Below are positions 1 through 64,000 of a stretch of 64,000 nt of DNA, piece by piece. The notes beneath the pieces are model-generated. The model did no database searches. It saw nothing but the letters and a program-made list of their open reading frames with translations, and was not told the origin of the DNA. Each line of letters starts with the position of its first letter. The first letter of the stretch is position 1. The position numbers were made by a program, and so were the translations under genes. The stretch comes from Physcia stellaris (lineage: Eukaryota; Ascomycota; Lecanoromycetes; Caliciales; Physciaceae): the NCBI GenBank assembly GCA_018902385.1, contig JABSSW010000065.1, forward strand, positions 22,144 through 86,143. Reading direction: 5' to 3'.

Positions 1-1629
1 AGTTCTATATCTTCTGTATCAGCCTAAACACCCAAGAGTCCTACATCGCTTCTACATCGTTACCACCCTTCCGTCCCACCGGTTGACTTCCCCCAGCGTA
101 GGGACTGCTGACCCTGTTAGAATTGAACGCTTCTGGGCACGCCTGGCCTAAGATCATCAGTCAAAGCGCTCGTCATCCAATTCTGTCGTACTTTGACTTC
201 TCAACATATAACAGAATATGTCGAGCTGCCAAAACCAATTTACTTACCTCGATACCAGATAACCATGAACGCGAGGACAGAAGGATACTCTGGTGACATC
301 AATCAATTATTCCGTGCAAGAGTGTTAAAAGTCCTTGCTACAGTCCTTGTTTGCGAGGCTAATCCTGTGCTCTGCTTCTCTTTGGTAGAACGCTACAGAT
401 GTGCTTGTTATCGGAGTCGATTGAGCAAAGTCGCGAACGAGAAGTAGAGACAAAACATGAATACAGCAGTACTTCGTACTGATTACTATGTCCTCAGAGA
501 ATCTGCGAAAGCTGGCACGAAGTTGTTGGTCGTCGACTCAATCAATTCTTTGCCTTGATGATTTTGGTTGATAATTTTACCCAGTCATCTTGAGGTCAGC
601 CTTTGGCCCTTTGACTTTTAACATAACCATTGGGCGTGTTGTCAAGGCGAACAAGTCTTCACGTAGATCCGTCGATGCTGGTCACCAGAAACACACAGTC
701 TCTAACATCTGTGCCGCGAAATGGCCCATCTAAAGGACCCTGTTGTGTTGTGGCTTACCTTAGGATAAACAAGATTATTTAGTACATAGAAGTCTTGGTT
801 GTACTTGGCTGTCTGTTTGGGTATAGAATTCTTCATCCCTCATCTCGAATTCCATTCAAATCTTCACAGGTGGCATGCAGTCTAACAAGCTATGAATGCT
901 CAATCCTCGACATGTGAATTGTTCGGAAGATTTGTTTTGAGGGGGTCTGTGGCACAGTAGTATCAGACTGTTGTAGTCAAGGGAAATTGAAGTGCGCCTT
1001 AGCAGGCATATCGAGGCTTTTAATTACGCATAATAGTGCCCGTCTCCGGAACTAAGAGCGAGTCGAACTACGAGTACAGGAACATCGATCGCACTTTGCA
1101 CCACTCCGCCATTTTATTTCCATTGTTCTTCCGTGACTTGACGTTTGTTCGGTCTCTGTAGCTTGCTCTGCTACCGTCACTGCAAAGTGCAAACACAGTC
1201 ATTTGGTTGGAAGCCATTCAAGTGCTTTCTCGGATCTCGAGGTCGTCTGGAGGGTCTCCGCTCTCCCTCCAAAACCTTGTCCGATTTTGGGTTAGTTCGG
1301 CTGAAGACTAAACAGCTGCTTTGCACCACCAACTGCCACATTCCCAATCCTCAATAATCTCAGCTTATTCTTGACGTTCAGCCTGTTCAGCAGCACGTCA
1401 TTGTGATCCTTCACCCTGCCAATTGGCCATTATCAACAGCCTGTGTCACGCTCCAAGTCGATCCATCGAGCTGCCTCGGCTTCCGCCCGTATTCACCTGT
1501 CCCTCGCCCTTTCTCGGTCGCTCATTCTGGGAAACGTCTCCATATCCGATCCACGCCAATTCGCTCTCCTCCTATAGTGTGTCGCAGGTGCCGGCCAGAT
1601 CTTTTGCACTGTAGCAGCCTACACCAACA
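1..1629. other. Intergenic / upstream region of the G-beta gene
   Basis: I recognise no gene here. Open frames are short (under 100 codons), match no family known to me and lack convincing exon partners. The last 500 bases are pyrimidine-rich and probably hold the promoter and 5' leader of the G-beta gene, whose start codon follows directly. Confidence 0.5.
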
Positions 1630-3203
1630 ATGTCATCCGAGATGTCGGGGGAGCAAATGCAAGCAAAGATTGCGGCTGCTCGACGCGACGCAGAAGGCCT
1701 GAAAGACAGGATCAAGCGCAAGAAAGACGAGCTAGCAGACACATCTCGTAAGTTGGACATGAATCGATAGTGTATTGTCGCGCGCATTTGGGGTTGTGAA
1801 ATCATTGGGAAACCCATTCCATGCGCTCGGGCTAACGACATCACTCCCAGTACGGCAGGTAGCCCAGAGCAATACAGACCAATTACCCCGGATTGGCATG
1901 AAATCCCGCAAACAACTCAAAGGCCACCTCGCCAAGATATACGCAATGCACTGGTCGACAGATCGCAGACATCTTGTGTCTGCCTCACAAGACGGAAAAC
2001 TGATCATATGGGACGCCTACACCACCAATAAAGTCCACGCCATTCCCCTTCGCTCCTCTTGGGTCATGACATGCGCCTACGCACCGAGTGGAAATTTCGT
2101 CGCTTGCGGTGGTCTCGACAATATATGCTCTGTTTACAATCTCTCCACCAGAGAAGGGCCTACCCGTGTTGCTCGCGAACTTTCTGGTCACTCTGGCTAC
2201 CTTTCCTGCTGTCGATTTATCAACGACCGTCGAGTACTGACCTCGTCCGGCGATATGACATGCATGCTTTGGGATGTCGAGACTGGATCAAAAGTGACGG
2301 AATTTGCGGATCACTTAGGAGACGTTATGAGCATCAGCATCAACCCCACAAATCAGAACGTGTTCGTTTCTGGGGCCTGCGATGCGTTCGCCAAACTGTG
2401 GGATATTCGCACTGGGAGGGCTGTTCAGACCTTTGCTGGTCATGAATCGGACATCAATGCTGTCCAGTTCTTTCCTGATGGGCAAGCTTTTGGAACAGGC
2501 TCTGATGACGCCAGTTGCCGTCTATTTGACATTCGTGCAGACCGAGAAGTCAACACATACGCAGTAAGTCTCGGTCCCGCTTTGACAGCAATCTCTTGGC
2601 TTTCTCCTATGAAAAAATCAATCTTTTGTCTTTCAATCCTACTAACAAAGAGCTAAAAATATGGACCCTGTTGTTCCGTCCAATAATTAGCGGGTTGGGC
2701 TGTTGGTCACCAGAGCACCTTTGTTAGCAAGCTGCTCACGTTGGATGTCACGTATTTGCTTTCTGGACAGAGCGATCGATGCAATGTACAAAAGCAACGA
2801 CTAACGATCATCTTCTTTAATAGAGCGACCAAATCCTCTGCGGCATCACCTCCGTCGCGTTCTCGGTCTCCGGGCGACTACTCTTTGCAGGCTACGATGA
2901 TTTCGAATGCAAAGTAAGCTAAATGCCTGAGACATGAGCTGTTCACGAGGAATGGCTACCTCAAGACGGATCTTGATTACTGACTTAATTCAAAGGTGTG
3001 GGACGTCCTGAGGGGTGACCGAGTAGGCAGCCTAAGCGGCCATGAAAATCGGGTCAGTTGCTTGGGGGTGAGCAATGATGGCATGAGCTTGTGTACCGGA
3101 TCCTGGGACTCAACTGTAAGTCTTCTTCGTTATGAGATGCAGCATGGATAAGAGACATGGACTAATTTTACTTCTTCTACAGCTCAGGGTTTGGGCGTGG
3201 TAA
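1630..3203 (+). CDS. sfaD: Heterotrimeric G-protein beta subunit (SfaD/GPB1 type)
   Basis: This is the beta subunit of the membrane-associated heterotrimeric G protein; with gamma it relays receptor signals controlling growth, conidiation and virulence in filamentous fungi. Five exons give 353 residues: 1630-1747, 1851-2563, 2824-2913, 2996-3115, 3183-3203. All four introns have GT and AG ends and keep frame. Exon 1 is the N-terminal coiled coil that binds gamma (Met-Ser-Ser-Glu start, then many Lys, Arg, Asp, Glu). The rest is seven WD40 blades with hallmarks such as [46 protein letters not shown] and the terminal VWAW. The length matches the family (about 350-360). The last exon codes only LRVWAW and the stop. 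A phosducin-like gene lies downstream on the same strand. The symbol follows Aspergillus usage. Identification is very secure; exact exon ends rest on conservation. Confidence 0.96.
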
Positions 3204-5786
3204 TTGTGCATATGTCGCTTGTCGAGGGTAAACACATCGGCAGTATGCTTGGGGCAAGCGTACCATAGCTCGATGCTGGAAATTGTTTACACTGTAGTCG
3301 ACAAGCTCATCGGTCGACTTTGGAGATCGATGCAAGAAGCTGGAAAGGTGAACGTGGTGCTATACGGGTATACCATAACACGGGAATTCCATCAACGGTA
3401 CACGTTCGTCCAACAAACATCCTCCTAATCATGGCGACTGTACATATGGGCGTGTGCGGCGGTCATGTCTCGCCGAAGCGGCAGAAGTATTCGTCAAGGC
3501 TCCTTATTCCGGCGGACGTTGTGTATATCCAATCTCTTTGACAATTTCTCTGGCAGGCGAAAGGGGGTGGATAGCCGTTCTAATATTTTCTTTTGTGATA
3601 CCTCAGTACTCCGCGGTCGGTTTGCGTTCTAAAAGTGTGCGCGGGTGGACAGATGTTTGGGAGTTGTGCAATTCATATACAGCTACCGAGTCAGAGCTCT
3701 TTTGCCAATCAGCGATAGCCGAAATCGAATCAAACCGGCGTCCTTCTCAAATTGCTCGATCGAGATTCAAGGATGCTAAATGCGCAATAAACCGATACTT
3801 GCAGGATTTAGGGGCGAGTCTGGATAATGTAGCGAGTTTTCTCCAATAAGCAGCTGCATAAGCTGTTTTGCTAGCTTTCCTCGACTACTGCAAGTGATGC
3901 TCCCACCACATTTGTCTCGTACTCGTTCGATAGGAATCCGAATCAAATGAGCTTGTCCGAGAATTGTTTTGACAAGCTGGGAAACAAAGGCTGATCTGGA
4001 TGACAAGAGACAAGGGCATCTCACAGTAGTGAATGTTTCATGACATCACAGTGGGAAGGTATTTAGGGATGAGCTCCCCGAACCATCTCCTTCTCTCAGA
4101 CATTCAGCTTGCAGTTGTATCTTTTCATCAAATTTCTCAGGAAATCATTACTGGACCTACAGAATGCCAAACATCTTCGAGCAGTTTTGCTATCGATTAG
4201 GCTCGCAATTGGGTTAATATTCGGTGAACATGATGCAAATCGGACGAGACGAGCGATCGACGGGAATCAAGCCTGAGCAAGTCGGCTCTGTCTAGAACCT
4301 CTTCCGATTTGACAGCTACACTGGACTCTACCTACTTTTACTCATGTACGATGGTGTCATTGATGAGATTATCTTAGCAACAGTATCAATGTGGATAGCG
4401 TGCTAATGGCTTTCCGACATTGGTTCTCACGTGCCCATGCTTTTCCGAATGGATACCCATCCAAGAAATTGGTGACAAGACTAGGTGTTCAGATGGTGAT
4501 CCGGATGAGAGTAGCAGAAGTCTCTTTTTGATCTGTTCTTCGGGGACCCAACGGCAGACCCGAGGATCTTCCCTCTCATCATCATGAAACGCATTGGTAG
4601 GCGAATTAAAACGCTGGTCCTCACGGGAGATGCACAATCCTGTCGGATTACGGATCGGTCATTGGTCGATAAGCAGCCTCCCAGCCCAGGTGCTTGACGT
4701 CGGCCTTTATTCACATCAAAGGATTGGCTTCTCGTAGGCCGGGAAATGACCATGAGTCTGAGTCGAGAAGGCTGACCGGGGTCACCATCAGAGATGCAAG
4801 CCCGATGGCGCAAGAATAAGATCAAGTACGAGGTAGAAGCAGAAGTGGGCAGAGGCTAATGTAAGGCATCTCCGGGCATCACCGTGTTATACCAATTCAC
4901 GACGCTTGGGCTTGATCTGGCGAAGTGACATTTGACAGCTCCAAAGTCTAAATTGCTTTGGTACGGGGAGTGGTCTGCAAGCACAATGATGAGAAGCGTC
5001 TCCAAGATTTTGGCTAGCAATAGCAAGCACCGGAAGGATGATATTATTGTCCATGGACTCGAACCTAAGACAAGCAATCGGCGATGAACAATGGACACCA
5101 GACGGTTACGCCGCAGTAGATTCGGGTGGACATCCTTGGTGTTGGACGGTGCCACATTCCTCGCCAGATATCCACGTGGCCCACATGGTCAGGGAGTGAG
5201 CTGGGACGAAGAGGCCAGGCTACGTTTCGAGTGCTGCACTGGAGATTATTAAGAGCCCCTGAAGGTGAGATGAAGAAACAGGGCAGACCAGGATTGGACC
5301 TGACAAATTATGAAAGAAGGAAAATAGGGAAAGTAGGATGGTGGTCCGTGCTGGGATCAAGGCATGCCAAGAAGCGAACTACTGCAGCTGCCACGAGGTC
5401 TCTGCTCTCGAGTAGTGAGGTACAGTATCCGTAATCTAAATATGAAGCCACACTCCCTGGTAGCTAGTAGTTAGCTATTCACTCCCCTCCTCAATCCATT
5501 CAATTCCAAACTTTGTGCCTGACAACAATCGCTTTTCTCTCGAGATCAATTGAGAAAATTAATCCCTGCTCTCCATCTGCCCTGTTTGCTGCAGTCCCGT
5601 AAACCTTCAGCGCATTCCCTGCTGTCACAGTCAGAGACCACATCAGACTGACCGCATCCCACATCGGCCCCCATTCCCGAGGCCTGCATCCTTTGTCGCA
5701 GCAGACAACCAACCTCGCGTCTCACCACCGCAATACAAAAACAAATCCAACTTCCTCTCTCCCTTTGACCTCTGATCCATCCTCCA
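3204..5786. other. Long intergenic region between G-beta and phosducin genes
   Basis: About 2.6 kb with no recognisable gene. Several open frames of 70-130 codons occur on both strands (the longest at 3454-3849), but none resembles a known family or has exon-like continuation. The final 300 bases before the phosducin start are rich in C and T, as in many fungal promoters. Confidence 0.5.
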
Positions 5787-6801
5787 ATGTCCAATCCCGC
5801 CCAAGACGAGTTCAACGCCTTAGCCAGCGCACAGCACCACTCGCCGCGAACACACCCCGAAGACACCAGCTCCCTCTCCTCCTCCAACGACGGAACAACC
5901 CTGCACTCCGACCACGCCGACGAACCCCCTCACCGCTCGTTCTCCCCGCGCTCTCCCGGCAACATGCCATCCATGACCTACACCATCCCGACCAACGTCA
6001 GCTTCAGCGCCAACACCGGCCCCAAAGGCGTCATCGCCGACGCGCGCTCCTTCGAAACCGCCAAAAAGCGCAGTTTCCGTCAAACCCTGCACGCATTCTC
6101 CAACGGGCAGTCGCCGCCTTTATTCGGCAGCAAGAACAACAAGAAGAACGCGTTCGATTTCAACCGGGAGAAGAGCCCGAGCCCGGACATCTCGGCCGAT
6201 GATGACGAGGATGAGTTCATGCGCACGTGGCGGCAGAACCGACTCGACGAGTTGGCGAACATGAAGAGCGAGGTGAGCACCAAGAGGAGGAGTCCGAGCA
6301 AGCGGAAGTACGGCGGGCTGGTGGCGGTGGATCCGTCCGGATACCTGGACGCGGTGGAGAAAGTCGCGAGCGAGACGATCGTGGTGGTGCTGATCTACGA
6401 TCACGAGGTAAATACACATGAACCCCTTTCGCGAATGCGGTGACATGTTTTCGCTAATTTCCGCTTTTCTCGCAATTTCACAGTCCCCCGAAAGCGGGCG
6501 AGTGGAAGACGCGCTCGACAAGCTGGCGCAGAAGCACAACACCACCCGCTTCGTCAAGCTGCACCAGCTCGAAGCCGAGATGGACGAGATCGCCGTGCCC
6601 GGCATCCTGGCGTACCAGGGCGGCGAGTGTTTCGCCAACCTGGTGTCGCTGATGAGCGAGATGCCGGCGGGCAGGGAGATGAATCAGGCGAATCTGGAAT
6701 GGCTTTTGCAGCAGTGAGTTTTTTCCCTCACCATGAGAATTGGAGCTCGAGAATTCGCTGACGGGTTTTGCTATGCTTGCAGACATAGAATCCTACTCTG
6801 A
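5787..6801 (+). CDS. phnA: Phosducin-like protein (G-beta-gamma chaperone/regulator)
   Basis: Phosducin-like proteins bind G-beta-gamma and help assemble it with the CCT chaperonin. Three exons (5787-6407, 6484-6713, 6783-6801) give 289 residues; the last exon adds only the end of a QHRILL tail. Residues 1-90 are disordered and rich in Ser, Pro and His. Then come a helical G-beta-binding segment (FMRTWRQNRLDEL) and a thioredoxin-like fold without the redox cysteine pair, seen in ETIVVVLIYDHE, the Arg-Phe-Val-Lys-Leu strand and VPGILAYQGGE. Length and order fit fungal PhnA-type proteins. Its partner G-beta is the nearest upstream gene on the same strand. The first ATG of the long frame was chosen as start because it directly precedes the continuous exon. 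The symbol follows Aspergillus usage and is given by similarity. Confidence 0.9.
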
Positions 6802-7664
6802 TTCCTTTGTCCATTCCCTCGACTCTGATTCTTTTTACCCTCTTTGTCCTACTGATGATACAACAATCCCTGGAGCGGTTCGGCGTCTAGAGAAAAACGG
6901 GCGGGGGCACAGCATCAACATTGGGCGTTTTATACATAATAATGGGCCGCGAAGGGAAGGAAACTCGGTCTGGAACTGAGATACATGGCTTTATGTATAT
7001 GCTATTCACACTTCTCTGAGCGCGGCGTGGCGAAGTGAGGCAAAGGAAAGGAAAGGGGTTTTGGATTGGAAGGGGGCTGGGCGGCCATGACATACAAGCC
7101 CCCCGGGGCCTTCATTGTGTTTTGGTAGATATACTTACTCTGTAATAAGTTATACACTTTCTTCTGTTCCTTGTGGCTGTTGTGCCGTCGTCGTGCATAA
7201 AGAACCAAATATCGCGTGTCGGGGCTCGATCTGATACCCAGGCAAGATGTATCCTACCCTCGGAGTCTGGGTGCTTGCTGAAGAGTGCTGTATGGCCTTT
7301 CCCACCAACGTAGTAACCCTTCCTCTTGTCGGGCCTACTACGAGTGCATCGATCATCGGCTAATAGGCCCTCATTCATGCTCTGGACAGGCTGCCTCCAA
7401 TGTATAGGGATAGCGTATTCTCAAGCAATTGGGCTACATTGGTCTGCTTATTATATTCATTCATCTCAGCCAAAGAGTCCCCGTTACTAGGGTCTAGGAC
7501 TGAACAAAGACTACCACAATTATAAGTAAGAACTGACTCTCAAATATTACATTCCAAACACGCCTTTCCGTACTTGCACTGGGTATCAACCATTTCGCCC
7601 TTCCAACGCCTGCAAACACCACATCATTTCCCTGCATACTCCTGTCCCATCCAAAAGGCTAACG
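6802..7664. other. Intergenic region, convergent 3' ends
   Basis: This lies between the 3' end of the phosducin-like gene and the 3' end of the minus-strand RFTS-like gene, so it should hold two 3' untranslated regions and terminators. Short open frames here are unconvincing. I see no repeat or RNA gene. Confidence 0.5.
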
Positions 7665-9468
7665 CTAACCGAGGAAGCGTGAGCGCTTGATCGGCTTCGG
7701 GAACAGCTTGCCCGGTTCCGCGCCGCCGTGGGTTCCTTCAGCGGGTTCACTGTCATGGCAAGCCTGGAGATGCGCGACGAGGTTACTGCCAGAAGTAGAA
7801 TCAGCATCTATCGCGGCCCAAGAAAAGGAAAAGGGGCTACAGGATGGAAAAAGGGTCACGTACTTGACGGGCAGATAGGGGCGAGACTCGGCCATTGCCA
7901 GCCGAATCTTTTCCGCCGCGGAAGCGGTGTGTTCGCGGAAATGCGCCTGCATCTCTGCCTGGCCTTCCTCCGTGGAAGCGGCGTGCACGCGCTTGTTGCA
8001 TGCTTCGAAGGTGCATGTCCAGATATCGCCTGGGCCCTGAGGCTCCGTCGACGGCAACGGGTAGCTGACCAGGATTTTCTTCTCGGTTATGCGTGGGAGA
8101 TAGGTATGGTGAGAGGCATAATTGTCAAGTGCGGAAGAATGTTTCGGGGCGCGTGATGAAGTGCGGTTGGGCAAAGTGGTCGTATTGCGAGCAGCAGCGG
8201 TTGCGAGTGGAGATGCACCGTCGACCATCTCTTCGTCACTGGAATCGTCTGAGTCGGAGGGTTTGGCTTTAGGTATTTTACCACGACGCTGCATGGCTTT
8301 TGTACTGTATTTGCTTCCTTTGGGCTGCAAGATAGATTTGCGTTTGTGTGAACCAGTCTCGGGACTAGACTTTGGGCTTGGGGTTTCAGGGTCGTCGTCT
8401 TCAGAGGCGTTTGAAGACGAGCTGGAGGAATCATCAAGGACGATCGGATCCTGCTTTGCACCGTTCTTCGAAGCATTACGGGTGGCAGCGTTCCTCGCGG
8501 ACGGGCGACCTCTCGCTTTGCCAGTTCCAGTGATCTTATCAGGTTCGATGGGTTTGTCAGGTTTGCTGTTTCTTCGTTGCGGCTCATAAGTGGCACTTGG
8601 CTCGTTACGCCCTTTGTTGCGTGCCATTCTTGATTGAATTTCGGCGACTGTCTCCTGCGTACAATTTAAGGATACGGACAATAGAGGTGACAACTAACAC
8701 CTACCGGAAATTTGTGGGTATAGTAAGTGAAGATCGCCGAATTCTCCCAATCGAGATCCTCCTGGGCTTCGAACATGCAAGTAATAATGTATTCGCGATG
8801 TTCATGAAATCCTTCGCGAACGTCATCGGCGTCGACGCGCCGACAAGGGTTGGAGCCGTGAAGATAATACTATAGTGTTGTTCAGCAATGAGGCTTAATT
8901 ATCGGCGTTGATGCTATCAGCGTACGTCTTTGAAAATGGCATTGGCATATCGCTCGAGACCTTTGCCCGAAAGTTTCGGATTCTTTTTTAGGGCCCTTCT
9001 CAGCTTGTCTGCCAGCATGTAGAACATTGAGGCGGCTTCGTGCATTCCGTCGAAGGTTTGCCTGTAAACAGGTGCTGGATCTCGGAGTTCGAACCATCCT
9101 GCTCGACCTGCCGCCCAGAATCCGTAGGTGCCATCGTCATACTCGGCGAACGCGTAAGTTGTGATCCCTGCTAACTCAATAGTTTTCGTCCGATATTTAT
9201 CATTTTTGACTTGGGTTCTCTTGTTAGCCAGCAACCTCACGCGAAGAATTTCTAGACACATACTGTTCTGTCTGTACGCTGGATCGACTGTCTCGAGTGT
9301 TCCAAGGACTTGAACGGGGTTGTTAGTATTCGCAGCAAACAAGCTCACTGGCTCCCCTGTAGTTTGGGAGAGGACCTTTGTTTTTTTGAGTGTGTACGAG
9401 GGCCAATTGTCGGAGTCTTTGATTCTGGGATTCCTAGCCTCCAAGATATCGTTCTCCAGGATAGCCAT
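7665..9468 (-). CDS. RFTS-like (DNMT1 replication-foci domain) protein with C2H2 zinc finger
   Basis: Three exons on the minus strand (9468-8926, 8869-8705, 8654-7665) give 565 residues. The N-terminal 235 or so residues resemble the replication-foci targeting domain of DNMT1 as found alone in fungal proteins (WPSYTLKKTKVL, YAFAEYDDGTYGFWAAG, the CRRVDADDVREGFHEHR segment). A long disordered linker rich in Ser, Asp and Lys follows. Near the end is a zinc-finger-like motif, Cys450-x4-Cys455-x18-His474-x3-His478, and a second His-rich HLQACH patch. There is no methyltransferase domain. Known relatives of this build include Raf2 of the fission yeast H3K9 methylation complex and DIM-7 of Neurospora; a role in heterochromatin targeting is inference. 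An alternative 56-nt intron near 7809-7864 would end the protein just after LPVK. The gene shares a 264-bp divergent promoter with the PUS4 gene. Confidence 0.8.
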
Positions 9469-9732
9469 ATTGTTTGTTCTATGTGTTGATGGCCGGGAGC
9501 AAGTGAATGGGCAGCTTCAGTCGCGCCGGGCAGAAGCATGTTCCTCGCTTATGATAAAGGATATCTACCCGATGTAGATCATCCAATGCGTAATTACCCA
9601 ACTCGGACAGTGCCTCGAGAGTAGCTCATGACTATTACCGTGCAGCAAAGACCTGGGCAGATTAAAAGCCATTGAGAACCCGAGCATGGCTTTTGATCAT
9701 CAGAAAACTAAGTACTTGCAGCATACTAGTTG
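9469..9732. promoter_or_regulatory. Shared divergent promoter (RFTS-like protein / PUS4)
   Basis: The start codons of the minus-strand chromatin protein and the plus-strand pseudouridine synthase are only about 264 bases apart, so both promoters and 5' leaders must fit here. No specific binding site is assigned. Confidence 0.6.
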
Positions 9733-11106
9733 ATGGCTCAGTTCAATTTGGCTCAATTCGTCAAGAGAGTCATTTCTACTGCCGAGGCTATGGGTTCCGA
9801 AGGTGTTTTCGGTATGCTCATACTTTTCATGAGAATTCAGAGTAGGCTTCTAGAATTTTACTGATGTTATCGACTAGCCGTCAACAAGCCAAAATCTGTT
9901 AGCTCCGCACAAGTCCTTCGCGATCTCCAGAAAAGCTTCAATCCCTCTCAATTCTTCAAGCCATGGCTGTCAGCGGAGAGAGCGAACCGTTTACAAGAAA
10001 CCCGATATGAACAAAAGAAGCGGAGGAAGAAAACTGTTGAGGTCAAACTAGGTCATGGTGGAACGCTGGATCCAATGGCGACAGGTGTCCTCATAGTAGG
10101 CGTGGGCAAAGGCACCAAAAGTCTCCAAAGCTTCCTGAACTGTACCAAAACCTATGAGGCTACTATACTGTTCGGCGCAGCGACAGACTCTTACGACACA
10201 CTTGGCAAGGTCTTGAACAAGGCACCATATACCCACGTCACACGAGAAACGGTAGAGAAGGCGCTAGAAAAGTTTAGGGGCAAGATCATGCAGAGACCCC
10301 CATTGTATTCAGCACTGCACGTTCATGGAAAGCGGCTTTATGAGTACGCACGGGAGGGAAAGGAAGTCCCCGTAGAGATCCAAGAGCGGCCAGTCGAAGT
10401 CCAGGAGCTGAGCATCGTCGAGTGGCTGGAGGGTGGCACTCACAAATACAGATGGCCAGCCCAAGAGGCAGAAAAGGAGGACAAGGAGGTAGCAGAAAAA
10501 GTGCTACATCTGCGCGAAGTTCCTGGGATTTCGACAGAAACACGTGACGATCAGTCAGCGGACAGCGACATCTCAAGGAAGCGGAAACGTTCGATCAACG
10601 AGGAGGATGATTTAGTTACTACCAGCGTACCAGCCCAAAAGCGGCAGGAAACAGCAGAAGAGCTTTGCATGTCCGGAGGCTTACAAGGCCTCGATCAGGG
10701 TGAGCCTGCAAACGTAATGTCAGAGAACTCAGATTTGGTGGCTTCTGAACCACGAGAACAAGAGCCATCGCAGTCAGAAGAAAGGCCCCCAGCTGTTAGA
10801 CTACGCATGACAGTAACATCCGGCTTCTACGTCCGCTCTCTAGCCCATGACCTTGGAAAAGCCGTCGACTCACTCGGATGTATGAGTGACCTCGTCCGTT
10901 CAAGGCAAGAGCAATTCCAGCTGGGCCAAAACGTGTTGGAATGGAGCGATATCGAAGGAGGCGAAGATGTGTGGGCTCCGAAGCTGGAGAGCATGCTCAG
11001 AGATTGGCGAGCTAGAACACAAGATTCTGGCGCAGCCGAGGAGCTTGACCTTGGCAAGGGTGATGCCACAGATGCTGCCCCTGATGCAAATATAGCCGCC
11101 ACGTGA
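9733..11106 (+). CDS. PUS4: tRNA pseudouridine-55 synthase (TruB/Pus4 family)
   Basis: Pus4 converts U55 of the tRNA T-loop to pseudouridine in nuclear and mitochondrial tRNAs. Two exons (9733-9811, 9878-11106) give 435 residues. The intron interrupts the opening VFAVNKP motif typical of TruB enzymes. The catalytic aspartate is Asp91 in GHGGTLDPMATGVL. The KTYEATILFGAATDSYDTLG and RPPLYSALHVHGKRLYEYAREG motifs follow. An acidic insert of about 100 residues, rich in Glu, Ser and Gln, separates the body from the C-terminal VTSGFYVRSLAHDLG motif. Two in-frame starts exist: 9733 adds MAQFNLAQFVKRVIST, which could act as a mitochondrial presequence, while 9790 starts just before the conserved core. 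I chose the first. The family call is very secure. Confidence 0.93.
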
Positions 11107-11621
11107 TACAATCACGGCTTACGACCATATGAAGCAATGGACGATCGATTTACATCGTCGTCCTGGCCATCGATATCGGAACGCCGATTATCTCAGCAGG
11201 AGAAAGCCGAAAACGCTTCAATCGATAAATTCTTCCTTAGCCGAGGTAAGAGACACCAGTTGATTCCGTTCGCCGCTTCGATAATGTTGACTTACCAGTT
11301 GTGGCGGGATGACCAGGCACTCTCCGAGTGAATGAATCAGGGATCCAAAGGGATGCATTCGCAGATAGCATCAACGTGCTAGCGTGCCTCCGTGTGTGAC
11401 GAGGGGTGTTCCCTCTGCTGGATAGGTGCTGCTGTAGGATCCGATCGAAATTCCGGTCTCAGATGATCCAGCCAAATACTCCTCCAATATCAGATGGATC
11501 ACCTTCGTATCTTGTAATATATGATGATACTTTAGACTCAGGCTTTGCCGCTCCATGTATCACTGCATCGTCGGATCTGCAGCGTGATTCAGTAGTTCTG
11601 AGCTGCTTGCCGATGAGTCGT
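11107..11621. other. Convergent intergenic region
   Basis: This holds the 3' ends of PUS4 and of the minus-strand transporter. A 64-codon frame at 11137-11331 starts MDDRFTSSSW and contains a possible donor (GGTAAGAG), but no following exon can be seen, so I do not call it. Confidence 0.5.
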
Positions 11622-13280
11622 CTAATCATCATTCCTGGCGTGAATAGCGTCGAAGTCATCGTTATGATCCAGCCTCGGAGTTCCTTCTTGGCCCTTGCTC
11701 TCATGATTGATGAAGATGAACGAAAGAAGTACAATGAAAGCTCCAAACCAGTAGGCTATGCTTGAGGTTTGCGAGTTCAGGATCATCTGTCCGACCAGCG
11801 AAAGCGGGATTGTCAAGCTCAAGCCAACAGTGACAACCAAAGGCGATGTCAGTAACATTGCGTACGCCCAGCAGATGTCAGATACTAAAGAGACGGTGGC
11901 ATTGACCTAATCGCCATTGTTAGACCGTTGATTGTCTGATCTCAATGCTGTGGTCTCTTACCAGTATGATCATGACTACGCGCTTGGTGGGCGGTAATTG
12001 GAATCTCTCAACTCCTGAGTAGTGAAATACGGGGAAGCCAGGCCACATCGTGATGACGTTGAATAAGCCTACAAAGCCGAAGAACAGAGGCATGTTGACC
12101 CGACTTTCATCGCCCAACCTCTGTTTCATTATCGTAGCGTATATGCCATAGAGTACCGCACTGAATAATGCCAAAAAATCGCCAAGAGCAATCTGCCCAG
12201 GAGATTTGTGTGGGAAGTTTCCACGGTTCTTGTCATGGTCACCTGATATGTCGACGCCTGATACAAGAATGATGCCAGCAAAGGAGGCAATTACGCCGAG
12301 GAGCTTCTTGAGGGAGAAAGCCTCCACCCGTAGGGAGGCTCCAAAAATCAGAGTCCAGATGCCTTCAAGATCGTAAGCTCACATATGTACTGTAGTCGAG
12401 AATTGGATATCTTACTGCTGGTAGAGGTCAATATTGTGGTACTAGCCACAGTAGTATATGCTAGGCAGGCGCTGGAGAAGTAATTGGCCTTAAACACCGT
12501 CAATATCGTTCATTCAGGTAGACTTCCCTCATACGTACTGCAAACTGCATGTAATATCAGCTATTGTCCAAGTTAACAGTGAAGTATGCACCTACCCATA
12601 GTAGCGAGAAATGAAAGCTCAACTTAGCGGTTTCGCGAACGCTAATAACTCCAGCCATAGCCTCGCCTGAGGCCCGGTGTAAGGACTCGGATCTTGTCGT
12701 AGGCTCGGCAGCCAGTAGCAGGCTACTTGAAGACATTCTGTTCAGCCTGTCCGGCTCGTCGTCCCCGTGCTTAGGTGAGCCTTGAAAATCATCGCTAACT
12801 AGTAGTTCAGACTGGCTATGTCCTTGTAATCCCGCAATGGCCTTTCGTATTGACCAGCCATTGGAGATCAGTCTCTTGATGAAATCAAAAACTAGAAGGA
12901 GGGAGAAAAATGCAGAATTGACATAAACAAGAAAATAGGGTTTCGAATAGGTATTATCGGCAAAAATGGTCTATCATGGCTGTCAATTAGCCAAGAAATG
13001 CTAGGTGTAGGCTATATACAGCATGATAGTAAGGGGTTGGGCTTACGCTGGCAAGAAAACTTGAAGCCGTCCAGAGAACGACAGTAATCAAGAGCAGTCC
13101 TATTCCCAGGGTATGCCGAGCAATCCCACCCAAAGAAGAAAGCCTTTTCCTGTTGTTCAAGCGTAGACTGTTTCTTTCAGAGATTGTTAGGGAATGTGAT
13201 CTTCTCAATAAGGCTTGATCTCTAGAATGGCGCTCGGATATGGGGCTTGCCACTCTGTCGCCTGGCATCGTGTAACTCAT
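11622..13280 (-). CDS. EamA/SLC35F5-like membrane transporter (Thi74/YML018C family)
   Basis: This is a multi-pass carrier of the drug/metabolite transporter superfamily, probably in the vacuolar or another internal membrane; substrate unknown. Six minus-strand exons give 457 residues: 13280-13047, 12970-12596, 12544-12539, 12488-12416, 12362-11962, 11906-11622. The third exon is only 6 nt (Phe-Ala), supplying the FA of the conserved W-FA-ANYFSSACLAYTTVAS region. Hydrophobic helices are clear in LGIGLLLITVVLWTASSFL, YFLVYVNSAFFSLLLVF, TILTSTSSIWTLIFGA, ALFSAVLYGIYATIM and the last 90 residues. A basic, Ser-rich head precedes the first helix, and a long cytosolic loop separates helices 2 and 3. 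The start could instead be 13361 (27 more residues) or 13268; I chose the Met that begins MSYTMPGD. Confidence 0.85.
12539..12544 (-). other. Six-nucleotide micro-exon of the EamA transporter gene
   Basis: Reading the minus strand, TTTGCA lies between a good acceptor (ACATGCAG) and a good donor (GTACGT). It is in phase with both neighbouring exons and supplies Phe-Ala at the family's conserved Trp-Phe-x-Ala-Asn-Tyr position. Skipping it keeps frame but loses those two residues, so RNA evidence is decisive. Confidence 0.65.
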
Positions 13281-14077
13281 GTCGACTACTTTTTTGTTTA
13301 TTTCTTCAAGCGGATCATTAATCAATATTCGGCTATACTCGAGAACCCAAAAGCCGGGCATAAGTGTCTCATATGGTGGAAGGGTGTGAGAGTCATGCTA
13401 CTGTTTGTGCAGTCAATTTGCCATGCGCTCAACATTATGCAGGTCTGTGGTCATATGCGCAACACAACGAGAACTGATCAGTTGATGGTGTGCTCGGAGA
13501 AAGGTGGTTGTACAGCGATAAGGTAATATTGTCACTTGAGATGATCTTATCTCTTGGGTTAGGACGATACTGAAACTCGGGGCCTTCTAATCGCGAGTTC
13601 GCATACAAGCAGCGGGTGACTCAGAGCCTGGAACACTGCCCCCATCATGTCACGCTTTGGTACTCGTACACCTAAGTTTCTAGCCCCCACGAGGGCTATC
13701 CGAAGGCTGCGGCGGGCCTAGAGACAAGTGCCCGTACCTACCTTAATTAGAGCGGACTAAGAGCCTATCGAGCCTACATGTATCTAGAGCTCGCCCAAAA
13801 CACAGGAGAGAATTCATTCAATGACAGTGTGGAATTTAGTCGGGTAGCAGTACCTACTATGCTTTAGCGATCAGCATTCAAATATGTGTAGATTCATACA
13901 TTCATGTATATACAAGCCATTCCTGGCAAATACTAGATTCCCACTTTCTTTACAGAGGTCACGCACCGCGCTATGATTTCGCACATCCATTACCTCGTCC
14001 GGGCCCTTGATGTAGGGATCATGTGGACAACGCCAATGTATTAATCAAATGAACGAGCATCAGCCCGCTACGCAGGC
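13281..14077. other. Intergenic: transporter promoter and YPT7 3' region
   Basis: Both flanking genes are on the minus strand, so this holds the promoter and leader of the EamA transporter and the terminator region of YPT7. No gene, RNA or clear repeat was recognised. Confidence 0.5.
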
Positions 14078-14965
14078 TCAACATGCACAGCCATCGCTCT
14101 CCCTGTCTAAGTGGATATCTATTGGGTCTGCAAAGTCGCCGCTGAATTCTTCCGATTCCTCCTGTGCGAGAGCGTTTCGAGCGATCACTAGAAGATCATC
14201 AGATACACCATCGGTTTTTGACATTGTGATCTCGGTTGCTTACCTTCGAAAGCTTGCTCTACATTGACCGCCTCTTTGGCGCTGGTCTCAAAGTATGGTA
14301 TTCCGCCTTTCGACTGGCAGAAGGTCATGGCTCTCTTCGAGGATATCATCCTCTTGTTTTCTTCCACATCGATCTTGTTGCCTAGCACAACCTGCATGAA
14401 GAGTCAGCTGCGAGCCAAGTCTTCGGCCACCTATCACATACGAAGGGGAAATTCTCCGGATCTCGTGGGCTCGCTTGGATCAAGAATTCGTCCCTCCAGC
14501 TATCCAGTGTGTCGAAACTCTTCGAATTGTTCACGTCGTAGACAAGTACACAGCAGTCGGCGCCCCTGTAGAAAGCCACGCCTAATGATTGAAATCGCTC
14601 TTGCCCTGCAGTGTCCCAAAGCTTCGACATCATGTGAGCGACCTCCTGAAGCATCACAGCAAGTGTTGCCCACCTGCATGGTCACAAGCCTGTCATCCAC
14701 CAGGACTTCTTTTGTGAGGAAATCTGCCCCAATGGTCGCTTTGTAGCTGGCACTAAACTTCTTGTTGACCTGACCACGAGATGAGCCGCGAACGAGGAGA
14801 TACCGAAGACCGTACATATTGATTCATCAAGCTCGTCTTTCCAACGCCACTATCGCCTAGGATAATGACCTGTATATGAGTTCTTAGCAGTCACAAGGCA
14901 ACGCGGGTAACCCCCAGAGGGCGCCTTGGACATACCTTGAGAAGCACTTTCTTTCTTGAAGCCAT
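14078..14965 (-). CDS. YPT7: Rab7-family small GTPase Ypt7
   Basis: Ypt7 is the late endosome and vacuole Rab; with the HOPS complex it drives vacuole fusion and autophagosome-vacuole fusion. Six minus-strand exons give 205 residues: 14965-14936, 14869-14816, 14769-14674, 14621-14442, 14391-14244, 14187-14078. All GTPase boxes are present: P-loop GDSGVGKTS (residues 15-23), the effector-loop threonine in [15 protein letters not shown] starting at residue 62, NKID (125-128) and ETSAK. The C terminus is Cys-Ala-Cys, the double geranylgeranylation motif. Key Rab7 features include [13 protein letters not shown] and [20 protein letters not shown]. Length matches the family. ATG16 starts about 530 bases away on the opposite strand. 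Confidence 0.97.
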
Positions 14966-15499
14966 ACTGGCGACAGCTTAAATGGACACTAGCTGAGGCT
15001 AGTTTGGAGCTCCTCCGGTTTTCTTCCACTACGACCGCAGCTTCTGGTAGTGGTCTCTGCGATGTCCGTGTGGCTAGGGAAATAGCTATGTGCTATCCTT
15101 GGAGTACGTAGCTGGCAAGCGGCTTCAGGAGGGGTTCTTCGTTATGATATCTCCTTCGATTGGGAATAACAATCTTGATGCTAGGTCATGGGATACAAAT
15201 CAATCAGAGGACTTGCAACCAAATTCCTCCAAGTTCACACACTTTAGGTACGTCACCAGATCCGGTAAGCGTCATTTCCGATTGGTAGACGAGAGCGGGG
15301 CACTTCCGGGTCATTCAATACGGCACTGAATCCATCCGCAGCGTCACTTAACTCGTGAAGTACCTATGACTTCATAGAATATAGATTGTAACGCTGATTA
15401 AACACTATAGACCGCCCTTGATTGTAGGTTCAATGTATGGAGAAGACTTCAAACCAGGGTTTGAGCAACTTGCATTCCATTACTTGAGACCTGTAAATT
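14966..15499. promoter_or_regulatory. Divergent promoter region YPT7 / ATG16
   Basis: About 534 bases separate the start codons of two divergently read genes that both act in vacuole-directed autophagy. Both promoters must lie here. I cannot assign specific transcription factor sites. Confidence 0.55.
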
Positions 15500-16207
15500 A
15501 TGGCTTCCTGGCAAGTAGAATACCTTGCCGGCCTTGAAGAACGGGATCGAAAGGAGAAGGCAAACCTCGAATTTTACAGTGCATGTTCGTGCTCTTCAAT
15601 TCGGCCATTTAGAGCTGTTAGGACAGCCGATTGATCATGCACAGACACGAAATTAGCGGACAGAGCTGCTAAACTTGATGTCCATGCCAAAAGCGAGCCT
15701 GTTATTGCCGAGTCGACCGATAATACTCAAACGCTGAAAGGTCAGTGGACCGAGTGTTGCAGCGCAAGGTGCTGCTACAGAAACATTGGCTAGAGCTCGA
15801 CAAGACTTGAGTGAAGCACAGAGAAGTAAAGGAGTGATGCAATCGCGGCTTGATACGATATCCGATGAGATACAAAAGCTCAAATTGCAATCACAGCATG
15901 ATGGCCGACGCATCCAGGATCTTTCGACGGAGAAAGCAACTCTGAGCATCCGCATGAAGGATCAGGATGAAGAATTAAGAGGCAAAGCCAAGCTCCTTGA
16001 TGTATGATCGCCCAACTGAGCTTTGATATGAGCTAAAGGAGGTTGTAGGACGTCCATGATGAGAATCTGTCATTAACGTTGCAACTCAATTTGGCTGAGG
16101 AACGGGCTAAGAACTTGCAAACTGAGAATAAGGAATTGGTCGATCGCTGGATGACACGTATGGGCAAAGAAGCAGAAGATCTAAACAAGGCGTCTAAATT
16201 CTCATAA
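15500..16207 (+). CDS. ATG16: Autophagy protein Atg16
   Basis: Atg16 binds the Atg12-Atg5 conjugate and dimerises it into the E3-like complex that lipidates Atg8 at the phagophore membrane. Four exons (15500-15584, 15645-15740, 15781-16001, 16049-16207) give 186 residues, the usual fungal size. The N terminus is the Atg5-binding helix ([19 protein letters not shown]). The rest is one long coiled coil with heptads rich in Leu, Glu, Lys and Gln, ending in the family motif [21 protein letters not shown]. The second intron, 15741-15780, is only 40 nt. Without removing it the frame hits a stop; with it, QTLK joins [10 protein letters not shown] in phase. The first and third introns use GTTCGT and GTATGA donors. 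Confidence 0.88.
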
Positions 16208-16432
16208 AACAGATGTGAGCATAACCGGTACTGTACTGATTTTTTTGGGGTATCAATGTAGCCATGTAGGAAAACCTAATGGTGCTGACAGACATCAGAC
16301 TCCATTATGCGAAAGACATCGCTTGAGCAAACCTCCCGCTTCTGGAGCAAAAACGCTGACGCTCAATGCTACAATGCCAATAATAATACATAGAACCGTA
16401 CATGGCGTCCTCCAGAAGGACCAGTGTATCGC

Positions 16433-18034
16433 CTAACCATTCTTCGACGCGAAGGCGGCGACTCTCGAACTGTCTTTCTTCGAGACAAAATAGGTCCCTG
16501 GGGCGTCAGTCCAGCTGACACAGTTGGAAAAATATTTCTTTTCCTCAACTTCAAGGACGTTGCAGGCTCGATTCAGGTTTCTGGCTGTTATTTTGTGCCC
16601 AGCTGGCACGAAGGACTTTAGTGATACGATGAGGCAGCCGTCTTTGAGGTCGAGGAAGAGGTTCGTCAGTGCCTCGTTCAGGTCAGGGGTAAATGCTTGA
16701 TTGTTGACCAAGACCACATCAGCCCTCTTCAAGGCTTTTCCAATGGCAGCGTTTTCAAGAAAGTCCCCTCGCTCGAGATTGATGCTCCCAGGTGCAAGGC
16801 CCCACAAATGGCATCGTGCAATAAACTCTCGCCTTTGAAGCTCCGCGAGTTCGCTAGCATTTTCCATCATTTCGCAGCCCCAGCTTTCGCATCCCACCTG
16901 AAGCGCTGCTTGCAAAACGACATTGCCTACTCCCGACCCGAGATCAACGAATAATTGATTCGACTTCATGTGTGTGTCCTTGCGTAGAATATCTGAGATG
17001 AACTTAGGTAGCAGCTCCCCGTAAACGTTGTCAGTACCATTCTCATACTGCTTCAATAGGCCGACCCTGGGGGATACAGTGCGTGAGTAAGTTTGGGTAA
17101 GGATTCGCTCAACCAGCGCCAGATCAATGGCCTTCCAAGAGTCTACGACTTGAGCAAGGGTTCCATTCTGACAAAGCCGAAGCATTAAATCGTTCCATTC
17201 CTGTAGGACTTTGATGTAGTTATCTGCCTGACGCTTGGCCATTGTACGCTTTAGTCGACGAAGCAACCCGTGGGTTTCATCCTTCATGAGAGCAGCTTCA
17301 CTTTCCGGGAGATACAGATTGATAGTGATCATAATGACTTCCCTTATCTCGTCTAGCGTGTTGAACTCGTCCGACTGAATAGGATCCACAAGCTCGTACC
17401 TGTACTTCTTAGCAGAGCACGTTGACCACAAGGGCAGATGGGTACTTTACCTCTCCATAGGAGCCGCTGATGGGTATTGCAGTGAGACGAGTTTAGCATC
17501 TGGATTTTGGGGAAAGGCTGGCTTGAACTTGGTAGGCTTATCCATGGCAGCAATATCTGCAGCATGTACCCTGGCGAGCTGTCCATCATGATCTCCCACA
17601 AAAGCGTCCACGTTCCGTATATGACGCTGCAAGTCTGGCTCGGGTTCCGTACTTAATCTTAGCCTTTTCACCGAAGCTCCTTGACTCTCATCATCCGTTG
17701 CGCCTTCTTCGCTGTCAGATTCAAGCCTTGCTTGGACTGAAGCAGCGCGTTTTCGAGGGTTTGGAGATCGAGATTGAGTATTCCGCTCCCGAGGTGCAAC
17801 GATCGAGCATTTCTGGCGAGGGGGCGCTAATCGACCGTTGAAAGTTGAGGGAGGTTTGCGCAAAGGTTTTGGAGGCTCTGTCGAGGTCACGGTTTGTTTT
17901 CTCACTTTCAAGGGCTGAGGCTGGAGAGCCTTTGAGCCCTTCTTCTGGAAAAAGTCGAAGGGGCCCATGAATTTAAACACTTCTAAGTCACCTCGAGATA
18001 GTGGTGAATCGATTAGCGCTGTGTCGACATTCAA
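16433..18034 (-). CDS. DOT1: Histone H3-K79 methyltransferase Dot1
   Basis: Dot1 methylates lysine 79 of histone H3 in nucleosomes, affecting silencing and the DNA damage checkpoint. Two minus-strand exons (18034-17451, 17399-16433) give 516 residues. The first 180 or so are a disordered basic nuclear region typical of fungal Dot1. The catalytic domain follows: [13 protein letters not shown], the SAM-binding motif [16 protein letters not shown] (DLGSGVGN about 347-354), the [13 protein letters not shown] acidic loop, and [11 protein letters not shown] equivalent to the yeast NNFAF motif. C-terminal strands SLKSF and [16 protein letters not shown] complete the fold. Its 3' end is convergent with ATG16, about 225 bases apart. 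Confidence 0.95.
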
Positions 18035-20441
18035 AGGTCCGTAGTGTCATCGGAGCAATATCTACTCTACACTAATAAAACCACGTGAAGCCTGACGCGT
18101 TCTCGACTCCCGGCTAAAGCTAGCGCTGCTTCTCAAATTGGATCTTTTGAAGCTTCCAGAACGGGCCGGCGGGCCGCAGCCGCAAAAATAAATCTTTTTC
18201 ATGTTTTTTTCGCACGAGGCGCAAAAAGCAAAAATCGAGCAAGTGAACTTTGCATAAAACCGACTTCTCGGAGTTGTGAAAATTTCCCAAGATTAAGAGG
18301 CCACCTCAATGCGTGCGATTACTGGACCCACAACGCCAATAGCCGCAATCATCAGTCCTCTGAACAGATGCACATCACCGGATTCACAAGCACTTGGAGG
18401 AGAGCAGCTTGTGACTTTGTGAATCGAACGCAAAGATGGCAGAATATCGTGATGTCACCAAGGCGTCGATTCTGAGACAGACGCAACCCACAGTAGACGG
18501 TATTCAACGTATTCATACACCAAGTCGTCCTATCTTCTCCTCATACGCCTTGTACATAGACAAGCGCTGTATCTGTTACCTTCGCTGTCAGCACCATAGA
18601 TCTCGCTGCGGCCGTAAAGGTGATACGATCTTTGGGGATCCTCGTACATCAAGTCCCGTCGGGACAGGCGTTGTCGAAGTCCTCCAACGTTTCGACCTAC
18701 CCCTGGCAGGTTCGCTTGAGGCTGAACAAGAAGCGCTGAGTTATCTCGTCCCTGACTGACCATACTGCCGCTTTCGCTTGGGGATGCGTAGCGACGTCCG
18801 AATGTTTTCTCGACCATGCGAAAGTATTAGAACACCGTCTACCCTGCTGCTACAGCGCAGATGGCGGGGGACTTGAGTAGTTGGGGACCATAGATCCTCC
18901 ATTGAGTAGTTTTGAATGTTAGGGAAGGGACTTGAGCTGTTAGGGACCATAGATCCTTCATTGAGTATTCTTGAATATTAGGGAACGTGTTGGAGATGGC
19001 TTGATAAGCCTCCAGCCCGGAATGACGAACAAGCATAGCTCGTATAAATCTTCGTGAACATGACGAAACTCAGTCCCCATTGTTTCGCTTGGGCTGATGC
19101 TCTCAACTATGCCGAACCCAAGGCTCCGAAGCCACCAGTACAGTCTCGGTCGCACCAAGATAAGTGCTTAAAAAGATGTTTGTTGCAATATTGTCTCTAA
19201 AACGTTTACGAAGAACGCAAGCTCCATTCGTAATGTAGTCTAAACTTTTGAGACTCTCGATTTTTCCGGGCTTTTGACGATCCCAGTCAGGGTGTCAAGC
19301 CGAAGGATGAGAGTGTAGACGGTTCCGTACCCAAGGATTTCCCTGGCCAATGCAGTAATTGACATATTGGTTGGGCCGATTACAGGCTTCAATCCGCAGA
19401 ACACGGGCATTGCGAGCCAGTGGAAGAGGCTGGCTGCATGGTAAGGCAATTAGGAAGAAATGCAATAACTCGTTTACCCCTAAAACACCATTTGAATTCG
19501 TGAATAGCCATATTCACCTGTTTATTGGTAGCCATGGCGAGCTGCCATGGTTCCCTGCAAGGTATTGACGAGCTTGGGAAAATTCGTTGATCTTAAGGTA
19601 TGGAAGATAGCAAAATGTATTCCACTTCGCCTGCTGCAACGTCTTCGTATAGGGATAAACTTGAGCCTTTGGTCTAGCTGAAATATCCTTTGTATCAGGC
19701 ATCTGCAAAAAGCTTATATGTACTCCAAGTCTTGATCGTCTCGACGCAATTGGAGTGTGACGACGGAAGTGATGAGGATTTGAGTTCTGGAGGACCCAAG
19801 AAGACAATATGAGTCTCGGGGTTATGCCTGAGCAGCCACTGCGACGTGTGAATCGATATCAAGAGGCCTGAAGTATGCTATTATTTTGGAATCATCACTA
19901 GTGTCATGGTGGTCCACGAGCCACCATGCCAGACCATTCTCTGCGTTGCGAATAGGGACCACGTGGTGCTGTCGAATACAATGAATCCCTAAAATTAGGG
20001 GTACGCGATACAATATACATAACAGCCTCGGGGAGGTCTTCAGCCCGCTCGTGTAAGATGTGTAGAGTGAGGCGCTGACCACAAACAGGGAACCACATTC
20101 TCGGGAGCGGCTTAGAGAAGCCTTACCAGATCTGTCCGGACATGGGAGAGCTTGGACAAGGCCTCGTAAAGGGCGCTGGTATATTGTGAGCGTTTCTCCC
20201 TACATCTGCTTGTCGATGACATACCCATCAGCATCTTCCGATTGTCTGCGTGCAGATCCATTTTGACATACACTCAAGTTGAGGGAGAGCATATCCAAGT
20301 CACTCTCGTGATGACAGTCCTCAATAAGATGCCCGCCCGGTTCTTCGACCTCTATTCAGCGAGCATACTCTATCTAGATCTTCACATTGAACCAGTAGTC
20401 TATTATGCATTCTTCATAGTCATTTTCACTGCAAGACAATA
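18035..20441. other. Gene-poor region with 59-bp tandem duplication
   Basis: About 2.4 kb without a gene I can recognise. The Dot1 promoter must lie in the first few hundred bases. Open frames (for example 18436-18759 plus, 18530-18817 minus, 19514-19807 minus) match no family and do not chain through believable introns. The only clear structure is the tandem repeat listed separately. It could hold a decayed gene or an unrecognised lineage-specific one. Confidence 0.5.
18868..18985. repeat. Two tandem copies of a 59-bp unit
   Basis: Copies at 18868-18926 and 18927-18985 both begin GGGACTTGAG (counting the last G bases of the first run) and share GGGACCATAGATCC, CATTGAGTA and TTAGGGAA in the same order; they differ at about nine positions. 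The unit is not a multiple of three, so it would change frame if translated. Confidence 0.85.
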
Positions 20442-23400
20442 TTATAACTTGAACTTCACTCCCTCAAGTCTGAATTTCACATCCTTTAGTACTTTGCTTG
20501 ACGGCTTCCAGTGTTCGAACTGCTTGAGAAGCTCTCTCATCTCGTCATGCAGCTCCGTGCGAACATAGTCCTCTTCCAGCAATCCACGCATCGCAAAAGG
20601 CAGAATATAGGGATTCTGTGGTGCTGCTGACGGGTTCCGGAGTCTCTGTATGGGAACGTCGCCGACAGATGTGGTTTCTAATGCATGCTGTATAGCAAGG
20701 CTAGGATGAAGGAGATCAGGACTCGATTCCGTGGTTCTACGACACGAAGATGACTTACTAGTACACGGCATCGTCTTCGTAGAGTCGAGAGTGCCCTTCT
20801 CCACCATAGAGGCTGCCGGCAAGCGGTATACTGAGCTCGCGGATGAGCCCATGGTCTGATATCCCGAGATTTCGAAGCTTGAGAGCAAATCCCACAAGAT
20901 GCGAAAGACTACATAGTAAGTTAGCATTCCTGCCCAGAATGCGTTATATAGGCTTACAAATTTGGTGCGTGGATTCTGCCGTCTACAAATACAGCTCTGA
21001 AAATGTAAGGGTGATTGACAGTGCCGAATGTCGAGGACTAGAGATCTGTAAGCTTTAAGTGATGGCATAGCCACTCGCACAGGACGGCTCGCAATCAATA
21101 GATCACTCCCGAATTAGATTGACGAACCAAGGTCACCTAATACCGCAGAGGGTGCAACAGAATCATAGCCATCTCAATGGAGATAGTGTTTGGTGAACTC
21201 GTAGAATGGAGTGCATGAGAGCTTGTCGCACTTCCGGTTATCTGAACTTGGGAATCAAGGGCGGCTCACCTCAAGTGAGACCAGCTGATCATCAATGCTC
21301 CCAATGTAAAGGACCCTGACTCCGAACCGTAGCGCGCTGCTTAATGCTGATTCGTAGTCTCTGGAAACCTGGCTGTCTTCCTGGGCAAATTCGAAAAGCT
21401 CTCCAGCGGAGCCACTGATCCAGCGAGACTTGTAATCACCGAAAGGCCCAAGATTAACGCCGGCCATGGCACAAACCCCAATCCGGGCTGAACTAACGCA
21501 GCCGAATGCGATAAGCTTGGAGATGAGCATCATCGCGACGGGAACACCTTGGCTGTGGCATGCAATCATGACAAAATCGGCTTTTCTAATGTCCTCAATC
21601 CAGTTGAGCAAGAGTTTCCAAAGAACCTCCAAACGATCGGCGATTTTTCCTTCTCCCTCAAGTGCTATTTTCTCAATCTCACATGAGTAGCCTTGACGAG
21701 CGGTCCACGACTGGATCGCATTAGCTGCACCGTTAGCGAAACGCATGGATGTTCCAGTGGGTTGACCCAAAACAGATCTTATCAGGGGCGCAGGGAAATA
21801 TCCGTGAACTCCCTTCGAACAGTATTAGTCGTTGAACCTAAAGATACAGTGGTCTTACAATAGCCAGAGCTTTCTTGATCCGCGCCGGTTCCTGAAGCAG
21901 AGACACGTGCTTTGGTTGGTTTAAAGCTTTACTGAATGGTAATAATCGCCCAAGCTATCGATTAATAAGACGTCAGCATTTACATCTCCGCGTACACCCA
22001 CAGAAAGATTTGACCCATCTCGTGGAGAGGAAAACAGCTCAGGGTGAGGTCTGCTTTAATGAGTCATACCTGCTGTATCAGATTGGGTCTTGCGCCTAAG
22101 CCAAAGGTCTTCTCGAACGTTGGAAGTACCAAGTTAACAGCGTCCTGTTTGGTTTTTGCTGTTTGCGGCGCCTTGTCCTGGGTTGTAGACGATGGAGGAC
22201 CATTGATTACCTTGGGGTTCTCTGCAGTACCTTTAGGTATCTCAGGCATCTTTGTGTCTCCCTTTGTCCCCGCAGGCCGAGGTCTGCCAGAGCTTGTAGT
22301 CTTCGCTTCATCCTTAATTGCAGGCTCAGACTTAGCTGCAGGACTTTCACCAACGACTACACTACTAGGCCGTGGTATATCCCCTGTTGCACCCTGTACG
22401 GAATGGTCTCGAGACCAAAATGCCCACCCGGATGATTTCCCCGTACTGGCTGGTTGCGCAAGACTTGGAGCGGTGGAAGCATTCAGAACATTTTCTGCCG
22501 CTTTAGAGGTTTGTCCGGAACAAACTTGGCCTTTTACATCAATCGCCTCATTACTAGAAGCTGTGCCAATCGTGTGATTCCCTTCCTGATTCATGGCAGG
22601 CTGGGCTGCGGTACCCCAAAAACCAAGCCAAGATCGAGAGGATTGATCTCGCTCGATCGATTTCGAGACTGGGTTTGAATCCGATTCTCGGCGCTCATTT
22701 GTCTCAGTTGATGGTGAACACTTGCAGTTTGGATCGACTCCATTGCCAGTCTTCAAATCCTGCGCTTCGTTCGATGACGAGTGCTGCTCAGACCTCTCAG
22801 GTGTCTGCGTTTGGTGATCAACCGGTCGTGCGAACCATCCCATCCAGCCTGATGAAGCTCCTCTGGCACCCTCTGCTAGGCCCTGTTTGTCCTCCGCGTT
22901 CAAAGGTCTGCGCTTGACTTCTTCGTATCGCCCTGATCCTTGGTTTCAAACTTCTCCTGGTCCGCGGCCATTCCCTCTGGTTTGTCAGCTCCATCTAGTC
23001 TAAGTTCTTTCCTGGTGACCTGTTCTTCTGCCAAAGCATCGCGATGGCTGGCATTCGCAGAATTAGAAGTAATGTTAACTTTGGTTGTGGTCGCTACCAG
23101 TGGCAACGATCTACTCGAACCCCCACCGTTATGTGGAAAGTACAAAGACGATCTTCTAAGAGGAGACGTAGGATTCGAGGGGTTCGTCGGCACTTGTTTG
23201 GCTGCCGTTGAAAGCGTCTCTGAGCCCGCAGCACGGGCTGCAGAAATACTCTCTTTGGCAACTTGTGTTACCGGAATGGCTTTCGGAGTCCTAGGCCATG
23301 TACCCCCATACCATGTCTTCTTTGCTTCTGGCTTCAGGACTGTCAGGTACAAATACTCACTTGCGCAATTATACTCACAGCGTTTGGAGCCTCGGTAGCA

Positions 23401-23561
23401 CTGCTGGCTGTAGACCCCTCGTTTGGCCTATTTTGTTTCGAGCTCTGCTCCGCACTTGCACCCTCAGTCTTTGAATCAGTGACGCCGTCGAGCGAGTAGC
23501 CTGGTGGTTCCGCGTCTGCCTGGGGGTTCGGCTTTGAACGTTTCCGCGGTCGCGGTGGCAT
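20442..23561 (-). CDS. Large fungal alpha/beta-hydrolase (lipase-like) protein, uncharacterised
   Basis: Eight minus-strand exons give 842 residues: 23561-23379, 23331-22952, 22907-22070, 21954-21859, 21812-21270, 21037-20958, 20908-20759, 20700-20442. Residues 1-430 or so are disordered and rich in Ser, Thr, Pro and Lys, with recurring Trp-aromatic patches (TWYGGTW, GWMGWF, SWLGFW, GWAFW). The hydrolase-like part holds IGVHGYFPAP, GQPTGTSMRFANGAA and a nucleophile-elbow-like ACHSQGV (Ser586), then IGSIDDQLVSLE (likely acid), HPYIFRAVFVDGRIHAPNF and ISDHGLIRELSIPLAGSLYGGEGHSRLY. The C terminus is a conserved helical LPFAMRGLLEEDYVRTEL region. Such proteins are widespread in Pezizomycotina and I believe often annotated as mitochondrial membrane proteins; function is unknown to me. 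Introns 1 and 2 (47 and 44 nt) are the least certain. Confidence 0.82.
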
Positions 23562-23878
23562 TAAGGAATTCCTAGCGGCCTTCTCTAAGTTTCGGAAGTA
23601 TTCCTTGTGATACAGGTGACTCACGGTGGAGAAGATATTCTAGGTTACAGTGAGATGCGTCCATGACAATGAGGTCGATGATCACCGCGGTGAGCGAGCG
23701 AGCGTAATGGCACATGCAAGGTTCCTGGCGGGAGCTAAATCCAGGCACCACTTTTAGCCTGGACGCTAGTGGTTATGTTACAATCATACAACCCCACACA
23801 TTTTATTTGAGAAAATTTGGCTCCCAGTGATTGAGGACTAAGAGCGGCCAGACTTGTTGGCTCATCGGCGAGGCCAGG
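23562..23878. promoter_or_regulatory. Divergent promoter (hydrolase-like gene / SPB1)
   Basis: About 317 bases separate the divergent start codons, so both promoters lie here. A C- and G-rich stretch around 23680-23720 contains the short repeat GAGCGAGCGAGCG. No factor site is assigned. Confidence 0.5.
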
Positions 23879-26638
23879 ATGGGTATGCAAAAGAAGGTCA
23901 GAGACTACGTATGGTCGTCGCCGTGTACTTATAGGCTAAAAACTTTCTAGCATGGAAAAGGTCGACTCGATAAGTGGTACAAGCAGTTCCGTTCCTTTCA
24001 AAGCCGCAGCATAATAAGATGTATTGTACAGGTATAAGCTTGCGAAAGAAAAAGGGTATAGAGCAAGGGCGGCATTCAAGCTTATACAACTCAACCGCCG
24101 ATATGGATTCTTGGAGAAAAGCAAGGTTCTGCTCGACCTTTGCGCAGCGCCCGGTGTTCGTCAAGTGGCTCCCCAGGTAGCTTTGTAAAGCTGACGATCT
24201 AGTCATGGTGTCAAGTCGCTGCAGAGACGATGCCAGCCAGCAGCCTTATTGTCGGTGTCGATCTAGCCCCCATCAAACCGATTCCCAGAACAATCACATT
24301 CCAGAGTGACATAACTACGGATAAATGTAGAGCCACCATTCGACAGCACCTCAAGACGTGGAAGGCGGATACTGTCTTGCACGACGGTGCTCCCAACGTA
24401 GGTGTTGCTTGGGTCCAGGACGCCTTCTCGCAGGCAGAATTAGCGCTCCAAGCCCTCAAATTAGCCACCGATTTCCTCATCGAAGGAGGCACATTTGTCA
24501 CAAAAGTGTTCAGATCAAAAGACTATAATGCTTTACTATGGGTCTTCAACCAGCTCTTTACCAAGGTCGAAGCGACAAAACCTCCATCGTCAAGAAACGT
24601 TTCAGCTGAGATATTTGTCGTATGCAGGGGTTTCAAGGCTCCCAAACGGATAGACCCTAAATTCCTTGATCCTCGATCTGTCTTCGCTGAATTGACAGCG
24701 CCTACTCCAAATAACGAAGCAAAGGTCTTCAACCCCGAGAAGAAGAAGCGCAAGCGTGAAGGCTATGAGGAAGGCGATTACATTCAATTCAAGGAAGCCA
24801 CAGCGAGTGAATTTATCCAGACAACTGATCCTATAGCTATGCTCGGTACCCTCAACAAACTTTCATTCATGCAGCCCCCGAATGGCGATATCGCTCTGGC
24901 AGCCCTTGACAAGCTGCCTGAAACTACGAAGGAAGTTAGAGACTGCTGTCAAGACTTGAAGGTTTTGGGACGTAAAGAGTTTCGCGTGCTCTTGCGTTGG
25001 CGGTTGAAAGCTCGCGAAATCTTTGGCTTTGTTGCCAAAAAGAAGACTGAAGACGGTAAGGAGGATGAGGAAGTGGCCGAGGTGCTCCCAATGGACGAAG
25101 AGCTTCGGATACAGGAAGAGGTGCAGCAAATGAATGAGAGGGAGAGCACTCGCCGGAAGAGGGAAAGGAAACGGGACAATGAAAGGAAGCAAAAAGAGAT
25201 CATACGAATGCAGCTGCACATGATAACGCCAACGGAAATTGGAATGGAACAAGCCGGACCTAATGGTGAAGATTCGATGTTTGCATTAGCGGCGGTAGAC
25301 CGGGCTGGTGCAATTGAACGAGTGGTGAAAGGCAAAATGGCCGTAGAAGCTCCACAGCCCGAGGAAGAAACCAGTGAGAGAGAAGACGAGAGCGACCCAG
25401 AAGAGGACAAGCTTGACAGGGAGCTTGATGAGCTGTATAATCAATACCAAGAACGTAAATCTGCAGCCGATGCAAAGTATCGAGCGAAGAAATCACGCAA
25501 GGAGCACGAGGATGGCGATTGGGAAGGGTTTTCCGACGACCAAAAGGAAGTGTCAGAGCGATATGAAGCAGATGACTCAGATACTTCTGATGAAGAAACC
25601 GAAAGGGGGAACAAACCCAGATTGATGCTGCAACATAACGCGAGCTCCGCTGTGGCCAGTAACGGCCTTACAAGACGAGCATCCACGTTTTTCCAGCAAG
25701 ACATCTTCAAAGACATTGGGGGCATAACTGTAGACGACGCTGAAGATAGCGCAATCCACATGGAAAGCGAAGACGATGACCCAGAAGCCAGTTTACTGAC
25801 GGCCAAATCACCTGACAAACTCGACGCGGTTTTGCAACCTACTGGGCATGGGTCGTCAAAAACATTGCCGGATCCAACACCTGGGCATGGGTTCCAACGA
25901 CCCATGGCTCAAGAATCAGACGAGGAAGCCAAAAATCACAAACGTGATGGAGAATTCGAAGTCGTGCGAGATCCTGGGACGAGCGAATGGGATCGTCAGG
26001 CCGAAGCAAGAAAAGATGGATACTTAGGTAAGTAGCAGGTGATTTTGCAATTATGAGATTGCAGGAGTTCATTGTGCCCTACAGATATCGATATCATAAC
26101 GGCAGAAGCGATGACACTGGCACAGCAGATTGCCTCCGGTGAGAAAACCAAGCATGATCTTGTGGATGACGGTTTCAATAAGTATACATTTCAATACCGA
26201 GATGGTCTACCCGAGTGGTTCCTTGACGACGAAGGCAAGCATAGCAAGCCGCACCGCCCTATTAGCGCAGCTGGCGCTGCCGCAATCAAAGAAAAGCTTC
26301 GTGCTCTTAATGCTCGTCCCATTAAGAAAGTCCGAGAAGCCAAGGATCGCAAGAAATTCAGAGCAGCTCAAAGATTAGAAAAGCTTCGCAAGAAGTCCGC
26401 TTTAGTAGCTGACGATGAGGCAATTTCGGAGAAGGACAAAGCGCAAAACATAGCAAAACTAATGAGCAAGGCAGCCAAGAAGAAGCCTAAACAGCAAGTC
26501 AAAGTTGTTGTAGCGAGAGGAGCAAACCGCGGGATATCCGGTCGCCCCGGCGGAGTCAAGGGCAAATACAAGATTGTTGATGCTCGTCTTAAGAAAGATG
26601 TCAGAGCTGAGAAAAGACTCGCAAAAAAGAGGAAATAG
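23879..26638 (+). CDS. SPB1: 27S pre-rRNA (guanosine-2'-O-) methyltransferase Spb1
   Basis: Spb1 is a nucleolar FtsJ-family enzyme that 2'-O-methylates the 25S rRNA A-loop and is needed for 60S maturation. Five exons (23879-23896, 23951-23976, 24032-24155, 24203-26027, 26085-26638) give 848 residues, close to the family length. The first exon codes only six residues (MGMQKK); joined, the N terminus reads [20 protein letters not shown]. The SAM motif is [15 protein letters not shown], followed by [23 protein letters not shown] and [14 protein letters not shown], covering the K-D-K-E catalytic set. Long acidic and Lys-rich coiled segments follow, then the Spb1 C-terminal domain ([34 protein letters not shown]) and a very basic tail. 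Intron 3 uses a GTTCGT donor. The 3' end lies 40 bases from the convergent JMJD7-like gene. Confidence 0.95.
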
Positions 26639-26677
26639 ATTGGTTATCATTAGTTGTGTCCAAGAGTGGCACTAACC

Positions 26678-28110
26678 TTACTTGCCGTCAGGGAGCACTG
26701 ACAGCCCCCTTTGTCGCCATCGAGGATATCGTATGCAAAAATCGTTCAAAGGATACAATGAGCCACTAAAATCCATGTCGTACCTTTGCAACAAATCAGG
26801 AATGTCCTCCTCTGGAAGTCTTCACGTACCAATAATTTACACTGCAGCAGAAGCCTTCCGCAGCGCAGCTTTGTGAAACTTTATGATACCTCATTCGTTA
26901 AGCTGTTGTGATCAATGGGGTTTGAAAGGTGGAACGACCCTTACCATAAAGCTGGTAAGTATAATAGGTCCCCTGGGTCAAGTGTGACTCTTAATGGTCG
27001 GCTGAGATAAGAGAACGGAGTCTGATTCTCCTCCGGGTTGTCAGGATCCCAGGTGGCGAAAGGGACAGCACGAATTGGTTGCTCGGGTACAAGGTCCAGC
27101 TGCGGAACACCACCGGTTAGAGGATACATAGTAGCCAAAGTCCATGTTCGCCAAAAAAGCTGGATCAAGAGTCTAATACGTGCTGATGCCCAGTCTCGGA
27201 ATCCAATCTCTGATACGCTGCGCATGGAACCATCTTCTCATTGATACAGGGCGCTTCCACCGGCGGCATGAGAACGAAGTGCTTCTATTCGGATTTGGAA
27301 ATTAGAAATGTTCATTCAACATGGTGTCTTGTGGGTCTGTTTCTACTGAGCTACGAATTTAGGTTTTCCATGAGAGGGGCTGAGGAATTGGTAGGACCCG
27401 TCAAAGATATGGAGCAAATTTCGAAATCTACACACCGAGCCAACGATCTGGCAGTAAATGTTCTCATAATTGTCTCTATGAAGAGCGGTCACACTACTAC
27501 TGTTGCCAATCCAGAGGTTGATGGCATCCGGGCTTTGACCTAAAGCGATACGAGCCCACGGTATATCTGTTTCGACGTCGCTGTAGAGGCTGGAATACTC
27601 GTCTCTCAGATTGTCGTTCTCTGTTACGAAAAAGTGCACGCTTAGCCTTGATCAAAGTACACCTCTGCACTCAGCTGACCTACGTGTCTGTGCGTACCGG
27701 ACGTTCCCTGGCTGCTGATGCATCTCTCGTACTAGAACATGATCAAGGAACTCATCGAAGGCTTCATGTGTAGTATATGGCATGGCCAAGTATGAACAAC
27801 CGTCTGAGGGGCTTTGGACGATTGAATCAGCATTTCCGAAAGGTGTCATTGCGACCTCGACAGGTTGGTTTCCCATTTTCTGCTTCAAGTAATCTGCATT
27901 CCATTTTTGACTTGCTGCCCAGTGGGAAATTCCTTTTCGCACCACAAAGGGTCTATTCGATGCCACGCTTCGCATGAACTCCAACGGAGTGGGTGCCTCG
28001 CTTCGCTCGTCTAGAAAGTCTGCGTTCAACTCATGATAGGATGTCAAGAGCTCTGCAATAGCTTGGCTTGCTGATTTGGAAGGTCCATTAAGATCAGAAT
28101 GGGATGACAT
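26678..28110 (-). CDS. JmjC-domain protein of JMJD7 type (2-oxoglutarate oxygenase)
   Basis: JMJD7 in animals is an Fe(II)/2-oxoglutarate lysyl hydroxylase of DRG GTPases; fungal relatives share the fold. Six minus-strand exons give 345 residues: 28110-27684, 27620-27436, 27284-27180, 27099-26945, 26889-26830, 26783-26678. The iron-binding triad is visible as His190-x-Asp192 in TALHRDNYENIY and His293 in LYLPALWYHKVSQSC. Other family landmarks are RPFVVRKGISHW, QNDNLRDEYSSL, DAINLWIGNS, KHFVLMPPV, VPFATWDPD, RVTLDPGDLLYLPALW and NYWYDMDFSGSLY. Every splice junction restores one of these motifs. The end after SLYPLNDF is less conserved and may be wrong. It is convergent with SPB1 and divergent from the DUF3176 gene. 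Confidence 0.9.
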
Positions 28111-28489
28111 GTCTGTGTAATGGGTACAAAACTGGTGGAGGTTTCAGGAGAGAACACATAAGAGCATATAATTCATCTTGGTAATTGCTTCCACACAACA
28201 AAATTTTCTTACCGTTCACCAAGCATACCTCAAGGTAAGGTAGTCCCCGAATGCTGTTTCACTCGGTGGATTGATTGGAGCAGTACGGCTAACAGTCACG
28301 CTAGTCTGAAATTAACCTAATGGATGAAGCTAGCGAATCATACAGCTGGCTTTAAAAGGGTGGGCACGCGGACATTATGACTATTTTCCTGAACTTCTCT
28401 ATCTCTCGGCCCTCTCATATGGACGCAAATTCTTAGACATACAAGAAGGCTGGTCCAGAACAAAGGTTCTTCCATAACTACGCCCAAGT
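28111..28489. promoter_or_regulatory. Divergent promoter (JMJD7-like / DUF3176 gene)
   Basis: About 379 bases separate the two divergent start codons. A TATA-like TTTAAAA at 28351-28357 lies about 130 bases upstream of the plus-strand start. An inverted CCTCAAGG-type palindrome (ACCTCAAGGTAAGGT) sits near 28228-28243. Roles are inferred only from position. Confidence 0.5.
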
Positions 28490-30251
28490 ATGGAGGCCAG
28501 CAATGGGTCTGATGGTGGGGCAGACTCTAGCACTCCCTTACTCAAGACAAAACCTTCACGTCATGCCTTCTCTCTTCTTGATCGGCTATCAAGCCTACTT
28601 CAAGATTGGTGGTTATGGGAGATCCTTGGAGCGATAACGTGTGTTTTAGCTCTCTCAATCATTCTTATAATCTTAGCTATTTATGATTCACGTTCACTCC
28701 CCGACTGGCCATCCGTTTTCACAGTACGAGATTTTTCAATCTCCCCGTTCCCAATTTCGAGCTGAATTGAGCATCAGATCAACTCCGTACTCTCATTCTT
28801 GGCAACCATAGCGAAACTCTCCTTGTCATCCGCTGTAGGGGCCGCGATCAGCCAATCTAAATGGCTCTGGTACCGCCAATCAGAGCCGCGTAGACTTCAA
28901 GATCTTCAACTTTTCGATGATGCGAGCAGAGGGCCCTTGGGGGCAGCGCAATTGATAGTAAGCCTACGAGCAAGGTAGGCACAAACCGTCGCGACTACCA
29001 AAACATTGCTGAAGTCTAGCAAGGCACTTGGCATTTATGGGTGCTATCATCTCCATCTTGATCTTGCTTTTTGATCCGTTCTTGCAGCAGGTCGTCGTTT
29101 ATCCTAGCTGTCTTGTTCCCTCCGAAAAACCGGCTGTCATTGTACGGTCTGAGAGGTACGGGGCACGTAGCTATGAAGGTCTACCGCTTCCTTCCGTGGT
29201 TGACCTGTCTATGAAAGCTGCGATATACAATGGAGTTTTCGCTATTGGGAATGATGCCGAGAGTAATATCCAATATAGCTGCTCCACGGGCAACTGTACA
29301 TGGCCAGAATTCTCCTCTCTGGCCGTGTGTAGCAAATGCGAGAACATCACCTCTCTCGTAGAGAAGTCATGCAATGACTCCGGGTGTTACATGCTCTCCT
29401 TGCCCAACGGCCCTACACTGTCTGGTCTTGGCGGTCAAATCAATGCTAGTACCACCAACATCTCGTCTAGTCTCAATCAGATCCAGGCTTCGGTATTCAA
29501 ATTTTCTTCCCTAATCTCCAAGCGGATCAAGGACCCAGATGATGCTTTGGCGATGGAATGTGCAATGTGGTATTGTGTGCAGACTTACCAAGCATCCGTT
29601 GAAGATGCCATGATAAATCAGCATATCCTCAGGTCATGGCGCAATGATTCGGCAACACTGGGCCAATCATCAGACCTCATTTACAATGTCTCAGCTTCCA
29701 GTCCAAATGCCGGACTCAATCCAACAATCTTTGAGGTGTCTCATTTGGCAGCAGCAGCATTGAATAGCTTCATGTCCGAGACTTTCACAGGGAGTGGTGG
29801 TATCAATAATACTGGTCCGGCATTCTCATCAGATGTCATTCAAGCTCTGTACAATACCGATAATCTCACGGCGAGAATTGAAAACCTAGCCATCTCTATG
29901 ACCAACAATATACGTCAACAGAATGATAGTGTGGCAAGTCCATGGCACGGTACTGCTTGGAAAGGCGAAACCTACGTACATGTGCGCTGGGCATGGCTCT
30001 CTTTTCCTGTGACCGTTGCAGTACTGGCGCTCCTCTTTTTGTTTGGATCCATCATCGAGACGGCGCATCGAGATATCCTGGTCTGGAAATCAAGCAATCT
30101 GGCACTTCTCTTTCACGGGCAAGACCTTGAACTGACGGAACCACCGATGATCCATGTCAATAAAGCGAGTCGAATGGCTCAAATGGCGAAAGATGTTAAG
30201 CTACACTTGACGCAGACCCTAGATAAGGATTGGAAACTGGTACAGCGGTAA
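28490..30251 (+). CDS. DUF3176 integral membrane protein
   Basis: Three exons (28490-28723, 28778-28974, 29024-30251) give 552 residues. The layout is that of the fungal DUF3176 family, whose function is unknown: a cytosolic head, helix WLWEILGAITCVLALSIILI, the conserved SVLSFLATIAKLSLSSAVGA and SQSKWLWYR region, DDASRGPLGA, a further helix LAFMGAIISILILLFDPFLQQ, a long extracytosolic domain with paired cysteines (CSTGNCTWPEF, CSKCENITS, CNDSGCY) and many N-glycosylation sites, then a last helix WLSFPVTVAVLALLFLFGS and a cytosolic tail. The CxxGNCTWP motif is a hallmark of the family. Length is within the usual range. Such genes are often numerous and variable in fungi. Confidence 0.88.
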
Positions 30252-30315
30252 ATAAGATCTCAAACATAGCCTGCCTCCTTATCGAGGGGTTTCCATCCTA
30301 TGATTCAGACTGGCC

Positions 30316-31034
30316 TTAACGATCATCGCTCGAACAGACGGTGAAATCGAAAGATTTCTCCTCCTGTATCACAAGTGTCTTAAGGATAAGCTCCTCAACA
30401 TATTCAGGCTCTGCATCGCCTTGGGCTTGCTTGCACTGCTTCCCGCAAGCTCTTGGATTTCCTCTGTGTATGAAGATGTTTCGAGGGCAAATATAAGTCT
30501 GCTCCTTCTTCCATGTAGGGTAGTACTTGACATCCACTTCCGAGCTGTGGCTTCGCGAAATGTCCTCAATCGCCTCCAGCTCGTAAGCCTTGTGTACGGA
30601 CTTCACAACTTTCAAGTAGGCCTTATCGCGGATCCACTTTTCCAAAGAAGGTATCTGGAAATATCTTGCTTCTAAAGACGTGAGAGTCAGCTGGTAGATA
30701 CTTGGGCGACAAAAAATGGGATGGAAAAAGATTTGATGGGATGACGATCATAACTATTAGAAGCTTCTCTTACGCTCTAGTACGCCGAGATACTGCCGAT
30801 GATCGTGACCTTTTGCGTTGTCGTAAAAAGAGGAAAAGTCCCGTGACGGAGGTATTTCAGAACATGCTCAAAGGTATCAGGATCAGCATCGACGAAGTAG
30901 GACCCGTCCATCAGCAAATCGCCTTCCCAAGGACCGGAAATGAGTGCGGAGAAGAATCCGCTCTTGGACAGGGTATCTCTCGTGGTGGTAAACATCCGCT
31001 CGCCAACCTTGAGATTGAGTGGCGTGGCTGCCAT
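30316..31034 (-). CDS. BTB/POZ (KCTD-like) domain protein with an apparent frameshift
   Basis: Minus-strand exons 31034-30774 and 30671-30316. The N-terminal 90 residues form a T1-type BTB domain (LNLKVGERMFTTTRDTLSKS, FFSALISGPWEGD, DGSYFVDADPDTFEHVLKYLRHGTFPLF), used for oligomerisation and often as an adaptor for cullin-3 ligases. After LF the frame must change by one base to read the expected YDNAKGHDHRQYLGVLE. The shift falls in a T5 run (plus-strand A5 at 30825-30829), as if one T were missing. After the intron QARYFQIPSLEKWI continues in the right phase. As it stands the first exon's frame ends after 85 residues. It may be a sequencing or assembly error or a recent mutation. The 3' end lies about 64 bases from the convergent DUF3176 gene. 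Confidence 0.75.
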
Positions 31035-32156
31035 GAGAAGGGCTCTTGGGGTAAAAAGGACCTAAGTAATGATTATGCTAGATGATTCTGGGGAGGCTGG
31101 AGTGTTTATAACGATGGTCAACCTGACAGCTGAAAGAGAAAAGAATCAATGCAGATATCCGCACGGGACCACCGGATAACGGCGATATGTCCTCCACCGC
31201 TGCAACATTGACTTCTTTCCAGTGTATGCACAGCTCAAAGACGCTCGCGTGGCAAATACTACAGTACATCGGGCCTAATGAAACAAGATCTTGTAACAAT
31301 GCGTCCATGAACATTCGAGCAAAGTGCAATACTTGCAAATGGCCAAACAGACAGCGATGTATGAGAATCCAAGATAAAGCAAAGCAAGAGGCTGTACATA
31401 CCCTTGGCACATACATGAGGGATCACGGGACAAACAAGTATACCTAGACTTGAACCATGGAGTCGCAAACGCCTGGTCCCATAAGCAGAGAAGAGCCACG
31501 TATTCTGCACTACGCCATTTTGAACCGACGGCGTGTGTATTTCATCTTTCTTTCTTTTTGTCGGCTTTGGTACTCGTGACGCCCAGAAGTGAGCTTAAAT
31601 GAGGGTTAGGGTTGGCTGTTACTGGCCGCTTGGAAATGTCTGATTTTTGCATGGCTCAAAACAGTGAAACGAAGCAATTGCGCTGTCAAAATTGCCATCA
31701 ATTCTTAACTAATCTGATGGTGATATGGGAAATATTGATTGAAGTATTGGGCATTCTGTAGAGATGGTAAGCGAGCAGTAGCCGCTAACCCTGAACCCTA
31801 ACGCTAAAGCTCACTTCTGGGCGACACGAGTACCTGGCTAAATTGCCTTCCACGTAATAAACGAGCTAGCCTCTCTTAGCTGTAATATTCGTCAAAGCTA
31901 AACTCGATCGAGCAAGCAAAAGCGATGAAAAATGCAAGGGGCATCCAGGGTCCCATCGTGATCAACACCACGTGCTTGGCTTGTCTGAGAATACTGGACG
32001 CAGCAAAGATATCTACATCCCTAATCTGTTCACGCTTGACACATGTGAAATAGATCACCGAAGCCCATTGTACCTTTGCAGAGTCCAGACTCCGCCGTTG
32101 ATGTCAGACGCAGCCTTTACACTTCACTGACGCTGGATGAGGCACACGAGCCAGAC
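31035..32156. other. Intergenic region containing a MITE-like element
   Basis: This is the divergent interval between the BTB gene and the histidine acid phosphatase gene, so it includes both promoters. The centre is taken by the inverted-repeat element listed separately. Small open frames near 31187-31510 are unconvincing. Confidence 0.5.
31569..31834. mobile_element. MITE-like non-autonomous DNA element (inverted terminal repeats)
   Basis: The left end (GGTACTCGTGACGCCCAGAA, then GTGAGCTTAA) and the right end read backwards (GGTACTCGTGTCGCCCAGAA, then GTGAGCTTTA) match at nearly all of the first 30 bases. Similarity continues weakly for about 30 more bases, where both arms carry TTAGGGTT-like motifs. 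The 266-bp element has no coding capacity. I see no clear target-site duplication (left flank CGGCTTT, right flank TGGCTAA). A transposon relic with terminal inverted repeats is the best reading; family not assigned. Confidence 0.7.
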
Positions 32157-34019
32157 ATGGCCCATCTGGGGCTGCTTCGGGGCAAGCGAGTATATAGACA
32201 TCAATCTCGCTTCTCGCAATCGAAAGGTCACTGTAAGGTTACCTCTCTGTACACTCCACTTGCTCTTGTCATGCTCGTCCTCTTCTCTTTGGCCCTTGTG
32301 GCATTGTGGATGACTCCTACGTAAGTCGTTGGCTGTGCTTCTGAGTACTTTCCATTAGTCAAGCCGCAGTAAGAAAGATATGGTGAGCGTGTTGTATACA
32401 TGCTGAAGGCCGCATGCTCCAGCACGTTGCCATTCGCGCAGCAGTTCCTTAACCATCTGCTATCCTGGACATCTTTTCCACTTTCTCGTTTCCCCTCGCT
32501 AGAGCCGGTCCTCTTCCAGACCTAACTTATCATCGTAGGGAGTCCACATCGTTCGAGAGCCGTGCAAATAGTTGTGACACCATTCAACATGGCTTCCAGT
32601 GCCGACCACAAACATCGCATTACTGGGGCCAGTACTCGCCATACTTCTCCGTGCCTTCGTCGATCTCGCCGGATATCCCTAATGGATGCAAAGTCAACAT
32701 GGTTCAGATACTAGCTAGACATGGCGCTCGGGACCCGACTGCTTCGAAAACGGCCTCTTACAACAAGACGATACAGAAGATCAAATCACAGGTCAAGCAG
32801 TTTTCTGGCGACTATGCGTTTCTAAAGGGCTACAGCTACACCCTTGGAGCCGATCAGCTCACATTGTTCGGCAAGCAAGAGATGGTCAATTCAGGTATTA
32901 AGTTTTATGATCGCTACCAATCACTGGCAAAGCGGTTAGACCCTTTCGTCAGAGCATCGGGCGAAACCCGAGTCGTCGAGTCTGCGCAGAAATTCACGCA
33001 AGGCTACCATCAAGCCAAAGTAGCGGATCCTAGCGCGAGGAACAAAGGTGCCTATCCTCTCAACGTACTAGTGATCAGCGAAGCCGACGGAGTCAACAAT
33101 ACGTAAGTTCTTATCAAACTACATGTTTTCAGAAACCGCCATACTAACGTAGCGAAAGATTAAATCATGGATTGTGCACTGCCTTTGAGGACGATGCACC
33201 ATTCAACCAAACCGCCGCCGCCGCGCAAGCCACCTGGCTCAAGATCTTTACTCCTAAGATCACAGCTCGACTCAACGCCGATCTTCCCGGTGCCAACTTG
33301 AGTACCAGTGAGACCATCTCAATCATGGATCTCTGTCCCTTCAACACTGTTGCCTCTGCTACAGGGCAGATCTCGCCTTTCTGCAATCTCTTCACCCAAG
33401 AAGAATGGCGGCAATACGATTACTACCAGAGTTTAGGAAAATACTATGGGTAAAACAAGCTTCATACCAAAAGTCTACCATTAATAGCTAATGCATGCTA
33501 CTACCTAGATACTCATCCGGCAACGCTCTGGGGCCTACTCAGGGCGTAGGCTTCACCAACGAACTGATCGCCCGCTTGACCAACACTCCGGTGAAAGACA
33601 ACACTTCATCCAATCACACCCTGGACTCCGCGAGCGCCACTTTCCCCCTCAGCAAACAGCCCGCCCTTTACGCCGACTTCAGCCACGACAACGACATGAC
33701 GGCGATCTTCAGCGCCATGGGCCTCTACAACACCACGAATCCACTCTCCAACACTTCGATGGAGACCACCGCGCAAACGCATGGGTATTCCGCCGCGTGG
33801 ACGGTGCCCTTCGCCGCGCGTGCCTACTTTGAGAAATTGAGTGTGGCGGCCCCGGGCGGGACTATGTGCGCGTCTTGGTCAATGATCGAGTGCTGCCGCT
33901 CCAGACGTGTGGGGGCGATCGGTTCGGGAGGTGTACGCTGGCGAAATTCGTCGAGAGCTTGGGTTTCGCGAGGGGAGGGGGGCGTTGGGATCAGTGCCGG
34001 ATTCGATGAATTCAGATGA
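32157..34019 (+). CDS. Histidine acid phosphatase / 3-phytase family protein with a frameshift near the C terminus
   Basis: This family hydrolyses phosphomonoesters such as phytate, usually outside the cell. Four exons (32157-32320, 32539-33102, 33159-33449, 33509-34019). A signal-anchor helix ([20 protein letters not shown]) follows a short basic head. The catalytic [10 protein letters not shown] (Arg115, His116) and the proton-donor His-Asp in [10 protein letters not shown] are present, plus many N-glycosylation sites and paired cysteines ([10 protein letters not shown]). After EKLSVAAP the open frame departs from the family. The +1 frame of the same DNA reads [18 protein letters not shown], then [16 protein letters not shown], the canonical phytase end with stop at 34007-34009. 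One base seems missing in the C/G run at 33850-33860. Unshifted, the frame runs to 34019 with an unrelated tail (509 residues). An assembly error is likely. Confidence 0.88.
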
Positions 34020-35135
34020 TGCATTGCATTTGTAAACAAACAATCAAAAGTCCTTCGAGCAATCGCCCATTTCAGCCGAGTCGGCCGTTTTGATAGCTTA
34101 CGACGAATTTGGCACCAAGTCTATCCTACCACAGTGAGCTTGCTCTTGCGTAACGCTTCCACGGGGCCGTTGGGAAGTTTGCTCTTTCGTCGTCTCCAAG
34201 ACAGCCACCTATTCCAGAACTTCTGCGAGCTTCCCTCAATACTCCACCTACCCGGAGGACGAGAAGATCACATCTTAGCTCCCATAGCCATTTGCTCGGT
34301 ATCCATACCCCTTACGCCCAACCCCTCCAATCGCTTAGCCTATCTTTTCGACGACCATTTCCCCAGCAAGTATATATATCCTTCGATCTTCCTACATCAC
34401 GACGATCTCCCCATCATCATCTGCCCCCCAAGCCAAGAACACGCGAGCTTCCTCCGGTGCCCATCGGCTCTGATCAATGATATTGGAATGGGGATGGGGA
34501 TGGCGTTTAAGTTCCTCCCCCTCTTCGCTTGGTCAGGGTGATTGCATAAAATACAGTTCCTTCTCCCCCCCTTCTCCAATATTCATACCCGCACCACCCT
34601 CCCTCTTCACTCAGACCCATCAACTATCCTTCGATCTGAGTACTTAGAATCGCAAAGAGCTGATATTGAAAAGGCATGGCATGGGAGGCTGGAGACTTTG
34701 CTCGTGAATAGGGGTTTGGGGGACTTGTGAGATATGGATGGGGGAGGAGTCCTGTGTTTGTGTTCGTGGCGCTGCGTGGGTTGGTTGGGAGTCTATGGTT
34801 GTTGGGGATGGAGAGGGGATACGAGAGGGGATACGAGAGGGACGTGGGGATGGCGAAGGAAGGGGCGAGGAGCAAGGGAAGGGAATATTGGGGAAAGCGA
34901 GATGTTTCGCGGTGATTCTGCGCTTGAGGGATTATACCTAATTCTGAGGGAAATGGAATGAATACCGGCCTATCCAATGGTCGTTTTCTGGGTATCGTGA
35001 ATGCGAAGAGCTGAAGAGATCAGTAGCTCCTCTGAGAATTTTTCGCGCGGTCACGAGTGACCCACCAAAATATGGAACAACGAGCCGCGAGAACAGTAGA
35101 AAAGAAAAGGGGGCTCTAATGCAGTAGAACCCCAG
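34020..35135. other. Convergent intergenic region with G-rich low-complexity stretch
   Basis: It lies between two convergent 3' ends. From about 34690 to 34900 the plus strand is strongly purine/G-rich, with a short tandem GAGAGGGGATAC repeat near 34810-34843. Overlapping open frames in this stretch reflect composition, not genes. Confidence 0.5.
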
Positions 35136-37328
35136 TCATAGATTCGCACCCCGATCAAAAACAAACAAATTCCTTCCCTTTCCATTCCCATCCGCGCTAA
35201 CCCAGCCAAGCCTCCCTATGGGCTCCTTAGTCCGACTAACAAGCTGCTCCAAAGTCTTCGCATCCCCAGCATTCGCCACGAACCGCGTCTCTGGCTCGCT
35301 GCTCAGTCGCCCGATCACGAAGCCCTTCGATGGCGCCCCTTGACGGTCGAAGTCAACTGTGTAGGTCTGTGGCTGATTAGCAAGCGATATCATGGAGAGG
35401 AACGGGGGATTTAGTGGTTCAAGAAGCAAATTTCAGGTTTTACCTCAACGATAGCCTCGCCTTCGGGTTCAACTGTGACTGAAGGCACGCGCAGATCTGG
35501 CACGTATTCCGGTAGTGGGTTCTCGGGTGGGTAGGCGGGATTTGAGCTTCTCCGAGGCTGCGTGGATAGACAGAGGGCGTGTTGGCACGTGAGGACGCCT
35601 CCGTTTGCGAGGATTAATCCGTTATGGCCGTCTCTGCTTCTTAGCTGCCGTACCATTGCCGTGAGAGCCTTGATGTGTTCTTAGTGATGTGATGCCACTT
35701 GATACCATATCCAGGTTCAGAGGAAGAACTCACGTGTAAAGAGTAGTTGTTGCCCGCTCCCCCGAAAGACGTCAGTCCACCTAATAACGTGATAGGCTTC
35801 GGCGGTGCTATATATGGTAAACCGAGATGGTGGCATGCGAGCTTTGGGACGATGGGGAAGCAGCTTTATTCCCCTCAGTTTGAGCTTATATGACCTTTGT
35901 AAAGAGAAGGAGGAGGAAAACTTACGAGTAAAAGTCGAAAAGATCAATTTGCTCTTTTGACAGGCCAGCGGCTTGCATAGCGGCATCTAGCGAGCGCGAT
36001 ATGGATGGGCTCGAATGGAAGTTCGGGCGTTCCCAGACTATGTAGGGTTGTATCGTTAGTAAAAAGGTGGTCGTCAGAGAAGTAGTCAAGGATAGCTCGT
36101 CTCACAATTATCAGCGTCCTGTGTGCCTGCACCACCAAGTGGGTAGATCCATCTACTCTCCGGGATCCCCAGCTCTCTTGCATGTCTCGTTGAGGTTAGG
36201 ATACAAGCCGCCGCAAGGTTTACGCTGTTGAACGCGTTCATGAGAAGTGGATCTATGTCATCATCAGTATTACCAATACTCTGATGAGCCCAGTAAAGGC
36301 CCAAGAAGTGAAAAGTACAAGGAAAGCAAATCATCCTATTGCTCCTCCTGACAGTAGAGATGTCACCCTCCGTCGCTGCTGGTTGACCGTGACTCCAAGC
36401 ATACTTGTTTCCCTCCGCGGTTTTAGCAAAATCGGCATACATCTTAGCTGATTCAGTATTATTCTGCTCGATGGTCTGGCCTCGATAAGCTCTGAAACCA
36501 TTCTCATACAAGGCGTATATCTGAGCGGGCAGGCCGATAGCGTGAGCAGTACCGATACCTGAATGTGAAAGATAGGAAGTAAGTAAAACATTTTTTACTA
36601 CTGATACCGAAAAACGTACATACTTCCACCAAACAGACCTAGGTCCAAGGGAGCTGTAGGTGGCGAATGGTCCAGCACGGTCCATCCTGGGGGAGGTAGC
36701 TTCTTTGCCGCTCTGCAGGCGCTTACTGTTTTCCACGTTAGAAGGACGAAAGTCATGGAGCAGAAAATAAGAAGAGAATCTATGATATCGGGCAAGAAAT
36801 GGAGCACTTTTCCTTCAATGAACACGAAGGAATGATCTTGATAGCAGACAATGAAAATCAAACCTCAACAAGCCTACGAGTTTCGTGGATGTATCCACAG
36901 TCCGGGCTCTGCTGGAGATTTGAGTCAAAACATAGAAACTTACATGAGGCTAGAGCTTCGCCACCAGTCACAACTGCCACAGTACTTCTACCCTGTGCTA
37001 TTCTTCGAGCTGCTTCATCGACAAGCTTCATCGGGAGATGACCTCTATGCTTGGTGTAATGCTTGTGCGTAGGATGTACTCCAAGCACTTTGGCGAGAAG
37101 GCCTGGCAGGTCATGATACGGCCAAGTCCAGGTGGCAACCACGTCGATGCTATCGATACTAGACTGAAGCTGCCTTGCCTTAGATGGTGCTACATTAGAG
37201 TCGTTGATAGCGCTAAGGATTGCTTGTAGCATAAGCTGCATTGGTTCAATGGCATCTTCAATTGCATTAGACTTGTTCTTAACATCGCTAATCCCGATGA
37301 TGACTGGGACGACGTGGTCAACAGTCAT
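35136..37328 (-). CDS. Thiolase-like acetyl-CoA C-acyltransferase family protein
   Basis: Fungal relatives are annotated as acetyl-CoA acetyltransferase or thiolase-like proteins acting on acyl-CoA. Eight minus-strand exons give 523 residues: 37328-36944, 36725-36624, 36558-36319, 36252-36106, 36037-35926, 35863-35734, 35668-35444, 35366-35136. Landmarks are VVTGGEALAS, AHAIGLPAQIYALYENGFRA, RMICFPYPLLMNAFN, WIYPLGGAGTQDADNFW, LDAAMQAAGLSKEQIDLFDF, YSCFPIVPKLACHHLG (Cys330) and LLGGLTSFGGAGNNYSLHAL. The last 100 residues are an extra C-terminal domain (TYTVDFDRQGAPSKGFVIG, then EPIGRLGWVSADGNGKGRN). The usual thiolase GHP histidine motif is replaced by GGAGNNYS, as seen in this divergent SCP2-thiolase-like branch. 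No peroxisomal C-terminal SKL is present. The adenylation gene lies just upstream on the same strand. Confidence 0.86.
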
Positions 37329-37596
37329 TTCATTGAGAATTTCCTATTTGTTGGGGGAAGGAACGAGAAATCTGATAATTAATCACATAATTGAATTTTG
37401 ATGGTTGTGTAATAGTCTTTGCAGTGATTGAGATGAAATCCGCTAACTGCGGAGTTCATATATACTAAAAATAATGTCGATAGTAAATGATCTACAATCT
37501 CTTCTGTGACACTGCAATTTTAATATTGTCGAGCAAGTAGAGGGATCTATGAAGCCGTCGAGATCACAGAACTTTTAAGCCCAGGTGCGCCATCTC

Positions 37597-39572
37597 TTAG
37601 AACCCATAATTTGCCTCGGGTCCCGCAGCCTTGTACAGCGCATCCAGTTCATCCCGATATATCTCCTCCGCAAACGCCCTCTGCACAGTCCCTTTTGCCG
37701 CTAATGGGAACGGCTTCTCCGCTTTCGTGAACATAATAAGCGTCTCCATGACCCTTCCCTGGCTGGGACTACTCTCATTTACTTGGGAAATAAGCGCCCA
37801 AACCTCCGCACGAAGTTTCGCCCGTTCGCCTTCGCTAGCACACGGATTTCGCAATTGCACAATCAATGCGGGTCGTAGGCGATGGTTCCCAGTCACGAGA
37901 GCGAACCGGATGGCTGCATGCTGCTCAACGCGCGCTTGCAAACTCAGCGGGTTGAATTTCGCGCCGTTGGCTGAGACGATAAGGTCATCCACGCGTGCCT
38001 CATGCCGCCAGTGATATGGTTTCGAGGGATGTTTGGAATACAGATCCCGAGTGGACCATTCTTGGAGCTCAGGGTGGCTTTTGAAAGCACACTGAAACTT
38101 TTCGAGCTTAGGATCCCTTACGATGACCATCTCATAAAGGTCATCTCGAGCCTGGCGCCACTCAATGCCATTGTATTTCGGGCAATAGCAGATGTACTGC
38201 CAGTCTTCGGGATCAGGCTCGTAGGTGACGAAGGCGCCACCATCAGTACTGCCGAGGCTGTTATGCAGGACGGTGTTTTTGCAGACCTTTGAGATGGTTT
38301 CACCAGCTTCTTTGGCTAAAGGGGCTAGATGTTGTATTAGCGGTTGCCGCATTTTCCCAAGGAAAGGTGTTGTACCTCCTCCAAATCCAATAAATCTTAA
38401 CTTTGACAGACGACCCAGCGAATGAGGAAACTTGCATAATGCCTCCAAGGTGCTAGGAAGAAAATTTGCTGCATCAACAGAGGCATACTCGAGGACTTGA
38501 TTGATGCATTCAAGAGAGGCAGGATCCGGACCAATAAGGCGAGTTGGAGGTCCAACAACAAGAACAACGCCTAAAAAAATTGCTCTCAAAAAGCGGACCA
38601 GGCCTGAACTATGGGATATCGGCATGGTGCTGTAGCTGCATATAGCGTCAGATCAATAGAGAGTTCATCTCATATTTACAACTGGTAAAAGTCACATACT
38701 GCCGCTTGCACTCCTTCATCGTACAATACACGTTCCGGCGGTGGGCGAGCGATAAAGGAATGCTTTGCGCATCTATAGCAGCATACATGCCATGGTTCCA
38801 AACGATAGGTTTCGGCATTCCCGTCGACCCCGAAGTATGGACAATAGCTATAGGCTCACTGGCTGCTTCCTCGAACGATTTGTCGTATGGATAAGGTCTC
38901 ACGCCTTGCTTGAAAAGGAGGTCATCGAGCTTTTCCACACGGAAGCTCCTCATCCCTCCAGTGGCAATCAGAGGACCACTGTCCACTCCTTCCGAGTAAA
39001 TTAAAGTACTACATCGAGTCTTTGGGTGGGGCTCGTAAGCTCAAATCAAAAGGTCAGCCGAGCAGCTGAGACGTACTTTGTCCATCAGCTCCTTATGCCC
39101 AGTAACGGTGTTTCGATGAGACATGAATAAAGTCTGCGAGGATTAATTGAGTATAGGGTTTTTGTGACGAAACCATCCAGAACATATTACTACCTTGTAA
39201 CCTGTCTTGATCAAAGCCAAGGCGACTATATTATACCGTAAGTCTGGAATGCTTGAATAGGGCCAACATTAGCTTGGACAGACGAGAATGGGTCATGACA
39301 GCTATCTACCCCATGTATGCCACTGTCTCGAACTGCGTGCTTCTACCTATGGCCGACTCAATCCACCATGCTGCTGCATCAATCGCCGCAACGAGATGAC
39401 GATATCGCAGGTCACGAAAACCATCTTTCAAATTTGCGGATCGAGGCACTGAAGCCCAGATCTCGTCAGGTGTTTGCCGTCCGACTTTGTCAATCCATGT
39501 GGGGAGCAGTCTGCGGCCACGCTGATCAAATTTTAGGCTATCTCCGGCAGAAAGCTCAATGGAAGCGAGCAT
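37597..39572 (-). CDS. Stand-alone NRPS-like adenylation-domain protein (AMP-binding enzyme)
   Basis: Five minus-strand exons (39572-39310, 39251-39194, 39133-39077, 39019-38700, 38635-37597) give 578 residues. The protein resembles the adenylation domain of fungal NRPS-like (A-T-R) enzymes, which activate a carboxylic acid with ATP: FETVAYMGIPDLRY, HTSGSTGMPKPIVW (residues 187-200), PISHSSGLVRF, GFGGGTTPF, LGSTDGGAFV, WRHEARVDDLIVSANGAKFNP and the A10-like KGTVQRAFAEEIYRDEL with its catalytic lysine. Full-length relatives continue into a phosphopantetheine carrier and a reductase domain; here the reading frame stops 20 or so residues after the A10 region, and no carrier motif lies downstream. 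So it is either a free-standing ligase or a truncated enzyme. Substrate unknown. Confidence 0.85.
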
Positions 39573-39773
39573 GTTGCGGCATGTGAAAATGAGCTCTAGG
39601 AGTTTGGGTTCAAGGATTAAAGTAGATCAGCAGAGGCCGAGAGCGCGAGAAGGCCTCATGTAGAGGGGTTTCAAAAGCTTTTGGTACCTTTACACGGCTC
39701 CATGCTGAAGAAAGTAATCTTGCATACGCTCAGCAGTGAAGTCTCGTCGGCACAATGAAGGTAGCACGTCCAT

Positions 39774-39802
39774 GTCAGCGTCAGCGTCAGCGTCAGCGTC
39801 AG
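39774..39802. repeat. Hexanucleotide microsatellite (GTCAGC)n
   Basis: Four perfect GTCAGC units followed by a partial one. It lies about 200 bases upstream of the adenylation gene's start. Confidence 0.9.
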
Positions 39803-40183
39803 TATCTTATTCACACTAAGCGCTTATTTTGCGCCGCCCAAGATATTGGGAGCTTGGCAAGCTTCCAGGCGGTCTGTCATCATGGCCGAAAGCCGACAGA
39901 AACCTCTCCTATCATTCTCGTACGACAGAGCACTCTCCACCCACTGTGCAGCATGGATGCCCGAACACAGTTGCCCATGCTCGGTTCGAACAGTTCTCTT
40001 TGGTTTTGTAGCTTATTGTGGTTTAGGAGTGTGTGTAGTCCGTGTTGTGCGTGTAGGTAAATCGCTGAGTACCTAATGTATGGGAAATCCGAGGTGGCCT
40101 CTCCCAAGTGTCCGGATTCTTCTGCAAACGGCTTGTTAGGATTCTATCTTAGAAGGCAAACCCCATAAGCGGCAGAGGGTGCT

Positions 40184-40290
40184 TCCGTCGTGGAATGGTT
40201 ATGACATTCCTCATTAGCGCTCGAGGAGAGAGTCCGTGGGCCTGCCGTCTCAGAGCGTAAGCGTGCCTCTGGGCTCAGACCACGGATGGA
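40184..40290 (+). ncRNA. Possible structured RNA or tRNA-like element
   Basis: Pairings seen by eye: TCCGTCG (40184-40190) with GGATGGA (40284-40290), six of seven allowing one wobble; GGAATG/CATTCC (40192-40197 with 40205-40210), seven-base loop; TCCTC/GAGGA (40208-40212 with 40223-40227), which competes in part with the former; TCCGTGG/CCACGGA (40233-40239 with 40280-40286, overlapping the outer stem); and inner CAGAG/CTCTG (40251-40255 with 40267-40271). The start TCCGTCGTGG plus GGTTATGAC resembles a tRNA 5' half, but no proper T-loop is present. Strand is assumed. Confidence 0.2.
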
Positions 40291-40838
40291 CTTGGCTAGA
40301 CCTTGTCAGCATCCCCGAATCAATCGTCTCAAAAGTCGGTATCTTGCACTGAATCTAAATGCATGTGGGGATAAAGGAAACAACTTGGGGTGCCAAGGAT
40401 TAGTAAGTAAAGAATGATGTACACGCTAGGATGATATCTCGTAATATTACATGTAATTGGCTGGTAGCTCCCGTCTTGCCGAGGAGGGAGCCGACCGAGC
40501 CGAGTGCGCGTCCGAGCTTATTCAACCTCCGGTGAGGTCTGATGAGGCTTATTCACCCTGGATCAAGGCCACACAGTGAAGACTCAGCTGACGGAGTCCT
40601 TCTGAGGCTTACATGCGTTCTTCCGAACGAGCGGCACCCTTGTCACCATGGGAACTGTTTGTGAAATGCAGTTTTTCCCCCAACCATCCAGAGTCCGTTG
40701 GAGGGACTTGACTGTGAACTATTCTGGCATAATGCCCTCAACTCCATCGGCATCTTGCCCTACACCTTCCAAAACCCAGCCCGAGCTGATGCCGCGCAAG
40801 TCAGTTCCTCAATCGATCTAACGTGTGTGGTGGACAGG

Positions 40839-42508
40839 ATGGCAGAAGCTGCAGTCCCTGCCTCAAAGACTGCCTTGGATGAGAGCAAAGGCCCGCCAGA
40901 TGTCGCACCGAATGTTGATGCAGAGAAAGGGCATATATCAACGAAGCCAGAACCAGTCTCCTCCCTCAGCGATCCCAATCTTGTGCGTGCCAGCTGCAAC
41001 TTCAGCACCAGGTTTACTATGCTAATTCCGATGGAAAGGTTACGTGGGACGGGCCTGACGATCTTGCAAATCCCAAAAATTGGAGTTATCGAAGAAAATG
41101 GACCGTCACTCTTGTCGTTTCTGCCTACACATGCATTTCGGCTATGTCAACCTCCATTGCCGCCCCTGCTCTGATAAGATTGGCACCGGACCTGCACATC
41201 CACAGTCCCTTCATAGCCTCCCTTGTTCTTTCAATATTCATTCTGGCCTACGCCTTTGGACCTTTTGTCATTGGACCACTATCTGAGGTGTACGGCCGAG
41301 TCATCGTGCTCCAACTGGCAAATACTTTTTACTTAATCTTCAATACTGCTTGTGGCTTCGCTCAAAGCACGGGTCAAATTCTTGCATTCCGATTTCTTGC
41401 TGGTCTTGGCGGCAGGTATGTTTTTTGGCCAGTCTTCCACGTTGATGCTGAACAAGTGCGCGTCAGCTAACGATCATCAAGCGCTCCTTTGACGATCGGA
41501 GGCGGTATACTCGCCGATTGCTGGACTGCTGAAGAGCGTGGAAGGTCTATTGGTATCTATACATTAGCCCCTCTGTTGAGTCCGGTGGTCGGGCCCATTG
41601 TGGGAGGATTCGTTACACAAGGTACTACTTGGCGATGGGTTTTCTGGGCAGTATCCATTACCGATGGCTTCGTCCAACTTCTGGGGCTTTTTTTCCTACG
41701 AGAAACCTACCCGCCCAAGATCCTTGGCGATAAAGCTAAGAAATTACGCAACAGCACCGGCAACCAATCCTGGCACACAAAGTGGGAAACCCCTAATCGC
41801 ACATTCTCCAGGACACTCAAGGCTGCGCTTGTGCGACCATTCATCTTGCTAGGAACGCAGCCCATCATCCAAATCCTTGCGCTTTATATGGCTTTCCTGT
41901 ATGGTGTCGTCTATCTGGTTCTCACAACGCTACCCACTCTCTGGACAATACGCTACCACGAATCCATCGGTATAGCAGGGCTCAACTATATTTCCCTCGG
42001 AGTTGGCTACCTGTTTGGCACACAATCTACTGCTCGTATCAATGATGTGATATACCAACTCTTGAAAGAAAAAATCGGCAAAGGCATTGGACGGCCTGAA
42101 TTCCGCCTTCCTCTTCTGGTACCGGGGTCCATTCTTGTCCCAGTAGGAATTTTCTGCTATGGTTGGAGCGCACAAGCGCATCTCCATTGGATTGTGCCAA
42201 ACGTTGGACTAACAATCTTTGGGGTTGGTATGAAAATTGCTACCCAGTGCACGCAGACATATGCCGTTGATACATATCCCCTCTACGCTGCATCTGCAGG
42301 CGCTGCTAATACCTTCCTAAGATCTCTAGCCGGTTTCAGCTTTCCTCTGTTCGCACCGTACATGTATGACAGATTGGATTATGGTTGGGGAAGTAGTCTG
42401 ATAGCTTTCCTTGCGATAGTTTTAGGTGTCCCCGCCCCTTTTGTGCTGTGGAAGTATGGCCCATGGCTAAGGACAGTGAGCCAATTTGCGGCAGGGGATG
42501 CTGACTGA
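40839..42508 (+). CDS. Major facilitator superfamily transporter (DHA1-like)
   Basis: A plasma-membrane proton antiporter of the drug:H+ type is the likely role; substrate unknown. Three exons (40839-40982, 41039-41415, 41482-42508) give 515 residues with about 12 membrane helices. A hydrophilic head of about 70 residues ends with the family's TWDGPDDLANPKNWSYRRKW motif. Then come helix VTLVVSAYTCISAMSTSIAA, the MFS signature FVIGPLSEVYGR, FRFLAGLGGSAPLTIGGGIL, the DHA1 motif APLLSPVVGPIVGGF, and a central loop (FLRETYPPKIL). The start was set at the Met of MAEAAVPASK, because upstream codons in the frame lack an ATG. It is divergent from the adenylation gene and precedes the citrate synthase-like gene. 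Confidence 0.92.
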
Positions 42509-43507
42509 ACGGCATCTCTTTGCTTCGAGTCTGATCCTTGTTTCTTCCATCGTAACTTCTACGAATTATATGTATCTGCTCCTATATCATTACAGTACAA
42601 TTTTAGTGATTGGCCTCTTGTTTCTGCCTACTCTACACTGTCGTCATCGGCTCCCAAGACAGATCCCATAATTATCTGCCTGAAATCACCGATCCAGATT
42701 CGGAAGTAGCTACAAACTCAAAGTAAGCGGTGATACCCCGATGTGTGACTTTGTATCTGCTTACATCGAGAATGTCTGCTTTTCTTGCCACGATCACCCA
42801 TTCCGGTTCTCCCTTTCACTCATCATGGTCTTATCTCGCGAGTCTTAGTCGTTTATCCACTTTAGCGCTTAGTGTTGCAGTTTCTTTCTTTTGTGGAACT
42901 TGCTTACGGAGCTTTCCTGTCTTACACCGGTTGCCAACCGCCGATTCTCCCCATCAAGACATTTGGTCCGATATGACGCTGCTCTTGCGTCGAATGCTTC
43001 GAATATCACATCCACTTACCTTAGGATTCGAAGCTATCCACTTACGGCATACAGGGCTGACTATGCTTTTTAATCGAGGTCTACCGCTTTCGATGCAGAT
43101 GCCTCGTGATGGGCATGTGGCCCAACTTCCCGCTTTGATAAGTCGGGTCCTGCCTATCGGGTCTGTTCAACTCACCTTGAGTATACTGCTCCTGGAAAGG
43201 TGGCCGCCCCAATTTCTCGCATAAGATGCTGTACATTAAGATCCACGTGGCTCCGTACAAAAGAAAAAACCGCGAGACCCGCAAGACTGCAGGCCATTTA
43301 CTCCAGAACGAACAGCTAGGGATTCCTCTGAAGGGGGTGTTCAGAATTGACAGACCGCCACTTTCACTAATTCGTGTGCTCCTTGTCGGACGCCCTCAAG
43401 GTACTTGAGATGGATCTTTTCCTTACTTTTGGTCTGCGTTTTCGCCCGACATTGAGAAAGCACTTTCGACCTTCAACTCTGTCAAGCTTCTCAAGATAGC
43501 CGTCATC
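42509..43507. other. Intergenic: promoter of the citrate synthase-like gene
   Basis: About 1 kb between two plus-strand genes. An open frame at 42730-43224 matches nothing known to me. No RNA gene or repeat seen. Confidence 0.5.
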
Positions 43508-45467
43508 ATGTCTGAAGGTGTACTCTACGTTACTGATTCGCGAACTTCCCTTGAATATAAGATACCTATCCACCGCAACACTGTCAAGGCCGTCGACTTC
43601 CAATCCATCAAGGGCCCTGTCACAAACTCGGACCTGGCTGACCAAATCAGAAATGGTCTCCGCCTATTTGATCCCGGTTTCAAGAACACTGCTGTCTCGG
43701 AGTCAAAGATAACTTTCATGTGTGTAACAAAGCTGTATTGATCAAATGTCTAATTCGCTATGATCTAACCTATGATGACAGTGATGGTGCTCAAGGCATT
43801 GTGCAGTATCGGGGTCAGAACATCGCAAACTTCTGGCAGACAGCTGAATTCGAGGATCTCCTCCATCTTCTTGTGTGGGGTCGATGGCCTTCTGCTGCCG
43901 AGAAGGAGGCACTGCGGAACGAACTCATCAAAGCAGCAAAGGAAGTACCTGGAAGTGTAAAGACCGTCATTTGCGGATTTCCGTAGGTACTTTCCCACCT
44001 CTTTTATCTGGTGAGCCTCAACCACTGATCTTTTTCATACAGAAAAACGGCTGCACCAATGCAGATGATCATTGCCGGTCTTGCAGCATACTTGGGTGAA
44101 GATCCGAAGAGTATTCCAGCTTATTCGGGCCGCAACCTGTATCAAGGCAATCTGCCTTTGGTAGACAAAGCAATCATCCGAACACTGGCTGCATTCCAAG
44201 TCTGCACCGGACTTGCCGCCTCACATCGTAATGGGACTCCATTCACTAGCGTGGACGCTGAGGGTTCTTTTCTTTCTAACCTACTCACCATGATGGGCAA
44301 AGTCGCCAAAGATACAGGAAAGCCCGATTTGAACGCCATCCGCGCGGTCCAGCGTATCTGGGCTCTCGGCGCAGATCTGGGGCACACGAACTCCACATCG
44401 GCGTTTCTTCTTGGAGCTTCCACACTTTCCGACCCTCTGTCGTGCCTCATATCTGCTTTGTCTTCAGGCTATGGGATCCTCCATTTCGGCGCCGCAGAAG
44501 CCTCCTTCAAGTCATTAGCAGCCATCGGCAGTAAGAAAATGGTGCCCCATCTGATCAACAAAGTCAAGAGGAAAGAAGCGAAACTTTACGGCTACGGTCA
44601 TCGGATGTTCAACACAATTGATCCGAGGATCATTTTCGGGGCTCAGATACTGAATGATCTCGGTTCCAAACACCCCTTGGTGGAGGTTGCGATGGAGATT
44701 GATCGCATTGCTAGAGAAGATGAATACTTCACCTCCCGAAGTCTTCAAGCAAATGCAGATCTTTTCATTGGGATAATCTATACTGCACTGTGAGTTCTCC
44801 AATACTTTTCAATGCATATCATGTCCTGAGCACTAGATTCGTGGTATGGAAAGGATACTGACAAATATGAATGAATTAGGGACTTCGATCCTTCATTCGT
44901 TCCAGTAATGATCGCGCTCATGAGGTCTGGAGGCATGATGGCACACTGGCGTGAAGCTATGGGTAAGCCTCTCGAGTGCTAGCAACAAAAGTGTCAAAAT
45001 GATTTTACTAATCATCGTCGGTGGCCGCAGCCCAACCCAAGACAAACATCTGGCGTCCCCAACAATTCTACACCGGAGTGGTCGGCTCCACCCCGGCTTC
45101 CAAGACGGCGAAAGCAGCCGAAGATGCAACCGACACTCAGACCTCGGTGCTGGAGAACATAATCCACGTCCCTGCTTCTGATCCAGCATCCGGAGCTGAA
45201 AAGCCCGAAATAAAGTTATCGAATATAGCGGAAACGGATGAGGTGAAAGCTCTCCAACGTGCTCTAAGCATTAATCTCGCAACTACGACAACAGTGGCCG
45301 AAGTCACGGTCAGTGAGGTGTCGTCGGACACGGAGTCGAGTCTGTCGTCTCGCTTCGTTAGCCAGGCGCCCTCGGATACGGAGTCGATCCCTTCATCACC
45401 GTTACCGACGTGTAAGACTTTCGAGACGGAGATCCGTGCCGTTACTTCGGAGGCCCGCGAGGCATAG
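43508..45467 (+). CDS. Citrate synthase-like protein (fungal alkylcitrate-synthase-like branch) with C-terminal tail
   Basis: It condenses, by family, an acyl-CoA with oxaloacetate; the acyl chain is unknown. Five exons (43508-43719, 43782-43982, 44043-44789, 44880-44962, 45031-45467) give 559 residues. The core shows ITFIDGAQGIVQYRGQNI, FEDLLHLLVWG, LGHTNSTSAFLLGASTLSDP, GILHFGAAEAS (catalytic His), YGYGHRMFNTIDPR (second His and Arg), NADLFIGIIYTAL (catalytic Asp) and RSGGMMAHWREAM. The HTNSTSAFL stretch replaces the classical DHE-NxSAHT region of mitochondrial enzymes, as in secondary-metabolite citrate synthases. There is no mitochondrial presequence and no SKL. About 120 residues after FYTGVVGS form a disordered acidic Ser/Thr-rich tail with a repeated SDTES motif, unusual for the family. 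Context suggests a metabolic cluster; this is inference. Confidence 0.88.
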
Positions 45468-46032
45468 AAAGCTGAGAGAGGCGAGTGGTGACGCTTTGTG
45501 TTGAGGGAGCAGGGGGAAGCGGGAGCACCTCCGTACAGCGGGCTTGTCTGCGACTTCAGAGGTTGGATTCTTTGCAAATTGTCGACGCAAAGTTTTGATT
45601 AATCAATAATGCTCAGTCACGAAAATGATTCGAGAGGAAAGCTGATTTTTTCAAGGAGTAATTGTTTTTTTTTTTCGAATACTAGATTGTTTTACACCAA
45701 TGATGTTACGGTTCAACCTCCACATACAAGGGACTTGGGATATTTTGACCAGAAGAGACTAGCGCTGCCTCAGGGCCTCGGCACGCGAGTCTATATTTCA
45801 CACTCTGCCTTGCAGATAGTAACAATTAAACCATTTTATCAATCACATTGTTATGCACTGGATTGAAGCAACTAAAATTTGTAATCAACATTTGAATTCC
45901 CATTTAACTTGATCATCATAAACATGATTACGTGACGGTACTTACGAGCTTTTTCAACCTTACCGGAAATCCTTCATCCCCAACATCAAGCCCAGTCGAA
46001 TCGTCAACAATCTTCCCTCACTCTTCCCCACA
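45468..46032. other. Intergenic: promoter of MRT4
   Basis: About 565 bases between two plus-strand genes, AT-rich after 45590, including a T11 run near 45665-45675. It should hold the citrate synthase-like 3' region and the MRT4 promoter. No gene recognised. Confidence 0.5.
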
Positions 46033-46851
46033 ATGCCCAAATCCAAGCGCGCCAAAGTCGTCCACACCTCGAAGACGCAGAAGAAAGACAAAGAACTCCG
46101 ACTGCGCCTCTACGCCAACATCCAAGAATGCGTCGAGCAATACGCCTACCTCTACGTCTTCAGCGTGCACAACATGCGCAACAACTACCTCAAAGACGTG
46201 CGCAGCCAATTGTCCGATAGCCGGTACCTTACTCTCCACCCCTCCCCTCCTTTCCCCTTTCCCATTCCTCCAAACCGTTCCCACCCCCAAAGCTAATCCT
46301 CTCTCCCGCAAAGGCTCTTCTACGGCAAAACAAAAGTAATGGCCCTGGCCCTAACGCAGCTCTCCACCTCCACAAGCCACACCACCCTCTCCGCCCTCCC
46401 TCCCCATCTCGCCGGCGAAGTCGGCCTGCTGTTCTCGCCCCAACCCCCTTCCTCCATCCTCGCGCACTTCGCAGCCTACCGTCCCTCCTCCTACGCCCGC
46501 ACCGGTACCCCCGCCTCCCGAACCTTCACCCTCCCTTCCGGCACGCTGCACACGCGTGGCGGCGAGATCCCTATCGAGGATGATGTCCCGCTGCAGCATA
46601 GCGTGGAGCCGCATCTTCGGAAACTGGGTGTGCCGACGAGGTTGGAGAAGGGGAAGGTGGTGCTGGATGAGCCGTTTGAGGTTGTCAAGGAGGGGGAGGT
46701 GCTGGGTGCGGGGCAGGCGGGGATATTGAAGCTGTTTGGGGTTGCGATGGCGGAGTTTGCGGTTAGAGTCAAGTGTGTCTGGGAGAGGGAGACGGGGGAT
46801 GTGAAGGTTTTTGGGGAGGGCGAGGGGCTGGAGATGGAGGTCGTGGAGTGA
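46033..46851 (+). CDS. MRT4: Ribosome assembly factor Mrt4
   Basis: Mrt4 is a nucleolar homologue of ribosomal protein P0 (uL10) that holds the stalk site on pre-60S particles until exchanged for P0. Two exons (46033-46223, 46314-46851) give 242 residues, the family size. The N terminus MPKSKRAKVVHTSKTQKKDKE is the basic family start. YAYLYVFSVHNMRNNYLKDVR and FYGKTKVMALAL correspond to the rRNA-binding L10 core. HLAGEVGLLFSPQPP and the inserted translation-factor-binding-like domain follow, with VPTRLEKGKVVLDEPFEV and GQAGILKLFG. It lacks the acidic C-terminal P-protein tail, which separates Mrt4 from P0. Confidence 0.94.
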
Positions 46852-47286
46852 TTGCGTTCGGTGCGAATGAGCTCAACAGCCCCCGACTTTGATTGGTGCC
46901 TGGTGTGCTGCATGGAGTTTTCGGGTCCGAACCTTGGTCTTGATACTGGGTTGGCTGTGAAAAGTGATTATGAATGCGAGGACGAGACTGAAAAGGTGAC
47001 TATCGCTTCATCTGCGACTTGGACGTGCTAAGAAGGAATAGGTGAGCTTATGAAGACGCTCGGGGAGGACTTGATGGTGGACGATGAAGCATTCGCTCCT
47101 CAAGATTCCATGGCAGTATCCATCAGTTCCGTTGGTCACGGGCTGACTCCTTCGATCATTCCAGCATATCAAGGTCCCCTGAACCGTCTAGACCAAAGAA
47201 GATGAGTGTCAGATTTCCATTATTTTCGAATGCGAAGAGTTGTAAGTCCATTAAGTTCAATCGAATGTCCCGAGGAGTTCATCCCA
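46852..47286. other. Convergent intergenic region (MRT4 / HeLo gene)
   Basis: 435 bases between converging 3' ends. I see no gene, repeat or RNA here. Confidence 0.5.
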
Positions 47287-47940
47287 TCAAATAATCTCTT
47301 CCACCTGAGCGAAAGTATCAACTGTTGTCATTTTTGCGTAGGAGACAGCTAGTGTGCGATCGCTGGTGCCGTTTCTTTTGTGTAGTCTCAACAGGTGACA
47401 GGTTCTCCGCTTCCATATTCGCAGATGCTTGAACCTGACCGAGTTATATCTTTCTTTAAGATCTTGCAAAAGGACCTCGATTCGATCCACAATACCCGCA
47501 AGTCTCTTGCGATCTCTCATTACCCACTGGCCCGAAGATCGCATTCCGCGTACTTTTGCTCGGCGCTGACGACGTCTACCAAAGCGTGTCCTAGACCCTG
47601 TCACAGGATCCTGCAGGCCATGATCGAAAGCCTGTGCGCTATGTCGATGGCAAAGCGAAGCTCCTTCTTTGAAGAGCACCAGAGTCCTTTCCGTCATATT
47701 CAAGATCTGGGCATCAACTCTTGCCGAAATGCCGGCACATTTGCAGATGTAACCTCTGTCCAGACGCAGCGGCTTAGCCCACCGTGTGAAAGCTTCCCAC
47801 TGCATCTGCAGCCTCTGTTGGATTAGTCCGAGGTCGTCGTCTTTGGTCCTGGCAGCCTCGGCCATTTCGAAGAGTTGGACACAGACACTGAATAAGCCAA
47901 TCAGACCAACGACGCCGATTGCGAGTCCCGCTGCTTCCAT
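47287..47940 (-). CDS. HeLo-domain (HET-S/LopB-like) protein
   Basis: One exon of 217 residues. The opening MEAAGLAIGVVGLIGLFSVCVQLFE is the hydrophobic helix typical of the HeLo domain, which can insert in membranes to execute cell death in fungal incompatibility and immunity. Later hallmarks are IQQRLQMQWEAFTRWA, and QWVMRDRKRLAGIVDRIEVLLQDLKE, matching the WAxxDKKKF region of HeLo. The length fits one HeLo domain (about 220 residues); I see no amyloid motif, ankyrin repeats or kinase-like part after it. It looks whole. An in-frame Met seven codons upstream (47961) is possible, but the Met before Glu-Ala-Ala fits the family. Role as cell-death executor, inhibitor or something else cannot be told from sequence. 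Confidence 0.8.
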   Translation of the reverse strand: MEAAGLAIGVVGLIGLFSVCVQLFEMAEAARTKDDDLGLIQQRLQMQWEAFTRWAKPLRLDRGYICKCAGISARVDAQILNMTERTLVLFKEGASLCHRHSAQAFDHGLQDPVTGSRTRFGRRRQRRAKVRGMRSSGQWVMRDRKRLAGIVDRIEVLLQDLKERYNSVRFKHLRIWKRRTCHLLRLHKRNGTSDRTLAVSYAKMTTVDTFAQVEEII

Positions 47941-49014
47941 TCTGTTGTCTAGAATACGCATGAAAATGGAGAGTGATAAATAGGAGCTGCGAGATGTCTC
48001 TTGACAAGCAATCTGTTTCTGGAGACACTGAGCCGGCTGCGCTTTGGGGAGGGGAAGGTGAGGGACATATGAAGGGGATCGAACTCAAGTATGGTTCAGG
48101 ACGATAGATATCATCCGGTAGGAGAACCTTGGATGTATCCTCTCCACCGAGAGGCTAGTCTTCTGAGAAGCGAGCGGATCTTATGCCAAGAAAATTGACA
48201 TCGACAATACACGCTGTGTGAATCAGCGCTGGATCTCGGCCTCTTCGATATCCGAGCAGGCTTCGGCGGAGAGCTTCATGAGTGCTGCTGCGTGGCGGCT
48301 TGTGTGGCTATGTCTCAGCCTTATGAGTCGACGAGCTTTTCATCATCCATACATCGAATCTGATCGCAGGCTGTGGGACATTTAGTGCCAGCCACAAGAA
48401 GGACTCGATCCTGACGAGGTCCACGGGGCGGAAGGCTAGGATGGCTTTCTGTCTTGGTATGTGCCGTGAAGGAATGCCTGCGCCACTGAAGGATAGCAAG
48501 CAGCTGGACTTGGATGCCTGGCCTGGGCTTAGCGAGTTTGATCCAAGTCCTCCAGTCCGCCGGATATGTGAGGGAGGTCATCCTCATGGTTATTGTTTGT
48601 CTTGGTGACTTTGCGACATTCTGCTAATCAGTAATAGTAGGCGGTAGATTGGCCAAATTTACTTGGCACAATCGCCCTCGAATTGGGATTATGAGAATGG
48701 AAGGTTGGTCGAGTGAATTGAAGCTCCGTGCTAATTCTGCGATCCGGGCAAATTGTATGAAAAATCCGAGGTTTCGATAAGCATATATAAATTATTAGGA
48801 ACGAAATATTGATAGTCCTGAAATAATAATCATACAGGCCGTTGCTTTTCATAGACATAAAGCCTCCGAAAGGATATCGTGAACCGAGATAACCGCCCCA
48901 AAGAAGAAGAAATTACATCTCATGTAGTAAAACAGAATCGCCGAGCCTGAAAGCATAAGCTGCAATATTATCAAAGGCCGTGCAAGAAATGCGTAAACAT
49001 GAGACCAAAACCCC
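47941..49014. other. Intergenic region upstream of the HeLo gene
   Basis: About 1.07 kb between two minus-strand genes. It should hold the HeLo promoter and the 3' region of the large charged protein gene. Short frames at 48308-48587 and 48628-48858 are unconvincing. The stretch 48700-48860 is AT-rich. Confidence 0.5.
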
Positions 49015-50856
49015 CTAGTAGTAATCATCTCGCCTGTCATAGGCCGCTGAGAACCTCCGCGGTCTTTCCCTCTCAATGTACGGATCATACCGTTCTCTGT
49101 CATATCTATCGTTCCTGTCGAATCTGTCGCGCTGATCGTACCTTTCATCTCGGTGGTACTTGTTATCCCGCTGGTACCTGTCCCGGTCGCGGCGCTCATT
49201 CTCCAACTTGAGCCTCGCGGTTTCAAGCTCCAGCTTCTGTAGGCGGTCCGACTCAAGCTTCTGTTTCTCTCTTCGTTCTTCAAATTCAAGCTTCTCCTTC
49301 TCTCTCCGTTCTTCGGATCTTTGTCGTTTCATTTCTTCAATCTCCCACTTCAGTCGCTCCTTCTCTTCGTATGGATGTTCGTCGAGTACGGGATGAGCGT
49401 AACTGTTCAGCCGCTTTTGTCGGGTTGCAGACCGATGGTTTCGATCATCATCGTAGCTCAAAGCACGCTGGTGAAAGGCCGGGCGATCCTTGACGTAGGT
49501 GCGAGTCTTGTAGGGCCTACCATGGTGACCATCCGAAGTAATGATCTCGTATACCTCGTGCTCTGACCCACTGTGAGCGGAGCGGGCGGGTGATTTCCGA
49601 TAACGCTCACGGTAGACTTGCCGGACTGGGGAGAGATCACGGTCATGTGACCTAGAGTCACGGCGACTGCCTTTACGGCTGGAGCCACCCTTCTTCTTTT
49701 CGTGGTACGCATGCGCACTCTGGGCGGAGTACTCGGTATCTGGAGTTCTGTCCGTGTAGAGAGAGGAATCGGCGTCTGAGTCGGTGCTTGAATCGGAGTA
49801 CTCTTTGTGCTTCCGCTCTTGCTTCTGGTGCACTTCGGGTTTCTGGTCTTTCTTCTTATCCTTTTTGTCTTTTTTGGCATTCTTCTCTGGCGTGTGCTGC
49901 TCATGGACGTAGTGCTGTTCTTGATGTTGATGTTGATGATGTGGCTGTGAATGCTGATGGGGACCTTGCTGAGGCATGTATTGTTGCTGGTAAGGTTCTT
50001 GTGGGTGTGGACTGGGTTGGACGTAATCTGGATGCACGGCTGGTACTGCTGGCCCTTGATCATGGAAGTAGCCACCATGGGCGTGCATGGGATCATCGTA
50101 GGGTTGTGCGTGGATGTACTCAGGAAGAGGCTGAACTCCATATAGACCTGGTGAGCCACTTGAGTAGCCGGAATGACTGTAGGCCGGCTCGTCAGCACCG
50201 GTAAGATCGACAATCTCGCCCTCCAATTCTTGGGCCCGATCTTGACCAGATGCAAGTGGTTGGTCGTCTCCAGAGCGGTAAACGCGTTTCAGGATAGCTT
50301 GCATGGATGTCGTTTGCCTCGAGTTCTGTTTCGTCCGTCCTTGCTCAAGCCTGAGAGAGGCCAACTTGTACTCGAAGCGAGGATCAAGCTCCATCCTCGT
50401 CTTATCTGCTATAAGACGGTCGACTTGCTTTCTCTTGAAACCATCCATATCGCGATCATTGTACTGCTCAGTGACGGTTTTTCCTTTCTTCTTCTGCTTG
50501 GCGACTTGGTTACGTAGCTCGTCTTGAGACAATGGCATCTTGGTTTTGAGGACCAAAGCCCATGAGGCCTTTTCATTGGCCCTCGAGGGTGTTTGCTTCG
50601 TGAAAGTCCAGCCTTCGTAGGTAATTGGCACTCTACCTTTACTGAGAGAAGGAAGAGTATTGACGGCAGGGCCTTGGGGCGTATAGCGACCATCCACTTG
50701 AGGAAAGTAGGAGTTTCCTTGACTGCTGTATTGCGGCACGCCGTGGTGAAGATTCATCCGTTCCAGATCGACAGGGAGCTGTTGCATGGCAGGGTGGATA
50801 CCCCCAAGGGGAGGCGGTGGTGGATAAGGAGCCTCTGGCTGCATGTGCTGAACCAT
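49015..50856 (-). CDS. Uncharacterised charged low-complexity protein with C-terminal coiled coil
   Basis: A single open frame of 613 residues; I do not know its function. Residues 1-60 are Pro- and Gln-rich. Residues 70-205 are the most ordered-looking part, with ITYEGWTFTKQTPSRANEKA, DGFKRKQVDRLIADKTRME and a Leu-rich helix, and look like a conserved fungal domain. The middle is rich in His, Gln, Tyr and Pro (HQHSQPHHQHQHQEQH) and then Lys/Ser/Asp. Near the end is a highly charged coiled coil (LKWEIEEMKRQRSEERREKE, LEFEERREKQKLESDRLQK). The tail is Arg/Asp/Tyr repeats (RYDQRDRFDRNDRYDRERYD), reminiscent of RNA-binding or condensate-forming proteins. The first ATG of the frame was taken; no intron is needed. 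Antisense open frames here are composition effects. Confidence 0.75.
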   Translation of the reverse strand: MVQHMQPEAPYPPPPPLGGIHPAMQQLPVDLERMNLHHGVPQYSSQGNSYFPQVDGRYTPQGPAVNTLPSLSKGRVPITYEGWTFTKQTPSRANEKASWALVLKTKMPLSQDELRNQVAKQKKKGKTVTEQYNDRDMDGFKRKQVDRLIADKTRMELDPRFEYKLASLRLEQGRTKQNSRQTTSMQAILKRVYRSGDDQPLASGQDRAQELEGEIVDLTGADEPAYSHSGYSSGSPGLYGVQPLPEYIHAQPYDDPMHAHGGYFHDQGPAVPAVHPDYVQPSPHPQEPYQQQYMPQQGPHQHSQPHHQHQHQEQHYVHEQHTPEKNAKKDKKDKKKDQKPEVHQKQERKHKEYSDSSTDSDADSSLYTDRTPDTEYSAQSAHAYHEKKKGGSSRKGSRRDSRSHDRDLSPVRQVYRERYRKSPARSAHSGSEHEVYEIITSDGHHGRPYKTRTYVKDRPAFHQRALSYDDDRNHRSATRQKRLNSYAHPVLDEHPYEEKERLKWEIEEMKRQRSEERREKEKLEFEERREKQKLESDRLQKLELETARLKLENERRDRDRYQRDNKYHRDERYDQRDRFDRNDRYDRERYDPYIERERPRRFSAAYDRRDDYY

Positions 50857-52747
50857 GATTGCAATAGGATTCAGTCAAGTCAGGCGCAGCGCCCAAGTGA
50901 AAAGTGAAGAAGACGGGGAAACGTAGTCAGGAATTGAAAGGGGAGAAAGAAAGGGCGCTTGTCAGGGACGAGGCTTGTATATAAGAAAAAAGATCCCGTG
51001 ACAGAGAAGATGGAGTGAGGGTAGATGTAAAACTGGCGGAAGTAGGAGATGTAAAAGTGAAGCGAGGACAAGAAGATATGAAATAGGGAAAGCTGCCTGA
51101 TTTCTTAGCTTGAGATGTTAGACATTGAGGGGTGGATGCCTTCACGAAGAATCCTTCGGCACGCTAGGAGGACTTAGTTTCAAATAGTCCTGGGAAACAA
51201 TGAGTATGACTCCGCGTACAACTAGTAGAAGAATTGAGTTGTGTGATAACGCGGGGGAAGGGATCAATGAGCCTTCTTCAGCTTGACTGGGTAGAAGGAA
51301 ACTTGCCGATGCATGAACAACGCCCGAAACTGCAGCCCAGAAGGTGCCGACGAATTGGGAGGAGGTGAGCTGCAGGGGCATCTGCACGACAGCTGGCGCT
51401 GCCACGAATCGTCCGTTTGGCTGCCTCCCAAAAAGTCAACTGTCGCCGTCCCAGCTCGATCGACTTGAATGCATTCGCATTGACGCTGCGCACAGCCGCG
51501 AAAGGTTCAGGTGTAGCACAATTGGCCCATTTCAACGTCAACTCAGGCGGCGGCTATGGTTTGACTGGCCATGGGATGGGCATTGGCGCTGGATTTCGAT
51601 CTGAAGCATCGTCTATTCTCGAAAATAGATCTATCTTGCTTTCACGAGGCCGGTGAAACAAATGGCAAAACAAGGAAGGGCGTCATGATTCGGTTCCCAA
51701 GTCTCATGACCAAGATCCGTTTAGCAATTGGCCAATTCGCTCCGAGGGCCAAAGGCGACTACTCCGTTTTTAATCGCTTGACTTCAGATCCGACCGGATC
51801 AGGTGTCCCGGTGTCGAGGCTCAAGTTTGAAAGGGTGTGCGAAGTCTTGACGAAGGTCTCACCGGGGCGCAGTGAGTTGTCAATCAAGCACAAGCCACAT
51901 GTGCTGCGCCCGGCCGCGCAAACGACGAGGCAGACAGCCAATTCTCCCTTTTCGTCTCTTCACCGCGACCGCCCACCCCACAGGTTCATGTTCGATGCTC
52001 GATTGTTCACATCAATCGTGCATGACAGGCTTGCGTAGTCCAGTTCTAAGGAAACGATCCAAGAAAGACAGTCAATTGGAACGAATAGGATCGAACCCCA
52101 AGATCCTCCTGCCGGGCGTTCTGTGCGACATCGATTAGTTCTAAGCGAAGCTCGAGCAGGACGATCCTGCAAGTCCGCCTATGATTGACGTAGCCATGGC
52201 CTCTGCAGGATCGGTTGCCTGATTCCTTTCTCCTCTAGTCCTGTTTGGTCTCACTGGGCGGGACGTGACTGGTCATAATGCTTCCGAGCCAAGCTGGAGT
52301 TGCCTGATTCTTGGAGCCTCAATTACGGGCTATGAGGCATCCGTTGCGCCCCAGATGAGAGGCAACCCCGCTGCATTATACCAACTCTACTCACCGGTCG
52401 GATTTTCCATACGCCCCGTAAAGGGATTCGTACTTCTATGCCAAGTGGTGTGCACCTCACGCAATCGAGGTAGATTGAAACATGAACGAGATGAGACGGT
52501 GAAGCATCTGAAGAGCTTTTTGTGCATTTATTGACTTTCAGGTCTATTTACAATGCAGTCCCTAAGTTATTACACCGTCTGCCTCCTAGGATAAACGCAA
52601 AGAGCGCAGCTCTCAATTAGTCTAGAGTATTGTAGCCATTAGTCGTAGGACGTAGCCGAAAGCCCTGATGACCGGGGACAGGTGGGCTATCGCTTGAGCC
52701 TGCAAGACAGAGACTATGCCGCTTGATGCAGACACCGCAGCTGCGGC
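50857..52747. other. Intergenic region, about 1.9 kb
   Basis: This contains the promoter and leader of the charged-protein gene (purine-rich, 50880-51080) and the 3' side of LCB2. A minus-strand frame at 51142-51405 begins MAAPAVVQMPLQLTSSQFVG, continues with a hydrophobic stretch and looks mildly protein-like, but I cannot place it in a family. A T-loop-like GGTTCGATCC (minus, near 52095) has no tRNA around it. Nothing else recognised. Confidence 0.45.
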
Positions 52748-54808
52748 TTACCGCAACGGTACTTTAACATCTACCACTCCTCTGCGAATCACTTCCCTCA
52801 GTTGCCACCGGGGCGGTTGGACAACAATGTCTCCCCGTCCATCGCCCTTTTGGCTCCGTCTCCATGCTTTTTCCATCTCGGCGGTGACACCTTCGGGGAG
52901 AGGCTCGGCACCGCCAGCGATACCGGATGAGAATTTAAGCTGTAACACGTTGCCTATCTCGTCGCAAGCGGCAAGTAATCGGTCCAGATCATCCTTGGTG
53001 TGTGCTGCAGACACGCAGAATCTTGCTCGTGACGATACCAGCGGTGTTGCTGGGTAGCCAACCACAACGACGGAAATCTTTCGCTTCAGCATCTCATGCG
53101 AGAATGCAGGTATCTTGGCGGGGTTATAAAGCATCAAGGGGATTACGGGTGAGTCATCGTGGCCGTAGATGATGAAGCCAAGGCGTTTAAGTCCGAGCCT
53201 GAGATATCGGGAGTTGAATGCCAACCGCTGCAGCCTTTCCTCGCCTTGGGCGGGCATCAATTCACCAGTGATCATGCGCAAAGCACTCGATATTTGAGAG
53301 AGTACAGGAGGCGGTGGTGCTTCCCCATAGATGGTCCCAGCATTCGTAACCCTCAGTTTGTCGATGATTGCCTTGTCCCCCGCGATGTAACCACCATTAG
53401 CACCGAATGACTTCGTAAGAGTACCCATCAGAATATCCACCTCTGAAGGGTCAATACCGAAGTAGTCACAAACGCCTTTGCCATTGGGCCCCATGGCACC
53501 GATAGAGTGCGCTTCGTCCACGAAAAGGTTGAACTTGTACCTTTTCTTCAAACGAACCAGGCCTGGTAGATTACACATTGTGCCTTCCATCGAGTAAAGC
53601 CCCTCAACCACCACCAAAATCTTCTTCCACGGTCGATGCGTACGGGGTTGTCCCTGGGAAATGACCTCTCGCAAAACTCTCTCGAGATCCTTGACATCGT
53701 TATGCTTGAACATCTCAATCATTGCGCCTGAAAGACGGGAGCCGAAACGGATGGATGCGTGGTTGAGTTCATCGGAGATAACGAGACAGCCCTTACCCAC
53801 CAGAGCAGGGAAGGCGGACGCATTCGTACCAAATCCCATCGAGAAAACCATTGCCGAGGGCTTCCCAACGAACTTCGCAATCAGATCCTCAACTTCTACA
53901 TGGAGATCAGATGTTCCAGCATCGGCACGTGGGCTTGCAAGACTCATGCCATACTTCTTTACTGTTTCTTCGACGGCATCGGCGCACGGCCCCTCGGATT
54001 GTGCAAATCCAAGGTAATTGTATGAGCTCATGTTGAGTGTCTCCGTTGTGGTCCCGGTGTGTCTGAAGTGGAGATTATAGTCGTCCGATTCACGGTCGAT
54101 CAAGGTTATGTACCTTCCAGGCACTCCGGTTGTTGGCCGGCTGAAGCAGTCATTGATTCGCATCTTCAGTCTCCTGACGTAGAAATTGTCGAAGTCGCTG
54201 TTCAGAGGTGCGTAGCCATTCCGTGCCTGAAGGTGCCGGTAATGCTCTTCCCGAAACCTTTTCCCGAAGAAGTCTCTCACGTGCCCGAAGATTATGAGAA
54301 TTAAGTAGCTAATGTAGGTTGTGAGAAGATAGTAGTAAGGGGGCTCATCGAGAACCGGGTCTGGGAATTCTCCCCCTTGATGACGGCTGCTGTAGCGATG
54401 GGTCGAATGACCCAATGGACCAAACTGAGCATGTTGCCTTGCTATTCGTCGTGCTTCGGCTGGGGAGGGTGGCTGGAAGAGTGTTGTTGGAGGCTCATCC
54501 GTGTTTGTACTATCTGCCCGCGCGGTCGAAAGGGATATAGTTGGGAGCGACAACGTAGGAGAGCTGATCTGTTGTGAAGGCGAATTGAGATAAGCTTGCT
54601 GTGTGGCCGCGGCGGCGAGCAAAGAAGATGTTGCGGTCTGGGTTTCGGTTTTCGACCTTGGCGACGTTGAGAAGAACTGGGTAAACTTGTTGGCTTTCGT
54701 AGATGGTCTTCTAGGAGACATGTCGGGCTTTTCGCTGAAGTAAGAGGTGTTTTGCGGAGCGCTCGAAGGCCAAGTGCCAGCGAACGGATTGAAAGTTTTT
54801 CGAGGCAT
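52748..54808 (-). CDS. LCB2: Serine palmitoyltransferase subunit 2 (Lcb2)
   Basis: Lcb2 with Lcb1 catalyses the first step of sphingolipid synthesis in the ER, condensing serine with palmitoyl-CoA using pyridoxal phosphate. One exon, 686 residues. Residues 1-150 are a Ser/Thr/Pro-rich, disordered head. A membrane segment follows (YYYLLTTYISYLILIIFGHV). The catalytic domain shows NMSSYNYLGFAQ, GTSDLHVEVEDLIAKF, FSMGFGTNASAFPALVGKG, SDELNHASIRFG, VVVEGLYSMEGTMCNLPGL, FVDEAHSIGAMGPNGKG and the PLP lysine in GTLTKSFGANGGYIAG. The Lys is the mark of Lcb2 rather than Lcb1. ATG at 54808 was chosen because the frame has no ATG further upstream. The head is longer than in yeast Lcb2 (561 residues). 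It is divergent from the acetoacetyl-CoA synthetase gene. Confidence 0.96.
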   Translation of the reverse strand: MPRKTFNPFAGTWPSSAPQNTSYFSEKPDMSPRRPSTKANKFTQFFSTSPRSKTETQTATSSLLAAAATQQAYLNSPSQQISSPTLSLPTISLSTARADSTNTDEPPTTLFQPPSPAEARRIARQHAQFGPLGHSTHRYSSRHQGGEFPDPVLDEPPYYYLLTTYISYLILIIFGHVRDFFGKRFREEHYRHLQARNGYAPLNSDFDNFYVRRLKMRINDCFSRPTTGVPGRYITLIDRESDDYNLHFRHTGTTTETLNMSSYNYLGFAQSEGPCADAVEETVKKYGMSLASPRADAGTSDLHVEVEDLIAKFVGKPSAMVFSMGFGTNASAFPALVGKGCLVISDELNHASIRFGSRLSGAMIEMFKHNDVKDLERVLREVISQGQPRTHRPWKKILVVVEGLYSMEGTMCNLPGLVRLKKRYKFNLFVDEAHSIGAMGPNGKGVCDYFGIDPSEVDILMGTLTKSFGANGGYIAGDKAIIDKLRVTNAGTIYGEAPPPPVLSQISSALRMITGELMPAQGEERLQRLAFNSRYLRLGLKRLGFIIYGHDDSPVIPLMLYNPAKIPAFSHEMLKRKISVVVVGYPATPLVSSRARFCVSAAHTKDDLDRLLAACDEIGNVLQLKFSSGIAGGAEPLPEGVTAEMEKAWRRSQKGDGRGDIVVQPPRWQLREVIRRGVVDVKVPLR

Positions 54809-55893
54809 CGTGTCGCTGGAAGATCCCCAGGACGGTTTGGTATATTCACAGTTGTACGCAATCACAAAATTGACAAAGCGCAATTAGTATGGTAGTCAAG
54901 GACGATCAGGTGAGTCTTTGCCTTGCGGCGTGGAGATGTCGTGTTCCTGCGGGCAGTGTAAGGTAGGCAGGCGAAGCGGTCGAGGTTTCAGAGCCTGGTC
55001 TATAATTATTACCCAGGACGAGGAGCCTCGAGGCGTGAAGGGGATTTTGGTGAATTCGAGAGGGGTTGAATTATTATGATGTCGACTCCGGGTCCTTTGT
55101 AATTATTCTCGTAGATTATGCAGCGCGTGAAATGACATGCGAAAGACGTCAGTGCAATCGACCAGGAAGCAAACTCCGCAATCCACTTTTCGATCCCGGG
55201 GTACGGCAAGCACGACACAAGGATTGGAGTAGTCCTAACTCTCCTTTGTGCCCAGACTGGAGAATGGAAAAGTGACGGTTCAGTAGGCGGTAGAAGTCTT
55301 GTTCTTGGTGTTAGTAAGCTGACTGTTGGATGGTTGACTCGGGCAGTCGCTCCGTGGTATGCCGGAAGCGGTGTAAAAATGACTCGTGCTGACAATATGC
55401 CTCGCTATACTTTCTCAGCTTCCACGCCGACCTCTCCAGGCTCAGGACAAAGTAAAGGAATGGAAGAAAACAACAAGAATCAAAGGAACGTGTAGGCGAT
55501 GGGGGAAATCAAGTCAAGTCAAAGAGCGAAGGGAAATTAATTGCCATCAGGGAGTCGGAGGCTCGGAGCTAGAAGTGGGAGATGAGCAGCCTACCAGAAC
55601 GGCTCGCTTAGAGATACTCCCAGCCAATTTCCAATTTTCACCCAGAAGCTGCATGCTTGGCGCCAATCCCGCACCTCATAGGGCTGGACTGCACCATCGA
55701 CTTTTGACATTTGCCACCATCCGAGAACCCAACATCTGACGGAATACGGATACATTTCCATATGGCATGAAAAGGTTGCTCGTGACCACAAGAATAATAC
55801 GTAGTCGGTGCAGCAATACTCTTTGGTGCATTGGAGACATGACCGACGTGCATCTCTCATTATTATTTAGTCTGCAGACTCAAGTAGGTAAGG
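54809..55893. promoter_or_regulatory. Divergent promoter region (LCB2 / acetoacetyl-CoA synthetase)
   Basis: 1.08 kb between divergent start codons. A TATAATTATT stretch near 55000 reads as TATA-like on either strand. No convincing gene lies inside; small open frames at 55009-55860 match nothing known. Confidence 0.5.
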
Positions 55894-58260
55894 ATGCCCG
55901 AGCCAACGAACCAGAAGCTCTGGCAACATGGGGATCCCACTTCCACGAGAACCTATGCTTTCAAGAAGTCAATTATAGACAAGTACAACGCACAATTAGA
56001 TGATTATGAATCACTCCGCCAATGGACTACGAACCATATCGCGTTATTCTGGGGCGAGGTGTGGCATTTTACTGGCATTCGATCTTCAACCCCTTTTGAC
56101 AAGGTAAGGCATCAGTCGAGATTCCTATATTCAGTCCTTTGCTTGCTTGCTTAACCAGCGGTCAAAGTCTCTTCAATCACCGTCTGATCGTTGCCAAACT
56201 TCCGTTCAAAGAAAGCAATAATAGCCCTTTCCTGCCCGTCTTTTACTTGAATATCCAATATCCAATATGCAGCAATTGTGACTTCTTCCATAGCTGTGAC
56301 CGTAGATTGGATTTCGTAAGACCAAATTAAAGCAGCCTGTCATCGCCGTTCCGCAGCCTACTATGTTGTGGTCTAGGCCTTAAGCTGATGGCATCAGGTA
56401 GTCGACGAGGATGCTCTCGTGTTCCCGCGTCCTCGATTCTTCGAAGGAGCAAGATTGAATTTCGCAGAAAATCTCCTGTTTCCATCATGCAACCCAAAGG
56501 AGGATTCTTTGGCTGTCATAGCTGCAACAGAAGAAACCCGAGAGCACGTCACCTGGAAAGAGCTCCGAGAAAGGGTACGAAAATGTACCGCCGCTATGAG
56601 GACGACGGGTGTCAAAGAAGGAGATCGTATTGCAGGTTATGTCGCCAACCACACGAATGCTTTAATAGCCATGCTCTCGGCCGCCTCTATTGGCGCGTTG
56701 TGGACTGCGATTTCCCCAGACACCGGTGTCCATGCGGTCTTGGATAGGATACAGCAAATCGAGCCTGTCCTTCTCTTCGCAGACAACGGAGTCATGTACA
56801 ATGGCAAAACCCACGACGTGCACGACAAACTGAAGGATATCACCAAAGAAGTCCCGACTCTTCGCACAGTCGTCATCTTTGAAACTATCAAAGATCACCA
56901 CTTCGACCTCACAGACATTTCCGTCCCCTCTGGCAAACCCCTGACATACAGCGACTTTCTCTCCTTCGCCCCCTCAGAGGCTCCCTTCTCCTTCGCTCAA
57001 CTTCCCCCAGACCATCCGATTTACATCCTCTACTCTTCCGGCACAACCGGCAAACCGAAATGCATCGTCCACGGTGCCATCGGTACGCTCATCCAACATA
57101 AAAAAGAGCACGATATCCAATGCTCTATCCGTCCCGGCGACCGCCTTTTCTACTTCACAACCTGCACCTGGATGATGTGGCACTGGCTCGTGTCCGGGCT
57201 CGCCAGCGGCGCAACCATAATCCTATACGACGGCTCTCCCTTCCGACCCCTCGATCCCTCCACAGGCACAGGAGAACTCGCAATGCCCCACCTCATCGAC
57301 GAGCTGGGGATAACGCACTTCGGCACCTCGGCCAAATACCTCTCTATCCTAGAGCAAAAAGCAATCCACCCCCGTCAAGCGCCCCACAACCTCTCCCTCA
57401 ACTCCCTAAAAGCAATCTACAGCACCGGCTCCCCGCTCTCCGCCTCCACCTTCACCTACATCTACTCCGCCTTCGGCCCCTCCCTGAACCTCGCCAGCAT
57501 CACAGGCGGCACGGATATAATATCCCTCTTCGGCGCGCCCTCGCAAATCTCCCCCGTCTACGCAGGCGAAGTGCAAGTGCGCGGCCTGGGCATGGCCGTC
57601 GAGGTCTTCGATCCCGCTTCCGGCGCCACCATCACCGACACAGGCGACCCGGGCGACCTGGTATGCACGCGGCCCTTCCCCTGCCAGCCCGTCATGTTCT
57701 GGCCCCCGGGCCCGGAAGGCGAGGACAAGTACCGGAAAAGCTACTTCGAGACTTGGGGACCGGCCGTATGGCATCATGGGGATTTCGTGCGGGTCGTGCC
57801 ACAGACGGGCGGAATGGTGATGCTGGGCCGAAGCGACGGGGTGCTGAAGCCCGCGGGCGTCCGCTTCGGCAGCGCGGAGATCTATAACGTGCTGCTGGAA
57901 CATTTCCCGGAGATTGAAGACGCGCTGTGTATTGGTCGCCGCAGGGAACAGGATTCGGATGAGACGGTTGTGCTGTTTGTGAAGATGGCTGGGACGGGGC
58001 AGGGGGGAACGGAGACGGGGAATGGGTTCTCGGAGGAGTTGAGGGGGAGGATTAAGGAGGTGGTGAAGAGGGAGCTGAGCGCGAGACATGTCCCCGGGAT
58101 CGTGGATCCGTGCGAGGAGATCCCCGTCACGGTGAATGGGAAGAAGGTCGAGGTGGCGGTGAAGCAGATCCTGTGCGGATTGAATGTCAAGACGAGTGCC
58201 AGCGTGGCGAATGCGGGGTGTTTGGAGTGGTATAGGCGGTGGAATGAGGAACATTCGTGA
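55894..58260 (+). CDS. Acetoacetyl-CoA synthetase (acetoacetate-CoA ligase)
   Basis: It activates acetoacetate to acetoacetyl-CoA in the cytosol, using ATP and CoA, feeding sterol and lipid synthesis or ketone use. Two exons (55894-56103, 56398-58260) give 690 residues, close to the family length. The N terminus PEPTNQKLWQHGDPTSTRTY and RFFEGARLNFAENLL are family marks; the 294-nt intron falls between DK and VVDEDALVFPRPRFF. The AMP-binding motif is YILYSSGTTGKPKCIVHG, then TTCTWMMWHWLVSGLASGA, ITGGTDIISLF, HHGDFVRV and LGRSDGVLKPAGVRFGSAEI. The catalytic lysine is in PVTVNGKKVEVAVK. The shadow frames on both strands within 57100-58520 reflect high GC at third positions. The first intron is long for this window. 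Confidence 0.95.
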
Positions 58261-59010
58261 GTTGGAGTTTGAGTGGTTGGTCGCTGGGCGGGGAGGGTTA
58301 GCTATGAGGAAGGGGTTCTTATTGAGCAGTGTATAGTCGTGGATAATGACTGGCTCGGCTTTTGAATATGGGGGGAGCGAGGCAATGGGAGAATATGGGG
58401 AGATGTCCATTGAGATTCTGGTTTGGAGCTCCAAGGAGTTGATGAGACGGTGAATCGTCGGTACAATGAAGAATGAAGGCCTGATTCTACGTGGTTTATC
58501 TACATGGTTTAGCAAGGCCACTCGAATGGATGCTAGAGAGATCCATCATATGAATATTGACTTCCAAAGGCTCGTATCTTGGACGATAACTTATGCAGTC
58601 AGTCCTATTTAGCAGCGCACACGAAAGTTATCGAAACTAAAAAATGTAGTAATGATCTATAGTTCATTTCCATAGCAGCGTAGTGCAGTTTTTACACTTT
58701 GACATTTGACAACGAATACAGGGGGTGGAAGACGAGAAGGGGTTTGACGTCTCGGGAATACTGGCACTTCTTAACAACGTATGTTCTGCTGGAAGCTTTG
58801 AAAGATCTTGCATTCGATGCTGGCTAGAACAATCTAAGCAACAGCAGGAGCCTATTGTGGCCCCCCCAAAGCCAGGGGCCCGGATGCTATAGTCACTTCG
58901 ACTACATGTAGGTGATCACCACATAAAAGCTGACATGGATGCTGTATTTTGGTAGACGCAGTTCACTTTCTCATGGAGGTTGGTCCATTGTTCGCAAGAG
59001 CTTATCTTGC
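58261..59010. other. Convergent intergenic region
   Basis: 750 bases between the 3' ends of the acetoacetyl-CoA synthetase and GFA-type genes. Nothing recognised; it should contain two terminator regions. Confidence 0.5.
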
Positions 59011-59935
59011 TCAAGCACCTCCATGGGCATCCTGAGCACCAGCGTCCTCCTCCTCTTTCTTTTTCTTGTCCTCCTCCGCAACCTCTCGCTTCCGCTTCTT
59101 AATAACGTCTTGGGGGGTATCTGCACAAAGCTCACTGGAGTTATTGATTCCAGTCCATTTTGGTTTCCCGTCGGGGATGTCAACCACACGGCGTGGGTAG
59201 AACATATGGCAACTGTGATATCGCCGCGTCAGCGACACTTCGACCTTGGTCACAAAAGTGAACGGCGGGCGAGATACCTAATATCGAAATTCTTTCGCTC
59301 CTCGGGTGACTCCCAATTGATGAGTGTGGGGAACAGCAAGATCATATTGCGGCCCTCGTCCATGATTGGAGTGCGGCAGTATGCACAGCTGACTTTGCAT
59401 GGCAGCTTATGGACACAGGTCTTCTCAGACGACTCGTACCAGCCGAGGTCGTGGTGGCCGCTAGTGAAGTTGATATCCTCTTTATGGAAGATGGCGGCCC
59501 ACTGGAATGGTGCTCCTACATGGGAAAGGGGTTCAATCAGTTTGTGTTCTTGACATGGATTGTCCTAGAGGATATACCGTGAAGTTTTTGACAAGTCTGG
59601 CAATGGCAGTATTTGGAGTCCAATGGCTTCTCTCTGCTTAATTGGTATTGAACCTTGCCACAGTGACAGCTGCCGTTATATCGAGCCTTGAAATTGGGAT
59701 CATTGTCGTGGACTTTGTATGGTGCACGGAACTTCCATTCGTTGTGTTCGCCATGAAGTTCGCCTTGATCTCCATTGTCTCCATTCTCGCCGCTGTTGTT
59801 ATTTACTTCTCTCTTGGGTGAGGAAGCCATGTGGAATTGAAATTGTGAAAGCCGACTTAGAGGAAGTGAGGTTCGGGATGAAAATTGACTTGTGCGTGGT
59901 AATGCACGATGGAGTGAGAAGAGACGGATAGACAT
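59011..59935 (-). CDS. GFA/CENP-V-type zinc-binding protein, probably mitochondrial
   Basis: The family (glutathione-dependent formaldehyde-activating enzyme fold) binds zinc through cysteines; fungal members are mostly unassigned. Three minus-strand exons (59935-59578, 59515-59278, 59212-59011) give 265 residues. Cysteine motifs are GSCHCGKVQY, KYCHCQTCQKLHG, and KLPCKVSCAYCRTPI. APFQWAAIFHKEDINFTSG, MDEGRNMILLFPTLINW and CHMFYPRRVVDIPDGKPKW are fungal subfamily marks. The C terminus is an acidic/Lys-rich tail. The start is uncertain: 59935 gives MSIRLFSLHRALPRTSQFSS, which looks like a mitochondrial presequence; 59830 (MASSPKREV) lacks it; 59989 adds 18 more residues. Confidence 0.85.
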
Positions 59936-62635
59936 GTAAGAGGGGAAGGAAGCTGGTGAAGCACGAGACCCGTAGACGGAAATTCTCAATTCACATCTTG
60001 TGGAAGGCGCGACTGGCTCGCGCTATGTCATACAGGGGTTTTGCATGATGACATTTCGGACCCTGAGATCCACACACGATGACGTTCAGGTTGTCACCAA
60101 TCTATCCTTTCCCAAGTTCTTAGATGCTCATTGGGTGAACGGTTTGTGTCGATAACATACCAGATTGTATCTTGATATATGCAGGGCATAAGGTAATCAC
60201 TATGCTTTCAACCTGTCGCACGAGTCGCGTGTGTTATCGGGTTCAAAAGGTCAACATTTGAGACTTACGATGCCAAGTCCGCATCAAGATCCGAGATTGC
60301 TCTAGACCCGAAAAGTACTAACCAGATCTCTAAACCTTTCCACGCTTGGCGTTTATCACTTCACTCGAACTCGATGGTGTTCCCATGGCACGCTACAACA
60401 TTGCTGTACCACGAAGCCATCTACGGTGAGATTTATCTTTATCAGTTCACGTAATCTCATACCCTGATATCCTCAAACGTAACATTTGATGAAATGACAA
60501 TTGATCTCAAGTCTAGGTGCGTGCGACACACTTAAAACACAGCGCGGGCGAACAAAAGAGGATTGCTACAAGTGAAAGCACCAATTAAACATTGGTTCAC
60601 TCGAGTTGAAATTGGCTTTTGGATAGTCCAATACTGGGTATGATGATTATGCTTTTGCAGTTACATGTAACAATGTCAAATTCCATGTCCGCCATCGTCC
60701 AAACGGCGTCAGGTATACGTCCCGTCTCAAATTAAAGTGTACCGTGGTTGTAGCAATTCTGTGGACGATAGAGTACAAATATACCTTTGAGACGAAGCCT
60801 GGATTCACGCTGCAGTTAAATCATGCGTAGGTAAAGTGAGAACCATGCAGATATCTGACCAGAAATTGTATTGCTACATGCAGTTGTCGAATCGACCTGA
60901 ATCCACCGTGAGGATAATTTGAGATACGGTTTGGTCAACCGTGCAATTTGACCAACACTCAGTAAAAGTAAGACGGAGATTTACCAGATCTCTGTATTCA
61001 GTCGAGCAATCATCGGATGAGCTGGGACTTTTCGGTACTGGATCAGTTGGCTGGTAGACTACTCCTCGACTTTGGGTGAGGTTATAAGCAAATGATCTGT
61101 TTAGATTGCGTGCTGTCGGATGCCTCCTAAGATAGGAAAGTAGGTACCTTACGAATGATATAGTGGGAGAAGCCGGCAAAGGAAGAGGAACAAAGAAGAT
61201 TCTCGAGTATCACACCGAAAGTATGCGAGGCTACGGGGTATGTGTATTCATGTAATTTATAATAAAACGAAGAGAAGCGAACCAACAGATCGTGAATCAC
61301 TGCTCGGGTCCTCACGGAAGACCAGTGTTTGCTCCCGTTCAGTCAGCCGTTGACCTATCTGCTGTATCGCTTCCACTGCGGTCCGAATTGTGGGACGGCA
61401 TTGGGGAAAGACACCGGGGCTTCAAGCAATATCGGAGCCAATCTCTTACACAGCCCGTGAGATAAAGTCCTTTATTGGGTCTGTTGATCGCGGAGTTGAT
61501 CATCCTTCTTCATTGGCATCCTTCGGACTCGCATGTCGACTTTACCTACTTGCTTTCTTTGCTTTCACGAGACGACAGACCCGCAAGAGATCTGACAGAG
61601 CTTTCGAACTTTCATGCGAGGCGCATAACCTGCTTGACACCATGATAGTGAAACCTCCATCGTCGATTCAGTCGTCATATGCAAAAAGTGCCAGTGCAGT
61701 TCTGTATGTACTCCACATTCAAGGCACTTGGTCAAGCCGCTCGACAGGGACACTTCTAGGTCAATGCGCGACGCAGTGGCTTGGCAATTCCATCATTTGG
61801 ATTGTTGAAGGCGGTCATCCTCGCATGAGCAGGACCAGTCATGTTGTGTGATGTCGGCCTGCAGAGGTTATGTCGTAGCAGTACAAGGTAATTTCCAAGC
61901 GTTTTTGGCTCGGACGTTGCTGTTATGAGAAAATGTGAGCAGTCCGAGGAGATGTCGAGAGATTCGCAATGGTTATATAGCTCCAGCGCGTGTATTACTC
62001 CATCGAAATTTGGTGATTGATGTTCTTAGAGCCATATGCGACCGCACGTGATTTTTACCTAAAAGGAAAGCCAGAAACAAGTCAGAAACAGCCGTGTTTC
62101 GAGGCGCACGTTTGGGGTCCCTGGTAGGGCCAAGTTTTAGCGCTGCATTGTCCGTCAGCCTGCATCGAGGGAACCTCGAAAAACGTGGGGTGCAGCAGCT
62201 TATCTGTCCAGCCAACAACCACACAAAGGCTCACCTTCGCCCACTGCTTCTACCAGGACTAGGGTATCCCCATCCATATCTAGAGGCATCTGACATTCTC
62301 TCTTGCAAACGGTATACTTGTGCCTGAAACCTAGGAAGATCGACGTGAGAAGACGCTTGGAAGGTGTAATACCAATCATCCTGCGCACAGCATCTGCAAT
62401 ACAACGTCAGCTCTCGGAACAACTAGGGATATCGAGGGTGAATCCGGATCACTCGTCACGACGTCCTCGCTACTTACTCCTGCGAGTGCTGCGCATACAT
62501 AAGTCACGCCTATCTTCAGCTACAATCCATTGCAGAGCTTTTTCTGAGAGGCGCGCAAGAATCGGAACCACCTCCACTGCAGCTCGCTTCGCACCGAGCC
62601 TGCGAACAGGGCCAGGACTCGCAACTGGTTCGTCC
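59936..62635. other. Gene-poor region, about 2.7 kb
   Basis: No gene recognised. The frame at 61390-61851 (153 codons) and one at 60874-61179 on the minus strand match no family known to me. The promoters of the GFA-type gene (left) and the kinase (right) must lie at the ends. A CACGTG E-box-like site is at 62044-62049. A lineage-specific or decayed gene cannot be excluded. Confidence 0.5.
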
Positions 62636-64000
62636 ATGGCCTATGATTTGCAGGCTCAACCCGAAACCCTGGAAAGTGCTATCTCTGTATCATCCCCCAC
62701 AACTGGAACTCCTCCCTTCAGCCGCGATAACGCACACGATGACTCGTTTGGACATGGGGAGGATAAGGAGACTGATAACGTCGGTCAAATCAACAGACAG
62801 GCCGCAGCCTTACCGATAAGTCCTGCAGACGCCCCTTGGACGGCTCACGATGAGCCTGAGGATCATGCTTCTACGCCGGCCATTGATGTGCCTCTTGCAA
62901 ATGGATACAAGAATCAGGACTACCTCTCCGAGAAGGCTCCGTATTTCGAGTCTAGATATACAGAAGGATCACCCTTGGAGCAGTTCTTGCGGAATCGACG
63001 ACCCTCGATCACGTTTCACCCAGAGGTTAAGACAGATACTGGAGATCTTCACACCTTGGCCAATCCATTACCAAAGCTAGAGATCAACCACAAGTGGAGA
63101 AGCAGATCCCCGTTACCGGAAACAAACATACCTGCACACGGATCGCCATTGTCGAAGACGTACTGTGAACAAGGGCCTACGAGCTTTGACGCTTTAAGCA
63201 AAGATTCCCCACCGTCACTTCCTGAAAAGAGCAACCCTTCTCCGAAGAGGCGAATATCGGGAAATCGGTCACCGTTTCCTCTGCTACAATCGTCTGTTGA
63301 GCGTCTTCCGAGCCCAAAAGAGCACCCGGAATTTGAAGGAGGTGCATCTCTGACCTCGGACTCTACCGTATCTTACGGCATCTCCGAGGCCCAGACGCCT
63401 ACCGACCACACAATGGACTGTGTTGTGTCTCCTGTTTCCACCTTCGCCCCCTTCCATCATCCTGTTTCTCTGGAAGAATCGAGTGCATGGCCAAAACCTA
63501 GACGGCAGGTTTCCAACGGCGGGGCACAAAGCTACACAATTGATCGCAAGCTTAGCATGCGATCTACTCGATCGCGGCGTTCCACATCCGCGTCTCAAAA
63601 GTCACCAGCTAGCGCGTTCCTCTCACGATTTGCCCTTAAGGAAAGCGAGGAGCTACCGCCAGAGCCTGATAGCGAAGGGCAAGAAGTTGGAGAATACGTG
63701 CTTGGTCGACAGATCGGCTTTGGTGGATTTAGCTTGGTACGAGAAGCATACACCATCGAAGGGGACGAGCGGGTCCTACGAGCTGTTAAAATCGTCCGCC
63801 GCCAAATCCTTAACAAAGATGACGCAGAAAACGATCAGTTCCAGGCCAAATTCGAGCACGAAGTGCGCCTTTGGCGATGTTTGGGCCACCGGCACATCCT
63901 CCCCTTAATAGCCGTCTACAATACCCCCTTCGCAACCTTCTGCTTCACGAAACTCAACACGGGCGGCACTCTTTTTGATCTCATTCGCCGTAACCGCAAA
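62636..64000 (+). CDS. Serine/threonine protein kinase, 5' part (runs off the window)
   Basis: An intron-free frame opens at ATG 62636 and is still open at the window edge (455 codons). The first 350 or so residues are disordered, rich in Ser, Pro and Glu, with basic Ser patches (RKLSMRSTRSRRSTSAS). The kinase domain then begins: EYVLGRQIGFGGFSLVREAY is the glycine-rich loop, LRAVKIVRR holds the ATP-binding lysine of the VAIK motif, and EHEVRLWRCLGHRHILPLIA holds the alpha-C Glu and following strand. TPFATFCFTKLNTGGTLFDL is the hinge region. The catalytic loop lies outside the window. It fits a conserved fungal kinase with a long N-terminal regulatory region; I cannot name the subfamily. Confidence 0.88.
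   Translation, partial: MAYDLQAQPETLESAISVSSPTTGTPPFSRDNAHDDSFGHGEDKETDNVGQINRQAAALPISPADAPWTAHDEPEDHASTPAIDVPLANGYKNQDYLSEKAPYFESRYTEGSPLEQFLRNRRPSITFHPEVKTDTGDLHTLANPLPKLEINHKWRSRSPLPETNIPAHGSPLSKTYCEQGPTSFDALSKDSPPSLPEKSNPSPKRRISGNRSPFPLLQSSVERLPSPKEHPEFEGGASLTSDSTVSYGISEAQTPTDHTMDCVVSPVSTFAPFHHPVSLEESSAWPKPRRQVSNGGAQSYTIDRKLSMRSTRSRRSTSASQKSPASAFLSRFALKESEELPPEPDSEGQEVGEYVLGRQIGFGGFSLVREAYTIEGDERVLRAVKIVRRQILNKDDAENDQFQAKFEHEVRLWRCLGHRHILPLIAVYNTPFATFCFTKLNTGGTLFDLIRRNRK

Follow-up and report, generated by a model that had tools for sequence, protein, structure and literature searches.

A thiolase-like protein type 1 with a candidate aldolase motif in a four-gene group of Physcia stellaris

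The locus raises the question of whether four consecutive genes, three encoding acyl-CoA- or acid-type proteins and one a pump, act in one pathway or are merely neighbours, and of what its thiolase-like protein could do. The genes were examined in a window of 64,000 nucleotides, the whole stretch of DNA analysed from this 44-Mb fungal genome.

Layout of the gene group

The group spans positions 35136-45467 of the window in the order TLP (-), ADE (-), MFS (+), and CS (+). Spliced models made by hand contained GT..AG introns and no internal stops for all four genes and, together with Pfam searches, bore out the families and order of the four consecutive genes in the original prediction. TLP encodes a thiolase-like protein type 1 (TLP1) of 523 aa on the reverse strand at 35136..37328, in 8 exons (36944-37328, 36624-36725, 36319-36558, 36106-36252, 35926-36037, 35734-35863, 35444-35668, and 35136-35366). 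In tandem with it, the stop of ADE lying 268 bp from the TLP start, ADE encodes a stand-alone adenylation enzyme of 578 aa (37597..39572, reverse strand) in 5 exons (39310-39572, 39194-39251, 39077-39133, 38700-39019, and 37597-38635). The gene for MFS, a DHA1-type transporter of 515 aa (40839..42508, forward strand; 3 exons, 40839-40982, 41039-41415, and 41482-42508), is transcribed divergently from ADE, and the 1,266-bp region between them (39573..40838) carries a GTCAGC tandem repeat at 39774-39802. CS, a citrate-synthase-like protein of 559 aa, is encoded on the forward strand at 43508..45467 in 5 exons (43508-43719, 43782-43982, 44043-44789, 44880-44962, and 45031-45467). The flanks consist of ordinary genes, including those for a histidine phosphatase, a ribosomal-L10-insert protein, and a HeLo protein, and no cluster-type transcription factor was recognised by eye among the listed ORFs of at least 150 aa.

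TLP and the candidate aldolase motif of the TLP1 family

TLP is a TLP1 protein. It was matched by phmmer to 4EGV, the TLP1 of M. smegmatis (E 7.1e-56), and by Pfam to TLP1_add_C (PF18313, E 9.3e-28, residues 423-507) and Thiolase_C_1 (PF22691, E 2.5e-7), and it carries all of the TLP1 fingerprints, YSCF at residues 328-331, GGL at 357-359, and NGG at 394-396. Its 8 matches in its own genome are all its own exons. In alignments the nucleophilic Cys of the thiolase CxS fingerprint is absent, with RGHLP at that position, as is the second Cys of the CxG fingerprint, with ANGG at residues 393-396; 4EGV likewise lacks both. Because neither catalytic Cys is present, TLP is unable to work as a thiolase, and a plain thiolase is ruled out. 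Of the divergent thiolase-like enzyme originally predicted, the family assignment thus holds and the thiolase-type role does not, the protein looking instead like an acyl-CoA aldolase. The available parts of the 2012 structure paper on MsTLP1 place Gly102 at the first Cys position, describe a monomer with no thiolase activity in assay, and assign no function to TLP1 (PMC3406046). No TLP1 assay other than this negative thiolase test was found in a literature search.

A candidate function comes from the FDFYSCF stretch (residues 325-331; codons at 35857..35939, reverse strand, split by intron 5). With a profile of 45 TLP1 sequences, YSCF aligns with YDCY of the bile-acid aldolase CtSal (9myr, E 6.4e-10), and with a 50-residue TLP1 sub-profile it aligns with YDCF of TbSLP (5ab4, E 1.1e-6), the best match after 4EGV; the second residue is Ser in TLP1, versus Asp in the CtSal and TbSLP motifs. 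Catalysis by CtSal depends on Tyr302 and Cys304 of YDCY, according to the available parts of its description (PMC12329534), and we propose that Tyr328 and Cys330 of TLP form the corresponding catalytic pair.

The conservation of this motif was examined across the family. A TLP1 pattern scan gave 449 matches, reduced to 364 relatives and then to 80 loci spread over Proteobacteria, Actinobacteria, Chloroflexi, Bacteroidetes, Lokiarchaeota, and others; the family is present in the fungus studied here as well. The YSCF count on these GTDB loci was discarded, since the stretch was itself among the scan patterns, which makes the count circular, and an independent sample was used instead, for which the C-terminal domain alone served as query. 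Matches were obtained in 12 of 200 genomes, and all 11 of the new loci, one of them (L136) below the Pfam cut-off, contain YSCF. E181, R295, GGL, and Y369 are invariant across 44 aligned bacterial and archaeal TLP1s, drawn from the 76 of 80 TLPs that are 440-620 aa long; YSCF and N236 are likewise invariant there but belong to the patterns that found the set. A model of a bacterial TLP1 (pLDDT 95.4) has 6esq, TbSLP, 9myr, 7pxp/7pyt, and 6ok1 among its best 50 Foldseek matches, after 4EGV. The relation to Sal is remote (20% identity), and ordinary and SCP2 thiolases match the fold too, with 1,031 matches at E <=0.001.

The C-terminal domain of TLP (residues 423-507; 35187..35518, reverse strand, broken by the last intron) is of the OB type, and an OB fold is seen in the predicted structure of a bacterial homologue. 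The domain aligns with the DUF35 OB domain at 94.0% in hhalign (E 1.4e-7), compared with at most 2.3% for 13 other slices of TLP (of which slice 361-448 overlaps the start of the domain), at most 2.2% for 30 column shuffles, and 0.4% on reversal. When the OB domain was submitted to Foldseek by itself, the best 50 matches included no DUF35 structure; 4EGV aside, most of them were further OB-fold proteins, at E >0.01. At the profile level, the C-terminal domain is related to the DUF35 OB domain, the partner of Sal/Ltp2-type aldolases, and we propose that TLP1s, as acyl-CoA aldolases, carry a built-in DUF35-like domain. Judged from motif and domain together, TLP1s are probably acyl-CoA aldolases, and this prediction is the best-supported new point of the analysis. 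No link between TLP1 and aldolases was found by title or abstract in the literature search, and the CtSal paper mentions neither TLP nor 4EGV (PMC12329534).

A conserved partner set for bacterial TLP1s was considered and rejected, as the neighbours vary. Neighbours were tallied for 52 loci, after loci with TLPs at least 80% identical had been dropped, covering 185 of 189 near genes (four of locus L088 were omitted) and, by taking every second one, 132 of the 263 far genes. Among 121 of the near genes, 7 encode acyl-CoA dehydrogenases and 3 encode AMP-binding proteins; for the remaining 64 near genes, as for the 132 far genes, neither is one of the 25 families shown. As each tally shows the 25 commonest Pfam families, an unshown family may have a match or two. 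The excess of acyl-CoA dehydrogenase in near versus far genes is weak. In the 8-kb flanks of the 80 loci, a cluster with an enoyl-CoA hydratase representative occurs in 13 and one with an acyl-CoA dehydrogenase representative in 10, alongside many unrelated genes, such as those for gyrase and trigger factor.

The adenylation, transport, and citrate-synthase-like proteins

ADE matches AMP-binding (E 1.9e-18) and AMP-binding_C_3 (E 1.2e-26) in Pfam and ends after the latter; as predicted, no carrier or reductase domain was found by Pfam. It contains HTSGSTGMPK, GSTD, TRDLY, and AAKGTVQR, which we take to have the usual adenylation motif roles, AAKGTVQR presumably holding the catalytic Lys, and ADE is likely to be an active acid-activating enzyme. 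GSTD is replaced by GSTE in two A-T-R paralogues and by ASTE in an A-only paralogue. The genome gave 36 adenylation-protein matches, five of them ADE's own. Besides ADE, the genome encodes another A-only adenylation protein (L027).

MFS matches MFS_1 (E 2.8e-42), and its nearest solved relative by sequence is Quinidine resistance protein 2 (E 9.2e-14). Together with motifs that we take to be DHA1-type, this relative identifies it as a DHA1-type pump, as had been anticipated.

CS matches Citrate_synt (E 5e-77) and has a C-terminal tail of ~128 aa. Over 429 aa it shares 44.8% identity with a paralogue of the genome (C1) that adjoins PrpD; identity is 33% with citrate synthase 3 of plant peroxisomes and 25% with a further paralogue (C5). 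In ADLGHTNS (44371..44394, forward strand), Leu stands where ADHE.NxST has its catalytic His; this first His is kept in the four solved relatives with alignments shown (of 57 matched) and in three paralogues of the genome. In YGILHFGA (44470..44493, forward strand; YGPLHGGA in the C1 paralogue), the second active-site His is kept and the flanking Pro and Gly are replaced by Ile and Phe. This segment and NADLF, GYGHR, MRSGG, and WRPQQ align with the solved relatives, with the second His, Asp, and Arg positions retained, which we assume to be the second His, the catalytic Asp, and the substrate Arg residues. No match to the dehydratase PrpD was found in the window, and the sole match on its contig is weak and ~91 kb off. 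In a search for CS relatives on viral contigs, 6 stretches fitted the pattern, none of them a relative. The alkylcitrate branch named in the original prediction agrees with the identity to the PrpD-adjacent paralogue, and a citrate-synthase role does not agree with Leu at the first catalytic His; on the alignments, CS is very probably something other than an ordinary citrate or alkylcitrate synthase. It offers a clear case for asking whether His-less proteins of the alkylcitrate branch are pseudoenzymes or have changed their reaction.

One pathway or chance neighbours

None of the 57 ketosynthase matches in the genome lies on the contig of the window (C65), which confirms the earlier statement that no polyketide or fatty acid synthase is present in the window. 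Of the four proteins ADE alone is of NRPS type, and with its single domain it is not a core synthase. No described cluster with the TLP/ADE/MFS/CS gene set was found in the literature search, in line with the original claim that none was known. No promoter word of 7-10 bases is common to the three promoter regions, although a degenerate motif may still be. Both alkylcitrate-type CS genes of the genome have an MFS gene within ~3 kb.

We tentatively put forward, at a probability of about 0.3, that the four genes act in one shared pathway as a small carboxylic-acid module, for which we infer the substrates, the aldolase activity, and the joint action. ADE would activate a free acid, giving an acyl-AMP from which it would probably go on to form an acyl-CoA. 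TLP would make or break, by aldol or retro-aldol chemistry, a C-C bond adjacent to the CoA thioester, with Tyr and Cys of YSCF acting as in CtSal and with the fused DUF35-like OB domain in place of the separate partner of CtSal/Ltp2. MFS would move the acid or product across the membrane, and CS, for which normal enolisation is unlikely without the lost His, may catalyse a different reaction or serve in binding. In the fullest version, TLP1s, whether bacterial, archaeal, or from this fungus, would be acyl-CoA aldolases carrying a DUF35-type domain in cis, and TLP would work here with ADE, the pump, and a repurposed citrate-synthase relative lacking the His, forming a new acid pathway based on aldol chemistry that has no need of its own polyketide or fatty-acid synthase; as a whole this is speculative and rather unlikely.

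That four unrelated metabolic genes lie by chance between ordinary genes has not quite an even chance of being correct. TLP would then serve general acyl-CoA turnover, perhaps peroxisomal and perhaps still by aldolase chemistry, while expanded fungal families would account for ADE, MFS, and CS. The numerous adenylation proteins of the genome, the ordinary flanking genes, the lack of a common promoter word and of a recognised cluster-type transcription factor, and the inconstant partners of bacterial TLP1s are consistent with this, whereas chance accounts less readily for an unbroken run, within 10.3 kb, of genes for a pump and three acyl-CoA- or acid-type proteins, for the close ADE/TLP tandem with MFS divergent from ADE, and for the MFS gene near the other alkylcitrate-type CS gene. 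Joint action in a conventional alkylcitrate pathway, with ADE supplying an acyl-CoA, CS condensing it with oxaloacetate, and MFS exporting the product, would fit the resemblance of CS to the paralogue adjoining PrpD, as well as the AMP CoA ligase in some maleidride clusters and the byssochlamic acid alkylcitrate synthase that takes a CoA substrate only, both described in the available parts of one source (PMC8851701). Because CS is without the catalytic His and the window without a PrpD match, such a plain pathway is disfavoured; with Ile and Phe flanking the second His and no ketosynthase match in the window also against it, we regard it as highly improbable.

It is also improbable that TLP, as a thiolase relative without catalytic function, does no more than bind acyl-CoA as a scaffold or sensor, in a decaying or regulatory group with the His-less CS. 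The loss of a catalytic residue from CS and the monomeric state and thiolase inactivity of MsTLP1, as given in the available parts of its structure paper (PMC3406046), would suit such a role, but the invariance of E181, R295, GGL, and Y369 and the recurrence of YSCF in every independently sampled TLP1 argue for catalysis, and all four genes being open and spliceable argues against decay. For the proposed aldolase, the links of YSCF and the OB domain to DUF35-dependent aldolases allow a direct, cheap functional test of a family with a crystal structure since 2012. Should the four genes act together, they would represent a route to modified acids that is missed by cluster finders seeking a core synthase.

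Comparison with known systems places each protein beside relatives from which it departs. ADE shares its type of adenylation domain with fungal NRPS-like A-T-R reductases (~34-36% identity to the paralogues in this genome) but is without their carrier and reductase. CS belongs with fungal alkylcitrate synthases such as the C1 paralogue in the citrate synthase family and differs in the Leu at the first catalytic His, the maleidride enzymes being likened by family only; the maleidride clusters and the C1 paralogue also differ from the CS locus, whose window has neither PrpD nor ketosynthase matches. TLP resembles MsTLP1 in its thiolase-type domain, YSCF, GGL, NGG, and PF18313-type C-terminal domain, although the latter protein is bacterial and 31% identical. 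TbSLP, the Trypanosoma brucei SCP2-thiolase-like protein (5AB4), shares the aligned motif; in the available parts of the CtSal paper it is proposed as an aldolase, is without an associated DUF35 domain, and has slow malonyl-CoA decarboxylation as its only reported activity (PMC12329534). CtSal (9MYR) and TcLtp2 (6OK1) are steroid side-chain aldolases, whereas the TLP locus has no steroid setting; their motif is YDC rather than YSC, and their DUF35 partner is a separate protein with an OB domain, whereas in TLP1 the OB domain is fused and no DUF35 zinc ribbon was reported by Pfam in TLP. Like TLP, both have the thiolase fold and lack its Cys pair, and their catalytic Tyr, for Sal also the Cys, lies at the equivalent motif position.

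Four adjacent genes and their setting

The four genes were modelled by hand from reading frames and GT..AG introns; each spliced model runs uninterrupted from ATG to stop, and together they cover positions 35136-45467 of the window (C65:22144-86143). The fungal character of the window is apparent from its spliced genes and gene content (host genome, 43,974,083 bases in 147 contigs). The family of each protein is backed by Pfam, and the original prediction of a thiolase-like protein (TLP), an adenylation protein (ADE), a transporter (MFS), and a citrate synthase-like protein (CS) at this place is upheld by these models. TLP and ADE lie on the minus strand with 268 bp between them, MFS and CS on the plus strand with 999 bp between them, and the divergent starts of ADE and MFS are 1,266 bp apart. 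The ADE-MFS intergenic region contains a GTCAGC tandem repeat (39774-39802; 4.8 copies, 100%).

ADE had been described as lacking a carrier or reductase, and its sequence does end without either. Its relatives are numerous in the host genome, among them two A-T-R reductases (L025 and L026, called as such by eye from carrier and reductase sequence) and an adenylation-only protein (L027). ADE still has its phosphate loop and, in the C-terminal domain, the catalytic Lys; it reads GSTD where the two A-T-R paralogues read GSTE and carries an insertion of ~20 residues behind the GGG motif. A separate AMP-binding gene (Pfam) at 56389-58257, ~11 kb downstream of CS, resembles acetoacetyl-CoA synthetase. 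The solved structure nearest to MFS by sequence is quinidine resistance protein 2.

The citrate synthase-like gene and a possible shared pathway

The host genome holds four citrate synthase-type genes and one weak match on contig C22, taken for ATP-citrate lyase. CS reads ADLGHTNST (codons 44371-44394) where the others, namely the 4 shown of 57 matched solved citrate synthases and the paralogues, read ADHE..ST, so that the first catalytic His is Leu in CS. The His two residues further on (LGH) might substitute for the one lost. The second active-site His is retained, though with altered flanks (YGPLHGGA to YGILHFGA); the Asp and Arg positions are also retained. Past the part aligned with citrate synthases, CS ends in a low-complexity, Ser/Thr/Glu-rich tail of ~128 residues (45081-45467).

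The closest CS paralogue (C1:241,537-242,796; 44.8% identity) has ADHELTNST intact and lies in a second acid-type group on contig C1 (C1:236412-247322; L119, L120) comprising an iron-type alcohol dehydrogenase, PrpD, the alkylcitrate-type citrate synthase, a P450, and an MFS gene in divergent orientation. On that contig, the ketosynthase matches closest to the group sit at about 12 kb and 660 kb, a long way off. Its synthase and dehydratase pair is an internal control for the look of an alkylcitrate-type locus; neither PrpD nor ketosynthase was matched in the 64-kb window. Elsewhere on the window's contig, ~91 kb from the CS gene, a stretch interrupted by one in-frame stop gave a weak PrpD-type hit (C65:158677-159003).

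Joint action of the four genes is favored by their consecutive order, their tandem and divergent layout, and their compatible chemistry; both alkylcitrate-type CS genes also have an MFS gene nearby, the two MFS proteins being 28% identical over 125 aa. Against it, and in keeping with chance neighbors, the promoter regions share 0 7-mers (mean 4.2 in mononucleotide shuffles), ordinary genes flank the four, and bacterial members of the TLP family (thiolase-like protein type 1, TLP1) are without a constant partner set. Near bacterial TLP1 genes, acyl-CoA dehydrogenase accounts for 7 of 121 genes and AMP-binding proteins for 3 of 121; both are absent from the 25 families listed for the other 64 near genes and likewise for 132 far genes (at least 4 places from TLP1). 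One pathway shared by the four genes is the explanation put forward here, at a probability of about 0.3. The original prediction of a possible small metabolic cluster was right in its observation of the four genes and partly right in its interpretation, with the cluster itself still a hypothesis. The minus strand also carries, at 47290-48084, an ORF with a HeLo domain (prion-inhibition and propagation).

TLP1 and the thiolase-fold aldolases

TLP is single-copy in the host genome, all 8 matches being its own exons. It is a thiolase-like protein type 1, the closest solved relative being MsTLP1 of Mycobacterium smegmatis (4EGV; E 7.1e-56, 31% identity). The C terminus reads GANL (35139-35150); a terminal ANL is the peroxisomal signal of human catalase, and TLP may therefore be peroxisomal. 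The fingerprints described for MsTLP1 in the sections of PMC3406046 consulted also occur in TLP: RGHLP, YSCF (328-331), GGL (357-359), and NGG (394-396).

Conservation of YSCF among the 80 bacterial and archaeal loci of the GTDB scan is largely by construction, because that stretch was one of the two search patterns. For a sample independent of that pattern, the model of the C-terminal domain (PF18313) was run on 200 genomes of the phylum of genome G001, of which 12 matched, 11 above the Pfam cut-off, with 1 already in the GTDB set. YSCF was present in 11/11 new proteins, including L136, which fell below the cut-off. E181, R295, G357, G358, and Y369, all outside the search patterns, are invariant in 44/44 aligned proteins. 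Six of the TLP1 loci lie on Lokiarchaeota/Lokiarchaeia contigs (L081, L082, L083, L090, L102, and L114).

A profile of 45 aligned TLP1 sequences, searched against solved structures, matched 4EGV, 7YVY, 4U4E, 6ESQ, CtSal (9MYR; E 6.4e-10), TbSLP of Trypanosoma brucei (5AB4; 2.2e-9), SCP2 thiolases, and the steroid side-chain aldolase Ltp2 (6OK1; 4.6e-8), and ordinary thiolases more weakly. According to the portion of PMC12329534 consulted, CtSal is a thiolase-fold bile-acid retro-aldolase in which Tyr302 and Cys304 of YDCY are the catalytic pair, and its authors also propose TbSLP (YDCF) as an aldolase; that portion makes no mention of TLP or 4EGV. CtSal AQIYDCY falls under TLP1 FDLYSCF, and with a 50-residue sub-profile TbSLP ranks second behind 4EGV (E 1.1e-6), YDCFP falling under YSCFP. 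By these alignments, the TLP1 Tyr and Cys sit where CtSal has its proven catalytic pair, and from this equivalence we infer that TLP1 is probably, if not securely, an acyl-CoA aldolase. The aldolase reading is independent of the cluster and compatible with chance neighbors.

The C-terminal domain of TLP1 and DUF35

A profile built from the C-terminal domains of 45 TLP1 proteins (residues 428-515 of the window protein) and one built from 29 DUF35 OB domains (PF01796, eight genomes) matched in hhalign at 94.0% probability (E 1.4e-7, 58 columns), or 89.9% with the DUF35 zinc-ribbon part added. Of 14 slices of 88 residues taken along TLP1, 13 scored no higher than 2.3%, and the final one of these 13 (361-448) overlaps the domain start; the 14th (391-478), which holds half the domain, scored 86.6%. 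Thirty column-shuffled DUF35 alignments reached at most 2.2%, and the reversed alignment 0.4%. Of the 132 far genes (loci L039-L118), 3 carry zf-ChsH2, the zinc ribbon found in DUF35 proteins.

When the domain of a bacterial homologue was modelled (pLDDT 91.7), 4EGV was the best structure match; the remaining matches were weak (E >0.01) and mostly OB-fold proteins (SSB, PriB, a ribosomal protein), with no DUF35 chain among the top 50. These structure matches support the OB fold, and support for the putative, more specific relation to DUF35 comes solely from comparing profiles. The nearest folds to a full-length bacterial TLP1 model (pLDDT 95.4) were, after 4EGV, 7YVY, 6ESQ/6ET9, 4U4E, TbSLP, and CtSal; SCP2 thiolases and benzoylsuccinyl-CoA thiolase were also near, Ltp2 ranked 38, and ordinary thiolases were interspersed. 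As described in the same portion of PMC12329534, DUF35 partners are used by 6ESQ, 7PXP, CtSal, and Ltp2; the most useful result here is a testable function for TLP1, that of a putative acyl-CoA aldolase with a DUF35-like domain built in.
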